Made by a program: the position numbers and the translations under genes. A model generated the notes under the pieces. It made no database searches. It was not told the origin of the DNA and saw only the letters and a program-made list of their open reading frames with translations. This document shows, in pieces, positions 1 through 64,000 of a DNA stretch of 64,000 bases (position 1 is the stretch's first letter; every line of letters begins with the position of its first letter). Source of the stretch: Planctomycetota bacterium (GTDB lineage Bacteria > Planctomycetota > UBA1135). The stretch lies in the NCBI GenBank assembly GCA_021776925.1, contig JAJFFB010000042.1, positions 1-64,000 of the forward strand. Reading direction: 5' to 3'.

Positions 1-24
1 GAATCTGGCCCCCTTCGGTGGCCG
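1..24 (+). repeat. IS left terminal inverted repeat
   Basis: It begins GAATCTGGCCCC and ends TGGCCG. Compared with the reverse complement of the right end it differs at positions 13, 17 and 18 only. Confidence 0.85.
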
Positions 25-30
25 CAAAAA

Positions 31-59
31 CAGGGCCGGGACGTAACGTTCCGGCCCTG
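31..59 (+). other. Subterminal hairpin inside the IS left end
   Basis: CAGGGCCGG pairs perfectly with CCGGCCCTG across an 11-nt loop that can itself pair partly. A stable hairpin just inside the left end, before the transposase start, is a known way for insertion sequences to block transcription or translation entering from the flanking gene. That role is inferred here. Confidence 0.5.
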
Positions 60-97
60 TCTGCGTCTTCCAGGTGTCCCCGCACCCGGAGCACGCC

Positions 98-1120
98 ATG
101 GCCTTTCGTCCCACCTTCTGTCCCAACACCCACTGCCCCACCCGCACCCACACCCGGCCCTTCACCTATCAGCGCCGCGGCTACTTCCGGCGCAAATGCG
201 ACGGCCGTACCGTCCAGCGCTTCAGTTGCCGCAGCTGCGCCCAGCGCTTCAGCAGCCAGACCTTCCGCTTCGACTACCGCTGGCGCAAACCGCGTCTGCA
301 CCTGCGCGTCTTTGACCTCTTCGTCTCCAAGGTCACGATGCGCCAGATGGCGCGTATCACCCGCGTCCGCCGGCCCACCGTAGAGCGCCGCCTCCTGCGT
401 ATCGGCAGCCACTGCAAGGAGTTCCACCGTTTCGTCCTGCACGAGGCCGGGCGCGCCGGCCTCCTCCAGGGCGTCTTCCAGCTCGACGAGCTCGAGACCT
501 TCGAGACCGACCGGCGCCTCAAACCGGTGACCATGCCGGTGCTGATCGAGCGCCACAGCTACTTCGTCGTCTATGGGTCGACCGCGCCGCTGGGGGCCCG
601 CGGTCGGCTGGCGCCGCATCTCAAAAAGCGCAAGGAGCGCTACGAAGCCGCCGAGGGTCGGCGCCGCTCCGGCTCGGTGCGCGCGGTGCGCGAATGTCTG
701 AGCGAATGGGCGCGGGTGCACCGCCGCGGGGTGGGCATGCACCTGCAGAGCGATCGCAAGAGCAGCTACCGGCGCCTGTTCCTGCAGGCGGCAGGAGATC
801 AATTTGGCTCCCACACCACCGAGTCCTCGAGGAGGCGTCGTGACTACGGCAACCTATTGTTTCCCATCAACCACACGCTGGCGATGATGCGCGATGGGAT
901 CTCGCGGCTGGTGCGGCGCAGCTGGGGTGCGGCGAAGCTGCGCGAGCGGCTGGAGGTCCATTTCTGGATCTGGGCGGCGTATCGGAACTACGTGCGCGGG
1001 GTGACGGTGCGCACGCGGGTGACGCCGGCGCAGGCGCTGGGGGTGGTCTCGGGGCGTTATCTGCCGGAGCAGCTTTTGTACTGGCGCTGGCCCGAGTGGA
1101 TGCACACTTACGGCCAATGA
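98..1120 (+). CDS. IS transposase, zinc-ribbon DDE type
   Basis: Predicted 340-residue transposase that would cut and insert the surrounding IS. The N-terminus has a zinc-ribbon-like set of cysteines (C8, C13, then C44-x-x-C47). A helix-turn-helix-like segment follows (VTMRQMARITRVRRPTVERR, about residues 85-105). Acidic residues that could form the catalytic triad occur in FQLDELETFE and LQSDRKSSYRR, followed by NHTLAMMRDGISRLVRRSW, which resembles the end of IS1/IS1595-type catalytic domains. I chose the ATG at 98, with GGAG a few bases upstream. A GTG at 74 would add eight residues. The frame is intact, so the element may be active. Exact family assignment needs a database comparison. Confidence 0.8.
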   Translation: MAFRPTFCPNTHCPTRTHTRPFTYQRRGYFRRKCDGRTVQRFSCRSCAQRFSSQTFRFDYRWRKPRLHLRVFDLFVSKVTMRQMARITRVRRPTVERRLLRIGSHCKEFHRFVLHEAGRAGLLQGVFQLDELETFETDRRLKPVTMPVLIERHSYFVVYGSTAPLGARGRLAPHLKKRKERYEAAEGRRRSGSVRAVRECLSEWARVHRRGVGMHLQSDRKSSYRRLFLQAAGDQFGSHTTESSRRRRDYGNLLFPINHTLAMMRDGISRLVRRSWGAAKLRERLEVHFWIWAAYRNYVRGVTVRTRVTPAQALGVVSGRYLPEQLLYWRWPEWMHTYGQ

Positions 1121-1134
1121 AAGGGGCCAGATTC
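1111..1134 (-). repeat. IS right terminal inverted repeat
   Basis: Reverse complement of the left repeat with three differences. It contains the transposase stop codon (1118-1120). Its outermost bases also supply two bases of the premature stop codon of the interrupted minus-strand gene. Confidence 0.85.
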
Positions 1135-2425
1135 AGTGGTTTGATCTGGATCCAGGCTGCCTCTGATTCGACCTCATCACCGCAGCCAACTCCTTTTCCC
1201 CAATCGCCGAAAACGCCTGGTACAGGATTCCATACCCGCGTCGCACCGGATTCAGAATGCGGCCCGTTCCATGACCCATCAAGGACCCTTGTCCCGGACG
1301 TTGTTGTTTCAAGGTTCGAAGATCTCTGATCAGGTCTTGTACGTGAACCGGTCCTTGATAAACCGCCACCAGATGACCCTTCTGATCAAGCAACAGGCTG
1401 GTTGGCAAGGGGCTTCCGGCAAAGGCACCAACGACTTCGGCGAGCAGAGCTTCGACGGCGAGCAGGAATCGGGAATCGGCCTGGCCAGCGTGCTGATCAA
1501 AGCCGTACTTGGCGATCATTTCGCGTGCCTTGGCCCGCGCCTCATCCGGGTCTGTGGACATCGGCACGATGACCAATCCGAACCTGTCCAGGTCTGCGCG
1601 TCGGCGTTGGAAAGCGTTGTATTCGCGCAGGCAATTGAGGCAATCGGTACCCCAGAGGTTGATCAGGACGGGTTTTCCTGTGAATGACCCGACCTGGCGT
1701 TCAGCATCGTCGTAGGCGGGAATCCGGAGTTTGGCCAGGGGAATCTTCTGGGCCAGGGGTATTCGTACCACGCCCTCCTTGATTTCAGGGAGGGGAGAGG
1801 GGGCCAAAGCGGCGAGGCTGTCGGCATTGGACACCGCGCTGGGTTCAGCGCGACCGCTGCCTTCGACCAGAAGGAATCGGCCGTTGATCTCCACACCGGA
1901 AAAGCTCTCCGAGGTACCGTTGGGCCACACCACAGTGACCTCGTCGACCGACTTCGCTTTGCCGAGGCCGAAGTGCAATCGCTTGGATGACTGGCACAAG
2001 TATCCCTCGCCGGCATGGAGAGTTTGGCGGCAGGTCATGGCGTCGGCCTGAACAATGACATGTGCGCCGATTGCATCACGGTTGCTGGTGGTACCGCGCA
2101 GATTGACAGCCAGGAAGGAGCCTCCGTTCTGCACCCGATTGTGCAGGACACGAAGTCTGGGGGCGGTTCGACTGCGCAGGATGATGTCGAGGCGACCGTC
2201 ATCGTCCCAATCGCTGTAAGCAGTCGAGCGGCCGTCATCGAGGAACTCGGCGGCGGTCAGATTGGAGATGTCAGCAAAACTCCCATCGCCCAGATTTAGC
2301 CAGCTACGGTTGGATTCACGCCCACTCCAGGACGCGCCCTGTTCTCGTACCAGGTTCTGAATGCTGGCCCACGCATTGGCGTAGGCGTCGGACTCTACTT
2401 CTTCGGTCGGGCTCTGCGACGTCAC
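1133..2425 (-). CDS. CRTAC1-like protein, ASPIC/UnbV + TlpA-thioredoxin part (3'-truncated by IS)
   Basis: This is the second half of the gene that starts at 4426. The reading frame is open from just after the in-frame UGA (2443) and continues SFFWRRV into this segment, so the GTG at 2425 is probably not a real start. Visible parts are one last FG-GAP-type calcium loop (DWDDDGRLD), an ASPIC/UnbV-like domain (GAHVIVQAD, HFGLGKA, VTVVWPNG), and a TlpA/AhpC-type thioredoxin fold with the motif CLNC in WGTDCLNCLREY. The product is likely exported with its sister segment, and a redox role is plausible from CLNC. The last residues (RQPGSRSNH) end at a TGA made at the IS junction: host base 1135 plus IS bases 1134-1133. 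Relatives usually carry a further tail here, so the C-terminus is lost. Alternative: an already decaying pseudogene. Confidence 0.75.
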   Translation of the reverse strand: MTSQSPTEEVESDAYANAWASIQNLVREQGASWSGRESNRSWLNLGDGSFADISNLTAAEFLDDGRSTAYSDWDDDGRLDIILRSRTAPRLRVLHNRVQNGGSFLAVNLRGTTSNRDAIGAHVIVQADAMTCRQTLHAGEGYLCQSSKRLHFGLGKAKSVDEVTVVWPNGTSESFSGVEINGRFLLVEGSGRAEPSAVSNADSLAALAPSPLPEIKEGVVRIPLAQKIPLAKLRIPAYDDAERQVGSFTGKPVLINLWGTDCLNCLREYNAFQRRRADLDRFGLVIVPMSTDPDEARAKAREMIAKYGFDQHAGQADSRFLLAVEALLAEVVGAFAGSPLPTSLLLDQKGHLVAVYQGPVHVQDLIRDLRTLKQQRPGQGSLMGHGTGRILNPVRRGYGILYQAFSAIGEKELAAVMRSNQRQPGSRSNH

Positions 2426-2446
2426 GCGTCGCCAGAAGAAACTTCA
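2416..2446 (-). promoter_or_regulatory. In-frame UGA with bSECIS-like hairpin
   Basis: The UGA is at 2446-2444 on the minus strand. Eleven nucleotides later GCGACG pairs perfectly with CGTCGC around the 5-nt loop CGTGA (2432-2416). The loop starts 18 nt after the UGA and has G at its second position. Bacterial SECIS elements are known to place a short stem with such a G-bearing loop about 16-37 nt after the UGA, so geometry fits. Function is inferred; no sel genes are in the window. Confidence 0.5.
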
Positions 2447-4426
2447 CAAATCGTCAGGATCCTTGTTGGTCAGGAAGCCGTTGGGGTTGTAGATGTCGGC
2501 CAAACCGTCGTTGTTGAAATCAAGGAATTGGGAACCCCAGCCCCAGCCGCCGATGGCGACGCCTGACTGCAAGGTGCCATCGGTAAAGGTGCCATCGCCT
2601 TGGTTAACCAGTAAGGTGTTGCCGCGCGCGTGCCGAAGGTAATGACGGTGCTGGTCTTCGTTCTCGCCTTCCATGAACATGTCGGTCTGCGGCACGATGC
2701 GCAATCCCGCAGAAGAGAACATGTTCGTCACCAGAATGTCCATGTCGCCGTCTAGATCGAAATCCGCAGTCGTGGCGCCCATCCCGGCGGCGATGTCTTC
2801 GGCGCCGACGTCAGAAGCGATGTCGGTGAAGTACCCACCGTCATTGCGAAAGAGGTTGTTGCGTCCGAAATCGTTGGCGACGTAAAGGTCGACGTCACCG
2901 TCCAGATCAAAGTCTTCCCATACCCCTGCCAGACTGAACTTCCCATTCACCTTGTCCAGACCGACCTCGGCGGTCGCCAAAGTGAATTGTCCTGGTCCAT
3001 CATTCCTCCAATACAAGTTGGCCGCGCCGTTGTTGGCGTCGTGATAGGGAGTGGGCACGCTGCCCATGACTCCCCCGGTGGCGTATCGCATGGCGTATAG
3101 GTCCAGGTCTCCGTCCTGATCAGGATCCGCTGAGTTGATCGAATAGATGTCTTCCATGCCGGTGCCACGCATTCGCAAGAGCTTGGTAAACACACCGGCG
3201 CCGTTGTTATAGGCCAGGACCAGGTCCGCGCCGACCGAAACCACCAGGTCCTGGTCACCATCATTGTCCATGTCAAGAATCAAGGCACTGCGCGTGGCGT
3301 CGAGGAAACCGAGGCCGGAGGCCACCGTGCCATCGATGACCTTGCCATCGGGCTGATGCAACAACAGACGATTAGGAAGACTGCCCTGCTGCACCAGGTA
3401 GATGTCATCCAGTCCGTCGCCATTGACGTCGCCAACCGCCACACCATGGGCGCCGACGAACGCCGGGCGCAGCAGACGGTCGGCCTTGTTCTGATAGTCA
3501 CCGACACCATGAAGGATTTCACTCTCTACGAAGGGAAGATCCTGCAACACGTGCCCGCTGATATCCGCCAGCAGCGGACCAGGGCTGCTTGCTTCTTCGA
3601 AGCGCAGCAATTTCAAGGACTTCATCCGAACTTCTTCCTCAGGAACGATTTCCCAGGCAATTTCCCATTCAAAATTCTGCTGCACCAGGCGCTCCGAAGT
3701 TTGTCCGCTGAGGTGGCCAATCACGTGGGTGGTGAACCCGCCGACCAGATCCAAATCGACAGAAACAATCTTGGAAAACCCATGCGGCTCGACTCCTTGG
3801 TAGGGGCGTCGAAGGTCTTCGGCCAGGCCGCGCAATCCTGCACTGCCGACGAGCGCAGCCGCTGGATTACTGACGCGCCAAACCGAAATCCCACCGAGGA
3901 CCTTGACGTCTTCGCTAGGCTCGGGCCGCAGCGGAGTCATGCCCTTGAAGGAAGGACCCAGCAGGTTGGCGAGCTGATCCTGGTGCCATTTGGGGGCGGC
4001 GAGCAGGTGGATCCACGCCTTGACCTTGCCTTTGGCCATATCGTGCAGGACTTCACTTTCCCAGCCGTCGGCGCCGGCGTCGCGGCGGCGGAAATTGTCC
4101 TTGGCCCAATCGGGTTGTTCGAAGTCCCTCCGTTCCAGAAGGACATTCGGGTCCTGTTCTGACCCCTGCCCGGGTTCCTGGATGGGCTCCTGCCCAGGTC
4201 CCTGGCTGGACCCAAGCCCGAGTTCCAGGTCGATTTCGGGACCTGGGTCCTGAACTTGCCAGGGACCAGGGTTCGCGCCCGATCCGTCGCCTGGTGCTGC
4301 TTCCAATTCGAGACTGGGTTGGCCTGCTTGGAGGGGAAAAGTGGCCAGGAAGAGGACGGAGACCTGGAGAGGGAGGCGCAGCAAGCCTCCGCATCCGAAT
4401 CGGGTGATGAATTTGGAAGACGGCAT
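2444..4426 (-). CDS. CRTAC1-like secreted FG-GAP protein, N-terminal part (candidate selenoprotein)
   Basis: First 660 codons of a 1096-residue reading frame that continues through the UGA. Residues about 15-35 form a signal peptide. A Gly/Pro/Gln-rich low-complexity stretch with repeated GPGQEP-like words follows (about 45-95). From about residue 300 there is a run of FG-GAP/VCBS repeats with calcium-loop signatures: DVNGDGLDD, DMDNDGDQD, DPDQDGDLD, DFDLDGDVD, DFDLDGDMD and DFNNDGLAD. These build a beta-propeller outside the cytoplasm. The segment ends NKDPDDL-UGA, and the codons after UGA (SFFWRRVTSQSP) continue the same fold, so this is not a natural C-terminus. Either UGA is read as selenocysteine or it is a nonsense mutation. 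Substrate and partner are unknown. Confidence 0.8.
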   Translation of the reverse strand: MPSSKFITRFGCGGLLRLPLQVSVLFLATFPLQAGQPSLELEAAPGDGSGANPGPWQVQDPGPEIDLELGLGSSQGPGQEPIQEPGQGSEQDPNVLLERRDFEQPDWAKDNFRRRDAGADGWESEVLHDMAKGKVKAWIHLLAAPKWHQDQLANLLGPSFKGMTPLRPEPSEDVKVLGGISVWRVSNPAAALVGSAGLRGLAEDLRRPYQGVEPHGFSKIVSVDLDLVGGFTTHVIGHLSGQTSERLVQQNFEWEIAWEIVPEEEVRMKSLKLLRFEEASSPGPLLADISGHVLQDLPFVESEILHGVGDYQNKADRLLRPAFVGAHGVAVGDVNGDGLDDIYLVQQGSLPNRLLLHQPDGKVIDGTVASGLGFLDATRSALILDMDNDGDQDLVVSVGADLVLAYNNGAGVFTKLLRMRGTGMEDIYSINSADPDQDGDLDLYAMRYATGGVMGSVPTPYHDANNGAANLYWRNDGPGQFTLATAEVGLDKVNGKFSLAGVWEDFDLDGDVDLYVANDFGRNNLFRNDGGYFTDIASDVGAEDIAAGMGATTADFDLDGDMDILVTNMFSSAGLRIVPQTDMFMEGENEDQHRHYLRHARGNTLLVNQGDGTFTDGTLQSGVAIGGWGWGSQFLDFNNDGLADIYNPNGFLTNKDPDDL

Positions 4427-4546
4427 GGGGAGTCATGGCGACCCTGGCAGGTGGGCCGTTCCATGCATACCACGATACCCGCCTTCCCTATCCTCAATGC
4501 AAGTTGCGACCGCTGAGGCACACGTTTCGCGAGTTGGAAAAAGCAG

Positions 4547-4602
4547 CACGCACTATCCGGCAGGACCATGGCACCACGCACTATCTGGCAGGACCATGGC
4601 AG
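4547..4602. repeat. 28-bp tandem repeat, two copies
   Basis: Two adjacent 28-base copies (4547-4574, 4575-4602) share CACGCACTAT and GGCAGGACCATGGCA and differ at two positions. They sit between the CRTAC1-like gene and the end of the kinase gene. No gene is visible in 4427-4646. Confidence 0.8.
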
Positions 4603-4646
4603 CTTGCCTCCGGGCTGGTTGCGGCGAATTCTGTCAGGGTGGGGCT

Positions 4647-7112
4647 CTAGCGCTCGACGGGCTGCAGGATCTGGTGCAGGCGGTCGGCGTTGAAATCGTG
4701 CTGGTGCAGGATGTAGACCGCCACGCCCTTTTCACTCGGCGCCTTGCGCCCTATCCACAGCAGGGCGTCGTATCCGGGTTGGCCGAGGAGGACCTTGCGC
4801 AGGGCCTCGCGGGCGCTTTCATCGACCGGCGTGTACACCCCCATGGACGCGCGCGCCGTGGCGATCACCTCAAGACCGGTACTGGCAAGGGGGGCATCCG
4901 GAGCCCCTTCCAGTTCGAAGCCTTGCTGAGTGAGAACCTCGGCCAGCCCCACCACCTGCGCCTTTTCCTCTTCGGTGCGGAAGGAAAGGTCGTCGATTAT
5001 CAGGATGCGTCCGGAATCCTCGCCACGCCCGTTGGTCAGTGCGGCAGCGCTTCTTGGATGCCGCGGCTGCACTCCACCCGTGAGCGCCACTTCAAGGCCT
5101 TCGCTCTGTAGGAACTTGAGCGCGAAACCCCAGCCCTCGCCGTCGAATTCGGGCGCGGAAAGCACGCTTGATGCCTCGGCAGAGGTCATACCGGAATGCA
5201 CTCGCGGTCCGTCGCGGCCCACCTCGATGACACGCGTAGATTGGGCTGATTCCGAAGAGGAGAAGATTACCCCGTTGCCCCACTGGCTGGAGCGGTGTTC
5301 GCGAACAGCCGTGAACGCTCCTGCCACGAGGAGCACCACAAACGCCAGCGCCACCCAGACCCCGCGGTTGGGATTGCTGGTGAAGCACCCGCCGCGTTCC
5401 CGCAGCTGCGCCTTTTTGCCAACCAGATAGGCGCGCTTTTCGGCGATGTGCCGTTTGGCATTCTGGCGTGCCTGACGCGCGGCCTCGCGTGCCTGGCGCG
5501 CGGCTTCGCGCGCCTGCAGTGCGGCGGCGCGGGCGTGGGCCCGCGCCGAACCCGGCACGGGGGGGGGCAAGGTTGCGCCGGCGGCAGCGGCATAGGCGGC
5601 AGTGACCGGGCCCTCGCGATAGGCGGGCCCAGGCAGGGCTTCAAAGGACTCAGGAATGGGCAGCAGGGTGCCCGGCGCGGCTTTGCCGGTCGGCGGCAAG
5701 GGCGGCGGCGGCACCACCGCCGGGTTGACCGCCTGGCCTCCCATGGAAGGCAGATCGGCCGGACGCAGTGCGAACAAATCGTCGGCGAACTGCACCCGGC
5801 GCACGTCGGCGGCCATTTCCGCTGCGTTGGCATAGCGCTGGTTGAGATCGGCCATCGAGCGACGGATGATCCAGGCAACGGTCTCGGGGCAGTTTTTGGA
5901 AACCCGACTCAGGCTGCCGTGCGCCGGGAAGCTGTCTTCAATCATCGAAAACAAGACCGCACCAGCGCCATAAAGGTCGAAGCGCGCGCCGTCGACTTCG
6001 TGCACCTTGGCGCCGCGCAGCGCCTGACGCACCAGCTCCGGATCTCGGTAGTACTCGGTGCCGTGGGTGGTCAGGGTCAGCGCCGAACTCAGCGGTGTGA
6101 CCAGACCGAGGTCGACCAGGTGCGCGCGCCCATTGCGCACGATGATGTTGTCGGGCTTGATGTCTTTGTGCCACAAACCGCCGCAGTGGAAGCGGTCGAG
6201 CGTGGTGAGCAGGTCGGCAAGGTAGCCCAGCGACTCCTTGATCTGTTTGTTGCCCAGCCCCTTCGGCCCGGCCTTGGCGTGCATGCGCTGCACCACCGCG
6301 GAAAGGCTCTCGCCCGGTACATAGGGCATGACGTAGTAGTAACGGCGCTCATCCAGGCCGTGTTCGAGCACCATGCCCATCTTCTTGGCCGATTCCAAGG
6401 CACGGCTCTCGCGCACGATCTGAGATAGATTGGAGCCTTCATCCAAGCCGAAGCACTTGATTACGACCTGCGCCGGAACCGGGTGACCGGCGCGCGCGAA
6501 CTCTTGCTGTTTATCGGCATCGGGCTCGGCAACGTAGAGCTTGGCCCCGGATCCGCCGGTGGGCAGGCTGCCGACCACCTGGAAGCCATCAAAGCCGCGC
6601 CCGCGTTTGGGCTTGTCGCGCCCGGGGGCACCCACCCGGGCCACCGCAGCCTTGGCTGCGCGGCGCTTCAGCAGGCGATGCCGTTTGGGCGCCTTGGCCA
6701 CCGCGCCAGCCGGCGGGGGCAGGTCGGGGCGCAGGCCGCCATCGGCGTCGTAGGCGGCCCGGCGATGGTTGCGTCGCGCCTCAAGCGTTTCGATCAGGTT
6801 GCCGAAGGCCAGCTGATAGAGGGAGCGGCCGGCGCGCAGCCCTTCGGTCTCGAGCTTGCCCCCCCAATGCCGCGCTGCGGACCAGCGCCCAAGGACCACC
6901 TGCAGCAGGATCAGGGGCACGAAGGCCACGCAGGACAGGGTCGAGGCGACCAATTGCAGGAGGTCACGCGCGGAGTGTGTAACGAACATCAGGCTCAGGC
7001 CCGCTACCCAGAAAGCCAATCCGATCAGGCGGAACGCAACAAAAACGCCTAGGCCGGCAGCGGCCACGGCGCCAAGAATGACTACGAAGGGAAGCGAGAG
7101 GGCAGTGGTCAC
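4647..7112 (-). CDS. Membrane Ser/Thr protein kinase
   Basis: An 821-residue Hanks-type kinase. N-terminal hydrophobic segments (about residues 5-75) anchor it. The kinase domain covers about 175-450: a glycine-rich loop (GSLPTGGSGAK), the VIKCFG lysine, the catalytic loop HKDIKPDN and DLGLV in place of DFG. A Pro/Ala-rich linker and an Ala/Arg/Gln heptad-like stretch (REAARQAREAARQAR) follow, then a transmembrane helix (GVWVALAFVVLLVAGAF, about 595-615) and about 200 residues probably outside the membrane, containing ILIIDDLSF. It starts 5 bp after the sigma-factor gene, so the two are one transcription unit. Such kinase/ECF pairs are typical of Planctomycetota, where the kinase is thought to control the sigma factor. 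The target here is not known. Confidence 0.92.
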   Translation of the reverse strand: MTTALSLPFVVILGAVAAAGLGVFVAFRLIGLAFWVAGLSLMFVTHSARDLLQLVASTLSCVAFVPLILLQVVLGRWSAARHWGGKLETEGLRAGRSLYQLAFGNLIETLEARRNHRRAAYDADGGLRPDLPPPAGAVAKAPKRHRLLKRRAAKAAVARVGAPGRDKPKRGRGFDGFQVVGSLPTGGSGAKLYVAEPDADKQQEFARAGHPVPAQVVIKCFGLDEGSNLSQIVRESRALESAKKMGMVLEHGLDERRYYYVMPYVPGESLSAVVQRMHAKAGPKGLGNKQIKESLGYLADLLTTLDRFHCGGLWHKDIKPDNIIVRNGRAHLVDLGLVTPLSSALTLTTHGTEYYRDPELVRQALRGAKVHEVDGARFDLYGAGAVLFSMIEDSFPAHGSLSRVSKNCPETVAWIIRRSMADLNQRYANAAEMAADVRRVQFADDLFALRPADLPSMGGQAVNPAVVPPPPLPPTGKAAPGTLLPIPESFEALPGPAYREGPVTAAYAAAAGATLPPPVPGSARAHARAAALQAREAARQAREAARQARQNAKRHIAEKRAYLVGKKAQLRERGGCFTSNPNRGVWVALAFVVLLVAGAFTAVREHRSSQWGNGVIFSSSESAQSTRVIEVGRDGPRVHSGMTSAEASSVLSAPEFDGEGWGFALKFLQSEGLEVALTGGVQPRHPRSAAALTNGRGEDSGRILIIDDLSFRTEEEKAQVVGLAEVLTQQGFELEGAPDAPLASTGLEVIATARASMGVYTPVDESAREALRKVLLGQPGYDALLWIGRKAPSEKGVAVYILHQHDFNADRLHQILQPVER

Positions 7113-7117
7113 CGGGA

Positions 7118-7867
7118 TCAGTTGGGGTTGGTCCCTAGCCGCGAATCGCCCTCACGTACCTGAGCGTGGTAGATTTCGGCCAGAGCTTCGTCAAAGAGGG
7201 TGTCGTCTGCCTTATTAGGATTCAGCTCCAGTCCGTTTCGCGTTGCTTCGTTGATTTCGTCTTCGGTGAAGGAATAGGTGCCGATGACCTCTTCCAGGCG
7301 CTGTCGCAACATGGTGCGGATTTTGGCCAGCCTGCGGCTGACGGTGGGTTCGCTGATGCCGAGCGAGGCGGCGACCTCTTTGCCGGCGAGGCCGTCCAAA
7401 ACGCGCATGCGATAAATGCTGAAGTCCATAAAATCGGATTCGCTTTCGACGCGGCGCAATCCGGCCTGCACTTTGGCGCGGAAAACCGCCGCCTCGTAGC
7501 CGTGATCGGGGGTCTGAGCAGGCCCCGCAGCCCAACTCTCGTCGTAGCTGGATGGTCTTTTGCCGGAGCCTCGCTTCAGTGCGTTGCGCCGGTCGAGCTC
7601 GTCGCCGAGGACGTGGCGGGCGATGGCCAGCAGCCAGGTCGAAAAGCGGGCGCCCTTGGAAGGGTCGTGGCGATCGATCGAGTCCGACAGCGCCGCCAGG
7701 GTCTCTTGCGAGAGGTCGCGCACCGTTTCGTGGCCGATGCGGCCACGCCCCCAGCGCGACAGCTGGATGTGCAGCACCGGGCCGAAGATCTGCCACAGCT
7801 CATACCAGGCTTCTGGGTCGCGCGCGCGTAGGCGGCCGATGAATCGTGAGGAGAGGCTTTGCACCAT
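7118..7867 (-). CDS. ECF-like RNA polymerase sigma factor
   Basis: A 249-residue sigma-70 family protein. Region 2 spans about residues 10-95 (DPEAWYELWQIF, DLSQETLAAL, FSTWLLAIARH). Region 4 is a helix-turn-helix, GKEVAASLGISEPTVSRRLAKI. A roughly 60-residue tail after region 4 is longer than in minimal ECF factors and could be a kinase or anti-sigma contact. I start at the ATG at 7867 rather than the far-upstream TTG, because a TAGGGT -10 box lies 14 nt before it and the protein then begins MVQSLSSRF. The Ser/Thr kinase gene follows 5 bp downstream, suggesting that phosphorylation gates this factor. Confidence 0.88.
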   Translation of the reverse strand: MVQSLSSRFIGRLRARDPEAWYELWQIFGPVLHIQLSRWGRGRIGHETVRDLSQETLAALSDSIDRHDPSKGARFSTWLLAIARHVLGDELDRRNALKRGSGKRPSSYDESWAAGPAQTPDHGYEAAVFRAKVQAGLRRVESESDFMDFSIYRMRVLDGLAGKEVAASLGISEPTVSRRLAKIRTMLRQRLEEVIGTYSFTEDEINEATRNGLELNPNKADDTLFDEALAEIYHAQVREGDSRLGTNPN

Positions 7868-7881
7868 GGGGAGGTTCCCAG

Positions 7882-7887
7882 ACCCTA
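7882..7887 (-). promoter_or_regulatory. -10 box for sigma/kinase operon
   Basis: TAGGGT on the minus strand, 14 nt before the ATG at 7867, giving an untranslated leader of about 7 nt. No convincing -35 box was seen. Confidence 0.4.
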
Positions 7888-8048
7888 CGTGGCAAGGAGT
7901 GCAGGACGTGAGGAAATGCTCCAGATCGGGCGGAAAAAGGCCGCGAAGGCGAAATCGGACGGTGGGGGATCCCAAAGAGTCTGTGCGGGCCGGGTGTGCC
8001 GGCCGACCTCAAGACCGTCACTCCATGGTAATCAGGAAAAAGCGCATC

Positions 8049-8909
8049 ATGTTCAGCATCTTCAAACCCTTCATCCGCCTCGGCCTCATCATCCTGGTCG
8101 TCGCCGGAATCGCCGCCATGGTCGCGGGCCCCAGCCGGGTCCACGCGGCCTTCCACCAGGTCAAATCGGAGGTCACCGACATGATCGACGACCACATCGA
8201 CGACCCGGTCGCGCTGCGCTCCCAGCTGCGTAAACTGGAAAAAGAATACCCACAGCGCATCGCCGAGGTGCGCGGTGATCTTGCCGACCTGAACGTCCAG
8301 ATCCGGCAGATCGAGCGCGAAAAGGCGATCTCCGAACGCGTGGTCTTGCTGGCCGAAGATGATCTCGCGTCGCACCAGCAGAACGTGCACACGACCAAGG
8401 CGGTCAACATGCACTACTCCGAGGTTGCTGCGGTCAACCGCGCCAAGGCCCGGGTGTCGCAAGCGCAGCAGGTGGTCTTCACCTACCACGAACGCGCCCA
8501 AGACGCCGAGCGCGATCTCGGTTACCTGTACCAGCAGGCCGAGCGCATGGAAAGCGTCCTGGTCCAGCTCGAGACCGAGCGCACCCAGTTCCAGGCCCAG
8601 TTGCTGCAACTCGAGCGTCAAGTCGACGCGGTCGCCCGCAACGAGCGGCTGATCGACCTGATGGAAAAGCGCAACAAGACCATCGAAGAGATGAGCCGTT
8701 ACGAAGCCGGTTCACTCGAACAGATCCGCGGCCGTCTGGCGAGCATCCGCACGCGCCAGGAAGCCGAACTCGAAGTCCTGTCCAGTTCGCAGAACGGGGT
8801 GACCTACGAGGATCGTGCCCGCTACGAAATTGATGGGACGGACACGGTGCCGACCGAGGTCCTGGAGATCCCGGGCGGGGTCACCATCGGTTCCGGCGCT
8901 GAGTTCTAA
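8049..8909 (+). CDS. Membrane-anchored or exported coiled-coil protein
   Basis: A 286-residue protein with one N-terminal hydrophobic helix (FIRLGLIILVVAGIAAMVAG) that acts as a signal or anchor. A long alpha-helical, Glu/Gln/Arg-rich body follows (about residues 45-230) with heptad-like spacing. The tail (PTEVLEIPGGVTIGSGAEF) is non-helical. The composition recalls PspA-like or other envelope coiled-coil proteins, but I see no diagnostic motif and assign no function. The ATG at 8049 has AGGA upstream; an in-frame ATG at 8025 would add MVIRKKRI, a plausible basic n-region. The gene is divergent from the sigma/kinase operon and ends in two consecutive terminators. Confidence 0.8.
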   Translation: MFSIFKPFIRLGLIILVVAGIAAMVAGPSRVHAAFHQVKSEVTDMIDDHIDDPVALRSQLRKLEKEYPQRIAEVRGDLADLNVQIRQIEREKAISERVVLLAEDDLASHQQNVHTTKAVNMHYSEVAAVNRAKARVSQAQQVVFTYHERAQDAERDLGYLYQQAERMESVLVQLETERTQFQAQLLQLERQVDAVARNERLIDLMEKRNKTIEEMSRYEAGSLEQIRGRLASIRTRQEAELEVLSSSQNGVTYEDRARYEIDGTDTVPTEVLEIPGGVTIGSGAEF

Positions 8910-8915
8910 GCGCCC

Positions 8916-8948
8916 AGGGTCTTCGCGGGGGGAATGGAAGACCCTTTT
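8916..8948 (+). terminator. Hairpin terminator, first of two
   Basis: AGGGTCTTC and GAAGACCCT form a perfect 9-bp stem followed by TTTT. Confidence 0.7.
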
Positions 8949-8952
8949 GATG

Positions 8953-8990
8953 AGGCTGTCGGTCGGGGGACCGGCGGCCTCTTTTTTTTT
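8953..8990 (+). terminator. Strong rho-independent terminator
   Basis: A 12-bp stem (AGGCTGTCGGTC with GACCGGCGGCCT, two G-U pairs), GGGG loop, then C and nine T residues. It closes the coiled-coil gene. Confidence 0.9.
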
Positions 8991-9040
8991 GTGGCACTAT
9001 GCTGGCGGCAGGCGGACCCAGGTCCGACCCCACCTCCCCG

Positions 9041-10249
9041 ATGAAGCCGGCCACCGACCTTTTCCTGACCCACGTTCCTCCCATGGGAATCTATGCAACG
9101 CTGTACGCGTTCCTGGATTCCTTCGGCACCTACATGGGGGAACCGGGAACCCATCCCTGGAGCCAGGGCTTCCCGCGCACCGAGCCCTTGCCCAACGGGC
9201 CGGAGATCCCGGCGACGGTGACCCTGTCGAGCACCGACCTGATGTACCCGAAGGCGTGGGGACATCCGCGCCTGCGCGAGGCCGTGGCGGCCTCCTATCG
9301 CACCCATTACGGCGCACCGGTCGACGCCGAAAACGTGATGATTTTTGCCGGCGGGCGGCCCGGCTTGATCGCGCTGTTGCTGTTCCTGCAGCCCGACGTG
9401 CACATCCGCATCGCCGAGACCGAGTACACGCCCTATTTCGACATGCTGCGCCTGTTCGGGCGTGCCCACGACCTGCTCCCGAGCGGCCCTGGCAACGGTT
9501 TTCTACCCACCATCGCCGACTATCTAGGCAGGGGCAGCGGCGGGAGGCGGCTGGCGATGCTATCCAACCCTTGCAATCCGACCGGGATCACCCGCAGCGG
9601 TGCCGACCTTGCCGAGCTGGTCGGGGCCGCCCACGGCGAGGTCGGTTTGCTTGTCGACGAGGCGTACGAATTCTTTCACGATCCGCCGGTCAGCGCGCTC
9701 GCCCACGTCGACGATCTCGAGGCTTCGAATCTCTTTGTCTGTGGTGCCGCCACCAAGGGTCTGCAGGTGCCTGGACTGCGAATTGGCTGGGTGGTCGCGG
9801 CCAAACGCCACATCGAAATCCTGTCGAACTTTTCCTCCTTCGGCATGGGCGGGGTTTCCCACCCGTCGCAACTTCTCGCGGTGCAACTGCTCGAAGCCGG
9901 TCGGCTCGCGCATGTGCGGCGCGCGATCCCCGAGTTCTATGGGGCGCAGCGCGAGCGTTATGGCAACGCCTTCGCCGACCTTGGCTTGGAGCTCTTTTCC
10001 GGCGACGGCGGTTTCTATCACTGGTGCCGGCTGGCCAATGGGATGACCGCGGAAGAACTCAATCAGCGGCTGTTTCCCCTTGGAGCAGCCATCCTCAAGG
10101 GAACCGACTGCGACATGGCCCGTCGCGGCGCCGAGTCTCCCTTGGCCACCTTCTTCCGTTTTTCCTTCGGCCCCCTTGCTCCCGACTCCTTCGAGGGTGA
10201 CCTGGAAATCCTGCGCGGAGCATTGCAAAGCTCCCCCCGGGTCGTGTGA
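9041..10249 (+). CDS. PLP-dependent aminotransferase, class I/II
   Basis: A 402-residue fold-type I aminotransferase. Motifs are SNPCNPTG, the PLP-contacting aspartate in VDEAYEFF, the Schiff-base lysine in CGAATKGLQVPGLRIGW, and a C-terminal substrate arginine candidate in FRFSFGP. It transfers an amino group between an amino acid and a 2-oxoacid; the substrate cannot be told from sequence. I prefer the ATG at 9041 because an ATG at 8999 lies only 9 bases after the T-tract of the preceding terminator, leaving no room for a promoter. The last codons lie in a perfect hairpin shared with the convergent gene. Confidence 0.88.
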   Translation: MKPATDLFLTHVPPMGIYATLYAFLDSFGTYMGEPGTHPWSQGFPRTEPLPNGPEIPATVTLSSTDLMYPKAWGHPRLREAVAASYRTHYGAPVDAENVMIFAGGRPGLIALLLFLQPDVHIRIAETEYTPYFDMLRLFGRAHDLLPSGPGNGFLPTIADYLGRGSGGRRLAMLSNPCNPTGITRSGADLAELVGAAHGEVGLLVDEAYEFFHDPPVSALAHVDDLEASNLFVCGAATKGLQVPGLRIGWVVAAKRHIEILSNFSSFGMGGVSHPSQLLAVQLLEAGRLAHVRRAIPEFYGAQRERYGNAFADLGLELFSGDGGFYHWCRLANGMTAEELNQRLFPLGAAILKGTDCDMARRGAESPLATFFRFSFGPLAPDSFEGDLEILRGALQSSPRVV

Positions 10250-10262
10250 CCCGGGGGGAGCT
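10229..10262. terminator. Bidirectional hairpin spanning the stop codon
   Basis: A perfect 15-bp stem with GTGT loop; the aminotransferase stop codon (10247-10249) is inside it. On the minus strand it is followed by TTT. It sits between convergent genes. Confidence 0.75.
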
Positions 10263-10283
10263 GAGTCCAGGCTGTTTCGAGCC

Positions 10284-10631
10284 TTAGTGCAGTTCCAGGT
10301 GGACGCGGATATGTTCGCCAGGATGCACCAGGATGCGCTGGCGGTCGCGGCCTACGCCGCGCTTGCCGGCGCCAATCACGCCTTTGCCGGGGGCAACCCG
10401 GGGGAAGGCGAAGTGACCCTGGCGGTCGGTGCGGGTGCGCGCGTGGAAGACGCGGCCGTCGCGGGCGTGGATTTCCACTTCGACGCGCGCGCCGCCGACG
10501 GCGTGGCCGTGGGCGTCGGTAACGGTGCCGGAGATCGCCCCGGGCTCGACGTGGTTATGGGTTGCATTCAGCGTGGCCGTTCCCACCAAGGAAACGCCCA
10601 GAGCAAGCAAAAGGGACAGTGCGAATCGCAT
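10284..10631 (-). CDS. Small secreted protein with carboxypeptidase-regulatory-like (Ig-like) domain
   Basis: A 115-residue protein with a cleavable signal peptide (FALSLLLALGVSLVGTATLNA). A single beta-sandwich of the CarboxypepD_reg type follows, recognised by GAISGTVTDAHGHAVGGARVEV and TDRQGHFAFPRVAPGKG. Such modules are exported and usually serve as structural or binding domains. Here the domain stands alone. The gene is convergent with the aminotransferase and divergent from the response regulator; the 166 bp before the latter contain a T9 tract (10707-10715) but no clear promoter. Confidence 0.8.
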   Translation of the reverse strand: MRFALSLLLALGVSLVGTATLNATHNHVEPGAISGTVTDAHGHAVGGARVEVEIHARDGRVFHARTRTDRQGHFAFPRVAPGKGVIGAGKRGVGRDRQRILVHPGEHIRVHLELH

Positions 10632-10797
10632 TTTCTATTGTTCTTTCTGAGGGTACTGGGGGCTTGCTGGTTACAACCCGGTTATACCACCCAGGTTCTT
10701 CAATCATTTTTTTTTGCACAAAGCCTTTCTCCTGGCCAACCTAGGAGCGAAACTGGGGCTCCCCGGTTGACCAATCTCCTACCCGGGACATGACCCC

Positions 10798-11508
10798 ATG
10801 ACCCTAAGCTCTGACGCCCGCATCCTGGTGGTCGAAGACGACCGCCGGATCCGCGAGGAACTGCTCGCCGCTCTGCGTGAAGCCGGGTTCCAGGCAGAAC
10901 CCGCCGGGACGATGAAAGATGCCCGTCTTGGCCTGTGCCATCCGGTCGATCTGGTGTTGCTGGATCTGGGCCTGCCCGACGGAGACGGCCTCGACCTATG
11001 CCAGCAGATCAATCGGGATCATCCCGCCTTGCCGGTCATCATCCTGACCGCCCGCGACGGCCCCGATCAGCGCGTCCGCGGCCTGGACGTGGGCGCAGAT
11101 GATTACGTGGTCAAGCCCTTCCATCTTCCGGAATTGCTCGCCCGGGTGCGTACCGTCCTGCGCCGCACCGCGCCGGAGCGGTCGCTCGAAAAGGTCGAAC
11201 TGGGGCGCCTGTGGGCCGAGCCGCAGGCGCGGGCGGCCGGTTGCGAAGACCGCAGCCTGCGCCTCAAGCCGCGCGAGTTCGATCTGCTTCTCTTCCTGTT
11301 GCAGAATCCCGGCCGCGCCTGGACCCGGCAGCAATTGCTCGACCGTGTGTGGGGCAGTCATTTCTACGGCACCGACCGCACCGTCGACGTTCACATCGGC
11401 CGGCTGCGCGCCGAAATCGAAAGGAACCCGCGCGCCCCGCTCTATCTGAAAACAGTATGGGGAGTCGGCTACCGCCTCGAGGCGCCGGTCGACGAATTGG
11501 CGGAATGA
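10798..11508 (+). CDS. OmpR/PhoB-family response regulator
   Basis: A 236-residue two-component regulator. The receiver domain (residues 8-125) has the acidic pocket VVEDD, phospho-acceptor Asp56 in LVLLDLGLPDGDG, Thr in ILTARDG and Lys in DDYVVKPF. The C-terminal winged helix (about 140-230) contains LKPREFDLLLFLLQNPGRAW and RTVDVHIGRLRAEIE, the usual DNA-recognition part. It overlaps the downstream histidine kinase gene by ATGA, so the two are translationally coupled cognate partners. The signal sensed is unknown. Confidence 0.95.
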   Translation: MTLSSDARILVVEDDRRIREELLAALREAGFQAEPAGTMKDARLGLCHPVDLVLLDLGLPDGDGLDLCQQINRDHPALPVIILTARDGPDQRVRGLDVGADDYVVKPFHLPELLARVRTVLRRTAPERSLEKVELGRLWAEPQARAAGCEDRSLRLKPREFDLLLFLLQNPGRAWTRQQLLDRVWGSHFYGTDRTVDVHIGRLRAEIERNPRAPLYLKTVWGVGYRLEAPVDELAE

Positions 11509-13094
11509 CCTCCGGCGAGCCGCTGCCGCCGATCGTCCGCACCCCGTGGCATGGCCGCCTCAGTGTGCGTCTGGGGGTGCTTGTCGGCGCCGGGCTCACC
11601 GCGCTTTTCCTCACCCAGCCGAGCCTCGAGTCATTGGGCTATCGCTTCACCAGCTTGCCCGACCCACGCCTGGAAGATCGCTACAGCATCTACACCAACC
11701 TGATGCTGGGAGTGATTGCCGGCGGCCAGTTGGAGCAGGGGCAATGGACCATGGCCCCCTCCTTGGCACCGTCCTATCGACGCTTTCTCGAGGAAAATGG
11801 CATGGGTTTCCTGTGGGTGGATGAACAGGGTTTGGTGGTCGACTGCTTTCCCGCCGCCGCCCACCCTGCTGGCGTGCCCTGGAGCCATCCCTTGTCGGCA
11901 CGCCTGCCCTACGAGTATCCAATCCAGGTCGATGGCGAGGCGCACTCCTGGCGGGCGTTCCCGATCCCAGTCGCCAACGACGAGGAAGAGGAGATCGGTC
12001 ACGTGGTGGCCCTGCTGCCTGGTTCGGAAAATCGGACCACCGCCGAATTCAGGGGCGATTTGCATACCGCGGTCAACAATGCGTTGCAGTACTACGCCTG
12101 GCGCACCGAAGACCTGTGGGATCCACCGCTGCACGATCACCTTCTCAATCACGCTACCAAGGCTGGGATCCGCATGCGGCGCATCCTGGCGATCTCGATC
12201 CCGGTGGTCTTCATGGTGCTGCTCGGGGTCATGATTTCGGTGGTCTTCACGCGCCGGCTCTCCAGCTTGATCCAGGAAGCCTCGCAGCCACTGGCGATCG
12301 GCAGTGATCTTCCCGGTCCCTTCCGCGACGCCGGACGCGATGAATTGGCGCAGCTCGGCCGTGCCTTGAATGGCATGCGCGACCGCATGGGGGTGTTGCT
12401 GGAAGATCTTGCCGACCAGGAGAACGAGCGCCGCAACTGGATCGCCCAGGTCTCGCACGACATTCGCACTCCATTGGCGGCCCTGATCGTTTGTCTGGAA
12501 CGCGCGGCGCGCAGCGCTGAACCCGAGCAGGTCGACCAGCGCACCCGCGAGCTGCTCCAGGCCGCTCTATTCGACGCCGAACGCGTGCGCCTGCTCACCG
12601 ATGATCTGCTCGAAGTCGCGCGCCTCGACGCCGGCGAATCGATGCGCTTCGAGGAGCTGCTGCCGGAAGAAATGATCCACGAACTGGTGCGCGGAATGGC
12701 GCCGCTGGCCGAATCCCAGGGAAAAAAACTGATCCACCGCATCGAGGGAGTCACGCCTAGCGTAAAGGCCGACGGCCGACTGTTGTTCAGGGCGCTGGAA
12801 AACCTGGTGCGCAACGCCTTGCGTCACGCCGAGCAGACGGTTGAGGTCGGGCTCGTCGTCCACGGCGGCTCGCTGTGTTTCCGCGTCGCCGACGACGGTC
12901 CCGGCTTCCCGGTTGCCCCCGGAACCCTGGACCTGGCGCGGCTGAAACAGCTCGGCCAGCTATCCGATTCCTCTGGCCTGGGGTTGCGCCTGACCAACCG
13001 CGTTGTGCAAGCGCACGATTCCAATCTGGTCTTGGGAACCTCTGCGGCCGGCGGCGCGCAAGTTACCTTCGAACTGCCCGCCGCGGGTCCTTGA
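11505..13094 (+). CDS. Sensor histidine kinase (HAMP, HisKA, HATPase)
   Basis: A 529-residue membrane kinase. The N-terminal TM helix is about residues 22-42. An extracytoplasmic sensor of roughly 180 residues follows, then a second TM (ISIPVVFMVLLGVMISVVF, about 228-246), a HAMP linker, and HisKA with His318 in SHDIRTPLAA. The ATP-binding domain has an N-box NLVRNALRHA, G1 DDGPGFP and G2 SGLGLRL. It phosphorylates the response regulator encoded just upstream. The start is the ATG overlapping the regulator stop (ATGA). The end is three bases before sbcD, so the four-gene run may be transcribed as one unit. Confidence 0.94.
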   Translation: MTSGEPLPPIVRTPWHGRLSVRLGVLVGAGLTALFLTQPSLESLGYRFTSLPDPRLEDRYSIYTNLMLGVIAGGQLEQGQWTMAPSLAPSYRRFLEENGMGFLWVDEQGLVVDCFPAAAHPAGVPWSHPLSARLPYEYPIQVDGEAHSWRAFPIPVANDEEEEIGHVVALLPGSENRTTAEFRGDLHTAVNNALQYYAWRTEDLWDPPLHDHLLNHATKAGIRMRRILAISIPVVFMVLLGVMISVVFTRRLSSLIQEASQPLAIGSDLPGPFRDAGRDELAQLGRALNGMRDRMGVLLEDLADQENERRNWIAQVSHDIRTPLAALIVCLERAARSAEPEQVDQRTRELLQAALFDAERVRLLTDDLLEVARLDAGESMRFEELLPEEMIHELVRGMAPLAESQGKKLIHRIEGVTPSVKADGRLLFRALENLVRNALRHAEQTVEVGLVVHGGSLCFRVADDGPGFPVAPGTLDLARLKQLGQLSDSSGLGLRLTNRVVQAHDSNLVLGTSAAGGAQVTFELPAAGP

Positions 13095-13097
13095 GCG

Positions 13098-14393
13098 GTG
13101 CTGCGGCTGCTGCACACTTCGGACTGGCACCTTGGCCACCGCCTCTACGGCCAGGCGCGGGAAGCCGAACATCAGCGCTTCCTGAACTGGTTGCTGGAGC
13201 AATTGGAAGCACACCAGGTCGACGCATTGCTGGTGGCCGGGGACGTTTTTGACCTGGCCAATCCGCCGACCAGCGCCTTGGCGGCGTGGTACGCCTTCCT
13301 GGCCGACACGCGGCGTCGTCTGCCCGATCTGGATCTCGTGGTGGTCGCCGGCAACCACGATTCCCCGGCGCGCATCGAAGCCCCCGGCCCCTTGTTCGAA
13401 GCCCTGGGAATGCGTGCGGTGGGACGTCTGGGCGATTCTCCCGCCGACGGCGAACGCGTCATGGTTCCGCTGCGCGACCGCGACGGGGAGGTTGCGGCGT
13501 GGTGCGCGGCGCTGCCCTATTTGCGCCCCGCCGATCTGCAATCTGCGGCCCGGGCCGCGGCCGGCGTCGGCCCCGAGGCGGGTGCCGAGGATCCATGGAT
13601 CGCGGGGCACCGCGAGATCTACCAGCGGGCCGCGGACGCACTGCAGCAACGCGCAGGGGCGCAGGCTGCATGCATCGCCACCGGCCACTGCCACCTGGTC
13701 GGCGGCCAGCTCTCGGAGATGTCCGAACGACGCATCCAAGGCGGTGGCGAACACGCCTTGCCATCGGAGGTCTTTCCGCCGTCGCTCCACTACGTGGCCC
13801 TGGGTCACCTGCACCGGGCCCAGCGCGTAGGCGGACTCGACCACGTCCGCTACTGTGGTTCCCCGATCCCTTTGTCGATGGCCGAGGCGGGTTACCAGCA
13901 TCAGGTGCTGCGCGTCGATTTTGATGGCCCCCGACTGGACCGGGTGGAGCCGCTGCGAGTGCCGCGCAGCGTCGAGATGCTGCATCTGCCAGCTGGGGGG
14001 GGGGCAGGGCAAGAAGGTACTTCAGGAACGGGGTGCAATCTGGACGAGGTGCTGCAGCTGCTGCACGATCTGCCTGCGCGGTCGCCTGGAGACCTGCACG
14101 AGGATCTCCCCTTTCTTGAAGTCTGTGTGCGCTTGGACCAGCCCGAAGCGGGCCTCGCCCGGCGCGTGCGCGACGCGGTCGCCGACCGCGCCGTGCGTCT
14201 GGTGCGCCTGCAGATCGAGCGAGCCACAGCCGCATCGGGACCGCAGCCAGTGGCACCGGCTCTGTTGCAGGACTGGACACCGCAGGAAGTGCTGCGCGCA
14301 CGCTGGAAGCGCGAGTTTTCCAGCGAGCCCGACGCCGAGGTGCTGGCCTTGTTTCAGCAGGTGGTGCAGGAGGTGGAGGACTTCGAAGAATGA
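13098..14393 (+). CDS. sbcD: Exonuclease SbcD (Mre11-like nuclease subunit)
   Basis: A 431-residue Mre11-family phosphodiesterase that, with SbcC, opens DNA hairpins and trims double-strand ends. The manganese-site motifs are in order: HTSDWHLG, VAGDVFD, VVAGNHDSP, ATGHCHL and ALGHLHRAQ. The GTG at 13098 follows the histidine-kinase stop by 3 bp and its stop overlaps sbcC by ATGA. Oddity: a run of ten G (13995-14004) lies in the coding sequence at PAGGGAGQ, between the nuclease domain and the C-terminal part. A slip there would truncate the protein. Confidence 0.95.
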   Translation: MLRLLHTSDWHLGHRLYGQAREAEHQRFLNWLLEQLEAHQVDALLVAGDVFDLANPPTSALAAWYAFLADTRRRLPDLDLVVVAGNHDSPARIEAPGPLFEALGMRAVGRLGDSPADGERVMVPLRDRDGEVAAWCAALPYLRPADLQSAARAAAGVGPEAGAEDPWIAGHREIYQRAADALQQRAGAQAACIATGHCHLVGGQLSEMSERRIQGGGEHALPSEVFPPSLHYVALGHLHRAQRVGGLDHVRYCGSPIPLSMAEAGYQHQVLRVDFDGPRLDRVEPLRVPRSVEMLHLPAGGGAGQEGTSGTGCNLDEVLQLLHDLPARSPGDLHEDLPFLEVCVRLDQPEAGLARRVRDAVADRAVRLVRLQIERATAASGPQPVAPALLQDWTPQEVLRARWKREFSSEPDAEVLALFQQVVQEVEDFEE

Positions 14394-17300
14394 GAGTCCT
14401 GGCGATCCGTGGGCACAACCTGGCCAGTTTGAAGGGCGATTTCGAACTCGACCTGCGCCCCGGATCGATCGCCGATGCCGGCCTGTTTGCAATCACCGGG
14501 CCGACCGGTTCGGGCAAAAGCACCTTGCTCGACGCGATGTGTCTGGCTCTCTACGGTCGCACTCCACGCCTCGGCGGCGGAGCCCACGTGCACCTGGCCG
14601 ACGCCGACAGCCACATCGCCGCCAATGATCCGCGCAACCTGCTCAGCCGCGGATGCGCCGAAGGCTGGGCAGAATGTGATTTCCTTGGCGCGGATCAGTT
14701 CGAATACCGCGCGCGCTGGCGGGTGCGCCGCGCCAGGCTGCGCAGCGGCGGGCGCCTGCAGGCCGCGCAAATGACGCTTATGCGTATGCCCGAGGCAGAT
14801 CCTCTGGGCGATCGCAATCGTGAGGTGCGCGCCGCCATCGAGGGCGTGGTCGGTCTCAACTACGCTCAGTTCTGCCGCACCGTGCTGCTGGCCCAGGGTG
14901 ATTTCGCTGCATTTCTGCGTGCGCCGGCCCCGGAGCGTGCACGCCTGCTCGAGGCGATGACCGCGACCAGGATCTACGGGCGGATCTCGCAGGCGGTGTA
15001 CCGGCATCACGCCGATCTTGACGATCAGTTGCATGGCCTGCGCCGTCAACGCGAAGCACTGGAACCTCTGGGCGACGAGGAAATCGCCGCCCTGGACCAA
15101 GGACTGGGCCAAAAGAACCACCGCCACCAGGCCTTGGTGAAGGAACTGGCCGAACTGGAGCGCATCCTGCAATGGCAGGAGCAGGAGGCGGAGTTCGTGC
15201 GGCACTCCGAGCAGGCCGAAGTCGCGGTGCAAGCCGCTCATGAGGCGTGGGCCAGGCTCAGCGGCCAGGACGCGTCCATGAAACCGGACCAGGTGGTCGC
15301 CGCGATGCGACCGCAGATCGAAAACGGGCGCGGTTTGTCTTCGGACCTGGGACTGTTGGGCTCCCAGCTGCACGAACTTCAGGAGGAAGACGCCGCTGCT
15401 CAAGGCAAGGCCGAGCACGCGCTCGCTCAACGCCTCAAGGATGCCCAGCATCTCGAAGAACTCCGCGGCAAGACCGCAGAGTACGCCAGGTGGTTACAGC
15501 AGCACGCCGCCGACGTCGCGCGGGCGCGCGGCTGGCCGGCTTTGCGCGCCGAATTGCTTGCCAGCCTCGAAATCGGTGAGGAGCGCGATGCTGCCGCAGC
15601 GGATTTGCAGAAGAACCGCCACAATCTGCAAACGCTGGAGCAAGAAGCCGGCGCCAGCGACCGCGACCTGGCTTCCTTGGGCCAGATCCAGCTCTCCGTG
15701 GATCAGCTGACCGCCGAAATCGAAACCACGCGCCGTCGCCATGAAATGCTCGAGCGGCTCGTCGAAGCGCTGACCCGGATGCGGTCGGCGCGCACCGCCG
15801 AACTGGCCGAACGCCAAGGATGGCAACAGCAAGGCGACCTGATCACACAGATCCAGGAGCAAGTCATCGCGCTCGAAGCCACCATGGCCGAACGCCAGCG
15901 ACTGCACAGCCAGATGCAGGAACGAGCCGGACTGGAACATAAGCGCCAGGCCCTGGTCGAGGGCCAGCCATGCCCGCTCTGTGGGGCCACCCAGCATCCA
16001 TGGTCCAGCGATCAACCACCACTGGATCATGAACTCGAAGTCCTGTTGCAGCAAGACGCGCTCCAGTTGCGTGCTCTGCGCTCCCAGGACCAGCAAGCCG
16101 GGGAAGCGCGGCAGTCGCATCAAACCTCATGCGAGCACCAGGTTGCCGAGCACCGCCGTGCATCAGACCTTGCGCAGGACCTTGGCCGGGAGCTGGACTT
16201 GGAGGTCGAAGGCTGCACGCCCGAACAGGCCACCGAAATGCTGGAGGAAGCCAGCGCACGCCTTACCCAAGCAGACGGCCAGCGCAAGAAGTTCCGGGTT
16301 GATTGGCAGGCAGCGCAGCGAATGCAGGATTTGCAACGCAGAATAGAGGCTCTGGGCGCGCTGCTACCGGCGCAAGAGGAAGCTCTGGCCCGCTTACGCA
16401 ATCGCTGGTCGCAACGCGAAGCACGCCTGCAAGATTCTCTCGGCGAGGATTGGGCGCGCTTTCTTGAGCAGGGTGAAGCCTTCCTGGTCCGGGTCGATCA
16501 ACGCTGCGCCCAGGCAGACATGGTTTTCCTGAAGGAGCAGCAGGCGAGCAAGGCAGAACAAGCCGCCACCGCCGAACTCAAGCTGGCCGAGTTGGTTTTG
16601 GGCAAACAGAGGCAAGCCGCGGTGTCAAGCGCCGCTCGCCTGGCGCGCAGCACGCAGGCATGGGAACAGCGTCGGCGAGAACTGATGACGCTGACCGGCG
16701 GAACCGAGTTCTCCGTCTTCGAGGACCATTGGAAGGAATTGGAACAGCGGGTCACCGACCAGAGGCTCGCGCAGAGTGCCTTGCAGCGCCACCGCGCGGG
16801 ATATGCCTTCCGCCAGTATCAGGATCCGCCGGCCGCGGTGCGCTGCGCCAAGCAGGCCGAACTCAAGCAGCTTGAGTCTGAACGCGACCGCCTGCGAGTG
16901 GAGATCGACCGCCAACAGCGAGTGCGTGATCAGGCTCTCGCTTTTGACCGGCAACTGCAGCAGGCTGCGCAGCAAGGGGAGCACTGGGATCGCCTCAACC
17001 AGGTGATCGGCAGTCAGAATGGTTCCGCCTTGCGCGATTTTGCCCAGGGTTTGAATCTGGACCGCCTGCTCTTGGAGAGCAACGCGATCCTGGAGCAGCT
17101 GTCAGGTCGTTACCGCTTGCAACGCATTCCCGGCAACGACCTCGACCTGCAGGTGGCCGATCTGGCCATGGGCGAAGAGGTGCGCAGCGTCGACGGCCTC
17201 TCCGGCGGCGAGAGCTTTCTGGTGTCCTTGGCTCTGGCGCTAGGACTCGCGGCGATGAGCGGCACCAGGCACGCCCTCGACACCCTCTTCCTCGACGAGG

Positions 17301-17482
17301 GCTTCGGCACCCTGGATCCCGAGAGTCTGGAAACGGCTCTCGGCGTGCTCGATCAGCTGCAGGCCGAAGGACGGGTGATCGGCGTCATTTCGCACGTCGA
17401 AGAACTCGCCGAACGGGTAGGCAGTCGCGTCGAGGTGGTCCCAATCGGCGGCGGATTCAGCCGCCTGCAATGCAGCACCTGA
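14390..17482 (+). CDS. sbcC: Exonuclease SbcC (Rad50-like ATPase subunit)
   Basis: A 1030-residue SMC-like ATPase, the partner of SbcD. The Walker A motif GPTGSGKST is near residue 40. Two long coiled-coil arms flank the zinc hook CPLC in GQPCPLCGATQHPW (about residue 530). The C-terminal half has the ABC signature LSGGESFLVS, Walker B with D-loop in TLFLDEGFGTLDPES, and the H-loop histidine in VISHVEEL. Length is normal for the family. The start is coupled to the sbcD stop by ATGA. The gene ends 54 bp before a convergent glycosyltransferase. Confidence 0.96.
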   Translation: MRVLAIRGHNLASLKGDFELDLRPGSIADAGLFAITGPTGSGKSTLLDAMCLALYGRTPRLGGGAHVHLADADSHIAANDPRNLLSRGCAEGWAECDFLGADQFEYRARWRVRRARLRSGGRLQAAQMTLMRMPEADPLGDRNREVRAAIEGVVGLNYAQFCRTVLLAQGDFAAFLRAPAPERARLLEAMTATRIYGRISQAVYRHHADLDDQLHGLRRQREALEPLGDEEIAALDQGLGQKNHRHQALVKELAELERILQWQEQEAEFVRHSEQAEVAVQAAHEAWARLSGQDASMKPDQVVAAMRPQIENGRGLSSDLGLLGSQLHELQEEDAAAQGKAEHALAQRLKDAQHLEELRGKTAEYARWLQQHAADVARARGWPALRAELLASLEIGEERDAAAADLQKNRHNLQTLEQEAGASDRDLASLGQIQLSVDQLTAEIETTRRRHEMLERLVEALTRMRSARTAELAERQGWQQQGDLITQIQEQVIALEATMAERQRLHSQMQERAGLEHKRQALVEGQPCPLCGATQHPWSSDQPPLDHELEVLLQQDALQLRALRSQDQQAGEARQSHQTSCEHQVAEHRRASDLAQDLGRELDLEVEGCTPEQATEMLEEASARLTQADGQRKKFRVDWQAAQRMQDLQRRIEALGALLPAQEEALARLRNRWSQREARLQDSLGEDWARFLEQGEAFLVRVDQRCAQADMVFLKEQQASKAEQAATAELKLAELVLGKQRQAAVSSAARLARSTQAWEQRRRELMTLTGGTEFSVFEDHWKELEQRVTDQRLAQSALQRHRAGYAFRQYQDPPAAVRCAKQAELKQLESERDRLRVEIDRQQRVRDQALAFDRQLQQAAQQGEHWDRLNQVIGSQNGSALRDFAQGLNLDRLLLESNAILEQLSGRYRLQRIPGNDLDLQVADLAMGEEVRSVDGLSGGESFLVSLALALGLAAMSGTRHALDTLFLDEGFGTLDPESLETALGVLDQLQAEGRVIGVISHVEELAERVGSRVEVVPIGGGFSRLQCST

Positions 17483-17536
17483 GCCAGGACCGCGACCACC
17501 GCCGCCTGCAGCGCAGAAGCCGAACGGAGCCGGTCC

Positions 17537-18706
17537 TCAGCCGGTGGCGCCGCTGCCGCGCAAGCTGTTGGCGGCCCAACGCCAAGGCGCCTTCCACCAG
17601 TCACCACCACCGACGGTTTGTTCGACCCGCTCGAAGATGCCGAGTTCGGCCAGGCACTGTTCGACCGCGTCGACCGCGGACTGGGTGCCGTTGTAGTCGA
17701 GTCGTTCCGGGCCACCGCGGTAACGATGCAGACAGGCGAGGAATCCGGCGATGTCGGCAGCGTCCAGTTCGGCCGGGCGCCGTTGCAGGCCGCGCCCGCT
17801 GCGTTCGAGATAATGCGCGTTGATGCGCTGCTCATCGTTGCCGGCCTCGGGAAGGGCCAGCACCGGCTTACCGAGGAATAGGCATTCGCCCAGCAGCTGG
17901 TTTCCGGCCGCACAGACCACGCCGGCGCTGCTCACCAGGTCGTCGAGGAAACCGCTTTCGCTGATCGGCCGGAAACGTAGGTTGTCGCTGTCTTCTATGT
18001 CGTCACCGCCGTAGACGCGGACTTCGCGCCCGCAATGGCGCAGCGCCTCGAGCACCGTGTCCGGCGTCGAACGGCGCAGATAAGCCAATAGGTGGTAGCC
18101 GTCCAAGGGTTGGCGTGCGGCGAGTTCGGGTCGGATCATCGAACGCACCTGGAACACGTGGCGCTTGCTCGGCCGGATTCCTGGTGCGTAGAAGGACGAG
18201 ACGATGGTGGCGTGCTGTTTGCCATAGAAAGTGCGGATGCCGGCCCCGAGGGCGCGCGCGCGGGTGCGCAGACCCCAGGGCAGGGAGGACAAGTCGTTCT
18301 CGCGCAAGAAGTGCTGGTGATCGAGACTCAGATAGGGAACCTTGGCGCGCTCGGCGGCGCGGGCCAGCGCCGGTTCGAAATCGGTCAGCACCAGGTCCGG
18401 CTTCTGCTCGCGGATCTCCTTGGCCAGGCGTCGCACAAGTGCCGGCATGCCGCCGAGGTACCTGAGGCTGCGCAGCGCCGTGCGCGGTCCCGAAATACGC
18501 CCATTGTCGCGGTGCTCCCAGCACAGCGATGGGATCTCGCGGACCTCGACCTCGCTGCCGCGATAGAGCGGCTCAAGAAAGCGGTAGGCGTCCTCGCCGG
18601 CGTAGATCACGATCTGGTGGCGATGGCGCAGGGCTTCGGTCAAGGTGCGCACACGAACGGCGTGTCCGCGGCCCTCGCCGGCGACGCTGTAGAAAATCTT
18701 GGCCAT
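17537..18706 (-). CDS. Glycosyltransferase of the MJ1255/MGT-like type
   Basis: A 389-residue GT-B fold enzyme. The N-terminus IFYSVAGEGRGHAVRVRTL is the glycine-rich start typical of UDP-sugar transferases of this group. The C-terminal nucleotide-binding half has GVVCAAGNQLLGECLFLGKPVLALP and GNDEQRINAHYL, the donor-sugar signature. It probably adds a sugar to a lipid or small acceptor at the membrane; donor and acceptor are unknown. The ATG at 18706 has AGGTGG just upstream on the minus strand. A GTG two codons earlier is possible. Confidence 0.8.
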   Translation of the reverse strand: MAKIFYSVAGEGRGHAVRVRTLTEALRHRHQIVIYAGEDAYRFLEPLYRGSEVEVREIPSLCWEHRDNGRISGPRTALRSLRYLGGMPALVRRLAKEIREQKPDLVLTDFEPALARAAERAKVPYLSLDHQHFLRENDLSSLPWGLRTRARALGAGIRTFYGKQHATIVSSFYAPGIRPSKRHVFQVRSMIRPELAARQPLDGYHLLAYLRRSTPDTVLEALRHCGREVRVYGGDDIEDSDNLRFRPISESGFLDDLVSSAGVVCAAGNQLLGECLFLGKPVLALPEAGNDEQRINAHYLERSGRGLQRRPAELDAADIAGFLACLHRYRGGPERLDYNGTQSAVDAVEQCLAELGIFERVEQTVGGGDWWKAPWRWAANSLRGSGATG

Positions 18707-18779
18707 GTCCACCTATTGGGATTCTGCTGGCTGCGATTGCGCCCGCCCGGCCAGGTCCGCAGGGGGCCGGCCGTGCTGC

Positions 18780-18785
18780 TAGTTT
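18780..18785 (+). promoter_or_regulatory. -10 box, leaderless arrangement
   Basis: TAGTTT exactly 6 nt before the ATG at 18792. The transcript would begin at or next to the start codon. Confidence 0.45.
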
Positions 18786-18791
18786 GTGCCG

Positions 18792-19070
18792 ATGGCATTC
18801 CGGGTCCAGGTCCGGTTCACCCCGCAGCTGCGCCGCTTTGTCGAGGCGCCAGAGCCCGAGGTCCACGCCGACACCCCGCGCGCGGCTTTGGAAGCAGTCT
18901 TCGCCGATGAGCCACGCCTGCGCTCCTACCTTCTCGACGATCAGGGCGAACTGCGTCAGCATGTCGCGCTTTTCGTCGACGGCAAGCTATTGCGCAAGGC
19001 TGAGGACCTGGACCGCGAGCTGGAACAGGAATGCGAAATCCACTTCATGCAGGCCCTTTCCGGCGGCTGA
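18792..19070 (+). CDS. MoaD/ThiS-family ubiquitin-like protein
   Basis: A 92-residue beta-grasp protein. It starts FRVQVRFTPQLRRFV, has the central VFVDGKLL-type strand (here HVALFVDGKLLRK) and ends in ALSGG. The terminal Gly-Gly is the hallmark of sulfur-carrier proteins that are adenylated and thiocarboxylated by an E1-like enzyme. No MoeB/ThiF gene is in the window, so use in molybdopterin, thiamine or another pathway is undecided. The stop is 14 bp before the BNR-propeller gene, so the two are co-transcribed. Confidence 0.85.
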   Translation: MAFRVQVRFTPQLRRFVEAPEPEVHADTPRAALEAVFADEPRLRSYLLDDQGELRQHVALFVDGKLLRKAEDLDRELEQECEIHFMQALSGG

Positions 19071-19084
19071 GACCGCCTTCGTCC

Positions 19085-20182
19085 ATGCGTCTGAACGTTG
19101 CCACCCGCAAAGGTCTTTTTACCCTGGTCCGCTCCGCCGACGGATGGCAGGTCGAGGATCATTCCTTCCCCGGCGATCCGGTCACCATGACTTTGTGGGA
19201 CCCGCGCGACCGCAGTCTCTACGCGGCCCTGAAGCTCGGGCATTACGGGCCCAAGCTGCAGCGGCGCGAGGCGGGCGGAGAGTGGCAGGAGGCGGCCGCT
19301 CCGGCGATGCCGCCGGAGCAGGAAAACGGCGCGGTGACCGAGCTGTCCCCGGGGCAGGAAAACACTTCGGTGACCGAGCTGTGGGCTCTGGAATGCGCCG
19401 GCAGCGAGGCCGGCGACCTATGGTGCGGCACCCTCCCGGGGGCCTTGTTCCGCTCGCGCGACGCCGGTGCGTCCTGGCAGATGAACCAGGCCTTATGGGA
19501 CCATCCCGGACGCCAGCAGTGGTTCGGTGGCGGTGCCGACGAGCCAGCCATTCACAGCATCTGCGTGCACCCGCACAAGCCGGCCGAGGTCGTCGTCGGC
19601 GTTTCCGTCGGCGGGGTCTGGCAGAGCGATGACGACGGCGGAAGCTGGCGCAACATCGCCCAAGGCATGCGCGCGGCCTACGTGCCCGAGGAACAGCAGT
19701 TCGATGCGGACGTGCAGGATCCCCACCTGGTGGTGCGTTGTGCCGGCCAGCCCGAGGTCCTGTGGAGCCAGCACCACAACGGCATCTTCCGCCGCGCTGC
19801 CGTCGGCGCCGACTGGGAAGAGATCACCACCGCGCCGCTGTCCTCCTTCGGTTTCGCCGTGGCCGTCCACCCCTCCGATCCGGCTCGCGCCTGGTTCCTC
19901 CCCGCGATCAGCGACGAGTGCAGGATTCCGGTCGATGCTGCGCTGGTCGTCAACCGCACCCGCGACGCGGGGGCGAGCTTCGAGAGTTTGCGCCGCGGCC
20001 TGCCCCAGCAGCACGCCTACGACCTGGTGTTCCGCCACGCTCTGGCCATCGATGACAGCGGCGAGATCCTGGCCTTCGGCTCGACCTGCGGCGGACTGTG
20101 GCTCAGCGAAGACGGCGGCGAGCAGTGGCAGGACCTTGGTCTGCGCCTGCCGCCGGTCTACTGCGTACGCTTCGCCGGCTGA
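19085..20182 (+). CDS. BNR/Asp-box beta-propeller protein (sialidase or VPS10 fold)
   Basis: A 365-residue protein without signal peptide. It has repeated Asp-box motifs: SRDAGASWQ, SDDDGGSWRN, TRDAGASFES and SEDGGEQWQD. The family is often annotated as exo-alpha-sialidase, but I see no catalytic arginine triad, so binding or a non-sialidase activity is equally likely. A 36-bp tandem duplication adds 12 residues near residue 77. It follows the MoaD-like gene closely and so may be its functional partner. Its stop lies inside the 3' end of the convergent hydrolase gene (25-bp overlap). Confidence 0.8.
   Translation: MRLNVATRKGLFTLVRSADGWQVEDHSFPGDPVTMTLWDPRDRSLYAALKLGHYGPKLQRREAGGEWQEAAAPAMPPEQENGAVTELSPGQENTSVTELWALECAGSEAGDLWCGTLPGALFRSRDAGASWQMNQALWDHPGRQQWFGGGADEPAIHSICVHPHKPAEVVVGVSVGGVWQSDDDGGSWRNIAQGMRAAYVPEEQQFDADVQDPHLVVRCAGQPEVLWSQHHNGIFRRAAVGADWEEITTAPLSSFGFAVAVHPSDPARAWFLPAISDECRIPVDAALVVNRTRDAGASFESLRRGLPQQHAYDLVFRHALAIDDSGEILAFGSTCGGLWLSEDGGEQWQDLGLRLPPVYCVRFAG
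19313..19384 (+). repeat. 36-bp in-frame tandem repeat
   Basis: Two 12-codon units (PEQENGAVTELS and PGQENTSVTELW) in the BNR-propeller gene. They form a hydrophilic insertion. Confidence 0.75.
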
Positions 20183-21126
20183 GGATCGCTGTCCTGCGGC
20201 GCCTTGTCGGCATCGCTGTGATAGTCCTTGCGGACCGACTGGAAGCGCTCTTCGAAGCCCTCCATCCACGCCAGGATCAGGGTCAGCGCCCCTTCCTGAC
20301 TGTGGCGCATGGTGAAGGTGTGGTCGGCGTCAGGAATGATCTGCACGCTGACCTGGCTTTCGACCTGGGCGGAGGAGTATCCGGTCAGTTCCTTTTGTCC
20401 GAGCAGCAGCCGCAGCTGGTCCCAGCCAGGGTCGCCCTTGGAGAAGAGGAATAGGATGCAGGATCCGCGATCGAGGATCTTGCTCATCTGGCCGGAGAAC
20501 CAGTCCTTGGCGTGATTCAGTGTTTTGCTCGGCCGGAACCACTCGCGTACCTGGAAGGCCAGCGCCATGCCGATCTTCTTGAAGGAACTCTTGCCGGTCA
20601 GGAAGCGCTTCCAGCTGTGTTTGCGGAAGGTCGCGCGGCGCCAGTAGAAACGCGCATCGCGCTCCATGCTGGCGTATTTCTCCCAGTTTGTGTCGAGTTC
20701 GTAGTCGCGCGTGTTGAGCAGGATCGCACCGACCACACGCTCGTCGCGCGCGGCGAAACCAAAGGAGGCCTGGCCACCGACGCACAGGCCGATGAGGACG
20801 AACCGCTTGTAGCCGTAGTCCTCTTCCAACAACGCCATGACCTCGCGGCACTGGCTCAGCCACTGGAGCTTGATCGATTCGCCATCTTTGCGTACGTCGG
20901 TGTTGCCGATGCCGGAAAGGTCGAATCGAGCCGCAGGAATCCCTAGTTTGACCAGTCGGCGTGCCAGACGGACGGCGAGACGGTGGGGGCCGACGCGGTG
21001 GGTCATCCCCGAGTTCAGGATGATCACGCATAAATCGGGTTCGCTTTCCCGGTCTTCTTGGAAGGGATGGACTATGCCAAAGACTTCTGAAAAGCCCGAG
21101 GTACAGGTGAAGGGGAATTCCCTCAT
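20158..21126 (-). CDS. Alpha/beta hydrolase, exosortase-A-associated hydrolase-1 type
   Basis: A 322-residue alpha/beta-hydrolase. The core strands read CVIILNSGMTHRVGPHRL and AARFDLSGIGNTD. The nucleophile elbow is IGLCVGGQA, with Cys where serine is normal. An aspartate (FLFSKGDPGWDQ) and a histidine (PDADHTFTMRH) could complete a triad. The start ATG overlaps the stop of the upstream hydrolase (ATGA). Hydrolases of this pair (TIGR03100/TIGR03101-like by recall) occur with exosortase loci and with acyl-carrier-type clusters. Here they lie beside ketosynthases and an ACP, which suggests a thioesterase or acyl-transfer role; no direct evidence. Confidence 0.75.
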   Translation of the reverse strand: MREFPFTCTSGFSEVFGIVHPFQEDRESEPDLCVIILNSGMTHRVGPHRLAVRLARRLVKLGIPAARFDLSGIGNTDVRKDGESIKLQWLSQCREVMALLEEDYGYKRFVLIGLCVGGQASFGFAARDERVVGAILLNTRDYELDTNWEKYASMERDARFYWRRATFRKHSWKRFLTGKSSFKKIGMALAFQVREWFRPSKTLNHAKDWFSGQMSKILDRGSCILFLFSKGDPGWDQLRLLLGQKELTGYSSAQVESQVSVQIIPDADHTFTMRHSQEGALTLILAWMEGFEERFQSVRKDYHSDADKAPQDSDPQPAKRTQ

Positions 21127-21923
21127 GGGGTCTCCACTTTGAACCAGTCTGTGATCGCCCGCAAAATCGCGTTGGGTAGGTAGACCCGGATCGGATTGAC
21201 TGGATCCTTTGCCCAAGGGTCGACCACCTGCCGATAGTCAATATGGGCGCCTGCCTTCTCGAGAACCTGAGCGCTGGCTTGCAGACGCTGGTCTTCACTG
21301 CTATCGATGAGGCAGGCACGGACATGGGAAAGCGAGAGCGCGCTGTCTAGGTCCAGGGTTTCAATCTCGTCGACCAAGTCGCCGGGGAAGCACTGGCCGA
21401 GGGCTTCAAAGCGGTACAGGTCGCTTTGGAATTCCTTCATGTCTCGGTGGACCCGGCGATACATACCGATGAACTCTTCATGGTCCTCCTTGATTTCGGC
21501 TAGATAATCACGGCCATTAAGGACCGGATCCCAAAGAACCACGCGTTGGATCTCAGGCTTGGTGGACGCTTCTATGCACAGGGCTGCACCAATACGACGA
21601 CCGACTAGGTGGATGCGCTCGACGCCGGCCTCTTCTTGCAATTGGGCCATGCTCGTTTGCAAGTCCTCTCTCCAGCGGACGAGGCTCATATCCTCGTCGT
21701 CACCGGCACTGTCCCCGGTGCCGCTGTAATCAAAGCGCAAGACGAAATAACCGAGCTTGGCGAGACGGTCAGCCAGGACCTTATTGGAGCGGTAGCTGCG
21801 AAAGTACTCGTTGGCAAAGGGGGGGGCGATCACGATCCCCTCCCCACCCGCAGATTCCGCGGGGGGGTAGTGGAGGATTCCGAACAGAGGAAGGGCTGGC
21901 GGGCCGAAGAAGAGCTGCTTCAT
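21123..21923 (-). CDS. Alpha/beta hydrolase, exosortase-A-associated hydrolase-2 type
   Basis: A 266-residue alpha/beta-hydrolase-like protein. Family features are FFGPPALPLFGILHYPP at the start, IVIAPPFANEYFRSYRS, FVLRFDYSGTGDSAG and VVLWDPVLNGRDYL. The elbow that should carry the nucleophile reads LVGRRIGAALC, so Arg replaces the serine of GxSxG and the protein may be catalytically inactive or use another residue. It is the first gene of a two-gene minus-strand operon and its stop overlaps the start of the second hydrolase. It is divergent from the FabG-like reductase 155 bp away. Confidence 0.75.
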   Translation of the reverse strand: MKQLFFGPPALPLFGILHYPPAESAGGEGIVIAPPFANEYFRSYRSNKVLADRLAKLGYFVLRFDYSGTGDSAGDDEDMSLVRWREDLQTSMAQLQEEAGVERIHLVGRRIGAALCIEASTKPEIQRVVLWDPVLNGRDYLAEIKEDHEEFIGMYRRVHRDMKEFQSDLYRFEALGQCFPGDLVDEIETLDLDSALSLSHVRACLIDSSEDQRLQASAQVLEKAGAHIDYRQVVDPWAKDPVNPIRVYLPNAILRAITDWFKVETP

Positions 21924-22065
21924 TTGGCCTTGGAAGAGGTGGGCTTCAACAGGAGGATGGGAGGCTCGAGACCGCCTTCGCCACCGATTTAGGATCGATG
22001 GGGGTCGGAAGTATACCAGCGAGATCGGGGAATAGGAAGATGCGGTTGCAGTCCATGGCGACCGC

Positions 22066-22071
22066 TATAAT
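22066..22071 (+). promoter_or_regulatory. Perfect -10 box TATAAT, leaderless arrangement
   Basis: A consensus TATAAT placed 7 nt before the reductase ATG at 22079. The first transcribed base would be at the start codon. TTGCAG at 22046-22051 is only 14 nt upstream, too close for an ideal -35. Confidence 0.6.
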
Positions 22072-22078
22072 CCCGCGC

Positions 22079-22834
22079 ATGACAAAAAAAACTGTGTTCA
22101 TTACCGGTGCGAGCCGTGGCATCGGTCGCGCCGTTGTTGAACGGTTTCTGGAGGACGGATTCCAGGTGGCCATGGGGGCGCGGTCGCTGGACGTCCTAAA
22201 AGAGATCGAAAAGGCCAATCCGGAGATGTCCAAAGCTTGGCACCTGGACGTCAGTGATCGCGCCGAAGTAGACAAGGTGGTCAGCGAAGCCGCCGCTCAT
22301 TTCGGAAGCCTGGACTGCATCGTGAACAATGCTGGGGTCGGTGGCCGCACTGCGATCGAAGACGTGACCGACGAAGAATGGCGCAATCTCATGTCCGTGA
22401 ATCTGGATGGTCCGATGTACGTGACGCGGGCAGCTCTGCCGCATATTCCCTCAGGCGGGCAGATCATCAATGTTTCATCGGTCCTCGGCAAGGTGGGCTC
22501 CACTCTCACCAGCCCTTATTGCGCCTCAAAATTTGGTCTCATCGGCTTCACCAAGGCCCTGGCCCTGGAATTTGCCCCGCGTGGGATCCAGGTAAACGCA
22601 GTGTGCCCCGGGTGGGTTGATACCGAAATGACCGAATCCGGAATCGTCCGCGAAGCCGCCAACCTTGGCATTAAAGAATCCACCCTGCGCATGAAGCTGG
22701 CCATGGACGTGCCACAGAGGCGCTTCCTGGAAGCCGCCGAAATCGCGAATTTCATCGCCTTCCTGGCCACGCCAGGAGCAAAGGGAATTACCGGGCAGGC
22801 CCTCTCGATCTGCGGCGGGTTGACCCCTTCCTGA
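22079..22834 (+). CDS. SDR-family reductase, FabG-like 3-oxoacyl-ACP reductase
   Basis: A 251-residue short-chain dehydrogenase. It has the NADP-binding TGASRGIG (residues 9-16), the NNAG motif, and catalytic Ser134, Tyr147 and Lys151 in NVSS and SPYCASK. Family use is reduction of a 3-oxoacyl group on ACP, but other carbonyl substrates are possible. Its place directly before the ketosynthase module supports a role as ketoreductase of that line. The ATG at 22079 is fixed by the TATAAT box 7 nt upstream; longer readings would start upstream of the promoter. Confidence 0.88.
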   Translation: MTKKTVFITGASRGIGRAVVERFLEDGFQVAMGARSLDVLKEIEKANPEMSKAWHLDVSDRAEVDKVVSEAAAHFGSLDCIVNNAGVGGRTAIEDVTDEEWRNLMSVNLDGPMYVTRAALPHIPSGGQIINVSSVLGKVGSTLTSPYCASKFGLIGFTKALALEFAPRGIQVNAVCPGWVDTEMTESGIVREAANLGIKESTLRMKLAMDVPQRRFLEAAEIANFIAFLATPGAKGITGQALSICGGLTPS

Positions 22835-22855
22835 TCGGGGCCTTTGAGGTCCAGG

Positions 22856-22956
22856 CCTTGGTCTCGTTCTCGAGGGTGGTCGTGACCTGTTCCAGCGTCG
22901 AGAGGAAACCGAGTTCGCCGGTCGGGTTCACTCGGAGCCTCTGCTCGGTTTCGCAA
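22856..22956 (-). pseudogene. Remnant of an acyl carrier protein gene
   Basis: On the minus strand this stretch encodes ETEQRLRVNPTGELGFLSTL then EQVTTTLENETK. It is clearly homologous to the last third of the intact ACP at 25240-25485 (EIEKRLGVKLDHENSFVSTL). A one-base deletion near 22952 breaks the frame, and the phosphopantetheine-site half and the stop codon are gone. It occupies the same place relative to the ketosynthase-like gene as the intact ACP does in the second copy. Confidence 0.75.
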
Positions 22957-23081
22957 CCACCCACGTGGCGCGAAGAGTATCAACGGAAGGTGTAATATCT
23001 GATGCTTCTTCGGATGCTGATAGGCTTCCGATAGGAGCCGCCTCCAAGGCAGTAGTACAATCCACCAGACGTTCCGAGACC

Positions 23082-23951
23082 ATGGCTTCCCCTGAATCCA
23101 AAATCGTTGTTACCGGCGCCGGGTTTTCCGAACTTGGCGAGGGAGATGTTCGGCCATTCCTCCGGACACCCAATTTGCGCAAGCTGCTCGGGCCCTGGGA
23201 CCGCTTGGCGGTCATGGCTGCGGCACGCGCGATCGAGGCGGCGAACCTGCCCTTGGACCTGGGCGAACGTGCAGGATTATTTATGGTGGTCGGACACGTC
23301 CCCGCCCAAAAGGACAATATGGAAACCCTCATGGAAGACTCCCTGGATGAGAACGGAGACTTCTCCGAGGCCCTCAATTGCCGTAATGCCTACCTCAATT
23401 TTAACCCGATCTGGACCTTTCACAGCCTGACCAATTCGCCGGCCTTTTTTGTCTCCTCCAGTTTCAACATACAGGGCACCTACTTTGTGACTTTTTCGGA
23501 GCCGGGCCAATTTTATCTGGCGCTGGAAGAGTGCATCTACGCGCTCAGGGCCGGGCGCGCGGACATGGCAGTGGTGGGCGCCACCGTTGACCAGGACAAC
23601 GAGATGGTGCGCTTCCATTACCGCCGCACACTGCCTCCGCTCGCGGAAGAAGAACTGCGCAGCGGCGCCGGTTTCCTCATTCTTGAAACGGCTGAGGCCG
23701 CTGCCGCGCGAGGAGCCCAGCCGCACGCCATTCTCGAGGAATACAGCATTGAATACCGTACCCACGATCCACTGAAGGAGTCCTTTGCCCAGGAAGAGGT
23801 CTTCCAGCCGGCCGGGCCCTGCTCCGACGCCTATTGGGGGCCGGCATCGCTGCCGATCTCGATTGCGCGGGCGGGTGCCGGAACTCTTGAGCATTCTCTG
23901 CGTGGACGCGATGGCATTCATGCGACCAGTCGCTGGGAGGTGAAGTCATGA
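23082..23951 (+). CDS. Half-length ketosynthase-like protein, copy 1 (chain-length-factor-like)
   Basis: A 289-residue protein resembling the N-terminal two thirds of a beta-ketoacyl synthase. It starts [10 protein letters not shown] as ketosynthases do. The stretch [20 protein letters not shown] with [13 protein letters not shown] aligns with the KS active-site region, but the catalytic cysteine is absent. The later segment [21 protein letters not shown] matches the GEGAGxLVLE region. The chain then ends before the two histidine motifs. A KS lacking Cys beside an active KS is the known pattern of chain-length factors. The gene overlaps the full ketosynthase by ATGA, so a heterodimer is likely. 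The ATG at 23082 matches the start of copy 2. Confidence 0.78.
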
Positions 23952-25162
23952 CCCATCGCGTAGTCATCACCGGAATCGGGGTGGTCTTGCCCAACGGCAA
24001 TAACCCTGAATCCTACCGGGACAATCTGATCGCCGGCAAATCCGGAGCTGGGCCGATCACCCTCTTTGATGCAGGTGAAATGCCCACTCGGATCGCCGCC
24101 GAGGTCAAGTGGGACGGTCCGCTGGTCGCCGAGGACCGCCGCACCACCTTCGCCATCGAGGCCGCGCGTCAAGCCTACGACAACGCCAACCTGTGTGGAT
24201 CGGCCCCCAAAGGAGACGGCCGTTTGTGTGTCGGAGTTGGCTTGGAGGTCTTTGCTCCTGCCGATATGGCCAAGATGCAGCGAGCCGATTTCGAACTCCC
24301 CGAGGAACTCGCCAAGCGCCTGAAATTCCTCCACATGCCCGGGGACCTGATGCCCCACGTCGTCTCCGAGCGTTTCGGCTTTCGGAGGCCGCCATTGGTG
24401 ATGATCTCGGCCTGTGCCAGCAGCGCCGATGCCATCGGTTCCTGCTATCGCGAGATCGCCCACGGGCGACAGCGCTGGATGATGGGGGGTGGTACGGACT
24501 CCATGGTGACTCCGCTGGGGATCATTGCTTTTTCCAAACTGTGTGCCTTGAGCACCCTGAACGAGTCGCCCGAGAAAGCCGCTAGACCATTCAGCCGCGA
24601 TCGCGAGGGATTTGTCATGGGTGAAGGGGCGAGCATGCTGGTCCTGGAGCGTCTCGAGGACGCCGAGGCCCGCGGTGCCGAAATCTACGGAGAGATCGTC
24701 GGCTATGGCCATTCCCTTGACGCCTTCGGCATCGCCGAGCCCCATCCCGAGGGGCGTGGTGCTTTGCAGGCGATGCAACGGGCATTGGATGACGGGGGCC
24801 TGCACCCCGATCAGGTGGATGTCATCAACGGCCACGCAACCGCAACCCGGAAAAATGATCCTATCGAGTCGCTGGCGTGCAAGAACCTCTTAGGCGACCG
24901 GGCCAAAGAGGTGCCGATCTGCGCCACCAAATCGATGATCGGTCACATCATCGCCGGTTCGGCTGCTGCCGAAATTGTTGCCACCGTGGTGTGCATGAAC
25001 GTGGACATGGTCCACCCGACGCTTAATCTGCACGATCCGGATCCGGAATGTGATCTGGACTATGTGCCGCTTGTCGCTCGTCCACACAAAACCACCTTGG
25101 CTTTGTGCAACTCCTTTGGTTTCGGCGGCATGAACGCGACGATCGCCGTGCGCAAGCTTTAA
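23948..25162 (+). CDS. Beta-ketoacyl synthase (FabF-like), copy 1
   Basis: A 404-residue elongating ketosynthase with a complete Cys-His-His triad: Cys156 in [12 protein letters not shown], His296 in [12 protein letters not shown] and His333 in [10 protein letters not shown]. The C-terminal [10 protein letters not shown] loop is present. It condenses an acyl-thioester with malonyl-ACP. It is translationally coupled to the Cys-less half-KS upstream. It is closely related to the second KS at 26538. Substrate chain and product are unknown. The next gene is the convergent ACP. Confidence 0.92.
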
Positions 25163-25239
25163 CCAATCGCTAGAGAATCAAGCTCGGTCAGAGCGCTGGA
25201 CACCTCGATGGCCGGGTCCAGAGCATCGCGTCGGCGGGT

Positions 25240-25485
25240 TCAGACTTTGGTTTCCTTCTCGAGGTTGGCGGCAACCTGTTCCAGCGTCGAGACGAAACTG
25301 TTTTCGTGGTCGAGTTTTACTCCGAGGCGCTTCTCGATTTCGGCAACGACCTGCAAAGCATCCATGGAATCGCCACCAAGGTCGACGAAGGTGTCGTCGA
25401 GCTCGATGTGTTCTACATCAAGAGCCTTGCACCATACTTCGGCAACGATGGTTTCCATCTCGGTCCGTGGGCGGGTATCAGTCAT
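25240..25485 (-). CDS. Acyl carrier protein
   Basis: An 81-residue ACP with the phosphopantetheine attachment Ser40 in DLGGDSMDAL. The four-helix pattern is normal (EMETIVAEVWCKAL at the start, LEQVAANLEKE at the end). It carries acyl intermediates for the adjacent ketosynthases. It lies on the opposite strand between the two KS modules. A decayed second copy is at 22856-22956, so this is the only intact ACP of the cluster within the window. Confidence 0.92.
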   Translation of the reverse strand: MTDTRPRTEMETIVAEVWCKALDVEHIELDDTFVDLGGDSMDALQVVAEIEKRLGVKLDHENSFVSTLEQVAANLEKETKV

Positions 25486-25668
25486 CGATCCGGTGCGAAG
25501 CTATTTTTGACTAGGGTCGGGGAAGAGTCGGAGGCCAAAAACGAGCGAAGAGGCGCGACGAAAATCAACGAAAGTTGTATGCTCGTCCGCTTCTTCGGGC
25601 GCCGTTCGGCCTCCAAATGGTAGCAGCGTCCTAGGCCGTTGTGCAATCCTACCGCCCAATTCGAGCCC

Positions 25669-26541
25669 ATGGTCTCCCCTGATTCCCAAATCGTCGTCAC
25701 TGGTGCCGGGTTCTCCGAGCCGGGAGATGAAGGCGACGCCAGGCCCTTTCTGCGCACGCCCAAACTACGCAAGCTGCTCGGACCGTGGGACCATCTGGCA
25801 GTGCTGGCGGCCTCCCGGGCCATCGAGGCCGCGGGACTGCCAAAGAGCCTGGGCGAACGCGCCGGTCTCTATGTGGTGGTCGGCCACGTTCCAGCGCAGA
25901 AGGAGAACATGGAAGCTCTCATCGAGGGATCCCTGGACGAAAACGGCGAGTTCTCCGGCAAGCTCCACGCCCGCGGCGGATACCTCAATTTCAACCCGAT
26001 CTGGACCTTCCGCAGCCTGACCAATGCACCAGCCTTTTTTGTCTCCTCCTGTTTTGACATCCAGGGACCGTATTTCGTGACCTTTTCTGAGCCCGGCCAG
26101 TTCTATCTGGCCCTGGAAGAGGGGATTCACGCGCTGCGCGCGGGTCGTGCCGACATTGCCGTAGTCGGAGCCACCGTCGACCAGGACAACGAGATGGTGC
26201 GCTTCCACTACCGCCGTACACGTCCGCCGGTGGCCGAGGATCTGCTGCGCAGTGGCGCCGGTTTTCTCGTTCTTGAAACCGCCGAAGCGGCCTCAGCTCG
26301 TGGGGCCCAAGCGCATGCCGTGCTTAAGGACTACACGATCGGATACCGCACCCACGATCCATTAATGGAGTCCTTCGCCCAGGAAGAGACCTTCCAACCC
26401 GCCGGACCCTGCTCCGACGCTTTCTGGGGTCCGGCCTCCCTGCCGATATCGATCGCTCGCGCCGAGCCAGGAACCTTGCAGCACCAATTGCTCAGCCGCG
26501 ACGGGATCCAGGCCACCAGCTGCTGGGAGGTGCAGCAATGA
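25669..26541 (+). CDS. Half-length ketosynthase-like protein, copy 2 (chain-length-factor-like)
   Basis: A 290-residue paralogue of the product at 23082, with the same boundaries and the same missing C-terminal histidine motifs. The active-site region reads [17 protein letters not shown], so the nucleophile is absent here too. Copy 1 has [10 protein letters not shown] where this copy has FVSSCFDIQG; this Cys lies before the nucleophile position and is not equivalent to it. It overlaps the downstream KS by ATGA, repeating the coupling seen in copy 1. The conserved loss of the cysteine in two diverged copies argues for selection rather than decay. Confidence 0.78.
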   Translation: MVSPDSQIVVTGAGFSEPGDEGDARPFLRTPKLRKLLGPWDHLAVLAASRAIEAAGLPKSLGERAGLYVVVGHVPAQKENMEALIEGSLDENGEFSGKLHARGGYLNFNPIWTFRSLTNAPAFFVSSCFDIQGPYFVTFSEPGQFYLALEEGIHALRAGRADIAVVGATVDQDNEMVRFHYRRTRPPVAEDLLRSGAGFLVLETAEAASARGAQAHAVLKDYTIGYRTHDPLMESFAQEETFQPAGPCSDAFWGPASLPISIARAEPGTLQHQLLSRDGIQATSCWEVQQ

Positions 26542-27752
26542 GACATCGCGTCGTCATCACCGGCATCGGCGCGCTGCTGCCCAACGGCAACGACCCCGAG
26601 ACCTACCGCGATAACCTGATCGCGGGCCATTCCGGCGCCGGTCCGATCACCGTTTTCGACGCCGGCGACATGCCCACCCGCATCGCCGCCGAGGTCAAGT
26701 GGGATGGTCTGCTGGTCGCCGATGACCGCCGCACCACCTTCGCCCTTGAAGCCGCGCGCCAGGCTTTCGAGAACGCCCACCGCTGCGGCACCGCCCCGCA
26801 CGGCGACGGCCGTCTGTGCATGGGCGTCGGCCTCGAGATTTTCTCGCCAACCGACCTGGCGCAGATGCAGCGCCCCGATTTCGAATTGCCTGAGGTACTG
26901 GCCAAGCGCCTGAAGTTCTTGCACATGCCCGGGGACCTGGTGCCCCACGTGGTGTCCGAGCGCTACGGCTTCGGCCTCCCTCCGCTGGTCATGATCTCGA
27001 CCTGTGCCGGCAGTGCCGACGCCATCGGTTCGGCCTATCGCGAAGTGGCCAGCGGTCGGCAACGCTGGATGATGAGCGGCGGCACAGATTCGATGATCAG
27101 CCCGCTCGGAATCACCGCGTTCTCCAAGCTGTGTACCCTGAGCACCAAGAACGAGGTGCCCGCCGAAGCACCCAAGCCGTTCAGCCGCGACCGCGACGGA
27201 TTCGTCATGGGCGAAGGCGCTGGAATGCTGATGCTGGAGCGCCTAGAAGACGCCAAGGCGCGCGGTGCCGAAATCTACGGCGAAATCGTCGGCTACGGCA
27301 ACTCTCTCGACGCCTTTGGCATCAGCGAACCTCATCCAGAGGGGCGCGGAGCCTTGCAGGCGATGCAGCGTGCACTTGCAGACGCGTGCCTGCACGCCGA
27401 TCAGATCGACGTCATCAACGGCCACGCCACTGGCACGCGCAAGAACGATCCGATCGAGACCCTGGCGTGCAAGAACCTGCTCGGCGCGCGCGCACCGGAA
27501 GTGCCGATCTGCGCGACCAAATCGATGATCGGCCACCTCGTGGCAGGGTCCGGCGTGGCCGAATTTGTGGCCACCGTGATGTGCATGAACGCGGATATGG
27601 TCCACCCCACCCTGAACCTGCACGATCCGGATCCGGAATGTGACCTGGACTACGTGCCTTTGGTCGCCCGCCCCCACAAGACAACGATTGCGATGTGCAA
27701 TTCTTTCGGCTTCGGTGGCATGAACGCTTCGATCCTGGTGCGCAAGCTGTAA
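26538..27752 (+). CDS. Beta-ketoacyl synthase (FabF-like), copy 2
   Basis: A 404-residue paralogue of the KS at 23948. It has Cys in ISTCAGSADAIG, His in INGHATGTRKND and His in SMIGHLVAGSG, so it is predicted active. The residues around the cysteine differ from copy 1 (ACASS against TCAGS), hinting at a different acyl preference. It is the last gene of the duplicated module; a pseudogene converges on it 29 bp downstream. Confidence 0.92.
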   Translation: MRHRVVITGIGALLPNGNDPETYRDNLIAGHSGAGPITVFDAGDMPTRIAAEVKWDGLLVADDRRTTFALEAARQAFENAHRCGTAPHGDGRLCMGVGLEIFSPTDLAQMQRPDFELPEVLAKRLKFLHMPGDLVPHVVSERYGFGLPPLVMISTCAGSADAIGSAYREVASGRQRWMMSGGTDSMISPLGITAFSKLCTLSTKNEVPAEAPKPFSRDRDGFVMGEGAGMLMLERLEDAKARGAEIYGEIVGYGNSLDAFGISEPHPEGRGALQAMQRALADACLHADQIDVINGHATGTRKNDPIETLACKNLLGARAPEVPICATKSMIGHLVAGSGVAEFVATVMCMNADMVHPTLNLHDPDPECDLDYVPLVARPHKTTIAMCNSFGFGGMNASILVRKL

Positions 27753-27781
27753 CGCGGGCTGCTTCGGCGAGAGTTCGGGGG

Positions 27782-29316
27782 CTACTGCGAAAGTCCCAGG
27801 CGCAGCGGGGCGGACACCTGGATCATCCCTCCCGGCCCGAGCACAACGGCCAGGAAGTCTAATTCGGTCAGTCCGCCGGGCAACGGTGGAAGGTGTGACA
27901 GCAGCGCTTCGGCGGTGGCCCGTGAGGACAGGTCCAGTACGCCGTCGAAACTGGACACCGGGTATTGGCCTGGGTTCTGCCACAGGTCCAAGGTCAGCGG
28001 ATCGGGGTTGATCTCGAGATGGGTTCCGCGCACCACCACCCCTGGCGAGACGCCGGAATAGCCAGCCAGGATCTGGTAGCGCCAGCCGGGGGTCTGGCTG
28101 AAGGACTGCAAAGACAGGCGCAGGTCCGGCAGGTCGCCGGGATTGAGCGCCGGCCATGAGGCCGACAACGACGGGCGCGGCGCGGGTGCCAGCGGCAAGG
28201 ACAGGCTTGAGGGCGTCTGCCCGCCATAGGCCAGGCCAGCTTGAAAAGGCTGAGTCACCGGCAGCGCGCGCAGCACCGAGGTGCCATAGGTCAGGCGGTG
28301 CCAGGCCAGTTCTCGATGCGCAGGCGCAGGCGGCTGCCGCTGGGCAGCGGTTCGCTGAGGAAAGAAACCGCATCCAGAGGCACCACCTGCATCAACTCCT
28401 CGGGAGTCGGCAGCCACTGGATGTAGTCCATCACCGAAACTGGCAACAAGGGCTGATGAAGCAGGACTTCAGCACCGCTCTGTGCCGGCGGAACAGCTTC
28501 GAGGCGTTCGCCGTCGGCGAGATAGAAGGTCAGGTCGGTGGTCCCGGGCAGCGGCCAGGTGTCGCTTTCGAGCACGCTCCAGACGCGCTCGAGGTCGTTG
28601 TTGTGCCCCGGCTCGGTGGGGGTGGCGACGACGCGGAAGGGCGCCCAGTCTCCCTGCGGATTGGGCACCCCTTTCAGTTCCTGCTCGAAGAAGTGCGTGC
28701 GGCGGAAATCCATGGCCATGAGCTCGGCGCGATTTTCCGCGGTGCCGTGGCCGCCGACGCTCAAGGACAGGTATTTGCGCGCGCCGGGTGCGAACAGAAC
28801 TCCCCAATCTGGCAACGCCTGATTGACCGCGGCGAAACGGTCGTCCCAGGCCAGCGAGGCCATCACCGAAGTGGTCGAATCAAGCAACAGCAGCAGCGGA
28901 TCAAAGGCCGGATCGTCGAGCAGGTCGGCGAGGGCGCCGAATTCTTCGTTAACCAGAAAGGGCAGGACCGCGGCCAGGAAGGCGGGATCGTAATGGATGT
29001 TCCAGTCCGGATCAAACATCTGGCGCAGGATCAGTTCACTGACCGCGGTGCCCTGCGGCAGGAAATGGGCCGGTGCGTTTGGACCGAAGTTGGTCGGCGC
29101 GATCGCGTGCACTACCGGCACCGGGGAAAAGCGCCTCGGCGGCCTCCATGATCTCGAACAGGTCCAGGCGTTCGCGCGCGCCGAGCTACTCGCGGCCGTA
29201 GAAGCGCGGATCGTTCAAGGCCATGCCTTCGCCGTTGCCCGCCCCGGCAACGCCAGGAGCAGGCATACGGTCAGCGGCAGGGCGAGGCTAATCCTTCCAG
29301 GAATCGGGATAGTCAT
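27782..29316 (-). pseudogene. Degraded gene for a secreted protein of unknown function
   Basis: Original product of roughly 510 residues. The start at 29316 encodes a clear signal peptide (ISLALPLTVCLLLALPGRATA). The frame is then broken near 29230. It runs as NDPRFYGRE, a TAG at 29186-29188, then LGARERLDLFEIMEAAEALF. It shifts again near 29120 to PVVHAIAPTNFGPNAP and continues to about 28310, where a third shift joins RLRLRIE to ELAWHRLTYGTSVL and on to the end. Three frameshifts and one stop make this non-functional unless they are assembly errors. No family recognised. The start overlaps the end of the upstream propeller gene by 29 bp, indicating a former operon. Confidence 0.7.
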
Positions 29317-32300
29317 CGCCCGGGCCTTCGAGGGCTTGCAGACGCGCTTCTTCGGCGGCGAATCCACCGCCGGGGGGCAGGGTGGGGTCGGCCACGATGT
29401 CGAATTCGGTGGTCTGGGTGGTGCCGCCGAATTCCAGATGCACGATGTAGGTGCCGGCCGGAACGGTGCGCTGGAAACGCCGCCGGCGTCCGCCGCCCTC
29501 GCCCTCACGCGGCGCGCGACGCAGATCCCAGCTCAGCTCGTGCAGGCCGCCGCCGCTTTCGGCGTCGAGTTCGGCCACGGTCTCGCCGCGCACGTCGGTG
29601 ATCCATACGCGTGCAGCACCGGCGCCACGCCCGGCGAAGGAGTAGTAGATGTGCGCGCGGCGGTCCGGGTTCTGACCGACGAAACGGCGGGTCCCGCTGT
29701 TGCCGGCGCTGACCAGGTTGCGCCACAGCACCACGTCGTTGGGGGTGTAGAGCTTGGCGCGCTCCTTGACCACCTCGGCGTTCATCTGCCGCAAGTGGGT
29801 GACGTCGAGCACCCAGGCGCTGCGGCCGTGGGTTCCGGCGATGATCTCGCCCGACGACGGATGGATGCGGATGTCGTGCACCGGCACCGTCGGCAGATTG
29901 TTGTTGATGCGCGTCCAGCTCGCGCCGCGGTCGATCGACGCCCAGGCGCCGAATTCGGTGCCGAGGAACAGCAGGTTGGCGTTGCTGATGTCCTCGGCGA
30001 TGACGCGGGCGGAACCGGCCATGTCGGGAAGATTGGTGCGCAGGGAGCGCCAGGTGGTGCCATTGTCCTCGGAGAGCATGATCCAAGGCAGCGTGTCGTT
30101 GCTGCGGTGGCCGTCGAAGGTCACGTAGACGCGGCTGTCCTTGTGCTGCGAAGCAGCGATCGAACTGACGTGGAAGCGCTCCGGGAGCAGGTCGCCGAGC
30201 AGCGCCCACTCATGGCCGGCACGGTCGGGATCGGGACCGCCTTGGCGTCCGCCGGGTCCACCCGGACCTCGGCCTGGACCTCCCTGCGCGCGCGCGCCGC
30301 GCCCACCGGGTGCCGCACCTGCCGCTGCGGGTGCATCCTGGGTCGCCGCCGGCGGGGCGCTGAGCTGGGCGGTGAAGGGAATCAGCATCATGCCGGGTCC
30401 GGCGTCCATCTCGCCCTTCATGGAGCCCTTGTCGATGGTGCCGCTGAGGTCCATCGACATCGCATCGCTGGTGAAGCTGAAGGTGAGTTTGCCGCTGTCG
30501 GCGTTGAAGCGGCCCTTGCTGATCGGGCCGTCGCCGAATTCGGTGGACAGGTCACCGCTCACCTTGCCGTCTTCGCCGAGCTTGAGGTCGATGGTGAAGT
30601 CACCCTGGCCCTCAGGAATCTGCTCGTGGACGGCGGTGGCTTCCCACAGACCGGAGATCGGATCGTCCGCAGCTTCGGGTTCCTGCTCGGCAGCGGCCGC
30701 CGGCTCTTGTTCAGCGCTGACCGCCGGCTCTTGCTCGGTCGCCGCTTCTGGTGCAGGCTCCTGGACGTTTGCTGCAGGGGCACCGCCGCCTCTGCGGCCG
30801 CCACCCTCGCGAGGGGCACCGCCGCCACCGCCGCCGCTGAAGCGGCTCTGCATTTCGCTCAATTCCTCGCTGGTGACGTGGCCGTCGCCATCGCCATCGA
30901 GGTTGTCGAAGAAGTCGGCCATGCGCTCAGGCACCTCGCTCTTGCTGAGCTTGCCGTCGCCGTTGTCGTCGTTCTCCATCAGGCGCGAGGCAAAGTTGCC
31001 GCGTCCGCCGCCCTGGCCACCTCCGAAGCGACCGCCGCCGCCGGCCTGGCCGCCACCCCCGCGGGCGCCTCCGGCAGCCGGCCTGCCGCCGCCGCCGCGC
31101 GCGCCGGGCGCTGCGGTCGCGGTGGCAATGTCGGCATTGTCAGCCTGTGCGGGGGGGGCTTCACTTGGCATCTCGACCTCGAACAGGTCGTCCCAGGTGT
31201 GGCCGTTGTCGAGGGTGCGCCACAGAGCTCCATCGTCGGTACCCACGTAAAGGGTGTCCGAAACGCGCGGCGATTCGGCCAGCGCCGTTGCCGCACCGCG
31301 ATCGGTGCGTGAGATCTCGGGCGAGATCGCGCGCAGGTTGCCACCGCGATCGAGCGAACGCAGCACCACGCTTCCGGCGCTGTAGTAGATGCGCGAGTTG
31401 TGCGCCGAAAGGATGAACGGCGTGTTCCAGTTGAAACGGTAACGCTGACCACGCGGGGCCCGCGCCCGGATGCTGCCGTAGTCGCCGTTGGCGATGTTCA
31501 TGCGGTAGGTGAAGCCGTTCTGCGACTCGCCGTAGACCGTGTTCGGATCCTCGCGGTCGACGCGGGTGACGAAGCCGTCGCCGCCGCCGATGCGGAACCA
31601 CTCGCCGTTCACCGGGCCCGGGTTGATCGAAGACCGTTGCGGCCCGCCCCAGGAACCATTGTCCTGCAAACCGCCGTAGATCTTGTAGTCGCGGGTGTCG
31701 TCGGTGGTGATCTGATAGAACTGCCCGATGGCGACGTGGTTGTGGTGATCCCAGTGGTCCATGCGGTCCCAGGTCACGTAGATGCCGCCGTCGTTGCCCA
31801 ACACCATGTGGCGCCCGTCCTCGGGATCGATCCACATCGCGTGGTGGTCGACGTGCACGCTGTTGTCGTGGCCGTCCGAGGTGAAGGTCTTGCCGCCGTC
31901 ACTGGAGCGGTGCAGCCGCGTGCCGAGCACGTACAGGCGCTGATCGTCGCTGGGATCCACGTAAACGTGGCTGTAGTACATCGGCCGCGGGTTGATCGAG
32001 TTGATCCGCGTCCAGCTGTCGCCGCCGTCGTCGGAGCGGTAAACCCCGCCGTACTCATGACCGTCCGGTCCTTGCTGCTCCTGCACGTTGGCGACCTGGC
32101 CACCGAGGCCGAGGTGATAGGGGCCAGGAGGCGGTGGGGTGTCCTTGTCAGCCTCTTCTTCTTCCGCCTCGTCACCCTCCTCCGCCTCGTCACCGCCGTT
32201 GCCGTTGGGGCGGTCTTCTTCTTCGCTCGGCTTGCGCGCAAAGGTGATTTCAGTTTCCACGGTCTTGCGGTCACGCACCACCTTCATGCTCACCGTGGTG

Positions 32301-33391
32301 CCGGCGAGGTTGCGCCGGATCTGGTTGTTGAGATCATTCCAGGACAAGACGTCCTGGTCCTGGACCGCGAGCACGATGTCGCCGACCTGCAGTCCGGCCT
32401 CCTCCGCCGGGCTCTTCTCGGCAATCTGCGTCAGCCGCGCGCCGACGTCCGCGTTTTCACCGTTAAGGCCGGCGTAGGCCGCGTCTTCGGGCTCCTGGGT
32501 AATGCGCTCCGATTCCACCACGGCGAAAACCACATTGGGATCGCTCTTGTAGTAGTCGATACCGATGCGGCCGAGGCGGCCAGCGGGCAACCCCGTGCCG
32601 AGCTGCTGCCAGTTGGCGCCGCCGTCGGTGGTCTTCCACATGCCGGAGCCATCGCCCCACTTCTTGGCCGGGTCGTTGGTGTCGAAACCATCGCGCTGCC
32701 GTTCGTAGGTGGCGACCAGCAGCGTGTCGGGCTCGGTCGGGTGCATCTGCACCTCGATCACCCCGGTGAACTCGTTGACGAACAGCACGCGGTTCCAGTT
32801 CTTGCCGCCGTCGGTGGTCTTGTACAGACCGCGCTCTTCGTTGGGGCCCCACAGGCGGCCGAGCACGCCGACGTAGACCACGTCCGGATTCTGCGGATGG
32901 ATTTCGATCGCGCCGGTCTGGAAGCCTTCGCTGAGTCCCATGTGGGTCCAGGTCTGACCGCCGTCCTCGGACTTGTAGACGCCGTTGCCCCACGAAACCG
33001 AGTTGCGCGGGTTCTCTTCGCCGGTGCCGACCCAGACGATGTCGGGGTTGGATTTCGACACCTCGACGTCGCCGATGCTGGACACGGCCTCCTGCTGGAA
33101 CAGGTGCTCATAAGTAACCCCGAGGTTGGTGGTCTTGAGCAGGCCGCCGCTGGCGGTACCAATGAAATAGGTGCTGCGATCGCTCGGATGCGCGGCGATC
33201 GAGGTGATGCGTCCGCCCATGTTGGCGGGGCCGACGCTGCGCCAGTGCAGGGTGTCGGTCCAGTCCTTGGGCAGCGTCTGCGCGGCGGGCTCCTGGTCTG
33301 TGGCGATGGGCTGTGCTGCGCCGCGCGGGGCGAAGGTCGGCACGAAAGCCAGAGTGGCCACAAGAAGAAGGGAGAGATTTCGGGGCTTCAT
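29288..33391 (-). CDS. Giant secreted VPS10/BNR propeller with PDZ and EF-hand insertions
   Basis: A 1367-residue exported protein. Signal peptide residues 1-26 (LSLLLVATLAFVPTFAPRGA). The first propeller half is rich in Asp-box motifs (KSEDGGQTWTH, KTTDGGKNWNR, KTTDGGANWQQ). A PDZ-like domain is inserted at about 335-400 (EKSPAEEAGLQVGDIVLAV), then a very acidic EEE/DEAEE linker. The propeller resumes (RSDDGGDSWTR, RSSDGGKTFTS, HHAMWIDPEDGR). A Gly/Arg/Ala-rich region surrounds two EF-hands (DDNGDGKLSKSE, DGDGDGHVTSEE), followed by a small beta domain and the last propeller blades. It resembles planctomycetal glycosyl-hydrolase-like or sortilin-like propellers, but no catalytic set is visible. 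The ATG is fixed by a TAGGAT box 7 nt upstream. Confidence 0.88.
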   Translation of the reverse strand: MKPRNLSLLLVATLAFVPTFAPRGAAQPIATDQEPAAQTLPKDWTDTLHWRSVGPANMGGRITSIAAHPSDRSTYFIGTASGGLLKTTNLGVTYEHLFQQEAVSSIGDVEVSKSNPDIVWVGTGEENPRNSVSWGNGVYKSEDGGQTWTHMGLSEGFQTGAIEIHPQNPDVVYVGVLGRLWGPNEERGLYKTTDGGKNWNRVLFVNEFTGVIEVQMHPTEPDTLLVATYERQRDGFDTNDPAKKWGDGSGMWKTTDGGANWQQLGTGLPAGRLGRIGIDYYKSDPNVVFAVVESERITQEPEDAAYAGLNGENADVGARLTQIAEKSPAEEAGLQVGDIVLAVQDQDVLSWNDLNNQIRRNLAGTTVSMKVVRDRKTVETEITFARKPSEEEDRPNGNGGDEAEEGDEAEEEEADKDTPPPPGPYHLGLGGQVANVQEQQGPDGHEYGGVYRSDDGGDSWTRINSINPRPMYYSHVYVDPSDDQRLYVLGTRLHRSSDGGKTFTSDGHDNSVHVDHHAMWIDPEDGRHMVLGNDGGIYVTWDRMDHWDHHNHVAIGQFYQITTDDTRDYKIYGGLQDNGSWGGPQRSSINPGPVNGEWFRIGGGDGFVTRVDREDPNTVYGESQNGFTYRMNIANGDYGSIRARAPRGQRYRFNWNTPFILSAHNSRIYYSAGSVVLRSLDRGGNLRAISPEISRTDRGAATALAESPRVSDTLYVGTDDGALWRTLDNGHTWDDLFEVEMPSEAPPAQADNADIATATAAPGARGGGGRPAAGGARGGGGQAGGGGRFGGGQGGGRGNFASRLMENDDNGDGKLSKSEVPERMADFFDNLDGDGDGHVTSEELSEMQSRFSGGGGGGAPREGGGRRGGGAPAANVQEPAPEAATEQEPAVSAEQEPAAAAEQEPEAADDPISGLWEATAVHEQIPEGQGDFTIDLKLGEDGKVSGDLSTEFGDGPISKGRFNADSGKLTFSFTSDAMSMDLSGTIDKGSMKGEMDAGPGMMLIPFTAQLSAPPAATQDAPAAAGAAPGGRGARAQGGPGRGPGGPGGRQGGPDPDRAGHEWALLGDLLPERFHVSSIAASQHKDSRVYVTFDGHRSNDTLPWIMLSEDNGTTWRSLRTNLPDMAGSARVIAEDISNANLLFLGTEFGAWASIDRGASWTRINNNLPTVPVHDIRIHPSSGEIIAGTHGRSAWVLDVTHLRQMNAEVVKERAKLYTPNDVVLWRNLVSAGNSGTRRFVGQNPDRRAHIYYSFAGRGAGAARVWITDVRGETVAELDAESGGGLHELSWDLRRAPREGEGGGRRRRFQRTVPAGTYIVHLEFGGTTQTTEFDIVADPTLPPGGGFAAEEARLQALEGPGDDYPDSWKD

Positions 33392-33398
33392 TGTCAGA

Positions 33399-33404
33399 AT
33401 CCTA
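33399..33404 (-). promoter_or_regulatory. -10 box, leaderless arrangement
   Basis: TAGGAT on the minus strand, 7 nt before the ATG at 33391. Confidence 0.5.
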
Positions 33405-33489
33405 GGAGGGGCAAGCCGTGAAAGGATGACGGATTCAACATCCTAACCAGCCAACGCGAATGCGGCGTGCATTCCTTGCTTATCGGCAA

Positions 33490-34440
33490 TCAGTCTGGGT
33501 CAACCCAGAAGATTGCTCCAAAGCCGAATTGGAATTGAACCAGCGAAGAGGACCTGGGTTGCGGCGGAATCTGCCACCAGCGCGCTTTATAGATGCGCGC
33601 TCCGGGCAGAGTGCGGCTCCAGCTGAGATCAGGGTTGCGCACCGTCGCCGACCACCACTCCTGTTCGGCGCGCACCAGCAGCAGCGGCCGGTCGGCGCCA
33701 CTGGCGCTGAGGGACTTGATGGCGTCGCTGGAACCGCTGACCGGCAGCAACTGGAAGGACTCTTGGTCAGGATCAAAGATCCAGGCCGCGTCGCTGGTCG
33801 AGCACAACAACTGCTGATCCGGAGTGAGGCTCAGATCATGGCCACCATCGTCGGGCAGCGCAAAACGGGCCACCTCGACCAGCGGCGCCGGATCGCCGAG
33901 TCCGCGGTAGCGGTAGGCAGCCAGCTGACTGCCGCCAATGGCCCACAGGCGTTCGCGCGGTCCATCCCACACCACTCCGTGGGCGTCCGGGAAAGCAATT
34001 TCCTGAACTGGCGCGGTGCGGCTCTCGAAAAGGAAGACCTTGAGGAAGCCGCCCGTGGAGGAAGCGGTGACCACACCGCGGTCGGGCAGCAAATCCGCCG
34101 AGTGTGGATTGCCCCCGACGAAGGCGTGAAAAACGGCCGCCTTGTCCTTGAGCCGGATCAGGGCGACGCCGCCGCCGCTGGCGGTGGCGAGCACGAAGTC
34201 GGCGTTGAGCACCGGCTTGGCCTCGTCCGGATGCTGGAACCAGGCCCGCTCCTCCTCCAGGATCTCGGCCGAATCTGCGGCGCGCCATTCCCATTCGACC
34301 GCCTCGGCGTCGCTCCATTGCGGGTCGGCGTTCATCAGCAGCAGGCGGTGCTCAGCCTGTTCGCACAGGATGATCCGGTGGGTGGAGCAGGCCACCAGCA
34401 AAGGCAGCAGCCCAAGTAGGAGCAGGCGTGACCGACTCAT
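33490..34440 (-). CDS. Lipoprotein with predicted beta-propeller, possibly DUF6528-like
   Basis: A 316-residue protein with a lipobox (LLPLLVACS, Cys18), so lipid-anchored outside the cytoplasm. The mature part begins THRIILCEQAEHRLLLMN and shows repeated strand-loop units (GVVWDGPRERLWAIGGSQLAAYR, HDLSLTPDQQLLCSTSDAAWIF), as in a six- or seven-bladed propeller that binds small ligands. The resemblance to DUF6528 is from memory of its N-terminal pattern. The ATG at 34440 is supported by TAGGAT 6 nt upstream. Function unknown. Confidence 0.75.
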   Translation of the reverse strand: MSRSRLLLLGLLPLLVACSTHRIILCEQAEHRLLLMNADPQWSDAEAVEWEWRAADSAEILEEERAWFQHPDEAKPVLNADFVLATASGGGVALIRLKDKAAVFHAFVGGNPHSADLLPDRGVVTASSTGGFLKVFLFESRTAPVQEIAFPDAHGVVWDGPRERLWAIGGSQLAAYRYRGLGDPAPLVEVARFALPDDGGHDLSLTPDQQLLCSTSDAAWIFDPDQESFQLLPVSGSSDAIKSLSASGADRPLLLVRAEQEWWSATVRNPDLSWSRTLPGARIYKARWWQIPPQPRSSSLVQFQFGFGAIFWVDPD

Positions 34441-34446
34441 ATCCCG

Positions 34447-34452
34447 ATCCTA
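34447..34452 (-). promoter_or_regulatory. -10 box, leaderless arrangement
   Basis: TAGGAT on the minus strand, 6 nt before the ATG at 34440. Confidence 0.5.
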
Positions 34453-34510
34453 ATGGGATCCGGCGACCAGGGTGCCGGGCAATCCCGCCAGGACCCGCTG
34501 CGCCTCCGTC

Positions 34511-34539
34511 TTGGAAAAAACTACCGAGGTAGTTATTCT
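34511..34539 (+). promoter_or_regulatory. Sigma-70-like promoter
   Basis: TTGGAA (34511-34516), 17-nt spacer, TATTCT (34534-34539). The ATG of the next gene is 15 nt further on, giving a leader of about 8 nt. Confidence 0.5.
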
Positions 34540-34554
34540 GGGCGGACCATTCCA

Positions 34555-35541
34555 ATGAAAACGACCGCACTTCTGTCCTTCGTGATTTCGCTCCCGCTGG
34601 CCACGGCCACCTCCGCCCGCGCCCAGGAAGTCGAGGGGCCGACCTCGCAGGCCGCCCCGCCGCAGGCCGCCGAGGCGCAAATCGAAAAATCCATGGAAGA
34701 TCCACAGGCGCTTGCCAACAGCGAAGCCGCCGATCAGTGGTTCACGCGCATGCGCAAGGCGGTGGCCCTGGCGCCCTTGAGTTTCGATTTCATTGCCAGC
34801 GTCGACGTCCCGATCATGATGGGCATGGGCGGCGAGCCGTCCACTGCCAAGTTCAACCGGCACGGCAAGGTGGTGCGCAGCCCGGAGTGGGGGACCTTGA
34901 CGGTTTCCAGTCGCGGCATCGATCTGCCCGACATGCCGATGGAGATTCCCGAGCAGAAAATCCGGGTGCTGCACAAGGGCGACCATTATCTGTGCGATAT
35001 CGGCAAGAGCGCCATGGCCATGCCCGGTCAGCCGGTCGGCCTGTTCCAGATCAGCAACGACGAGGCGCAAAAGCTGAATCAGGAAACCCACGGGTCCGCG
35101 ACGATGGACATGATCATGGGCGACCTGCCCCTGGTCGCCGATCCGATCCGTGGCCTGGAAGGTTTGATCACGCGCACCGCCTTTGAGCTGGTCAGCGCCA
35201 CCGACCAAGAAGTGATCCTCAAGGGCAAAGCAGGCCCCGGACTGTCGATGCCCAGCATGGAAGAAGGCGCCGAAACGCCGCAAGGCGAATTGGTGCTGCA
35301 CCTCGATGCGCGCTCCGGCCTGCCGCGTATGCTGGCCCTCGTTTCTGGAGAAAAGCAGGAATTCAGCGTCAAATTCAGCAATTGGGAGCGGCCGAAGGAA
35401 CTGGATGCCAAGGCCTTCGAGCTCAATCCTTCCGCCCAGAAGCCGGGTGATCTTGCCGCCGCGCTGCGCACCCAGCGCGAGAAGATTTTGGAGAATTCCG
35501 CCTTCGTCCCCGGAGGCGCCGACGACGACTACGAGTTCTAG
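34555..35541 (+). CDS. Secreted protein of unknown function, LolA-like character
   Basis: A 328-residue exported protein. Signal peptide TTALLSFVISLPLATATSARA (cleavage near residue 22). The mature part is alternating beta strands with an early helix (ADQWFTRMRKAVALAPLSFDF). It has a pattern such as LVLHLDARSGLPRMLALVSG near the end, reminiscent of the open beta-barrels of LolA or DUF2092 proteins, which hold lipids. No motif confirms that. The ATG at 34555 follows a TTGGAA/TATTCT promoter. A longer reading from 34453 would start upstream of that promoter and is rejected. Confidence 0.7.
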   Translation: MKTTALLSFVISLPLATATSARAQEVEGPTSQAAPPQAAEAQIEKSMEDPQALANSEAADQWFTRMRKAVALAPLSFDFIASVDVPIMMGMGGEPSTAKFNRHGKVVRSPEWGTLTVSSRGIDLPDMPMEIPEQKIRVLHKGDHYLCDIGKSAMAMPGQPVGLFQISNDEAQKLNQETHGSATMDMIMGDLPLVADPIRGLEGLITRTAFELVSATDQEVILKGKAGPGLSMPSMEEGAETPQGELVLHLDARSGLPRMLALVSGEKQEFSVKFSNWERPKELDAKAFELNPSAQKPGDLAAALRTQREKILENSAFVPGGADDDYEF

Positions 35542-35608
35542 AGCCGCTGCGGTCCTGAGCTCCCAGCGCCGTTTCTGCGCGGCTGGACCGCTGTGCCAGA
35601 CTGGGTCC

Positions 35609-37012
35609 ATGCTCTGCGCGCTGTTCCTGCTGCTGCCCCTCCCGCTCAGGCAGGAGGAAGCCAGCCAGCAACCCAGTCCGCCGCCGCCACAGGAAGCAAG
35701 CCTGCAGACGCCGCAGGAAGCCGCTGCCGAGGCCCTGGTCGAGTTGGTTGATCTGGCCGATCCTGCGTTGCGGCGCAAGGCGGCCTCGGAACTGGCCAAG
35801 CGCAAGCACATCGAACTGCAGCATTGGCTGCAGGCGGCGTCGGCCTTTGGTGCTTTCGAAGCCACCGCCCCGGGCTACGGCAGCGCGCAGGTCGATCTGT
35901 GGGTCGGGGATGGCATCGAAGCCACCCACCTGCACTGGTACGTGCCCACTTCCTACAAACCCCTGCGTGCCAGTGGAGTGATCGTCGCCGCGCACGGCGC
36001 CGGCGGCGATGGTTCGTCGATGGTCCGCCTGTGGCGCGAGGTCGCCGAGTCGCTGGGCCTGCTGGTCCTGGCCCCGACCGAGGCCGGTGCCAACGCCGGC
36101 TATGCCTTCAGCGAACGCGAGCGCCTGTCGCTGCTGGCCGCATTGCGCTGGTTCCGGCGCAACTTCAACGTTGACGAGAACCGCATCCACCTGACCGGAA
36201 TCAGCCGCGGCGGGCATCTGTGCTGGGACCTCGCCAGCCGCCATCCGGGCGTGTGGGCGAGCGTCGTGCCGATGATCGGCGGTCCGGCCTTTTTGCCGGG
36301 TGAGCGCAACAATCTGCGCTTGGTCGAGAACCTCGCTCATCTGCCGCTGCGTCAATTGCAGGGCATGCGCGACGATCCGCGGCTGATCCGGAACTTGCGC
36401 GTCGCCTTCGACAAGCTGGCCCTGGCTTCGGCCGCCAACGCGCGGATGATCGAGTTTGCGGAACTCGGTCACGATTTCCGCCTGCAAGAGGTCGACTGGG
36501 CGGCCTTTTTCGGCGAGGCGCGGCGTCAACCGCTGGGCAAGAGCTTCCAGGTGCGCAGCGCGCGCAAGGGCGAAGGCGCGGCCTACTGGGTGGCGATCGA
36601 TCGCCTGAGTTCTGCGGTCAAGGAGGAACACCGCCCGCGCGTCGATGCCAAGGAATGGAACGCGCTCGACGAAGAAGGCCAGATGCGCTTGTGGCAGGCG
36701 GGACTCGACCAGCACACCGCGATGGTCGACGCGCATTTCCTGCAGGAGGGCCAGATCGAGCTGCGCCAGCGCGGGGTCAAGCGGCTGCGCATCCTCCTGC
36801 CGCAGTCGATGCTCGGCGAGAAGAACCAGATGGAGGCACTGCTGGTCGATCTGGAGAAACGCGCCGATCTGCGCGCCAAAGGACGCGATATCAGCAAGGC
36901 CGAAAAGCGTTCGCGCAAAAAGTTGGCGCCCAAGTCCGCTGTGCTGCTGTCCTATTTCGCCGAGCATTTCGATCGCAGCTTTCTGCCGGTGGCGGAGTGG
37001 GTGCTCAAATGA
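35609..37012 (+). CDS. Secreted alpha/beta hydrolase (esterase)
   Basis: A 467-residue exported esterase-like protein. Short signal peptide (MLCALFLLLPLPL), a Gln/Pro-rich linker, and a helical stretch (residues 30-75) with HEAT-like character (ALVELVDLADPALRRKAASE). The hydrolase core follows: VIVAAHGAGGDGSS with the oxyanion region, nucleophile serine in LTGISRGGHLC, and a histidine in EFAELGHDF. The C-terminal roughly 150 residues form an extra domain. PHB-depolymerase or acetyl-esterase relatives are likely; substrate unknown. It overlaps the next gene by ATGA, so the two hydrolases are produced together. Confidence 0.8.
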   Translation: MLCALFLLLPLPLRQEEASQQPSPPPPQEASLQTPQEAAAEALVELVDLADPALRRKAASELAKRKHIELQHWLQAASAFGAFEATAPGYGSAQVDLWVGDGIEATHLHWYVPTSYKPLRASGVIVAAHGAGGDGSSMVRLWREVAESLGLLVLAPTEAGANAGYAFSERERLSLLAALRWFRRNFNVDENRIHLTGISRGGHLCWDLASRHPGVWASVVPMIGGPAFLPGERNNLRLVENLAHLPLRQLQGMRDDPRLIRNLRVAFDKLALASAANARMIEFAELGHDFRLQEVDWAAFFGEARRQPLGKSFQVRSARKGEGAAYWVAIDRLSSAVKEEHRPRVDAKEWNALDEEGQMRLWQAGLDQHTAMVDAHFLQEGQIELRQRGVKRLRILLPQSMLGEKNQMEALLVDLEKRADLRAKGRDISKAEKRSRKKLAPKSAVLLSYFAEHFDRSFLPVAEWVLK

Positions 37013-38772
37013 GCACCCACTCTCAGGCTGGGCGGCGAGCCCACAACATCGACCGGGGTGGGCGGCGCTGGGCGGTGGTCGGCTTGTGCGCCGCCTTCGC
37101 AGCTGCGCCGCTTGCCGCCCAACAGGCCAAGGGCTGGAAAGGTTTGCAGCGGGATCTCGGAGCCTTCCGTCAGGTGCGCTTCGAGGTCGAGGGCGCCACT
37201 GCCCGCGTGGCATTACCGCGCCATCCAGTGGCAGGTCACCCATGGGTGTGGCGCTTCGGGCCGCTGGCGGCGGACCCGGTGCTGGATCAGCGCCTCCTTG
37301 CACGCGGCTTCTACGTTGTCCATCTGACCCGCCCCGCTGCGCCGCATCCGCCTGGCGGCGCCAACGACGACCCGCCCAAACCATCGAGCACTGAGCTTGC
37401 TCATGCGGCCGAAGAGGCCTTGTTCGATTACCTCTCTGCCGACCAGGGTCTGGGCGCGCGCGTACACCTGATCGTCGCCAGCGACTGGAAGGACCAGGCC
37501 GCCGCCTTTGTGGCTCGCGATCCGCAGCGCGTCGCCGCAGTGATCGCCGCAGCGGCGTGGCCGTGGCTGCCGCCGGGGCGGGCTTATCTGCTCCGCCCCG
37601 AGGCCGACCGGCTCGATCAGATCGCCTTCCTCAAGCGTCATGCGGCCCCCGGCGAGCTGCAACAGGATTGGCACTGGCTGCGCGCCGGTCTGGCCAACAG
37701 CAAGCTGTTGCTGGAAAAGGAACGGCGCCTGCGGATTGCCTTCCTCGGCGGCTCGATCACCTACAACCCAGGTTGGAAGGAAATGGTCGTCGCCAGCCTG
37801 CAAGCGCAGCATCCGCAGGCCACTCTGGAAGTGGTGGCGGCGGGCATTCCTTCGGTCGATTCCAGCGGCCACGCCTTCCGCCTCGAGCGCGACGTTTTCC
37901 TGCACGGCCCGGTGGACCTGCTGGTGGTCGAAGCAGCGGTCAACGACGCCACCAATGGGCGCGACGCGCGTGAGCAGCTGCGCGCCATGGAAGGAACCGT
38001 GCGCGCCGCGCGGCGCATCAACCCGGCGCTTGACGTGGTCTTCCTGCATTTCGCCACGCCTGCCTTTTTGAACAGCCAGCGCCAGGGCCTCACCCCCGAG
38101 GTCGTCCGCGTTCACGAACGGGTGGCCGATCACTACGCTCTGCCGTCGATCGACCTGGCCCGCGAGGTCGGCGACCGCATCGATCGCGGTGAATTCCGCT
38201 GGAAGGAAGACTTCGTCGACCTGCACCCTTCCCCCTTCGGCCAACGGCTGTACGCCGAGGCGCTGCTGCGCCTGCTGCAAGACGCGTGGCGGGCGGCCGC
38301 GCCGGGCACCAAACTGGTGGGGCATCCCATGCCGGCGATGCTGGACCGCTTTAGCTATGACGGTGGTCAGCTTCTCGACGTCGAAAACCACGGCATCGCC
38401 GTCGGCTGGTGGATCGACGAATCCTGGCGTCCGCGCGACGGCGCCGGAGTACGCCGTGGCTTCGTCGACGTGCCCATGCTGGTCACCGATGAGAAAAACG
38501 CCCCGGTGCTGCTCCATTTCGAGGGGCGCGGCGTCGGCATCTGGGCGGTGGTCGGGCCCGACGTCGGCGTCCTCGAGTACAGCATCGATTTTGGTCCCTT
38601 CCGCACCCTTGACCTGCGCACGCGCTGGAGCGCCGGCCTGCATCTGCCGTGGGTCTACCTGCTGGCCACCGATCTCGAAGCGGGCGATCATCGCCTGGAG
38701 ATGCACCTCAGTGAATCGACTCCGGCCGATCGCGGTTGGCTGCGCATCGCCTGGTTCCTGGTCAATCGCTAA
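37009..38772 (+). CDS. Secreted two-part hydrolase: alpha/beta-like domain + SGNH hydrolase
   Basis: A 587-residue protein. Signal peptide after a basic n-region (RRWAVVGLCAAFAAAPLAA). An alpha/beta-hydrolase-like N-terminal part (about 40-210) has FYVVHLTRPAAP and VHLIVASDWKDQ but no clear GxSxG. An SGNH/GDSL domain follows (about 230-440): block I IAFLGGSITYNPGW, block III VEAAVNDATN and block V DLHPSPFG, so Ser, Asn, Asp and His are present. The C-terminal beta domain could bind carbohydrate. A deacetylase or esterase of polysaccharide is the likeliest role, acting with the esterase coupled upstream. Confidence 0.82.
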   Translation: MSTHSQAGRRAHNIDRGGRRWAVVGLCAAFAAAPLAAQQAKGWKGLQRDLGAFRQVRFEVEGATARVALPRHPVAGHPWVWRFGPLAADPVLDQRLLARGFYVVHLTRPAAPHPPGGANDDPPKPSSTELAHAAEEALFDYLSADQGLGARVHLIVASDWKDQAAAFVARDPQRVAAVIAAAAWPWLPPGRAYLLRPEADRLDQIAFLKRHAAPGELQQDWHWLRAGLANSKLLLEKERRLRIAFLGGSITYNPGWKEMVVASLQAQHPQATLEVVAAGIPSVDSSGHAFRLERDVFLHGPVDLLVVEAAVNDATNGRDAREQLRAMEGTVRAARRINPALDVVFLHFATPAFLNSQRQGLTPEVVRVHERVADHYALPSIDLAREVGDRIDRGEFRWKEDFVDLHPSPFGQRLYAEALLRLLQDAWRAAAPGTKLVGHPMPAMLDRFSYDGGQLLDVENHGIAVGWWIDESWRPRDGAGVRRGFVDVPMLVTDEKNAPVLLHFEGRGVGIWAVVGPDVGVLEYSIDFGPFRTLDLRTRWSAGLHLPWVYLLATDLEAGDHRLEMHLSESTPADRGWLRIAWFLVNR

Positions 38773-38781
38773 GCTGAGGCG

Positions 38782-40512
38782 GTGACTGCCTTGTCGATGA
38801 AACCAAGGGGGGGGCTCGGCCTCTGTGCATTCCTATTGCTGACCGCCTGCGGACCGGATCCGGCGCGACCGGACGGGCTGACCTTGCCGCCGGACTCGGA
38901 TACGACTTTCCGCCGCGACACCGGCGGGCCGCTGCGACCCGATCAGGCCGCCTTCGACGTGCAGCATTACGATCTGGCCCTGCAGGTATTGCCGGAGGAA
39001 CGCGAGATCCATGGGCAGCTGAGCGCGCGCTTCAAGGCTGTGGAGGAACTCGAGCAGGTTGTCCTCGACCTGGATCCGGCGCTGCGGGTTGCCGCCGTGG
39101 TCGCTGCCGACGGAGTTGAGCTGGCCTTCCGTCATCAGCAGGGCCTGTTGTTCATCGAACTGCCGGCGGCGGTGGCCGCCGGCGCGGTTTTCGAGCTGAC
39201 CATCGATTACGGCGGTGTGCCGCGCAGCGCTCCGCGACCGCCCTGGGAGGGCGGCTTCCAATGGGAGCGCACGCCCTCAGGTGAACACTGGATTGCGACC
39301 TCGTGTCAGATGGAGGGCGCCGACCTGTGGTGGCCGTGCAAGGATCATCCTTCGGACAAGGCCGAGTCCATGGACTTGCACATCCGCGTACCCGCGCCCT
39401 TGGTGGTGGCAAGCAACGGCCGTGCTGCCGGCGTCGATGAGCACGACGATGGCACCCGCACCTTCCACTGGCAGGTGACCACTCCGATCGCCAACTACTG
39501 CGTGGCGCTCAACATCGCGCCCTACGTCGAGGTCAGCGCCCCGTTCACAAGCATCGGCGGAGAAGCGATGAAGGTGACCTTTTGGGCGCTGCCCCAGCAC
39601 CGCGAACAGGCCGCCGGAATCCTGCCGCAATTCCTCGACCACCTGGCCTGGTTCGAACAGCGCCTCGGGCCCTATCCCTTCCGCGCCGACAAATACGGCA
39701 TCGCCGAAACGCCCCATCTCGGCATGGAGCACCAGAGCATCATTGCTTATGGCAATCGTTTTCAGCCGCACAAGTTCGAGTACGACTGGCTGCACCATCA
39801 CGAGCTTTCGCACGAGTGGTTCGCCAATCTGGTGACCGCGCCGGACTGGAACGATTTCTGGATTCACGAGGGCTTTGGCTCCTATATGCAGAAGCTCTAC
39901 ATCGAGGAACTGCGCGGCCGTGACGCCTACCGGGAATACCTCGGTGACGTGCGCGGCCAGATCCTCAATGCCAAGGCGGTGGCGCCGCGCGAACCGCGCA
40001 GTTCCGGCCAGATGTACTTCGTTTCCCTGGATGCGCCGGTGGGTCAGCGGGTGTCCGACAACGACATCTACTACAAGGGCGAGTGGGTCTTGCACACTCT
40101 GCGCTGGCTGATCGGGGACCAAGCCATGTTCCGCGCCCTGCGCCTGATGTGCTACCCGACGGTCGAGTCCGAGTGGGCCACCGACGGCAGCGCCAGCCAT
40201 TTCATGACCACCGACGATGTGCAGGCGCTATTTGAGCGTGAAAGCGGCATGGACCTGGGCTGGTTCTTCGAGCTCTATCTGCGTCAGCCGCAGCTGCCCG
40301 AACTGAAAATCGTGCGCGAGAGCGGACGGCTGCTGGTCGAGTGGCTGGTGCCGGATGGCCAGGTCTGTCTGCTTCCGGTCGAGGTCTTCATCTCCGGTTC
40401 GCCCTACCGCTTAGAACTGCCCGGAGGCCGCGGCGAGCTGCAATTGCCGGCCTCTGCCAGTTTCGTTGTTGACCCCTTCGACCGCGTTCTTCGTGTTGGG
40501 AACTTGAAATGA
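38782..40512 (+). CDS. M1-family aminopeptidase lipoprotein
   Basis: A 576-residue zinc metallopeptidase anchored as a lipoprotein (lipobox LLLTACG, Cys23). It has the exopeptidase motif GMEHQ (315-319, the GAMEN position). The gluzincin site is H340-E341-L-S-H344 with the third ligand Glu363 (HEGFGSYM). It removes N-terminal residues from peptides outside the cytoplasm. The GTG at 38782 has TAAGCT 6 nt upstream; an ATG at 38797 is an alternative and leaves the lipobox intact. Its stop overlaps the following small gene by ATGA. Confidence 0.92.
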   Translation: MTALSMKPRGGLGLCAFLLLTACGPDPARPDGLTLPPDSDTTFRRDTGGPLRPDQAAFDVQHYDLALQVLPEEREIHGQLSARFKAVEELEQVVLDLDPALRVAAVVAADGVELAFRHQQGLLFIELPAAVAAGAVFELTIDYGGVPRSAPRPPWEGGFQWERTPSGEHWIATSCQMEGADLWWPCKDHPSDKAESMDLHIRVPAPLVVASNGRAAGVDEHDDGTRTFHWQVTTPIANYCVALNIAPYVEVSAPFTSIGGEAMKVTFWALPQHREQAAGILPQFLDHLAWFEQRLGPYPFRADKYGIAETPHLGMEHQSIIAYGNRFQPHKFEYDWLHHHELSHEWFANLVTAPDWNDFWIHEGFGSYMQKLYIEELRGRDAYREYLGDVRGQILNAKAVAPREPRSSGQMYFVSLDAPVGQRVSDNDIYYKGEWVLHTLRWLIGDQAMFRALRLMCYPTVESEWATDGSASHFMTTDDVQALFERESGMDLGWFFELYLRQPQLPELKIVRESGRLLVEWLVPDGQVCLLPVEVFISGSPYRLELPGGRGELQLPASASFVVDPFDRVLRVGNLK

Positions 40513-40925
40513 CCAGGACTCTTTCCTTCCTCGTACTGTTCTGCTTGCTGAGCCTTGGTACCCACGCCTGCGGCGATGCCGAGTCCAGCCCTGAAATCAC
40601 CCCTGAAGCCGCAGCGACCGCGGTGGTCGAGGCCTGGTTCGCCGCGGTCGCCGCCGGCGACGCCGAGGCCTCCTACGCCCTGGGCAACGCCGCCTTCGCC
40701 GAGCGCGAGCGTGAGTGGGGGCCGTCCTTCAGCCATTCCTTCTTCGGCGGCGGCACCAGGGTGGCGGCTTACGAGGTGCAGTCTGCGCAAGCCGGTGACG
40801 ACGGCTCCATGGAGGTCAGGGTGCGCGCCACCCTCGCTCGCGAAAATGGATCCGAGGACGGCGAGGGCATGACCTTCACCCTCGCCGCTCAAGGTGATGG
40901 CTGGCAGATCACCGCCTTGAACTGA
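40509..40925 (+). CDS. Small lipoprotein, NTF2/DUF4878-like
   Basis: A 138-residue protein whose signal peptide ends at a cysteine (LLSLGTHACGD), a plausible though non-canonical lipobox. The mature domain PEAAATAVVEAWFAAVAAGD then AEASYALG, and the beta-rich end VRVRATLARENG and GDGWQITALN, fit the NTF2-like cone fold of DUF4878-type lipoproteins. Role unknown. The start is coupled to the M1 aminopeptidase. Confidence 0.75.
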   Translation: MTRTLSFLVLFCLLSLGTHACGDAESSPEITPEAAATAVVEAWFAAVAAGDAEASYALGNAAFAEREREWGPSFSHSFFGGGTRVAAYEVQSAQAGDDGSMEVRVRATLARENGSEDGEGMTFTLAAQGDGWQITALN

Positions 40926-40939
40926 CCGCGCAAACGCGT

Positions 40940-40987
40940 TTGAGCTTGACCACGGCGATGGGCTTGAGCTTGACCGCGCCGATGCGG
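40940..40987. repeat. 24-bp tandem repeat, two copies
   Basis: Units at 40940-40963 and 40964-40987 both begin TTGAGCTTGACC. They occupy the gap between the small lipoprotein and the convergent PQQ-propeller gene. Confidence 0.75.
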
Positions 40988-40988
40988 T

Positions 40989-43900
40989 TCACTGCCGCGG
41001 CCGCAGGGCCATCGAGGTCTGCACCGGATAGGCGCAGACGCAGCCCGAACTGGCTTCCGGCAGCAGCACCAGACCGCCGACCGGCAGAATGCTGATCCAG
41101 CAGCCGGGGCGCGTGCTTTCGGTCAGTTTGCGCGCGCTGCCGCGCGGGCCGTCGACCAGGCGCACGGTCGGGCAGCTGTTGCGGAAATAGACGCTGCCCG
41201 CCGAGGCCGACAAGGTGCCGCAGCCGCCGCGGCGCGGCACGACGAAATCGCCCTGGTCGGCGTGATCCAGGCGCTCGCCGTCGGCCAGCCGATAGACCGC
41301 GGGTTCGGCGATAACGCGATCGCCCTGGATGACCGGGTGATGCACCTGCTCGCCGTGATCGCCACCGACACCGGGCCGGTTATTGCCGTGCTCCCTCTGC
41401 CACAGCAGGGTGCCGCTGTCGGCACTCCAGCAGCGCACCACGTACCACACCCGGTCCTCGCGGTTGAAGGAACCGACGCTGACCAGCACCCCGTTGGCGG
41501 CACAGAGATAGACGATGTGGCGCTCGCCCGCGTCGGGCCACGGCACCCGCCACAACTCGGCTCCGGTGTTGCCGTCGAGCGCGACCATTTCCATGCCTGC
41601 CCCGGCGCTCAGCTGCGCCAGGGTGGCGCGGCCACTGGCATGCCTCGCCGTGGTGGTACCCGCTTCGAGAAAGAAGACCCGCCCCTGGTCCGCCGCCAGG
41701 CTGGTGTTGAGGATCACGCCGGGACTCTCGTACCACCAGTCGGCCTGGTTGGAGTCCTCCTGGCAGCGCGCCAGGGCGAAACCCTGCAGCACCAGGCTGC
41801 ACACCAGCGGGCGCGCCTCACCGTACTGCTCGACCACGGCATCCAGGCTCTGCTGGCGGCGGGCCGCGCCGACCGCGGTGCCGCTGCCGTACAGCATGCC
41901 GCCTTGTTGCGCCAGCCAACCCCATTCCATGGGTTGCGGGTGGTCGAGCCAGTCGGCCGGCGGCAATTCGAAACGCCGCGTGGGTGCCCCGCTGGCCGCG
42001 TCGAAGGCCACCGCCGCGCCGGGCAGTGCGGTCATGACCTCGTCGTCGCCGACCAGCAGATAGCCGCCGTCGAAGGGCATGCCGGTGCGGCTCCAGCCGG
42101 GGAGCGAACGCCGCCACAGGGAGGTCCCGTTGTAGGCGTCGACGGCGATCAATTCGTCATTGGCGGGCAGGAACAGACGCCCGGCGCGGCTCACCGGTGG
42201 CGCGGTGCGCAGGTGACGATCGACCATGGCCGCCGCGCCCGGACCTCCGAACCACTGTAGTTCGAGTTCTTCATCGACCAGGCGGTCCTCGCTGCAGGCG
42301 CTATTGCCGGCGCTGGCGTAGGCGTGCGACCACTGACCGGCGCCCTCTTGCGAAGGGCGCAGCCAGTGGCGATCGGCGACGCTTTCCCCGGAGGCCCCGG
42401 TCTCCAAGCGGCGCGATTGGGGGGGGGTGATTTCCCGCCACAGCAAGGCGCCGCGGCCAGGCTGCAGCAGCGGCCCGAAACGGCTGCGCAGCTCAACGGC
42501 CTGGGCCGGAGGGATCGGGGAGGTGGTGATCACCAGGTTGGCAAAATCCGGCACCAGGTCCGGGGTCAGATCCTCGGGTATCAACTGCACCTGGTAGCCG
42601 AGCGGCAGGAGTTGGCGTACCAGCCTGCGTAGGCCTGGTGCGGTTTCCGCAGAAGTCAGCACCACCAGGCGCCGCCGGTCAGAGAGGAGTGGACCTCTTG
42701 CTCCCGAAGCCGGCTTCAGCCACGGCCACAGACCTTGGCCGTCGGCGCCCACTCCGCTCAGCACCACCATGCCGGCGGATTGGGCCAGCCATGCCGACCA
42801 CTGCGGATGTTGTGACGCGGCGGTGGCCACCCTCTTCAGGATCACAGCGAGACCCGCAGCAGGGGCGTCCGCCCGCGACTCCACGGCGTGCGTATCGAAG
42901 GCATGGATGGCGCCTGATTCATCGGCCGCAAAGACCTTCGTTGGCGTGGCTGCCAGTTCGCGCACCCTTCCCGGGCACGGGGTGCTCCACAACAAGGCGC
43001 CGTCGGCCGGGTCATACGCCGCCAGCTCGCCACTGCCGGCGGCGTAGAGGCGCGTGCCGGCGAGGATCAGAGCGTCGGCGTGTCCGCAGGGCACCGACCA
43101 GAGAATGCACGCCTTGGCGGCGCGGGCGATCGCCGCCAACTCCTCGTCGTACTGGGCGCGTTCCTCATCGCTGGTGGCTGCCTGGCGACGTTTCTCGCAC
43201 TCGATGCGCCCCTGCTGCAGCAGGGTGAACTTGTTGCGGTCCAGCGCCGACAGGCTGGTGGCGGTCTGCAGATAGGAAAGGAGCGGGCCGACCACCATGC
43301 GGCGGCCCTGGAAGGAGGCGATGCGGTCGCGGCTGTGTCCGCCGGCCAGGGCCAGTTCGCCTTGATTGCCGGGGCCGCTGACCAGGTCCTCGCCGGCGAC
43401 CAGCGCGTAGCTGCCCCCCGGCCCACCGAACTGGCCGAGGAAACTGCCGTCGGCAAGATCGAGGGCGAAGGGGGTGGTGCGGCCGCTGGGAACGTAAAGG
43501 CGGTCGCGGCCGAGGAGCAGATAGCCCTGCGGCGACACCGCTTGTTCCAACTTCACGCGCCACACCACCTCGCCGTGCTCAAGGTCGAGCGCGGTGGCCC
43601 AACAGCCGTAGGTCGGAAACAGACCGCAGGTGGCGTAGACCTGGCGGCCGTCACTGACCACGCCGGTACGCACCGGCCACGCCGAAATAAGTTGGCCGTT
43701 GCTGGGGATGCGCCGTTCGCGCGGGGCGATGCGCCGCCGCCACAACAACTCGCCGTCGCTCTGCTGCAGGCAGTAGACAAAGCCATCGTCGGCGCCAAAA
43801 ACCAGACGCTCACCGACCAGCACCGGGGCCAGGCGCACCGGAGCCTCGGCGAAATAGCTCCATACTTCACTGCCGTCGGCGGCGTCGAGGCAGTGCACCT

Positions 43901-44294
43901 GGTTGTCGGCGGAGCTGGCGTAGAACAAGCGCTCGCCCGCCGCCACCACCGGGAAGGTGTGGTCGAAACTGACCCGCGCCTCGAGATGGTCGAGCTTCTG
44001 CCATAGGCTGCCCGAGGCCGGGGCGTCCCACGAGGGCCGCGGTGCGGCGGCGGGGTGATGGGTCCAGGCAAGGGTCAGAGGTCCCTGCGGACCATGGGTC
44101 ACCGCCCCGCTACGCTGGGCATTACCCTGGTAGCTCGGCCAGGCAGGGGCATCCGCCTGGGGCCTGGAACTCGCCGGGACCACCGCCATTGGCCTGGAAC
44201 TCGCCGGGACCACCGCCAGCAGGGCCAGCAATCCAGCTCGCAGCGGATAATGGGCCATTGGTTCACGGCGGTCGCGGCGGTGTTGCCCCAGCAT
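40989..44294 (-). CDS. Secreted PQQ-like beta-propeller repeat protein
   Basis: A 1101-residue exported protein. After a basic n-region and signal peptide (LRAGLLALLAVVPA) come many WD/PQQ-type blades: RLFYASSADNQVHCLDAADGSEVWS, LVFGADDGFVYCLQQSDGELLWR, LIAVDAYNGTSLWRR and VALDGNTGAELWRVPW. A central segment (about 520-620) looks non-propeller (VVLTSAETAPGLRRLVRQLL). PQQ-dehydrogenase catalytic residues are not evident, so binding or scaffold is as likely as redox. The ATG at 44294 follows TAGGAT by 6 nt; an ATG at 44258 would also keep the signal peptide. A 30-bp duplication repeats AVVPASSRP at the cleavage region. Confidence 0.85.
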   Translation of the reverse strand: MLGQHRRDRREPMAHYPLRAGLLALLAVVPASSRPMAVVPASSRPQADAPAWPSYQGNAQRSGAVTHGPQGPLTLAWTHHPAAAPRPSWDAPASGSLWQKLDHLEARVSFDHTFPVVAAGERLFYASSADNQVHCLDAADGSEVWSYFAEAPVRLAPVLVGERLVFGADDGFVYCLQQSDGELLWRRRIAPRERRIPSNGQLISAWPVRTGVVSDGRQVYATCGLFPTYGCWATALDLEHGEVVWRVKLEQAVSPQGYLLLGRDRLYVPSGRTTPFALDLADGSFLGQFGGPGGSYALVAGEDLVSGPGNQGELALAGGHSRDRIASFQGRRMVVGPLLSYLQTATSLSALDRNKFTLLQQGRIECEKRRQAATSDEERAQYDEELAAIARAAKACILWSVPCGHADALILAGTRLYAAGSGELAAYDPADGALLWSTPCPGRVRELAATPTKVFAADESGAIHAFDTHAVESRADAPAAGLAVILKRVATAASQHPQWSAWLAQSAGMVVLSGVGADGQGLWPWLKPASGARGPLLSDRRRLVVLTSAETAPGLRRLVRQLLPLGYQVQLIPEDLTPDLVPDFANLVITTSPIPPAQAVELRSRFGPLLQPGRGALLWREITPPQSRRLETGASGESVADRHWLRPSQEGAGQWSHAYASAGNSACSEDRLVDEELELQWFGGPGAAAMVDRHLRTAPPVSRAGRLFLPANDELIAVDAYNGTSLWRRSLPGWSRTGMPFDGGYLLVGDDEVMTALPGAAVAFDAASGAPTRRFELPPADWLDHPQPMEWGWLAQQGGMLYGSGTAVGAARRQQSLDAVVEQYGEARPLVCSLVLQGFALARCQEDSNQADWWYESPGVILNTSLAADQGRVFFLEAGTTTARHASGRATLAQLSAGAGMEMVALDGNTGAELWRVPWPDAGERHIVYLCAANGVLVSVGSFNREDRVWYVVRCWSADSGTLLWQREHGNNRPGVGGDHGEQVHHPVIQGDRVIAEPAVYRLADGERLDHADQGDFVVPRRGGCGTLSASAGSVYFRNSCPTVRLVDGPRGSARKLTESTRPGCWISILPVGGLVLLPEASSGCVCAYPVQTSMALRPRQ
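44161..44220. repeat. 30-bp tandem repeat in the signal-peptide region
   Basis: Two in-register 30-base copies (44161-44190, 44191-44220) differ only in the last two bases. They encode AVVPASSRPM and AVVPASSRPQ in the PQQ-propeller gene. Confidence 0.85.
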
Positions 44295-44300
44295 GATGTC

Positions 44301-44310
44301 ATCCTAGAGT
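44301..44310. promoter_or_regulatory. Overlapping divergent -10 boxes
   Basis: TAGGAT on the minus strand (44306-44301) lies 6 nt before the ATG at 44294. TAGAGT on the plus strand (44305-44310) lies 10 nt before the ATG at 44321. They share two bases, so polymerase could occupy only one at a time. Confidence 0.45.
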
Positions 44311-44320
44311 GAAGCTGCCG

Positions 44321-47300
44321 ATGTTGCGCCCCGTGCTCCTCTCCTTCCTGTTCTGTGCCGTTGCGGCGATCACTTCCGCTGCCCTGCCGGCGCAGGAGCG
44401 CGCCACGCCGTCGAGCACCGGCGAGAAGCTCGCCCTCGAACAAGGCCGCGCGGCGCTGGCGGCGGGGCGGCACGCCGAGGCCGCCGGCCACTTTTTCTAC
44501 GCCCTGACGCACAGTGAGGATCCGGCCACGGTGCTCGGCCTGCTGTTGGAAAACGCCCACGGCGACGCCGACGCGGCGCTGTTATGGAGCATCGACCTTG
44601 CCGCCTGGCAGGTCGAAGCCAACGGACGCCTGAACCTGCCCGAGGCCTGGCGGGAGTTTTTCTCCACCGAAGAACTTCCCTTCGAGCTGGCCAAGGCGCG
44701 CGCGCTGGCGCTGCGCGAAGTGCAACAACGTCTGCGCAAATTGGCCAAGGGGCGCAAGGCTGGCAACCGCATCGAGGTCGAGTGGCTGGAAGATCTGGCG
44801 CGGGTGCTGGCCGAGCCTTCTCCGCGTCTGCAGGAAGCCACCGCCGACCTCGGCCCCGAAATCCGCATCGAACCCGCCGATTGGGCGCGCAGCCTCGCCA
44901 ACCTGAAACGGCTGGCGACTTCCCTGGTGAGTTCGGGCCAGTGGACCGAAGCGGTGCGCGCCGCGCGTGCGCTGCGCGGCCTGGCTACCCAGGCCGGCTT
45001 CGGCAAGGACCTGATGGGACCCAAGGCGCCCGATCTGAGCAGCGAGGGTTCCACCGCCAACGACGTCCTGCGGCGCGCGCGCGCGGCCTTGCACGACAAG
45101 GAAGGAATGGCTCTGACTCTCGAAGAACTCGAGAGCATGAACCTCGAAGAGCAGCGCGAGCTGACCGTTGAGCGCGCGTCTTTCGGCAAGCCGGCGGTCA
45201 CCCATTCGCCGCGCGGCTGGTACCGCGTCGAGACCAGTTGCGGCTGGGAAACTCTTTACGGCACCGCCACCACGGTCGAATTGCACCACCAGCGCCTGGT
45301 CGGCTGGTATGGGCGCGATCCCTTCGAGAACCGCCCGGGGCTGGTGCGCATCGTGCCCGAAGCGCACGGCCTCGAGGCCGAGGGCACTCCCTACTGGTGG
45401 GCGGGCGGTTTCCAGGGTGGCGACACCACCGTGCTGCAGTTCACCATGAGCACCATCCCCGGGCTGGGCCGCGGTCTGACCCACGAACTGACCCACCGCT
45501 TCGACGGCGGCATGTACGGCGGGCTGCCCGGATGGCTGAGCGAAGGCCGCGCCTCGTGGACCGCCGGCGCCTACGGTTCGATGCACGACAAGGAGTTCGT
45601 CGCCAATCACTGCAGCTTCGGCACCATGGAATCCACCTGGCGCATGGGTTACGGCGGCGAGGCCAAGCTGCGCGAACTGGTCGACGGCAGCCTCGAGGAG
45701 TACCGCGACAACTACACAGCCGGCTACGCGCTGTTCATGTTCCTCAACACTTGGAGCGGCGAAGAAGAGGGCGGCGAACAGCTTTTCCACGACCGCCTGC
45801 AGAAGTTCATGCAGGAGAAGAAGCGCCTGCGTAACGACCCGATCGAGGTCTTCGAGTACTATTTCGCCGACGGCGAAGACGGCCGTCCGGAAGGATTCGC
45901 CGCCTTTGCCGAAGCCTTTCAGGAATACCTCAAAGGCTTTTACTGGAAGGAGCCGGCGGAGTGGCGGGACCGGCGCTACACCCAGTCCACGCCGCCGGGT
46001 GATCCGGCGCCGCGCGTCTATGACGAGCCGACCTGGACCTGGTTGCGCTCCAAAGCAGAACCTTTCTTCGGGCAGATCCACGTGCGCCAGGCGGCGCAAC
46101 TCTTCGCCGAGCTGGGCAAGGCGCGCGAAGCCGTCGACGCCTTCCACTGGTGTCTGCAAGTTGACGAGCCGTCGTTGGACACCTTGTTGCAATTGGAACA
46201 GCAACTGCTCGCTGCCGGCAACCCGGACGCCGCCTGGATGGTGCGTCACTGGCCGCGTTTCCGCGCCGCCGCCGGGGTGCCGGTCGTGGCGCCCTTCGCC
46301 CGCGATCTCGACGACCTGCGCGCCTTGCTCGACATGCAGGAAGAGGCGGCGCGTGCGCTCGCGGCGAGTTCGCCGCTGAGCGCCGCCGCGCTGGCCGGCG
46401 ACCGCGACCGCGTGGCCCAACGTCTCGGCTTGCCCGCACTTGAAGATCTGCCCGTGGAGCAACCCGCTGCGCCGCCACCCCTGCACCCTTTTGATGCTCC
46501 TACGCGGCTGCTTGGTGCCGCGGGGTGGTCCGAGGTCGGCATGACCGGTCTCGAAGACCGGCGGGTGGCCGGATTGTGGTACCAGGATCCCGGTCTCAGC
46601 ATGCACGTCGGCCGGCGCGAGGCGCGCGGCGGCACCGGCAAGCTCGACCGCACCGCGCACTGGCGCGATGCGGTGGTGCTGGCCGACCGGTGGTTGGAAC
46701 CGGGCCGCTATCGCATCCGCTCCCGCGTCGAAGCGACCACCGCCTACATGAGCGGCGGCCTGGTCTTCGGCTGGACGCGCCGCGACCGCAACTTCCGCCT
46801 CGGCTTCAGCATGGGCGACTACAACTACGCCATCGGCAAGGAAGAGCATTTCGACGAGATCGACGGCGTGCACTGGAGCCTGACCGGTCTCTATCCGCGC
46901 ATCGGTTCGAAAAGCGGCACCCTGACCTTCGGCAGCGAACGCAACCATTTCGAGTTGGAGATCCTGGTCGACGGGCCCACCGCCGAGATCTTCATGGATG
47001 GCAAGCCGGTGGCCCTGTTCTCGACCGTCGACGGCAGTTCGATCCAGGGACGCATCGGCTACTACACCTCCAACGGCGCGCTCAAGGCCCAGGCCACCAA
47101 GGTCCAGCGCCTCGACCGCAGCGCCGCCGCACCCGGCGGCAGCGCCCTTGGGGGGGGGCTGAATCCGCGCCGCCGCGGCGCCGACCGCTGGCGCGACCTG
47201 ATCGGCCGGCCGGTCACCGATCTGCCGCTGGCGCCCTCAGGCGAAGTGCTGCTGTGGTTCCCCGAGCAGAGCGAGACCAAGCTCGATGGCTTGCAGGACG

Positions 47301-47683
47301 GCGACTGGTACGAACGCGTGGCCGACGCGATGGACAGCATCCTCGACGTGCTCGACCCGGAACTGCCCTCGCAGGCGCTGTTGATCGTGGTGCCGCCGAG
47401 CTTTCCGCAAGCCGACGTGGACGCATTGCGCGAGGACTTCGGCGCCGCAGTCGCAGGCGGCCTTCATTTCGCCCGCCACTTCATGATCGGCCGCATCGAA
47501 GAGGACGGACGCACTCTGCGCGGCTGGACCTCGCCGGTCCTCGGATTCATCGATCCGGCAGGGTTTTTGCGCTACGCCCAGCGCCAGAGCCGTTTCAGCA
47601 ACCGGCTCGACGAGAGCTTGCGCCACTTGATTCTGCAGCACCAGGACCACAGCCGCCCGGGCACCGCCGGTGCCGGCGATTAG
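44321..47683 (+). CDS. Large secreted HExxH metallopeptidase-like protein with DUF1080-like domain
   Basis: About 1120 residues. Signal peptide LRPVLLSFLFCAVAAITSA. A helical N-terminal part is followed by a gluzincin-like site HELTH (near residue 388) with a candidate third ligand in LSEGRASW. A TPR-like helical stretch (AAQLFAELGKAREAVDAFHW) comes next, then a concanavalin-like beta domain (about 740-890: NHFELEILVDGPTAEIFMDG) typical of DUF1080/3-keto-disaccharide-hydrolase folds, and a C-terminal domain of unknown type. I prefer the ATG at 44321 to the GTG at 44309, which lies within the -10 box. A G9 tract (47150-47158) lies in the reading frame. The stop overlaps that of the convergent gene by 4 bp. 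Confidence 0.8.
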   Translation: MLRPVLLSFLFCAVAAITSAALPAQERATPSSTGEKLALEQGRAALAAGRHAEAAGHFFYALTHSEDPATVLGLLLENAHGDADAALLWSIDLAAWQVEANGRLNLPEAWREFFSTEELPFELAKARALALREVQQRLRKLAKGRKAGNRIEVEWLEDLARVLAEPSPRLQEATADLGPEIRIEPADWARSLANLKRLATSLVSSGQWTEAVRAARALRGLATQAGFGKDLMGPKAPDLSSEGSTANDVLRRARAALHDKEGMALTLEELESMNLEEQRELTVERASFGKPAVTHSPRGWYRVETSCGWETLYGTATTVELHHQRLVGWYGRDPFENRPGLVRIVPEAHGLEAEGTPYWWAGGFQGGDTTVLQFTMSTIPGLGRGLTHELTHRFDGGMYGGLPGWLSEGRASWTAGAYGSMHDKEFVANHCSFGTMESTWRMGYGGEAKLRELVDGSLEEYRDNYTAGYALFMFLNTWSGEEEGGEQLFHDRLQKFMQEKKRLRNDPIEVFEYYFADGEDGRPEGFAAFAEAFQEYLKGFYWKEPAEWRDRRYTQSTPPGDPAPRVYDEPTWTWLRSKAEPFFGQIHVRQAAQLFAELGKAREAVDAFHWCLQVDEPSLDTLLQLEQQLLAAGNPDAAWMVRHWPRFRAAAGVPVVAPFARDLDDLRALLDMQEEAARALAASSPLSAAALAGDRDRVAQRLGLPALEDLPVEQPAAPPPLHPFDAPTRLLGAAGWSEVGMTGLEDRRVAGLWYQDPGLSMHVGRREARGGTGKLDRTAHWRDAVVLADRWLEPGRYRIRSRVEATTAYMSGGLVFGWTRRDRNFRLGFSMGDYNYAIGKEEHFDEIDGVHWSLTGLYPRIGSKSGTLTFGSERNHFELEILVDGPTAEIFMDGKPVALFSTVDGSSIQGRIGYYTSNGALKAQATKVQRLDRSAAAPGGSALGGGLNPRRRGADRWRDLIGRPVTDLPLAPSGEVLLWFPEQSETKLDGLQDGDWYERVADAMDSILDVLDPELPSQALLIVVPPSFPQADVDALREDFGAAVAGGLHFARHFMIGRIEEDGRTLRGWTSPVLGFIDPAGFLRYAQRQSRFSNRLDESLRHLILQHQDHSRPGTAGAGD

Positions 47684-50142
47684 TTGCCGCGGCTGCGCCG
47701 GCGCTGGCGCGGCCCCTGCACTTCGATCTCGGTGAAGCCGACCGCCGCGGCGCCGAGCTGGCCGCCCTCAACTTCGAGGATCTGCACGCGCAGCTTGCGC
47801 AGATTGCGCGCTTCCGGAAACCTGACCTCGGTCTTGCTGCGGTAGTGCGGGTCGACCTCGACCTCGATCGGATCGTCGCGGTCGAGCCAGATGCGCAAGC
47901 GCTTGGCGCGCGGGTTGTTCTGCTGCTCGGCGGTGATCGTGCGCGCGTGTGAGAACAGCAGCTTGTCGGCCTTGACCGCACGGCGCAATTCGACCGAGAT
48001 CTCGGGCGCCTGGTCGTTGGGCGCGCACACCCAGCGCGAGTAGTAACGGTTGTCGGCGACCATCTGGGGGTTGCCGCCCGAACTCGCGGTCACGCTCGGC
48101 TGATTGCGCGGCACCAGATTGCGGCGTGCGTCGGTCGGATAGGAACTGATGTTGCTGGCGGTGGTCTCATCGATTTCGACCAGGGCGATGCCGGATCGCA
48201 GACGCGCGTTGCCGTCGCACAGAGCCACCGCGCGCATTTCCCAGGTACCGGTCTTCTCGAAGACGTAACGGCCGGAGTAGCGCACCGTCGAGGTGGGTTC
48301 TTCCGGCGGCAAGCTGTTGTAGACCATGGTCCATTCGCCCTGCGGCTGCCGTGCCCAGTATTCGACTTCGGTGATCTGGTGGGTCTCGAGTGCCGCCTGG
48401 TCGATCCGGTGCACCCAGAAACTTGCCGGCGAGCCGGTGATCACGTGCAGTTCCATCGGTCCGGCCTTGGGATCGGACTTGGTCAGGCGCTTTTTCTTGC
48501 GCCCGTGCGGATCGGTCACCGCGGCGCGCGTGGCGCGTTCCAGAAACAGCACCGCGAAGCAGGTCGCGGATTGCGAGCGGCCCCATGGGTCGGACCAGCC
48601 GCCTTCTTTGTCCTGGTTGTTCAAAATGACCTCGGCGCCTTCCCAGTACCACTCGTAGTGACCGATCGACTCGATGTCGAGAACCGAACCCACACGTTCG
48701 ACTCCGTAGAGGTAGTAGTACAGCCAGTTGCGGCCGACGCGCGGATTTCCAGAGACCGACCAATACTGGGTCAGCCAGTTGAGTCCGTAGTCGATCTGCT
48801 TGTCGATCTTCGAGGCGAGGCGTGAATCCAGGCGGTCGCCCAGGCCCTTGCGGCAGATCATCAAGGTGGCGATCCCAGCCACGGTCATCGATCCGGTGTC
48901 GCGTTTCGGGTTGACCGGCCGGTAGGAGAAACCGGCGATGTCGCGCCTGTTGCCGTATTTCTCGGTCAGCTTGACCTCGACCTTCTGTTGCTTCAATTGA
49001 TGATCCAACACTCCATTGGCGAGGTTGACCCACACCTTTTGCGGAACTTCCAGTCCGCTCTCCGCGGCGGCGCGCAGGCCGAGGGCGGCGAATTGGGTGC
49101 ACGATAGATCCGGATTGCCATGGGGATATCCCCAGGTGCCGGAACTGCGGCTCTGCCAGCTGATCAGATCACCGAGCAGCTCTTCCATCCACGGCAAGTA
49201 CTCATCGTTATGCAGCGCTTCCAAGGCCATCATGTGGCAGCCGATCGAATAAGTGCGCGCGGTCGCGCTTTCGCCCAGGTAGGCCAGGCCTTCGAGGATC
49301 GCCGGATGACGCGGCGACACTCCGCTCTTGGCCAGAGTGTAGATCGCCAGCGCTGTGGTGCCATTGCGATAGCCGCCCTGATCCTGGCCCCAGGAACCAT
49401 CGAGCAACTGGCGCTCGAGCAGCCACTTGACGCCACGATCGATGGCCGTGTTGATCTGATCCTGGGTGACGTGCTCCCAGCGCTGCAGCTGGAAGCCCCA
49501 GGCGCCGCCGCCGTTGTTGACCTTGACCAATAGGTGGTTGTTGCCGGGTTTCAGGCTGAGGAAAACCGACTCGTCTTTGGGGTTGACGCCACGGCCGATG
49601 GTGCGGCTGAGCAGCATTTCGCCGTTGAGCCACAGGGCCACGCCGTCGTCGCTGCCGAAAGTCACCTTGAGCAGGGTCGCGGCGCTGGTGTGCACCTGAC
49701 GGTAGAGATAGGCCACCGCCTGCTCGTTCCAGCCGGTGACCCTGGCCGGTGCGGTCAGCACCTTGGCGAACTCGATCACGCCGACGTCGGCGGCGGTCGC
49801 CGGACCGGCCGGCGCGCCGATCGGCTTCCAGGCGAAACGCGCCTTGCCCTTGCCGGTGTACTCGTCTTGCAGCGCAGGCCACTGCTTGCCGGGCTTCATC
49901 TTGCGCAGGCTCTTTTCCGGCTTGTGCTCGGGAGTGACGTCGGTGTGCCCCTTGGGATGATCGAAAGGGCCAGCGGCATACCACGGCCCCCAGGTGACAC
50001 CTGCGGAGGGGTCCTGGGCCGGAAGCCGAGCGGCCAGTACCGCGAAAAGGACCGCGGTAGCCAGGGTCAGCGGGGAATTGGGTGCAGCCAGAGCCAGACG
50101 GCGGCGCAGCGGCGGCCGTGGGGGGGGTGGAGGGCAGACCAT
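47680..50142 (-). CDS. Secreted prenyltransferase/squalene-oxidase-repeat protein
   Basis: About 820 residues. Pro/Arg-rich n-region with G8 tract, then a hydrophobic segment (LTLATAVLFAVLAARLPAQ). A carbohydrate-binding-like beta domain comes first (VTFGSDDGVALWLNGEMLLS). An alpha/alpha barrel with repeats of the squalene-cyclase/prenyltransferase type follows: AIDRGVKWLLERQLLDGSWGQ, GTWGYPHGNPDLSCTQFAALGL and NNQDKEGGWSDPWG. The C-terminal beta domain resembles a discoidin-type module. The DxDD cyclase motif is not seen, so a cyclase reaction is not implied. Such proteins are common and uncharacterised in Planctomycetota. The ATG at 50142 is chosen because TAGAAT lies 14 nt upstream and the longer reading from 50196 begins before it. 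Confidence 0.78.
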   Translation of the reverse strand: MVCPPPPPRPPLRRRLALAAPNSPLTLATAVLFAVLAARLPAQDPSAGVTWGPWYAAGPFDHPKGHTDVTPEHKPEKSLRKMKPGKQWPALQDEYTGKGKARFAWKPIGAPAGPATAADVGVIEFAKVLTAPARVTGWNEQAVAYLYRQVHTSAATLLKVTFGSDDGVALWLNGEMLLSRTIGRGVNPKDESVFLSLKPGNNHLLVKVNNGGGAWGFQLQRWEHVTQDQINTAIDRGVKWLLERQLLDGSWGQDQGGYRNGTTALAIYTLAKSGVSPRHPAILEGLAYLGESATARTYSIGCHMMALEALHNDEYLPWMEELLGDLISWQSRSSGTWGYPHGNPDLSCTQFAALGLRAAAESGLEVPQKVWVNLANGVLDHQLKQQKVEVKLTEKYGNRRDIAGFSYRPVNPKRDTGSMTVAGIATLMICRKGLGDRLDSRLASKIDKQIDYGLNWLTQYWSVSGNPRVGRNWLYYYLYGVERVGSVLDIESIGHYEWYWEGAEVILNNQDKEGGWSDPWGRSQSATCFAVLFLERATRAAVTDPHGRKKKRLTKSDPKAGPMELHVITGSPASFWVHRIDQAALETHQITEVEYWARQPQGEWTMVYNSLPPEEPTSTVRYSGRYVFEKTGTWEMRAVALCDGNARLRSGIALVEIDETTASNISSYPTDARRNLVPRNQPSVTASSGGNPQMVADNRYYSRWVCAPNDQAPEISVELRRAVKADKLLFSHARTITAEQQNNPRAKRLRIWLDRDDPIEVEVDPHYRSKTEVRFPEARNLRKLRVQILEVEGGQLGAAAVGFTEIEVQGPRQRRRSRGN

Positions 50143-50152
50143 CGGAACCGCT

Positions 50153-50167
50153 CTGCATTCTATGCAG
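50153..50167. promoter_or_regulatory. Palindrome over a minus-strand -10 box
   Basis: CTGCAT-TCT-ATGCAG is a perfect inverted repeat. It contains TAGAAT on the minus strand (50162-50157), the likely -10 of the prenyltransferase-like gene, and so could be an operator. Confidence 0.35.
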
Positions 50168-50536
50168 GATTTTCTGACCTTGGAGCTTTCTCTCAAGACC
50201 GCGCCGAGTCGGTACGCAAAGGGTGTGACATGAGTCGTCCCTCCCGCTACCGCCTCACCGCGACCGCCGACCGGCGCCGCGGGGTCGCCGACCAGGCGGG
50301 TGCGGCGGTGCTAACGGGACGGGGGGAGAGCCGCTGGCTCGCCCATCCGTCCACTCGTAGTTGGTTCGACGAGTTGGATCAAGTCGCGGTGATGGACACC
50401 GAAACGGATCCCCTGGGTGGCTTTCAACGAAGCCCGCCTGGGAGGCTGAGGATGCGCCGGGGTCCCGGTCCATAGGGGGGATGGGCTGGATTCCGTTGAG
50501 TCCCGCTCGCCGGGGCTCGCTCCAAGCTAGGATCCA
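50168..50536. other. Intergenic stretch without a supported gene
   Basis: Between two divergent genes. A plus-strand open frame at 50230-50475 (start MSRPSRYRLTATADRRRG, 81 residues) has no ribosome-binding site, no recognisable motif and a basic, low-information tail. I do not call it. TAGGAT at 50529-50534 may be the -10 for the gene at 50570. Confidence 0.5.
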
Positions 50537-50568
50537 CAGGGTCGGCAATACGCTGCCGGCCCTGTTTT
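50537..50568 (+). terminator. Terminator-like hairpin directly before a start codon
   Basis: CAGGGTCGGCA pairs with TGCCGGCCCTG (11 bp, one G-U pair) around ATACGC, followed by TTTT. The ATG of the next gene is 2 bases after the T run, so the hairpin may act as an attenuator or block read-through into that gene. Confidence 0.5.
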
Positions 50569-50569
50569 C

Positions 50570-51085
50570 ATGCGTGGACTGCTGCTGCTCGTCGCCTTCG
50601 CCGGCCTGCTGATCTGGTGGGTGCTGCCTCCCTCACCTCCTGGACCAGCAGAATGGGTGCGTGATCTGACCGCCGACCTGATCGCGACCGCCGATGCGGA
50701 CCTGGACAAGGACCAGGTATTCGCAGCGTGGGCGGCGCATTTGCGGCCGCTGGTTCCGCGCTATGCCCGCATGGAAACCGGCAACGTGCGCGTGCGCCGC
50801 GAAATGCAGCGCTTCTACGATCGCGTCATGCACGACCCCGAGGCGGTCCTGGCCGGCATTCAGGTGCGTCTGTTGAACCAAGAAGAGGTGCGCCGCGGCG
50901 ACCGTTTCGAAGGCGCCGAGAAATTGCACCGAGTCGGGTTGCTGCTGCCGGCTGCGGGGCTGATGGGCGCGGAATATTGGAGTCTCGACCTGGGACTTTT
51001 CCAACGCCACTGGATGGTGCTGCGGGCGCCCGATAAAGGCAGCGCGCCGCCACCGGGATTCGGTGACGGCGCGACCGGAGGCTGA
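50570..51085 (+). CDS. Hypothetical membrane-anchored or secreted protein
   Basis: A 171-residue protein. An N-terminal hydrophobic helix (LLLLVAFAGLLIWWVLPP) may be a signal anchor. The rest is mixed helix and strand, with no motif I recognise (RYARMETGNVRVRREMQRFY, then VRRGDRFEGAEKLHRVG and YWSLDLGLFQRHWMVL). The reading frame is convincing in codon use but function is unknown. A terminator-like hairpin lies right before the start, so expression may be conditional or the start may be misplaced. Confidence 0.6.
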   Translation: MRGLLLLVAFAGLLIWWVLPPSPPGPAEWVRDLTADLIATADADLDKDQVFAAWAAHLRPLVPRYARMETGNVRVRREMQRFYDRVMHDPEAVLAGIQVRLLNQEEVRRGDRFEGAEKLHRVGLLLPAAGLMGAEYWSLDLGLFQRHWMVLRAPDKGSAPPPGFGDGATGG

Positions 51086-51151
51086 TCCGACCGCAGTCTG
51101 ATGCGGGTGGGGAAGCCGCTCAGGATCAGCACCAGGGCGAAACGCCCGGTA

Positions 51152-52444
51152 TCAGACGAAACGCGTGACGCCGGGGCGGGCCACCCCTGGATCGGGCAGT
51201 TCGTTGATCCAGGCGTAGGCCGGCGGAGTCAGATCGAGCTGCGACTGATAGGCCTGCTCCCAGGTCACGGTCTGGCCGGAGTAGGCCGACATGCGCGCCA
51301 TCAGCGCGAGCATCGTCGACTTGATCATGTAGTCGCCGTTGTTGATCGGCGTGTCGTTGCGGATCGCCTCGAACAGCGCGTTGTGCTCGTTCTGGTACAT
51401 GTCGTCGGGGCCGTCGCCGCGCCAGCGCCACTTGTTCTCGCCCTGGATGCGGTGGTGCTGCAGCGCGGCGGTTCCCTTGGTGCCGAAAGCGTAGTCCGAC
51501 ACGTCGTGGGAGGTGCCGTTCATCTGCCGGCAGCTGCTGAAACCGCGCACGCCGTTGGCCCATTCATAGACCGAGTTGAAGTGGTCGTAGACGGTGCCGT
51601 ACTTAGGGTCAGTGCGCACGATGCGGCCGCCGCTGGCGGTGACCTTGGCGGGGGCTGCGTCGCCCATCGCCCACAGCATCTTGTCAAGGCTATGGATGTG
51701 CTGCTCGGCGATGTGGTCGCCCGACAGCCACGGGAAGTACAGCCAGTTGCGCATCTGGTACTCCATCTCACTCCATTCCGGCTTGTGCCCGCGGTGCCAT
51801 AGACCGCCGGTGTTGTAGGTGCACTGCAGCGCGGTGATCTCGCCGATGTCGCCGCTGTGAATGCGCTCGAAGGTCGCCTTCTTGGCGAACTGGTAGCGGT
51901 AGCACAGGCCGGAAACCAGTGACAAGCGCTTTTCGGCGGCGCGCTTGCACGCCGCCTCGATGCGGCGCAGGCCGGGGGCGTCGACCGCGACCGGTTTTTC
52001 GACGAAGAGGTGTTTGCCCTGTTCGACCGCGTATTCGACGTGCAGCGGACGGAAGTGTGGCGAGGTCGCGAGCAGCACCACGTCGACCTGGTCGATGACC
52101 TGGCGGTAGGCGTCAAAGCCGGTGAAGCGGCGCTCAGGTGATACGTCGATCTTGCCGGCGAGGTCACCGGCCTTTTCCAGATTGGCCAGGCTGTTCTCCA
52201 GCATGTCGGAGAAGGCATCGCCCATCGCCCACAGCTTGACGTCGGGGTCGGCGCGCAAGGCGTTGGCGGCGGCGCCGGTGCCGCGTCCGCCGCAGCCGAT
52301 CAGGCCGATCCTGAGGGAGTCATTGGTGCCGCTGTGGGCCATTCTCGACCAGCCCGGCAGGGTGGTCGCCAGGGGCAGCGCGGCGCCCAGGCGCAGCATG
52401 CTGCGGCGGCTGGGATAGGGGGCGGAGGAATCGTTTGGGGACAT
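51152..52444 (-). CDS. Tat-exported Gfo/Idh/MocA oxidoreductase, copy A
   Basis: A 430-residue NAD(P)-dependent oxidoreductase. The Tat-type signal SRRSMLRLGAALPLATTLPG directs folded export. The Rossmann part starts IGLIGCGGRGTGAA and contains the EKPVAVD motif with the conserved lysine. The C-terminal domain includes WLSGDHIAEQHIHSLD, where the histidines are likely active-site residues. Sugars or inositols are typical substrates; this one is unknown. The gene follows ApbE by 54 bp on the same strand, and a second, similar oxidoreductase lies at 54920. Confidence 0.9.
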   Translation of the reverse strand: MSPNDSSAPYPSRRSMLRLGAALPLATTLPGWSRMAHSGTNDSLRIGLIGCGGRGTGAAANALRADPDVKLWAMGDAFSDMLENSLANLEKAGDLAGKIDVSPERRFTGFDAYRQVIDQVDVVLLATSPHFRPLHVEYAVEQGKHLFVEKPVAVDAPGLRRIEAACKRAAEKRLSLVSGLCYRYQFAKKATFERIHSGDIGEITALQCTYNTGGLWHRGHKPEWSEMEYQMRNWLYFPWLSGDHIAEQHIHSLDKMLWAMGDAAPAKVTASGGRIVRTDPKYGTVYDHFNSVYEWANGVRGFSSCRQMNGTSHDVSDYAFGTKGTAALQHHRIQGENKWRWRGDGPDDMYQNEHNALFEAIRNDTPINNGDYMIKSTMLALMARMSAYSGQTVTWEQAYQSQLDLTPPAYAWINELPDPGVARPGVTRFV

Positions 52445-52498
52445 GGTTGTTGGAAGATTTCGACGCGGGACCTGCGGAGGACGGAAGCACCAAGCCTA

Positions 52499-53530
52499 TC
52501 ACCGGTGCGGGAAATTCGGGCTGCGCCAACTCCACCGCGCTCCCTCGGCATCCAGGCCGCGCAGCAGGAAGGACGCGCCTTCAAAGGAGGGCAGAAGCTC
52601 GCGGACACCCGCACCGCCGAGCACGCAGGCGGCCGAAGCGAGCGCGTCGGCCTGCGTCGCACTGGCCGCCACTACACTGGCGGCGACGCGCGTCTGCACC
52701 CCGAGACCGGTGGCTGGATCGAGGATGTGGGAGTAGTTGCGGCCGTCGATCTCAACGCGCTGGTAGAGATCGCCGGAGGTCGCCACCGCGCAACGCGCCA
52801 GGCGCAGCCGGAGGGCAGCGGAAGCGGTGGCCGGGAAGGGATCGGCGAGTTCCACCCACCAGCCGTCCTCGCCGGGCGGTGGGTCGCCGAGGGCGAGGTC
52901 GCCCCCGCCATCGACGAGCGCGCGCGGGCATCCGGCCAGGCGCAGCGCGAGCAGCGCCTGGTCCAGCGCGTAGCCCTTGGCGATTCCGCCCAGATCCAGG
53001 CGCGTACCGCGGTGTTCGAGACGCGCGCGCGGTGGGTCGCCGGTCAGGCTCAGGTGCTGCCAGCCGCAAGTGGCGAGCGCGGCCTGCAGGCGGTCGGCGC
53101 GCGGCAGACTTTCTTGGCGGCGTGACCGTCGCCACAAGCGCACGCAAGCGCCCAGGGTGGGATCAAAAGCGCCCGTGGTGGCCGCGGCCCAGTGCTTGGC
53201 GGCCTTGAGCACCGCCCATAGATCGGGAGAGACGGGGACGGCTGCCGCAGCGCCAGCGCGGTCGGAAAGCTGGTTCAACTCACTCGCGGGCAGATAGTCC
53301 GACAGCATCTGGTCGAGGGCGGCAATCTTCGCAAAGGCCTGTGCCGCAGCGGCGTCGGCCTGGCCAGCTGCGGCGGCGTAGCACACCACGCGGAAGGTGG
53401 TGCCCATGTGCGCCTGCTGAAATTCATAGCGTTGCAGAGTTGCACCCGCGCCAGCATCAGGCGCGCGCGGCGCGGCGAGGCCGCAGCCGCCGAGCGCCAA
53501 GAAAAGCACGGAACGGCGCGCCAGGGACAT
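52499..53530 (-). CDS. apbE: FAD:protein FMN transferase
   Basis: A 343-residue ApbE-family enzyme that attaches FMN covalently to threonine or serine of exported flavoproteins. Signal sequence with a possible lipobox (LFLALGGCG). Motifs are HMGTTFRVVCYA at the start, LDLGGIAKGYALDQAL, ALVDGGGDLALGD and DGRNYSHILDPATG, the FAD/Mg site. The ATG at 53530 matches the start of the signal peptide; the upstream extension is unlike the family. It is co-oriented with the Tat oxidoreductase downstream, but no flavinylation target is visible in the window. Confidence 0.9.
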   Translation of the reverse strand: MSLARRSVLFLALGGCGLAAPRAPDAGAGATLQRYEFQQAHMGTTFRVVCYAAAAGQADAAAAQAFAKIAALDQMLSDYLPASELNQLSDRAGAAAAVPVSPDLWAVLKAAKHWAAATTGAFDPTLGACVRLWRRSRRQESLPRADRLQAALATCGWQHLSLTGDPPRARLEHRGTRLDLGGIAKGYALDQALLALRLAGCPRALVDGGGDLALGDPPPGEDGWWVELADPFPATASAALRLRLARCAVATSGDLYQRVEIDGRNYSHILDPATGLGVQTRVAASVVAASATQADALASAACVLGGAGVRELLPSFEGASFLLRGLDAEGARWSWRSPNFPHR

Positions 53531-53598
53531 GGATTGCTTGACTCGTCCGGTATCCTGCGTGACCGGCCGGGTGCGGATCTGTATACCCGGTCCCACGC

Positions 53599-54861
53599 AT
53601 GCGCGTCCACCCCGCTTCTCTTCGTCGTTCCGCCGCCGCCGCCATCCTGGCAGCGGCCGCCTGTGGTCTGGCCCAGCCCGCTCCTCTGGCCGCACAGGAT
53701 CCGGAAGCGGCCGCCGCTGCGCCCGTTCCAAATGGAGATGCAACCGCAGTTCCGCCGGCGCAGGAGCCAGTCGCAGAACCACAAGAACCGGTGGCTCAGA
53801 GCGTCGCCGGGGTCTACCCAGACATGCCTCCGGGGCGGCCGCCACTCCTCGAGATCAAGGCTGCGGTGGCCCGCAAGGCCGAAGAAATGAAGCCCTACCA
53901 GGACCGCATCCTGGGCACCAAGGTCACCTTCGAGATGCTGCCGATCGCCGGCGGCGAATTCCTGCTCGGCAGCCCGCAGGCCGAAGACGACCGCGGCCCC
54001 GACGAAGGCCCGCAGGTGCAGGTGCGCATCGAGCCCTTCTGGATGGGCAAGTACGAGGTCACCTGGCAGGAGTACCACGCCTTCCAGTTCAAACTTGATC
54101 AGCAGGCGCGCGACAAGGGGCAGGCCGAGGCGCTCCCGCAGGATGCCTGGGCCGACGCCGTTTCGCGCCCCACGCCGCCCTACGTGCCGATGGATTTCGG
54201 CATGGGTATCGAGGGCTGCCCGGCGGTGTGCATGACCCAGCTCGCCGCGATGAAATATTGCAAGTGGCTGTCGATGAAGACCGGCCGTTTCTATCGTCTG
54301 CCCACCGAGGCCGAATGGGAATACGCCTGCCGCGCCGGCACCACCACGGCCTACAGCTTCGGTGACGACCCCGCGGACCTCGACGATTACGCCTGGCACT
54401 TCGACAACGCCGACGACCAGTACCAGAAGGTCGGCCAGAAGAAGCCCAACCCTTGGGGCCTGTACGACATGCACGGCAACGTGTCCGAGTGGGTCATGGA
54501 TGGCTACGACAAGGGTTGGTACAAGCGCCTGGTGCGGCGCACCGACGGCGGCAGCAAGGCCGTCCTCCAGACCTTGAACAGGGCGCAAAAGCTCTACCCT
54601 CGAGTGGTCCGCGGTGGCTCCTGGGACGACGATCCCGAGCGGTTGCGCTCGGCCGCGCGCCGCGCCTCGAAGAAGGGTTGGAAGATCCAGGACCCGCAAC
54701 TGCCGAAGAGCATCTGGTACCTCACCGACGCCCCCTTCGTCGGCTTCCGCGTCGTCCGCCCGCAGGTCGAGCCCAGTCCTGAAGAGATGGCCCGTTACTG
54801 GGACACCGATCTTGAAGACGTGCTCGAAATCCAGATGAAGCAGCGCCAGGGCGGGCGCTGA
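53599..54861 (+). CDS. SUMF1 / formylglycine-generating-enzyme-like lipoprotein
   Basis: A 420-residue exported protein. Signal with a lipobox-like end (ILAAAACG), an Ala/Pro/Glu-rich linker to about residue 95, then a C-type-lectin-like FGE-sulfatase domain. Motifs are FEMLPIAGGEFLLGSP, WMGKYEVTWQEYHAF, RLPTEAEWEYACRAG, GLYDMHGNVSEWV and PRVVRGGSWDDDPERLRSA. Real formylglycine synthases use a cysteine pair that I cannot identify here, so this is best called a SUMF1-domain protein of unknown activity. No sulfatase gene is nearby. It is divergent from apbE. Confidence 0.88.
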   Translation: MRVHPASLRRSAAAAILAAAACGLAQPAPLAAQDPEAAAAAPVPNGDATAVPPAQEPVAEPQEPVAQSVAGVYPDMPPGRPPLLEIKAAVARKAEEMKPYQDRILGTKVTFEMLPIAGGEFLLGSPQAEDDRGPDEGPQVQVRIEPFWMGKYEVTWQEYHAFQFKLDQQARDKGQAEALPQDAWADAVSRPTPPYVPMDFGMGIEGCPAVCMTQLAAMKYCKWLSMKTGRFYRLPTEAEWEYACRAGTTTAYSFGDDPADLDDYAWHFDNADDQYQKVGQKKPNPWGLYDMHGNVSEWVMDGYDKGWYKRLVRRTDGGSKAVLQTLNRAQKLYPRVVRGGSWDDDPERLRSAARRASKKGWKIQDPQLPKSIWYLTDAPFVGFRVVRPQVEPSPEEMARYWDTDLEDVLEIQMKQRQGGR

Positions 54862-54919
54862 GCTCCACGCCCCCGGTCTTTTTGAACCGCCCCACCCCCC
54901 CCTTGTTAACCTGAACGCC

Positions 54920-56227
54920 ATGTCGCGATTCCTCCCTGAACGCCGTCAATTCCTCCAACAGGGTTCGGCCGCCGCCCTCGGCGCCGGCATGATCCTGCCG
55001 CACGCTGCCTCCGCCCTCGGAGCACGGGACGGTCGCCTCGACACCCTGCGCATCGGTCTCATCGGCTGCGGTGGGCGCGGCACCGGCGCCGCCAGCGAGG
55101 CGCTTTCCACCGCCGGCGAGGTGCGCCTGGTCGGCATGGCCGATGCCTTTTCCGACCGCCTCGAAGGTGCCCTGGGCCAGCTGGAAAAAGGCCACGGCGC
55201 CAAGGTCGACGTGCCCGAGAGCCGCCGCTTCGTCGGCTTCGACGCCTATCGGCAACTGCTCGCTCTCGACCTCGACGTGGTGGTGATCGCCACCCCGCCG
55301 GGCTTCCGCCCGATCCATTTCGAACACGCGATCGAGCGCGGCTGCCACGTCTTCATGGAGAAGCCGGTGGCGGTCGACGGCCCCGGCGTGCGCAAGGTGC
55401 TGGCCGCGGCCCAGCGCGCCAAGGAGAAGAACCTCAAGGTCGGCGTGGGGCTGCAGCGCCACCATGACCGGCGCTACCAGGAGACCATCCAACGCCTGCA
55501 GGCCGGCGCGATCGGCGCCATCCGTCTGCTGCGCGTCTACTGGAACAGCAGCGGCGTGTGGGTGCGCCCGCGCCAGCCCGGCCAGACCGAGATGGAGTAC
55601 CAGATGCGCAACTGGTATTACTTCAACTGGCTGTGCGGCGACCACATCACCGAGCAGCACATTCACAACCTCGACGTCGGCAACTGGGTCATGAACGGCT
55701 ATCCGGCCCGGGCCCAGGGCCAGGGCGGGCGCCAGGTACGCACCGGCATCGACCACGGCGAGATCTACGACCACCACATGGTCGAGTACACCTACGCCGA
55801 CGGCACCACGATGCTGTCACAGTGCCGCCACATCCGTGACACCTGGACCCAGGTCAACGAATTCGCCAGCGGCGCCGATGGCCACTGCAACATTGGCAGC
55901 GGCCAGATTGAGCGCGGCGACGGCGAGAAGTGGCGCTTCCGCGAAGAGCGCGGCGACGCCTACCAGGTCGAGCACGACGTGCTATTTGCCGCCATCCGCA
56001 ATGACCAGCCGCACAACGAAGCCGAAAACGGCGCCAAGAGCACGCTGACTTCGATCCTCGGCCGCATGGCGACCTACTCCGGCCAGGTGGTGACCTGGGA
56101 GCAGGCGCTCAACTCCGAGATCGCCCTGGTTCCAGCGCGTTATGCCTTCGATGCAGACCCGCCGACCCTGCCCGGAGCCGACGGCCGCTATGCCGTTCCG
56201 ATGCCTGGCAGCACGCAACCCTTCTAG
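54920..56227 (+). CDS. Tat-exported Gfo/Idh/MocA oxidoreductase, copy B
   Basis: A 435-residue paralogue of the product at 51152. Tat-like signal ERRQFLQQGSAAALGAGMIL, Rossmann start IGLIGCGGRGTGAASEAL, EKPVAVD and WLCGDHITEQHIHNLD with the same histidine pattern. The two share the roughly 20-residue block around TEMEYQMRNW, so they belong to one subfamily within the GFO/IDH/MOCA group. NAD(P)-linked oxidation of a sugar-like substrate outside the cytoplasm is inferred. A C8 run (54895-54902) lies just upstream. Confidence 0.9.
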   Translation: MSRFLPERRQFLQQGSAAALGAGMILPHAASALGARDGRLDTLRIGLIGCGGRGTGAASEALSTAGEVRLVGMADAFSDRLEGALGQLEKGHGAKVDVPESRRFVGFDAYRQLLALDLDVVVIATPPGFRPIHFEHAIERGCHVFMEKPVAVDGPGVRKVLAAAQRAKEKNLKVGVGLQRHHDRRYQETIQRLQAGAIGAIRLLRVYWNSSGVWVRPRQPGQTEMEYQMRNWYYFNWLCGDHITEQHIHNLDVGNWVMNGYPARAQGQGGRQVRTGIDHGEIYDHHMVEYTYADGTTMLSQCRHIRDTWTQVNEFASGADGHCNIGSGQIERGDGEKWRFREERGDAYQVEHDVLFAAIRNDQPHNEAENGAKSTLTSILGRMATYSGQVVTWEQALNSEIALVPARYAFDADPPTLPGADGRYAVPMPGSTQPF

Positions 56228-56241
56228 CCTGGCTCTTCCTT

Positions 56242-56285
56242 CCAGCCTCGCCCCATCTTCCAGCCCCGCCCCATCTACCAGCCCC
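56242..56285. repeat. 18-bp tandem repeat, about 2.4 copies
   Basis: Units CCAGCCTCGCCCCATCTT, CCAGCCCCGCCCCATCTA and a partial CCAGCCCC fill the space between the oxidoreductase stop and the cytochrome b562-like gene. Confidence 0.7.
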
Positions 56286-56299
56286 AAGCGTCCTCGACG

Positions 56300-56773
56300 A
56301 TGAGCCACAAGATCCTGTTCGTGACCCTGTCCACCCTGCTGCTCGCGGCCCTCGCCGGGCCGCTGCTGCCCGGCACTTCGACTTCGCTCCTTGCCCAGGA
56401 GCCGGAGCACGTTGAAGAAGAAACGCCGCTGCAGCAGAACATGTCGGTGATCAACAAAGGCATGCGCAAGCTGCGCCGCGGCCTGCGCAAGGCCGAGAGC
56501 CTGCCCGCAGCCCTGCCGGTAATCCTTGAAATGCAGGCCGCGGCGCACTTCTGCAAGACTGAAACCCCGCCGCTGGCGGCACGCCTGGAGGGCGACGAAA
56601 AAGCCTCCTTCATCCAGGGATACCGCCTGCAGGTCATCGGACTTCAGCGTCTGATGCTCGACTTGGAGAGCGCGGTGGTCGAGGGCAACATGGAACAAGC
56701 GCAGGCGGTCTATCAGCAGATGAAGGCCACCGAAGACGAGGGCCACGAGATCTACACCGAAGACGAGGAATAG
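56300..56773 (+). CDS. Cytochrome b562-like exported four-helix protein
   Basis: A 157-residue protein. Signal peptide to about residue 33 (LLLAALAGPLLPGTSTSLLAQ). The mature part follows cytochrome b562 along its length: LQQNMSVINKGMRKL matches the first helix with the methionine ligand (Met48), TETPPLAARLEG matches the loop between helices 2 and 3, and MEQAQAVYQQMKATEDEGHEIY matches the last helix with the histidine ligand (His149). With both ligands present, non-covalent heme b binding and periplasmic electron transfer are plausible. No CxxCH is present. Confidence 0.75.
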   Translation: MSHKILFVTLSTLLLAALAGPLLPGTSTSLLAQEPEHVEEETPLQQNMSVINKGMRKLRRGLRKAESLPAALPVILEMQAAAHFCKTETPPLAARLEGDEKASFIQGYRLQVIGLQRLMLDLESAVVEGNMEQAQAVYQQMKATEDEGHEIYTEDEE

Positions 56774-56855
56774 CTCGGTCCGGCCCACTGCTCTGCGCAC
56801 GCCCTTTCTTTCCCTGAGCCTGGTTGCGGCCCGGCAGGCGCTGGCCGACCGCGGT

Positions 56856-57818
56856 GTGCGCAGTGGGCACGCCGACCGCTTGCGCCGGGCACTGCTGTTC
56901 GGGCGGCTGCCTGCGCATGCGGGCAACCGTCGGCATCCGCTCCCGGCGGGCTTGTGCGAGGAGCTGGAGCAGGAGTACTGCTGGGTATCGATGCGCTCAG
57001 AGCAGCAGGTCGCGGCCGCCGACGGATCACTCAAGCACCTGTTACGGCTGCACGACGGCGAAGCGATCGAGGCGGTCGCGCTGCCCGGAACCACGGCGCC
57101 TTCGGCGTGCTTGTCGAGCCAGGTCGGTTGTGCGGTGGCGTGCACTTTCTGCGCATCGGGTCTGCACGGCGTAGTGCGCAACCTGCACGCCCACGAGTTT
57201 CTCGAGCAGGTGGTGCTGCTGCGTCGCGCCCGCCCGTTGCGGCGGCTGGTGTTGATGGGGGCGGGCGAACCGACCCACAACCTGGGCAACCTCGCCAACG
57301 CGCTCGAGGTCCTGCGCAACGAAGGCGAAATCGGTCCGCGTCACGTGATGGTGTCGACGGTCGGCCCGGCAGCGGCCATTCAGCGGCTGGCCGAGTTGGG
57401 GCGGCGCTTCACCCTGGCGCTTTCCCTGCACGCGCTGGATCAGGAGCTGCGGGCGCAGCTGATCCCGACCCAGGCTCACGTCGCGCCGCTCGACTTGCTG
57501 CAGGCCGCCGACGCCTACGCCGCGCGCAGTGGCCGAGCCTACCAATTGGAGTGGGTGCTGCTCGGCGGCGTCAATGACTCGAACGCGCAGGCCCGCGATC
57601 TTGCCGCGGCCCTGCGCGGTCGCCGCGTGCACGTCAGTCTGATCCGTTGGAATCCAGTTGCCGAGCTGGATCAGCTGCAGCCGTCGGGCGTCGCCCAGGC
57701 CGAGGCCTTTGCCGCGCGGCTGCACGGGGCCGGAGTCTCGTGCCGATTGCGCCTGACGGTGGGTGGCGACAGCGACGCCGCCTGCGGCCAGTTACGCCGC
57801 CGGGCTCAGCTGGCGTAG
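56856..57818 (+). CDS. RlmN-family radical SAM RNA methyltransferase-like protein
   Basis: About 320 residues. The radical SAM cluster motif is C92-x3-C96-x2-C99 (GCAVACTFC), preceded by ACLSSQVG as in RlmN. The MGAGEP motif and the C-terminal cysteine in DSDAACGQL (Cys310) are present. RlmN methylates C2 of adenine in 23S rRNA and some tRNAs. The last block reads LRLTVGGDSDAACGQL, departing from the usual Arg/Gly-Asp-Asp pattern, so this may be a diverged paralogue. The GTG start is uncertain: the frame is open upstream to 56772 with no ATG. The 3' end overlaps accD by 13 bp, tail to tail. Confidence 0.8.
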   Translation: MRSGHADRLRRALLFGRLPAHAGNRRHPLPAGLCEELEQEYCWVSMRSEQQVAAADGSLKHLLRLHDGEAIEAVALPGTTAPSACLSSQVGCAVACTFCASGLHGVVRNLHAHEFLEQVVLLRRARPLRRLVLMGAGEPTHNLGNLANALEVLRNEGEIGPRHVMVSTVGPAAAIQRLAELGRRFTLALSLHALDQELRAQLIPTQAHVAPLDLLQAADAYAARSGRAYQLEWVLLGGVNDSNAQARDLAAALRGRRVHVSLIRWNPVAELDQLQPSGVAQAEAFAARLHGAGVSCRLRLTVGGDSDAACGQLRRRAQLA

Positions 57819-58648
57819 GGCTGCTTGCGCGCGTGCGGCGTGTAGGCGAGGATGCGCCCGAGGGTTTCGGTCATCTGCTCGCGCAGGGTGATCAGGTCGA
57901 CCTGGCCCTTGTCGAGCAGGAACTCCGAGCGCTGGAAGCCTTCGGGGAGATCCTGGCGGATGGTGTTCTTGATCACCCGCGGACCGGCAAAACCGATCAA
58001 GGCCTTGGGCTCGGCGATCATCACGTCGCAGACACTGGCGAAGGACGCGGTCACGCCGCCGGTGGTGGGGTTGGTCAGCACCGAAATCGAGAAGCCGCCG
58101 TTGTGCCGATAGTGCTGCAGGGCGGCGCAGGTCTTGGCCATCTGCATCAGCGAGATCGCGCCCTCGTGCATGCGCGCGCCGCCGCTGGCGGAGAAGATCA
58201 CGATCGGCAGTTTTTTCTCTTCGGCGAGTTCGATCGCGCGCGCCAGTTTTTCGCCGACCACCTCGCCCATCGAACCGCCCATGAAGGAGAAGTCGAGCAC
58301 CGCCAGCACCACCGGGTGGTCGGCGATGCGGCAGGTGCCGGCGAAGCAGGCGTCGGCCTGGCCGGTTTTCTCCTGAGCCAGCACGAGCTTCTCGGCGTAG
58401 GGGATGGTGTCGACGAAGTCGAGGCGGTCACGCGGCTGCAGATCGGTGAACTCTTCCTCGAAGGTGCCGGGGTCGGCGGTGATCTCGATGCGCCGGCGCC
58501 CGCTGACGGTGTGATGGAAACCACACTTCGGGCACACGTGGAGCTTTTCGGCCAGCTCCTTGGTGTAGATCAAGGCTCCGCAGTCCTTGCACTTGGACCA
58601 CAAACCTCCGGGCATGTCCCGTTTTCTGCGCAGGCGTCCCCAGGCCAT
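57806..58648 (-). CDS. accD: Acetyl-CoA carboxylase carboxyltransferase subunit beta
   Basis: A 280-residue AccD. The zinc finger uses Cys20, Cys23, Cys39 and Cys42 (CKDC, CPKC). The crotonase-like core has VLDFSFMGGSMGEVVGEK, SASGGARMHEG and LTNPTTGGVTASFA. With AccA it transfers the carboxyl group from biotin to acetyl-CoA, giving malonyl-CoA for fatty-acid and polyketide synthesis, and so would feed the ketosynthase module in this window. The ATG at 58648 is backed by TAGACT 7 nt upstream. accA is not in the window. Confidence 0.96.
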   Translation of the reverse strand: MAWGRLRRKRDMPGGLWSKCKDCGALIYTKELAEKLHVCPKCGFHHTVSGRRRIEITADPGTFEEEFTDLQPRDRLDFVDTIPYAEKLVLAQEKTGQADACFAGTCRIADHPVVLAVLDFSFMGGSMGEVVGEKLARAIELAEEKKLPIVIFSASGGARMHEGAISLMQMAKTCAALQHYRHNGGFSISVLTNPTTGGVTASFASVCDVMIAEPKALIGFAGPRVIKNTIRQDLPEGFQRSEFLLDKGQVDLITLREQMTETLGRILAYTPHARKQPYAS

Positions 58649-58655
58649 GTGCTCC

Positions 58656-58661
58656 AGTCTA
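58656..58661 (-). promoter_or_regulatory. -10 box of accD, leaderless arrangement
   Basis: TAGACT on the minus strand, 7 nt before the ATG at 58648. Confidence 0.5.
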
Positions 58662-58719
58662 CCCGTGCGCCCTCAGGCCCGGTGCAGCGGCCCGCGTGCG
58701 CGCGCAGGCGGGGTGCTGC

Positions 58720-59946
58720 TCAGAACATGTCGGGGCACCACGGCGACGGCCCGGCGAAGGCCATCGTGGCGAGGGCCAGGGCCTCGGGGGGGCCCTCGAT
58801 CAGTCCGCGGCGGGCGAGTTCTTCGGCGCTGGCGAAAGCGGTATACAAGGCGGCCATGCCGCGGACGTCGGCGCGCAGGGGGGGGCTGGAGCCGGCCTCG
58901 TTGAGGCGCTCACAGTGCCCGCGGCCGCCACTCAGACGCAGCAGGAAATCTCCCTGGTTGGCGGGCAGCAGCGGGTCGTCGAGGTGAACGCTGAACTCCA
59001 GCTCAAGGCCGGCGGGAAAGCCGCGTGCGGCGATTGCGCCGGGCAGATCGAGGATGCGTGTCATCCACAACTCGCGCACGCGCATGGCGCCGCGCGTTTC
59101 GGGCAGAGCCAGCACCAGTGGGTGGTGCGGCGCCAGCGGCAGAGTCACGCTTTCGGCCATGGCGCCATAGCCGCCAAGGAAGTCGAGCAGCGCGGTCATG
59201 GCTTCGGCGTCGGCGGCCTCAAGCCCCATGACCTCGATCGCGTGGCGCTCCTGCTGCTGGGTCACCTGGCGCAGCGCGATCCAGCCGCGCAGCTTGTGCT
59301 CCTGGTCGTGGAACTGGAAGGTGCGCACCGGGCCCAGACGCGAACGCAGGATGCGGTTCCAGATGTAGTCGCCGCGGTCGAGGTGGCCGTTGCGTGCCGG
59401 AGCCAGGTCGCGGTAGAGATCGCGCAAATCGCGAGTGGCGTGGGCATCGAGCGCCTTGGGCAGGGCGGCATTGGCAGCTGCGTCGAGGCGGCTGAGGTGC
59501 AGGGCGTGGCGGCCACGCGGAATCCGGGTGAGTTCGAGTTCGATGCTGGGCAGGGTGCCGGCGACCTCGTAGCCGACGCTGCGATACAGCGGCTGGGTCG
59601 ACGGGTAGAGCGTCGAGATCGGCGCCATGGGCGCCATTTCGCGCACGCTTTCCTCCATCAGCGTGCGGCCGAGCCCGCGGCCGCGGTATTCGGGGCGCAC
59701 CGTGACTCCGGCGAGGCCGACCATCGGCACCGCCCGCCCGCCGAAAAACTGCCCCATCGGCAGCAGGATCGAAGTCGCGGCGAAGCGGCCGTCGACTTCG
59801 ATCACGCGGATGAAGTCGGCGCCCACCTGTTCGACCCACGCCGGGATGCCGTCGGTGGAGGTGGCGAAGGCCTCGGCGATCGCGCGGGCGTGGTCCTCGG
59901 CGTCGCGGCCGGGGTCGTAGACGCGGTAGCCGCGGGCGTGGTCCAT
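58720..59946 (-). CDS. Eis-like GNAT N-acetyltransferase
   Basis: A 408-residue tandem GNAT/SCP2-type protein of the Eis family. The N-terminal acetyl-CoA site is VTVRPEYRGRGLGRTLM with VGLAG before it. A second, degenerate GNAT fold and a sterol-carrier-like domain follow. The chain ends in DMF, in keeping with the Eis family, where the terminal carboxylate takes part in catalysis. Family members acetylate amines such as aminoglycosides or protein lysines; the target here is unknown. It follows rpe by 5 bp and is probably co-transcribed. A G8 tract lies at 58878-58885. Confidence 0.85.
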   Translation of the reverse strand: MDHARGYRVYDPGRDAEDHARAIAEAFATSTDGIPAWVEQVGADFIRVIEVDGRFAATSILLPMGQFFGGRAVPMVGLAGVTVRPEYRGRGLGRTLMEESVREMAPMAPISTLYPSTQPLYRSVGYEVAGTLPSIELELTRIPRGRHALHLSRLDAAANAALPKALDAHATRDLRDLYRDLAPARNGHLDRGDYIWNRILRSRLGPVRTFQFHDQEHKLRGWIALRQVTQQQERHAIEVMGLEAADAEAMTALLDFLGGYGAMAESVTLPLAPHHPLVLALPETRGAMRVRELWMTRILDLPGAIAARGFPAGLELEFSVHLDDPLLPANQGDFLLRLSGGRGHCERLNEAGSSPPLRADVRGMAALYTAFASAEELARRGLIEGPPEALALATMAFAGPSPWCPDMF

Positions 59947-59951
59947 CTCGA

Positions 59952-60623
59952 TCAGGTCGTGGCCAGCGCGCTTTCGGCCTGCTCGCGCAACTCGGCGAGC
60001 GCGGCTGCCATGTCGGTGGCGCGGAACAGGAAAGTGCCGGCGACGAGGACGTTGGCGCCGGCTTCGGCGCAGGCGGGACCGGTCGCGGCGGTGACGCCGC
60101 CGTCCATCTGGATGTCACCCTGATAGCCCCAGGAGCGCAGCGCGCGCACCTTGTCGAGGACCTCGGGGAGGAAGCTCTGGCCGCCGAAACCGGCGTGCAC
60201 CGACATCACCAGGATCAGATCGATGCGCTCGAGAAAGGGCTTCAGGTCGTCGACCGGGCACGGCGGGTTGACCGCCACGCCGACCGGGCAGCCGGTGTCG
60301 CGGAAGGCCTCGAGGGTGGCGTCGAAATCGGATTGGGCGGCCTCGTAGTGGAAGGTGAGCAGATCGGCGCCGGCGTCGGCGTAGCGCTGGGCCCAGGCGC
60401 CCGGGTCTTCGATCATCAGGTGCACGTCGAGCGGCCGCTGCGCGACCTTTTTGATCGACTCGATGACGGGCGGTCCGAGCGACAGGTTGGGTACGAAATG
60501 GCCGTCCATGACGTCGACGTGGTGCCAGTCGGCGCCGGCCTGCTCGGCGCGGGCCAGTTCCTCGCCGAGGCGGTGGAAGTCGCAGGCGAGCAGCGACGGG
60601 GCAATGCGCACGGGCAGGGACAT
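59952..60623 (-). CDS. rpe: Ribulose-phosphate 3-epimerase
   Basis: A 223-residue TIM-barrel epimerase interconverting ribulose-5-phosphate and xylulose-5-phosphate in the pentose phosphate pathway. Motifs are IAPSLLACDF, HHVDVMDGHFVPNLS with metal ligands, PLDVHLMIEDP, VMSVHAGFGGQSF and IQMDGGV with the catalytic aspartate. The ATG at 60623 is chosen because TAGAAT lies 7 nt upstream; an ATG three codons earlier would overlap that box. Confidence 0.96.
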   Translation of the reverse strand: MSLPVRIAPSLLACDFHRLGEELARAEQAGADWHHVDVMDGHFVPNLSLGPPVIESIKKVAQRPLDVHLMIEDPGAWAQRYADAGADLLTFHYEAAQSDFDATLEAFRDTGCPVGVAVNPPCPVDDLKPFLERIDLILVMSVHAGFGGQSFLPEVLDKVRALRSWGYQGDIQMDGGVTAATGPACAEAGANVLVAGTFLFRATDMAAALAELREQAESALATT

Positions 60624-60630
60624 CGCCGGC

Positions 60631-60636
60631 ATTCTA
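60631..60636 (-). promoter_or_regulatory. -10 box of rpe, leaderless arrangement
   Basis: TAGAAT on the minus strand, 7 nt before the ATG at 60623. Confidence 0.5.
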
Positions 60637-60744
60637 CGCCTTTGCTGACCCCTTTCAGCGGCCAAGCGTGTTGTTGCAGGAGTCCGCGTGGAACCCGTGT
60701 TCCCGCTCTCCCTGAAAACAACACCACAGCAATCCACCGCAAAC

Positions 60745-63273
60745 ATGCGCCTCTCCCTCCCCTCTGCCGTCTTGTTCGGCTTGATCTCGGCTTCCCTGCC
60801 GGCCGCCCAAGGGCAGCCCGGCGCCGGCAGCCCCCAACTTCACCCGCTGTTCGCCCCGCCGCCTTCCGGCTCGGGGGCGGCGCTGTACGCCGACCAGGCG
60901 GCGGTGCTGCAGCGCAACGTGGTCCTCGACCTCGAGCTGCTCGGCAGCAACGACGCCGGCGAGCTGCGGCCTGAGGACGGCGTGCTGATCAACCTCTTCG
61001 ACGGCGTCGAATTCGTCGGCCGCTTCCAGGGTTATCAGCCGATCCATGACGGCGGCTACGTGGCCGAATTCGCGCTGCAAGGCGTGGATCACGGTTTCGC
61101 CTTTTTCTCGGTCATGGACGAGGCGGTGGTTGCCACCGTGCGCGCCGACGGTGAGCTCTACAAGGTGAATTACGTCGGCGGCGGTACGCACACGGTCTCC
61201 CACATCGACGAGAGCCTGGAGCCCGCCTGTGGCACCGACCAGGGCTTCTCGGTCGGCGCTGGCGGTCAGGCCGGTCATGGCACCCCGCCGGGCTCCGGCG
61301 GCCGTTTCATCGATCACGAGATCGACGTCATGGTGCTCTACACCGATGACGCGCGCGCCAGCAACGGCGGCAGCAGCGGCATCAACGCGCTGATCAACCT
61401 CGCCATCTTCGAGACCAACAAGGGCTTCAGCCAGTCCGACGTCGCCTCGCGCTACATGCTGGTGCACACCGAAGAAGTGGCCTACGCCGAGACCGGCGAT
61501 GAGGTCACGCTGCTCAGCCGCCTGCGCGGGACCGCCGACGGTTTCCTCGATGAGATCCACGCCTTGCGCGACGCCTACGGCGCCGACCTGGTCTCGTGCA
61601 TCTACGACAGCGGTTCCTACTGCGGCGTGGGCTACCTGATGACCACGCTGTCGACGACCTTCGAGTCGAGCGCCTTCAACGTGGTGCGCGACAGCTGCGC
61701 CACCGGCTACTACAGCTTCGGCCACGAATGCGGCCACAACAGCGGCAGTGCCCACGACACCGCCAACGCCGGTTCGGCGGTGTTCAGCTACTCCTACGGC
61801 TGGCGCACCAGCGACAGCGCCTACCGCACGGTGATGGCCTACGCTCCGGGTTCCCGCATCCTGTTCTGGTCCAACCCCGACAAGGTCGCGCCCAACGGTC
61901 TGGTGCTCGGCACTACCACCGACGACAACGCGCGTTCGCAGAACGACGTCGCCACCACGGTTTCGGCGTTCCGCTCCAGCGTCGACTATGGGCACCGCGT
62001 ACTGACCCAGATGAACAGCAACAACGGCTTCGCCGGCAACATGTTCAATCTCACGCCGAAGACCGACGTCGAGGTCTGGGCGCTGGCGGTCAACACTTCA
62101 TCGACCGGCACCGAGAGCTTCGACGTGTGGGTGCGCGAAGGCGGCTACCAGGGTTATGAGAGCAATTCCGCCGCGTGGGAACTGTGGGGCTCGTACACGC
62201 GCACGACCTGCGCCGGCACCGACGGCTACACCTACATCTACCCCGGTACGCGCCAGTTCGACGGCGACACCACCTACGGCGTCTACATCGACATGACCAC
62301 GCAACCGACCAGTGGCAGCACCTTCCGCTACACCAATGGCGCGGCGCAGTCGTGGGAGAACAACTTCCTGCGCGTCGAAACCGGCATTGGCAAGGGTGCG
62401 GGCTTCGCCGGCAGCACGATTGCCGACCGCCAGTGGAACGGCGCGCTCTACTACCGCGGCGCCACCGGCCAGGTCGCCCTGTCGACCACCTTCGCCAGCA
62501 ACAACGGTTTCGCCGGCAACATGTTCGACCTGGAAGTTGCGAATAGCGTCACCGTGCACAGTTTCGACGTCAACATCGACAGCACCGCCGGTGCGGGCAC
62601 CGCCCACGTCGATGTGTGGATGCGCACCGGCTCCTACGTCGGTCACGAGGACGACTCCAACGACTGGACCTACCTCGGCACCGATCTGGCCACCGTCGCC
62701 GCCGGCAGCGACAACTCCACCCGCGTCGCGGTGGGGGACGTCAACCTCAGCGCCGGCACCACCTACGCCTTCTACTTCAACCTGGCGAGCTACCCCAGCG
62801 GGCAGATCATGCGCTACACCAACGCCGCCGGCGGCGAGGTGTTCGAGAACTCCGACCTGCGCATCGGCCCAGGTGTCGGCACCACCGGCGAGGCATTCAC
62901 CGGCGGCACCATCTCCAACCGCATCTGGAACGGACGCATCCATTACTCCGGCAACCACAGCGGACCGCACCTGTGGATGGCCGACCTGCAAGGCGATGCG
63001 ACCAACTTCGTGCACATGGCCGGCTGCGTGCCCGGCGCTCAGCAGTGGGCCTCGTGGTCGGTTGCCGGTGGCGGTCCGCAGGGCTCGCCCTGGGGCACGG
63101 TCTACCTCAGCAATCCCTACTTCACCCTGCCGCCGATCGCCGCGGATGGCAACGGCAACGCCACCCTCTCGACCTACAGCCCGCCGGCCGCCTCCGGCCG
63201 CCAGGTCTGGGTGCAGTCGCTCGACGCCGGCAACCTGAGCTTGACCAACGGGGCGACCCTGGTCATTCAGTGA
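60745..63273 (+). CDS. Secreted metzincin metallopeptidase with duplicated C-terminal beta domains
   Basis: An 842-residue exported protease. Signal peptide PSAVLFGLISASLPAAQG. A pro-region is followed by a reprolysin-like domain with the zinc site H327-E-C-G-H331-x-x-G-x-x-H337 (HECGHNSGSAHD) and a Met-turn candidate (YRTVMAY). Before it lies DVMVLYTDDARAS, the usual first strand. Two homologous beta modules follow, each starting NNGFAGNMF and containing FDVWVR or VDVWMR, spaced about 160 residues apart. A third domain with GSPWGTVYLSNPYF ends the protein. It probably degrades extracellular protein, with the modules binding substrate or surface. The first ATG downstream of the divergent rpe promoter that gives a signal peptide is at 60745. 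Confidence 0.88.
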   Translation: MRLSLPSAVLFGLISASLPAAQGQPGAGSPQLHPLFAPPPSGSGAALYADQAAVLQRNVVLDLELLGSNDAGELRPEDGVLINLFDGVEFVGRFQGYQPIHDGGYVAEFALQGVDHGFAFFSVMDEAVVATVRADGELYKVNYVGGGTHTVSHIDESLEPACGTDQGFSVGAGGQAGHGTPPGSGGRFIDHEIDVMVLYTDDARASNGGSSGINALINLAIFETNKGFSQSDVASRYMLVHTEEVAYAETGDEVTLLSRLRGTADGFLDEIHALRDAYGADLVSCIYDSGSYCGVGYLMTTLSTTFESSAFNVVRDSCATGYYSFGHECGHNSGSAHDTANAGSAVFSYSYGWRTSDSAYRTVMAYAPGSRILFWSNPDKVAPNGLVLGTTTDDNARSQNDVATTVSAFRSSVDYGHRVLTQMNSNNGFAGNMFNLTPKTDVEVWALAVNTSSTGTESFDVWVREGGYQGYESNSAAWELWGSYTRTTCAGTDGYTYIYPGTRQFDGDTTYGVYIDMTTQPTSGSTFRYTNGAAQSWENNFLRVETGIGKGAGFAGSTIADRQWNGALYYRGATGQVALSTTFASNNGFAGNMFDLEVANSVTVHSFDVNIDSTAGAGTAHVDVWMRTGSYVGHEDDSNDWTYLGTDLATVAAGSDNSTRVAVGDVNLSAGTTYAFYFNLASYPSGQIMRYTNAAGGEVFENSDLRIGPGVGTTGEAFTGGTISNRIWNGRIHYSGNHSGPHLWMADLQGDATNFVHMAGCVPGAQQWASWSVAGGGPQGSPWGTVYLSNPYFTLPPIAADGNGNATLSTYSPPAASGRQVWVQSLDAGNLSLTNGATLVIQ

Positions 63274-63288
63274 ACCTCTCCTGAAACG

Positions 63289-63315
63289 GGCCCGCAAGGG
63301 CCGCGCGGGCCTCTT
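63289..63315 (+). terminator. Possible terminator of the metzincin gene
   Basis: GGCCCGC pairs with GCGGGCC over a 9-nt loop, followed by TCTT. Short T run, so weak. Confidence 0.4.
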
Positions 63316-63347
63316 CCGGCAGGAAGGGGCCCGCTTCTGGTTGAGGG

Positions 63348-63353
63348 TAGAAT
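63348..63353 (+). promoter_or_regulatory. -10 box, leaderless arrangement
   Basis: TAGAAT 6 nt before the ATG at 63360. Confidence 0.5.
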
Positions 63354-63359
63354 CCTGGC

Positions 63360-63680
63360 ATGAAACTGCCTCCTCTGCTGCAGCAGTTCGCCAATTACTG
63401 GGAGAAGAACCCGGCGCTGGGTTCGGTGGTGGCGCTGGTCGCGGTCGCGGTCCTGCTGCTGATCCTGCGCAAGAGCATCAAGTTCTTCGTCGTGCTGATC
63501 CTGCTCGGGGTGGTGGCGATCCTGGCCTCCTATTTCTTTTATGGTCCGGACAAGACCAACAAGGCCATTCGCGAGGGAACCCAGCAGGCGGCCGAACGCG
63601 GCAAGGATCTGCTGGAGAGGGCCCGCGAAAACGGCGAGGAAGAGGCCCCGATGGAAGAAGGGCAGCCGGCGGGCGGATAA
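63360..63680 (+). CDS. Small membrane protein of unknown function
   Basis: A 106-residue protein with two closely spaced hydrophobic segments (SVVALVAVAVLLLILR and FFVVLILLGVVAILASYFFY), separated by KSIK. A charged cytoplasmic-type tail follows, rich in Glu/Arg/Lys (DLLERARENGEEEAP). No family recognised. The start is supported by a TAGAAT box 6 nt before the ATG. Confidence 0.75.
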   Translation: MKLPPLLQQFANYWEKNPALGSVVALVAVAVLLLILRKSIKFFVVLILLGVVAILASYFFYGPDKTNKAIREGTQQAAERGKDLLERARENGEEEAPMEEGQPAGG

Positions 63681-63758
63681 ACAACTTGATGGGATTGTTT
63701 TCGGATCGCGCGGCGGAGGTTTGCGCGGATTGGCCAACGCCTGGGCTTGGAATCAGTA

Positions 63759-63777
63759 TGATATCTATGTGATATCA
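63759..63777. promoter_or_regulatory. Perfect inverted-repeat operator candidate
   Basis: TGATATC-TATGT-GATATCA, 7-bp perfect half-sites with a 5-nt spacer. A related word (GGTATCG) follows 6 nt later. It lies 28 bp before the SPFH-like gene in an AT-rich patch unlike its surroundings. Such symmetry is typical of a dimeric repressor site; ribbon-helix-helix regulators are one option. Confidence 0.6.
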
Positions 63778-63805
63778 CTTTGGTATCGCATGTCCCATCC
63801 TAGCC

Positions 63806-64000
63806 ATGATCCAGGAACGCTCACTGACGGTTCGCTCCGGCCTGCCGATCCTCATTTTCGTTGTGCCCTTGTGGTTCGCCGGCGCCATTGCCAGTTTCGT
63901 CATGGCGGCCAACTTCCGCGACGACTTCAGCACCGGCGTGTGCGTGGTGCTGGGTTTCTTGTTGATGATCTTTTTCATCCTTACCTTGGTCGGCTTCTTC
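63806..64000 (+). CDS. Probable SPFH/band-7 protein, 5' part only
   Basis: The first 65 codons run off the window. The start MIQERSLTVRSG followed by two hydrophobic segments (LPILIFVVPLWFAGAIASFVM, and VCVVLGFLLMIFFILTLVGFF) matches the N-terminus of bacterial SPFH-domain membrane proteins, which form oligomeric scaffolds. The SPFH domain itself is outside the window, so this rests on the N-terminal pattern only. The palindromic site 28 bp upstream suggests dedicated regulation. Confidence 0.5.
   Translation, partial: MIQERSLTVRSGLPILIFVVPLWFAGAIASFVMAANFRDDFSTGVCVVLGFLLMIFFILTLVGFF

Follow-up and report, generated by a model that had tools for sequence, protein, structure and literature searches.

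The minus strand of a 64,000-nucleotide stretch of DNA from a bacterium of the Planctomycetota (hereafter the window) carries a long reading frame that is interrupted by one UGA, and the question is whether this codon ends the protein, possibly in a decaying gene, or is read as selenocysteine (Sec). The original prediction proposed a candidate new selenoprotein. This proposal is strongly supported by the homologues, the downstream hairpin and the selenocysteine machinery, and we conclude from these comparisons that the gene most probably encodes a selenoprotein, with the UGA at 2446-2444 read as Sec (probability about 0.93).

Gene architecture

As predicted, the frame starts with an ATG at 4426 and ends with a TGA at 1135-1133, and the TGA at 2446-2444 (context NKDPDDL-UGA-SFFWRRV) is the sole internal stop. 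We counted 436 open codons behind it, close to the 430 given before. The gene and its parts are:

1133..4426, minus strand: candidate selenoprotein gene, FG-GAP/ASPIC (CRTAC1-like) with a C-terminal TlpA-type thioredoxin domain; 1097 residues, putative Sec at residue 661
4322..4426, minus strand: N-terminal signal-like segment, read by eye from translations; several relatives have a lipoprotein-like start
2147..3442, minus strand: FG-GAP beta-propeller region (Pfam PF13517/PF01839; CRTAC1 fold match), from profile and fold searches
2444..2446, minus strand: UGA codon, probably read as Sec (residue 661), from the homologue alignment
2416..2432, minus strand: bSECIS-type hairpin with a 6-bp stem and the 5-nt loop CGUGA, 11 nt downstream of the UGA, from comparison between genes
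1880..2074, minus strand: UnbV_ASPIC domain (PF07593), residues 785-849, from Pfam
1307..1753, minus strand: TlpA/ResA-like thioredoxin domain, about residues 892-1040, from profile and fold matches
1631..1642, minus strand: CLNC redox motif, residues 929-932, from the translation
1..1134, plus strand: insertion sequence with terminal inverted repeats 1-27 and 1108-1134 and a transposase at 74-1120; its right end forms the stop codon of the gene

With the UGA read through, Pfam detected FG-GAP repeats, UnbV_ASPIC and a thioredoxin-like domain. The scores for PF13517 (118.8 bits) and PF07593 (72.3 bits) lie above the curated cut-offs, which places the protein among the CRTAC1-like FG-GAP/ASPIC proteins, and an AhpC-TSA score of 26.7 bits (cut-off 26), together with the fold matches and the CLNC motif, places its C-terminal part among the TlpA/ResA-like thioredoxins.

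The gene had also been described as truncated by an insertion sequence, which is correct insofar as the insertion sequence at the contig start, with 27-nt inverted ends that are 85% identical, supplies the stop codon. However, the C-terminal part is of the usual length, with 436 residues after the UGA compared to about 430-450 in near relatives, and the insertion sequence therefore cost the gene a variable tail at most. Its transposase matched an IS1 family model only weakly (32 bits, cut-off 100) and matched no Pfam family.

Conservation of the UGA in a widespread family

The window contains the UGA motif a single time, with 0 occurrences expected by chance. Scanning 84,980 species genomes yielded 16 close loci (L002-L016, L070), which belong to Planctomycetota and Verrucomicrobiota and have TGA at the same codon in 16/16 cases. 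Within a sample of planctomycete genomes, family matches at E<1e-40 were found in 103/392 genomes and 75/267 genera, most of them with exactly one TGA, and the window's genome itself holds a second copy, 55% identical and likewise with a TGA. The family is widespread in Planctomycetota and also present in Verrucomicrobiota, often with several copies per genome, and with at least six motif matches with TGA in G387.

The alignment at DDL-x-SFFW, which the original prediction had proposed as a check, was based on 84 distinct homologous proteins from the fetched loci. The site is TGA in 63 of them and a sense codon in the 21 non-Sec paralogues (E, A, Q, D, N, S or R), and Cys occupies it in 8 more distant relatives. 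The stretch across the UGA had been described as conserved-looking, and indeed coding constraint is equal up- and downstream: on either side of the codon, amino acid identity to relatives is about 0.45-0.5 and variability is highest at third codon positions. Since the identical UGA recurs in dozens of independent assemblies, a sequencing error cannot explain it.

A covarying hairpin downstream of the UGA

The predicted hairpin, a perfect 6-bp stem that begins 11 nt past the UGA and carries the loop CGUGA with G at position 2, is present. Counting the T of the UGA as 1, the stem pairs are 15-31, 16-30, 17-29, 18-28, 19-27 and 20-26, and all six are standard pairs in 54/62 Sec genes compared to 0/21 non-Sec paralogues. 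Among 54 aligned genes, the pair 20-26 takes the form G-C 23 times and A-U 22 times. Altogether, 33 cells were altered on both sides of the stem, while the shuffled alignments had a mean of 10.5, none of 500 shuffles reached the observed value and no slid register of the stem approached it. The apical loop is mostly NGUNN, with the G within the first two loop positions as in bSECIS elements. The protein motif W-R accounts for part of the conservation of the 5' arm, but the stem is lost in the non-Sec paralogues, although these retain W-R.

When the mRNA 3' of the UGA was folded, the single-sequence energy was not significant (z -0.12). As this energy is unremarkable, the case for the hairpin rests on the comparison between genes. 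Neither Rfam nor a tRNA scan found a match in the window.

Selenocysteine machinery and Cys homologues

The sel genes that were to be sought in the window's genome, namely those for SelA, SelB and SelD together with tRNA-Sec, are all present; selA, selD and tRNA-Sec share one contig, on which they span about 8 kb or less. Its SelD (L211, G000:C132:48313-49239) has a UGA in its own active site (CSG-U), so that the CRTAC1-like family is accompanied by at least one standard selenoprotein in this organism.

Between genomes, UGA copies follow the machinery. Whereas selA was found in 242/392 of the sampled planctomycete genomes, about 91/103 family-positive genomes have it (genome lists compared by hand). 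In the genomes with UGA copies in which selA was missed (G150, G214, G280, G173 and G264), selB scored over the cut-off in 5/5, as it did in all genomes of L005-L014, and G232, G097, G174 and G004 have neither selB over the cut-off nor a UGA copy. One exception is G061, which has no selB over the cut-off, yet its relative L202 bears one TGA and one TAG and is perhaps a pseudogene following the loss of the Sec machinery.

Six of the 8 distant Cys homologues come from genomes without selB over the cut-off, i.e. Cys is found mainly where the machinery is absent, a comparison of selB made in G232, G097, G174 and G004; G076 (L158) has a Cys homologue in a genome that does have selA. The homologues of G232, G097, G174, G252, G004 and G076 read D-Y-C-[ST]-x-[FY]-W at the site. 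These sequences overturn the idea that Cys homologues are lacking altogether. The Cys-motif matches L182-L187 from a pattern scan were rejected as Cys homologues, being unrelated proteins; L182-L185 and L187 apparently form a separate planctomycete protein group with the motif D-[VL]-C-S-[PT]-[FY]-W-R.

In the tree, the Cys homologues form a clade with one Asp member apart from all Sec proteins, whereas the E/A/Q/D/N/S/R paralogues are nested among the Sec proteins, with at least 7 label changes, 5 of them forced by well supported branches. The simplest reading of these sequences would be one Sec family with repeated loss of Sec to non-Cys residues, plus a separate Cys lineage. Non-Cys sense residues at the site had been named as an observation that would speak against Sec. 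Such residues were found, but inside the Sec tree, in paralogues from which the hairpin and, in nearly every case, the CxxC of the thioredoxin domain have disappeared.

If the UGA were an ordinary stop, the gene would be a decaying or truncated copy, or encode a 660-residue protein, and the abutting insertion sequence as well as the insignificant single-sequence fold energy are in line with this. Coding constraint, however, persists past the UGA, and the UGA, the downstream frame, the hairpin and the CxxC are kept over dozens of genera, which rules out the decaying gene raised by the original prediction and leaves an ordinary stop very improbable. We regard readthrough of the UGA, or its reassignment to a different, selenium-free amino acid, as just as improbable. 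The diverse residues of the paralogues (E, A, Q, D, N, S, R) would fit such a reading, but the same gene also ends with a TGA, UGA copies track the Sec machinery from genome to genome, the codon is followed by a SelB-type hairpin and distant homologues from genomes without selB have Cys. Decoding of the UGA at 2446-2444 as Sec would involve SelB and tRNA-Sec, presumably assisted by the hairpin at 2432-2416, for which the comparative evidence is strong.

Coupling of Sec and the CxxC motif

The CLNC motif of the thioredoxin domain, which the original prediction had pointed out, corresponds to a CxxC that is kept in 57/58 full-length Sec proteins and in 1/16 non-Sec paralogues (Fisher p 1.4e-13, uncorrected for kinship). 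This association goes back to few independent events (5-7 changes), and the matched pairs for the CxxC (2:0) and for the hairpin (4:0) are not significant on their own. The co-occurrence points to one redox unit, probably a single relay between Sec and the CxxC within an exported enzyme. The TlpA domain itself is, judged from the sequences, not indispensable, because a few Sec members (L181, L177) lack the TlpA domain or the CxxC, with the TlpA domain missing from UGA copies of L181, and the Cys homologues stop after ASPIC.

Predicted structure and proposed mechanism

An AlphaFold model was built from 49 Sec members chosen among those with a CxxC (mean pLDDT 92, pTM 0.92). In the model, Sec is residue 561 in the CRTAC1-like part and the first residue of the helix 561-567; W565 and R566 follow and are invariant in the 49-member alignment, in which the invariance of the CxxC (C829, C832) is partly due to the selection of members. 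Within the motif D-[LT]-U-[ST]-x-[FY]-W-R, Sec lies beside a conserved Trp-Arg, a placement modelled with good confidence. The best fold match is murine CRTAC1, followed by TlpA/ResA domains. The product is accordingly modelled as a CRTAC1-like FG-GAP propeller with an ASPIC domain and a short helix that has Sec as its N-terminal residue, a position that lowers the pKa of the catalytic selenol in known enzymes.

The signal-like N-terminus and the lipoprotein-like starts of relatives suggest that the protein is exported. Sec may then act as nucleophile on an extracytoplasmic substrate (peroxide, disulfide or similar), with the fused TlpA-like domain as thiol partner in cis, so that oxidised selenium would be resolved by the CxxC, and the CxxC would in turn be re-reduced via a DsbD-type membrane reductase; a DsbD_TM protein is present in the window's genome. 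We consider this sequence of Sec attack, resolution in cis and DsbD-type re-reduction reasonably probable.

Sec could also be inserted as a metal ligand or structural residue without redox pairing with the TlpA domain. FG-GAP propellers bind metal ions, and the Glu, Gln, Asp and Asn found at the site in non-Sec paralogues are possible ligands. In formate dehydrogenase and NiFeSe hydrogenase Sec does act as a metal ligand (PMC13188914). Ala, Arg and Ser occur at the site as well, however, and the disappearance of the CxxC from 15/16 full-length paralogues fits better with the loss of a redox function, while the Cys homologues are compatible with either role. We consider a metal-binding or structural role unlikely. 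The redox relay leads to a broader proposal, which we regard as rather likely: Planctomycetota and Verrucomicrobiota would possess a large class of exported selenoenzymes, present in multiple copies, in which Sec on a CRTAC1-like propeller is recharged by a fused TlpA domain and in which Sec and CxxC have repeatedly been lost together, giving rise to non-redox paralogues.

Relation to known proteins

With CRTAC1 (cartilage acidic protein 1, PDB 9etn) the window protein shares the FG-GAP propeller and ASPIC-type architecture (fold E 1.1e-25, profile E 1.3e-36), from which it differs by Sec and the fused thioredoxin domain; CRTAC1 is not known to be a selenoprotein or to have a thioredoxin domain fused to it. 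With the thiol-disulfide oxidoreductases TlpA and ResA it shares the fold and CxxC of the C-terminal domain, but here this domain is fused to a propeller and Sec lies outside the thioredoxin fold, about 270 residues upstream. UGC-containing TlpA proteins (WAxxUGC selenoproteins; PMC13188914 Table 1, NF041054) are likewise bacterial selenoproteins with an extracytoplasmic TlpA-like domain, but carry Sec within the thioredoxin motif and not outside the domain, and the window protein reached 11 bits against NF041054 (cut-off 300). The SelB-dependent FdhA, SelD, GPx-like and Prx-like proteins have in common with it the in-frame UGA, a downstream hairpin and dependence on SelA/SelB/SelD/tRNA-Sec; the FG-GAP/ASPIC scaffold, in contrast, occurs in none of the 119 inventoried families, and Cys homologues are here confined to a distant clade.

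The inventory in question, published in 2026, covers 119 prokaryotic selenoprotein families without an FG-GAP, CRTAC1 or ASPIC entry, and it includes the families of the Haft 2023 and 2025 papers, both of which it cites (PMC13188914). No selenoprotein model of NCBIfam matched the window protein above its cut-off, and literature searches that paired selenoproteins or selenocysteine with CRTAC1, ASPIC or FG-GAP returned nothing relevant. The family thus appears to be previously undescribed, although a single member may have been mentioned before, as a 2016 planctomycete study lists selenoprotein candidates in a supplement that may include one (PMC4807772). Its absence from inventories is understandable, because selenoprotein discovery pipelines require Cys homologues (PMC12013277), whereas the close paralogues have Glu, Ala, Gln and other residues and Cys occurs only in the distant clade.

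Automatic gene callers cut the genes of this family at the UGA, and the family is therefore likely mis-annotated, in about a quarter of the sampled planctomycete genomes, one of which has six or more copies of the motif. The data suggest that Planctomycetota and Verrucomicrobiota make wider use of selenium than current lists show. Placed on this scaffold, a selenium redox centre would offer a handle on the role of bacterial FG-GAP/ASPIC proteins and, if the mechanism is true, would be one that lies outside the thioredoxin fold and is recharged in cis.

Genomic context of the Sec genes

Upstream of the gene, on the same strand, lie a Ser/Thr protein kinase-like gene (4647-7112, minus strand) and an ECF-type sigma factor gene (7118-7975, minus strand). 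Di-haem peroxidase-like genes (MauG/DHOR) were seen near the Sec genes of L002, L003, L006, L008 and L133; a general linkage to such peroxidases was rejected, since the cases (L002/L003, L006/L133 and L008) are too few. Where several Sec-family copies occur in one genome, they are sometimes adjacent (G387, on C180, C325, C358 and C387; L070; L180; L192). L181 (G044) and G058:C216 are relatives with two in-frame TGA codons, and noted with them was a subfamily that has a DDL-U then P/L-S motif and no TlpA domain.
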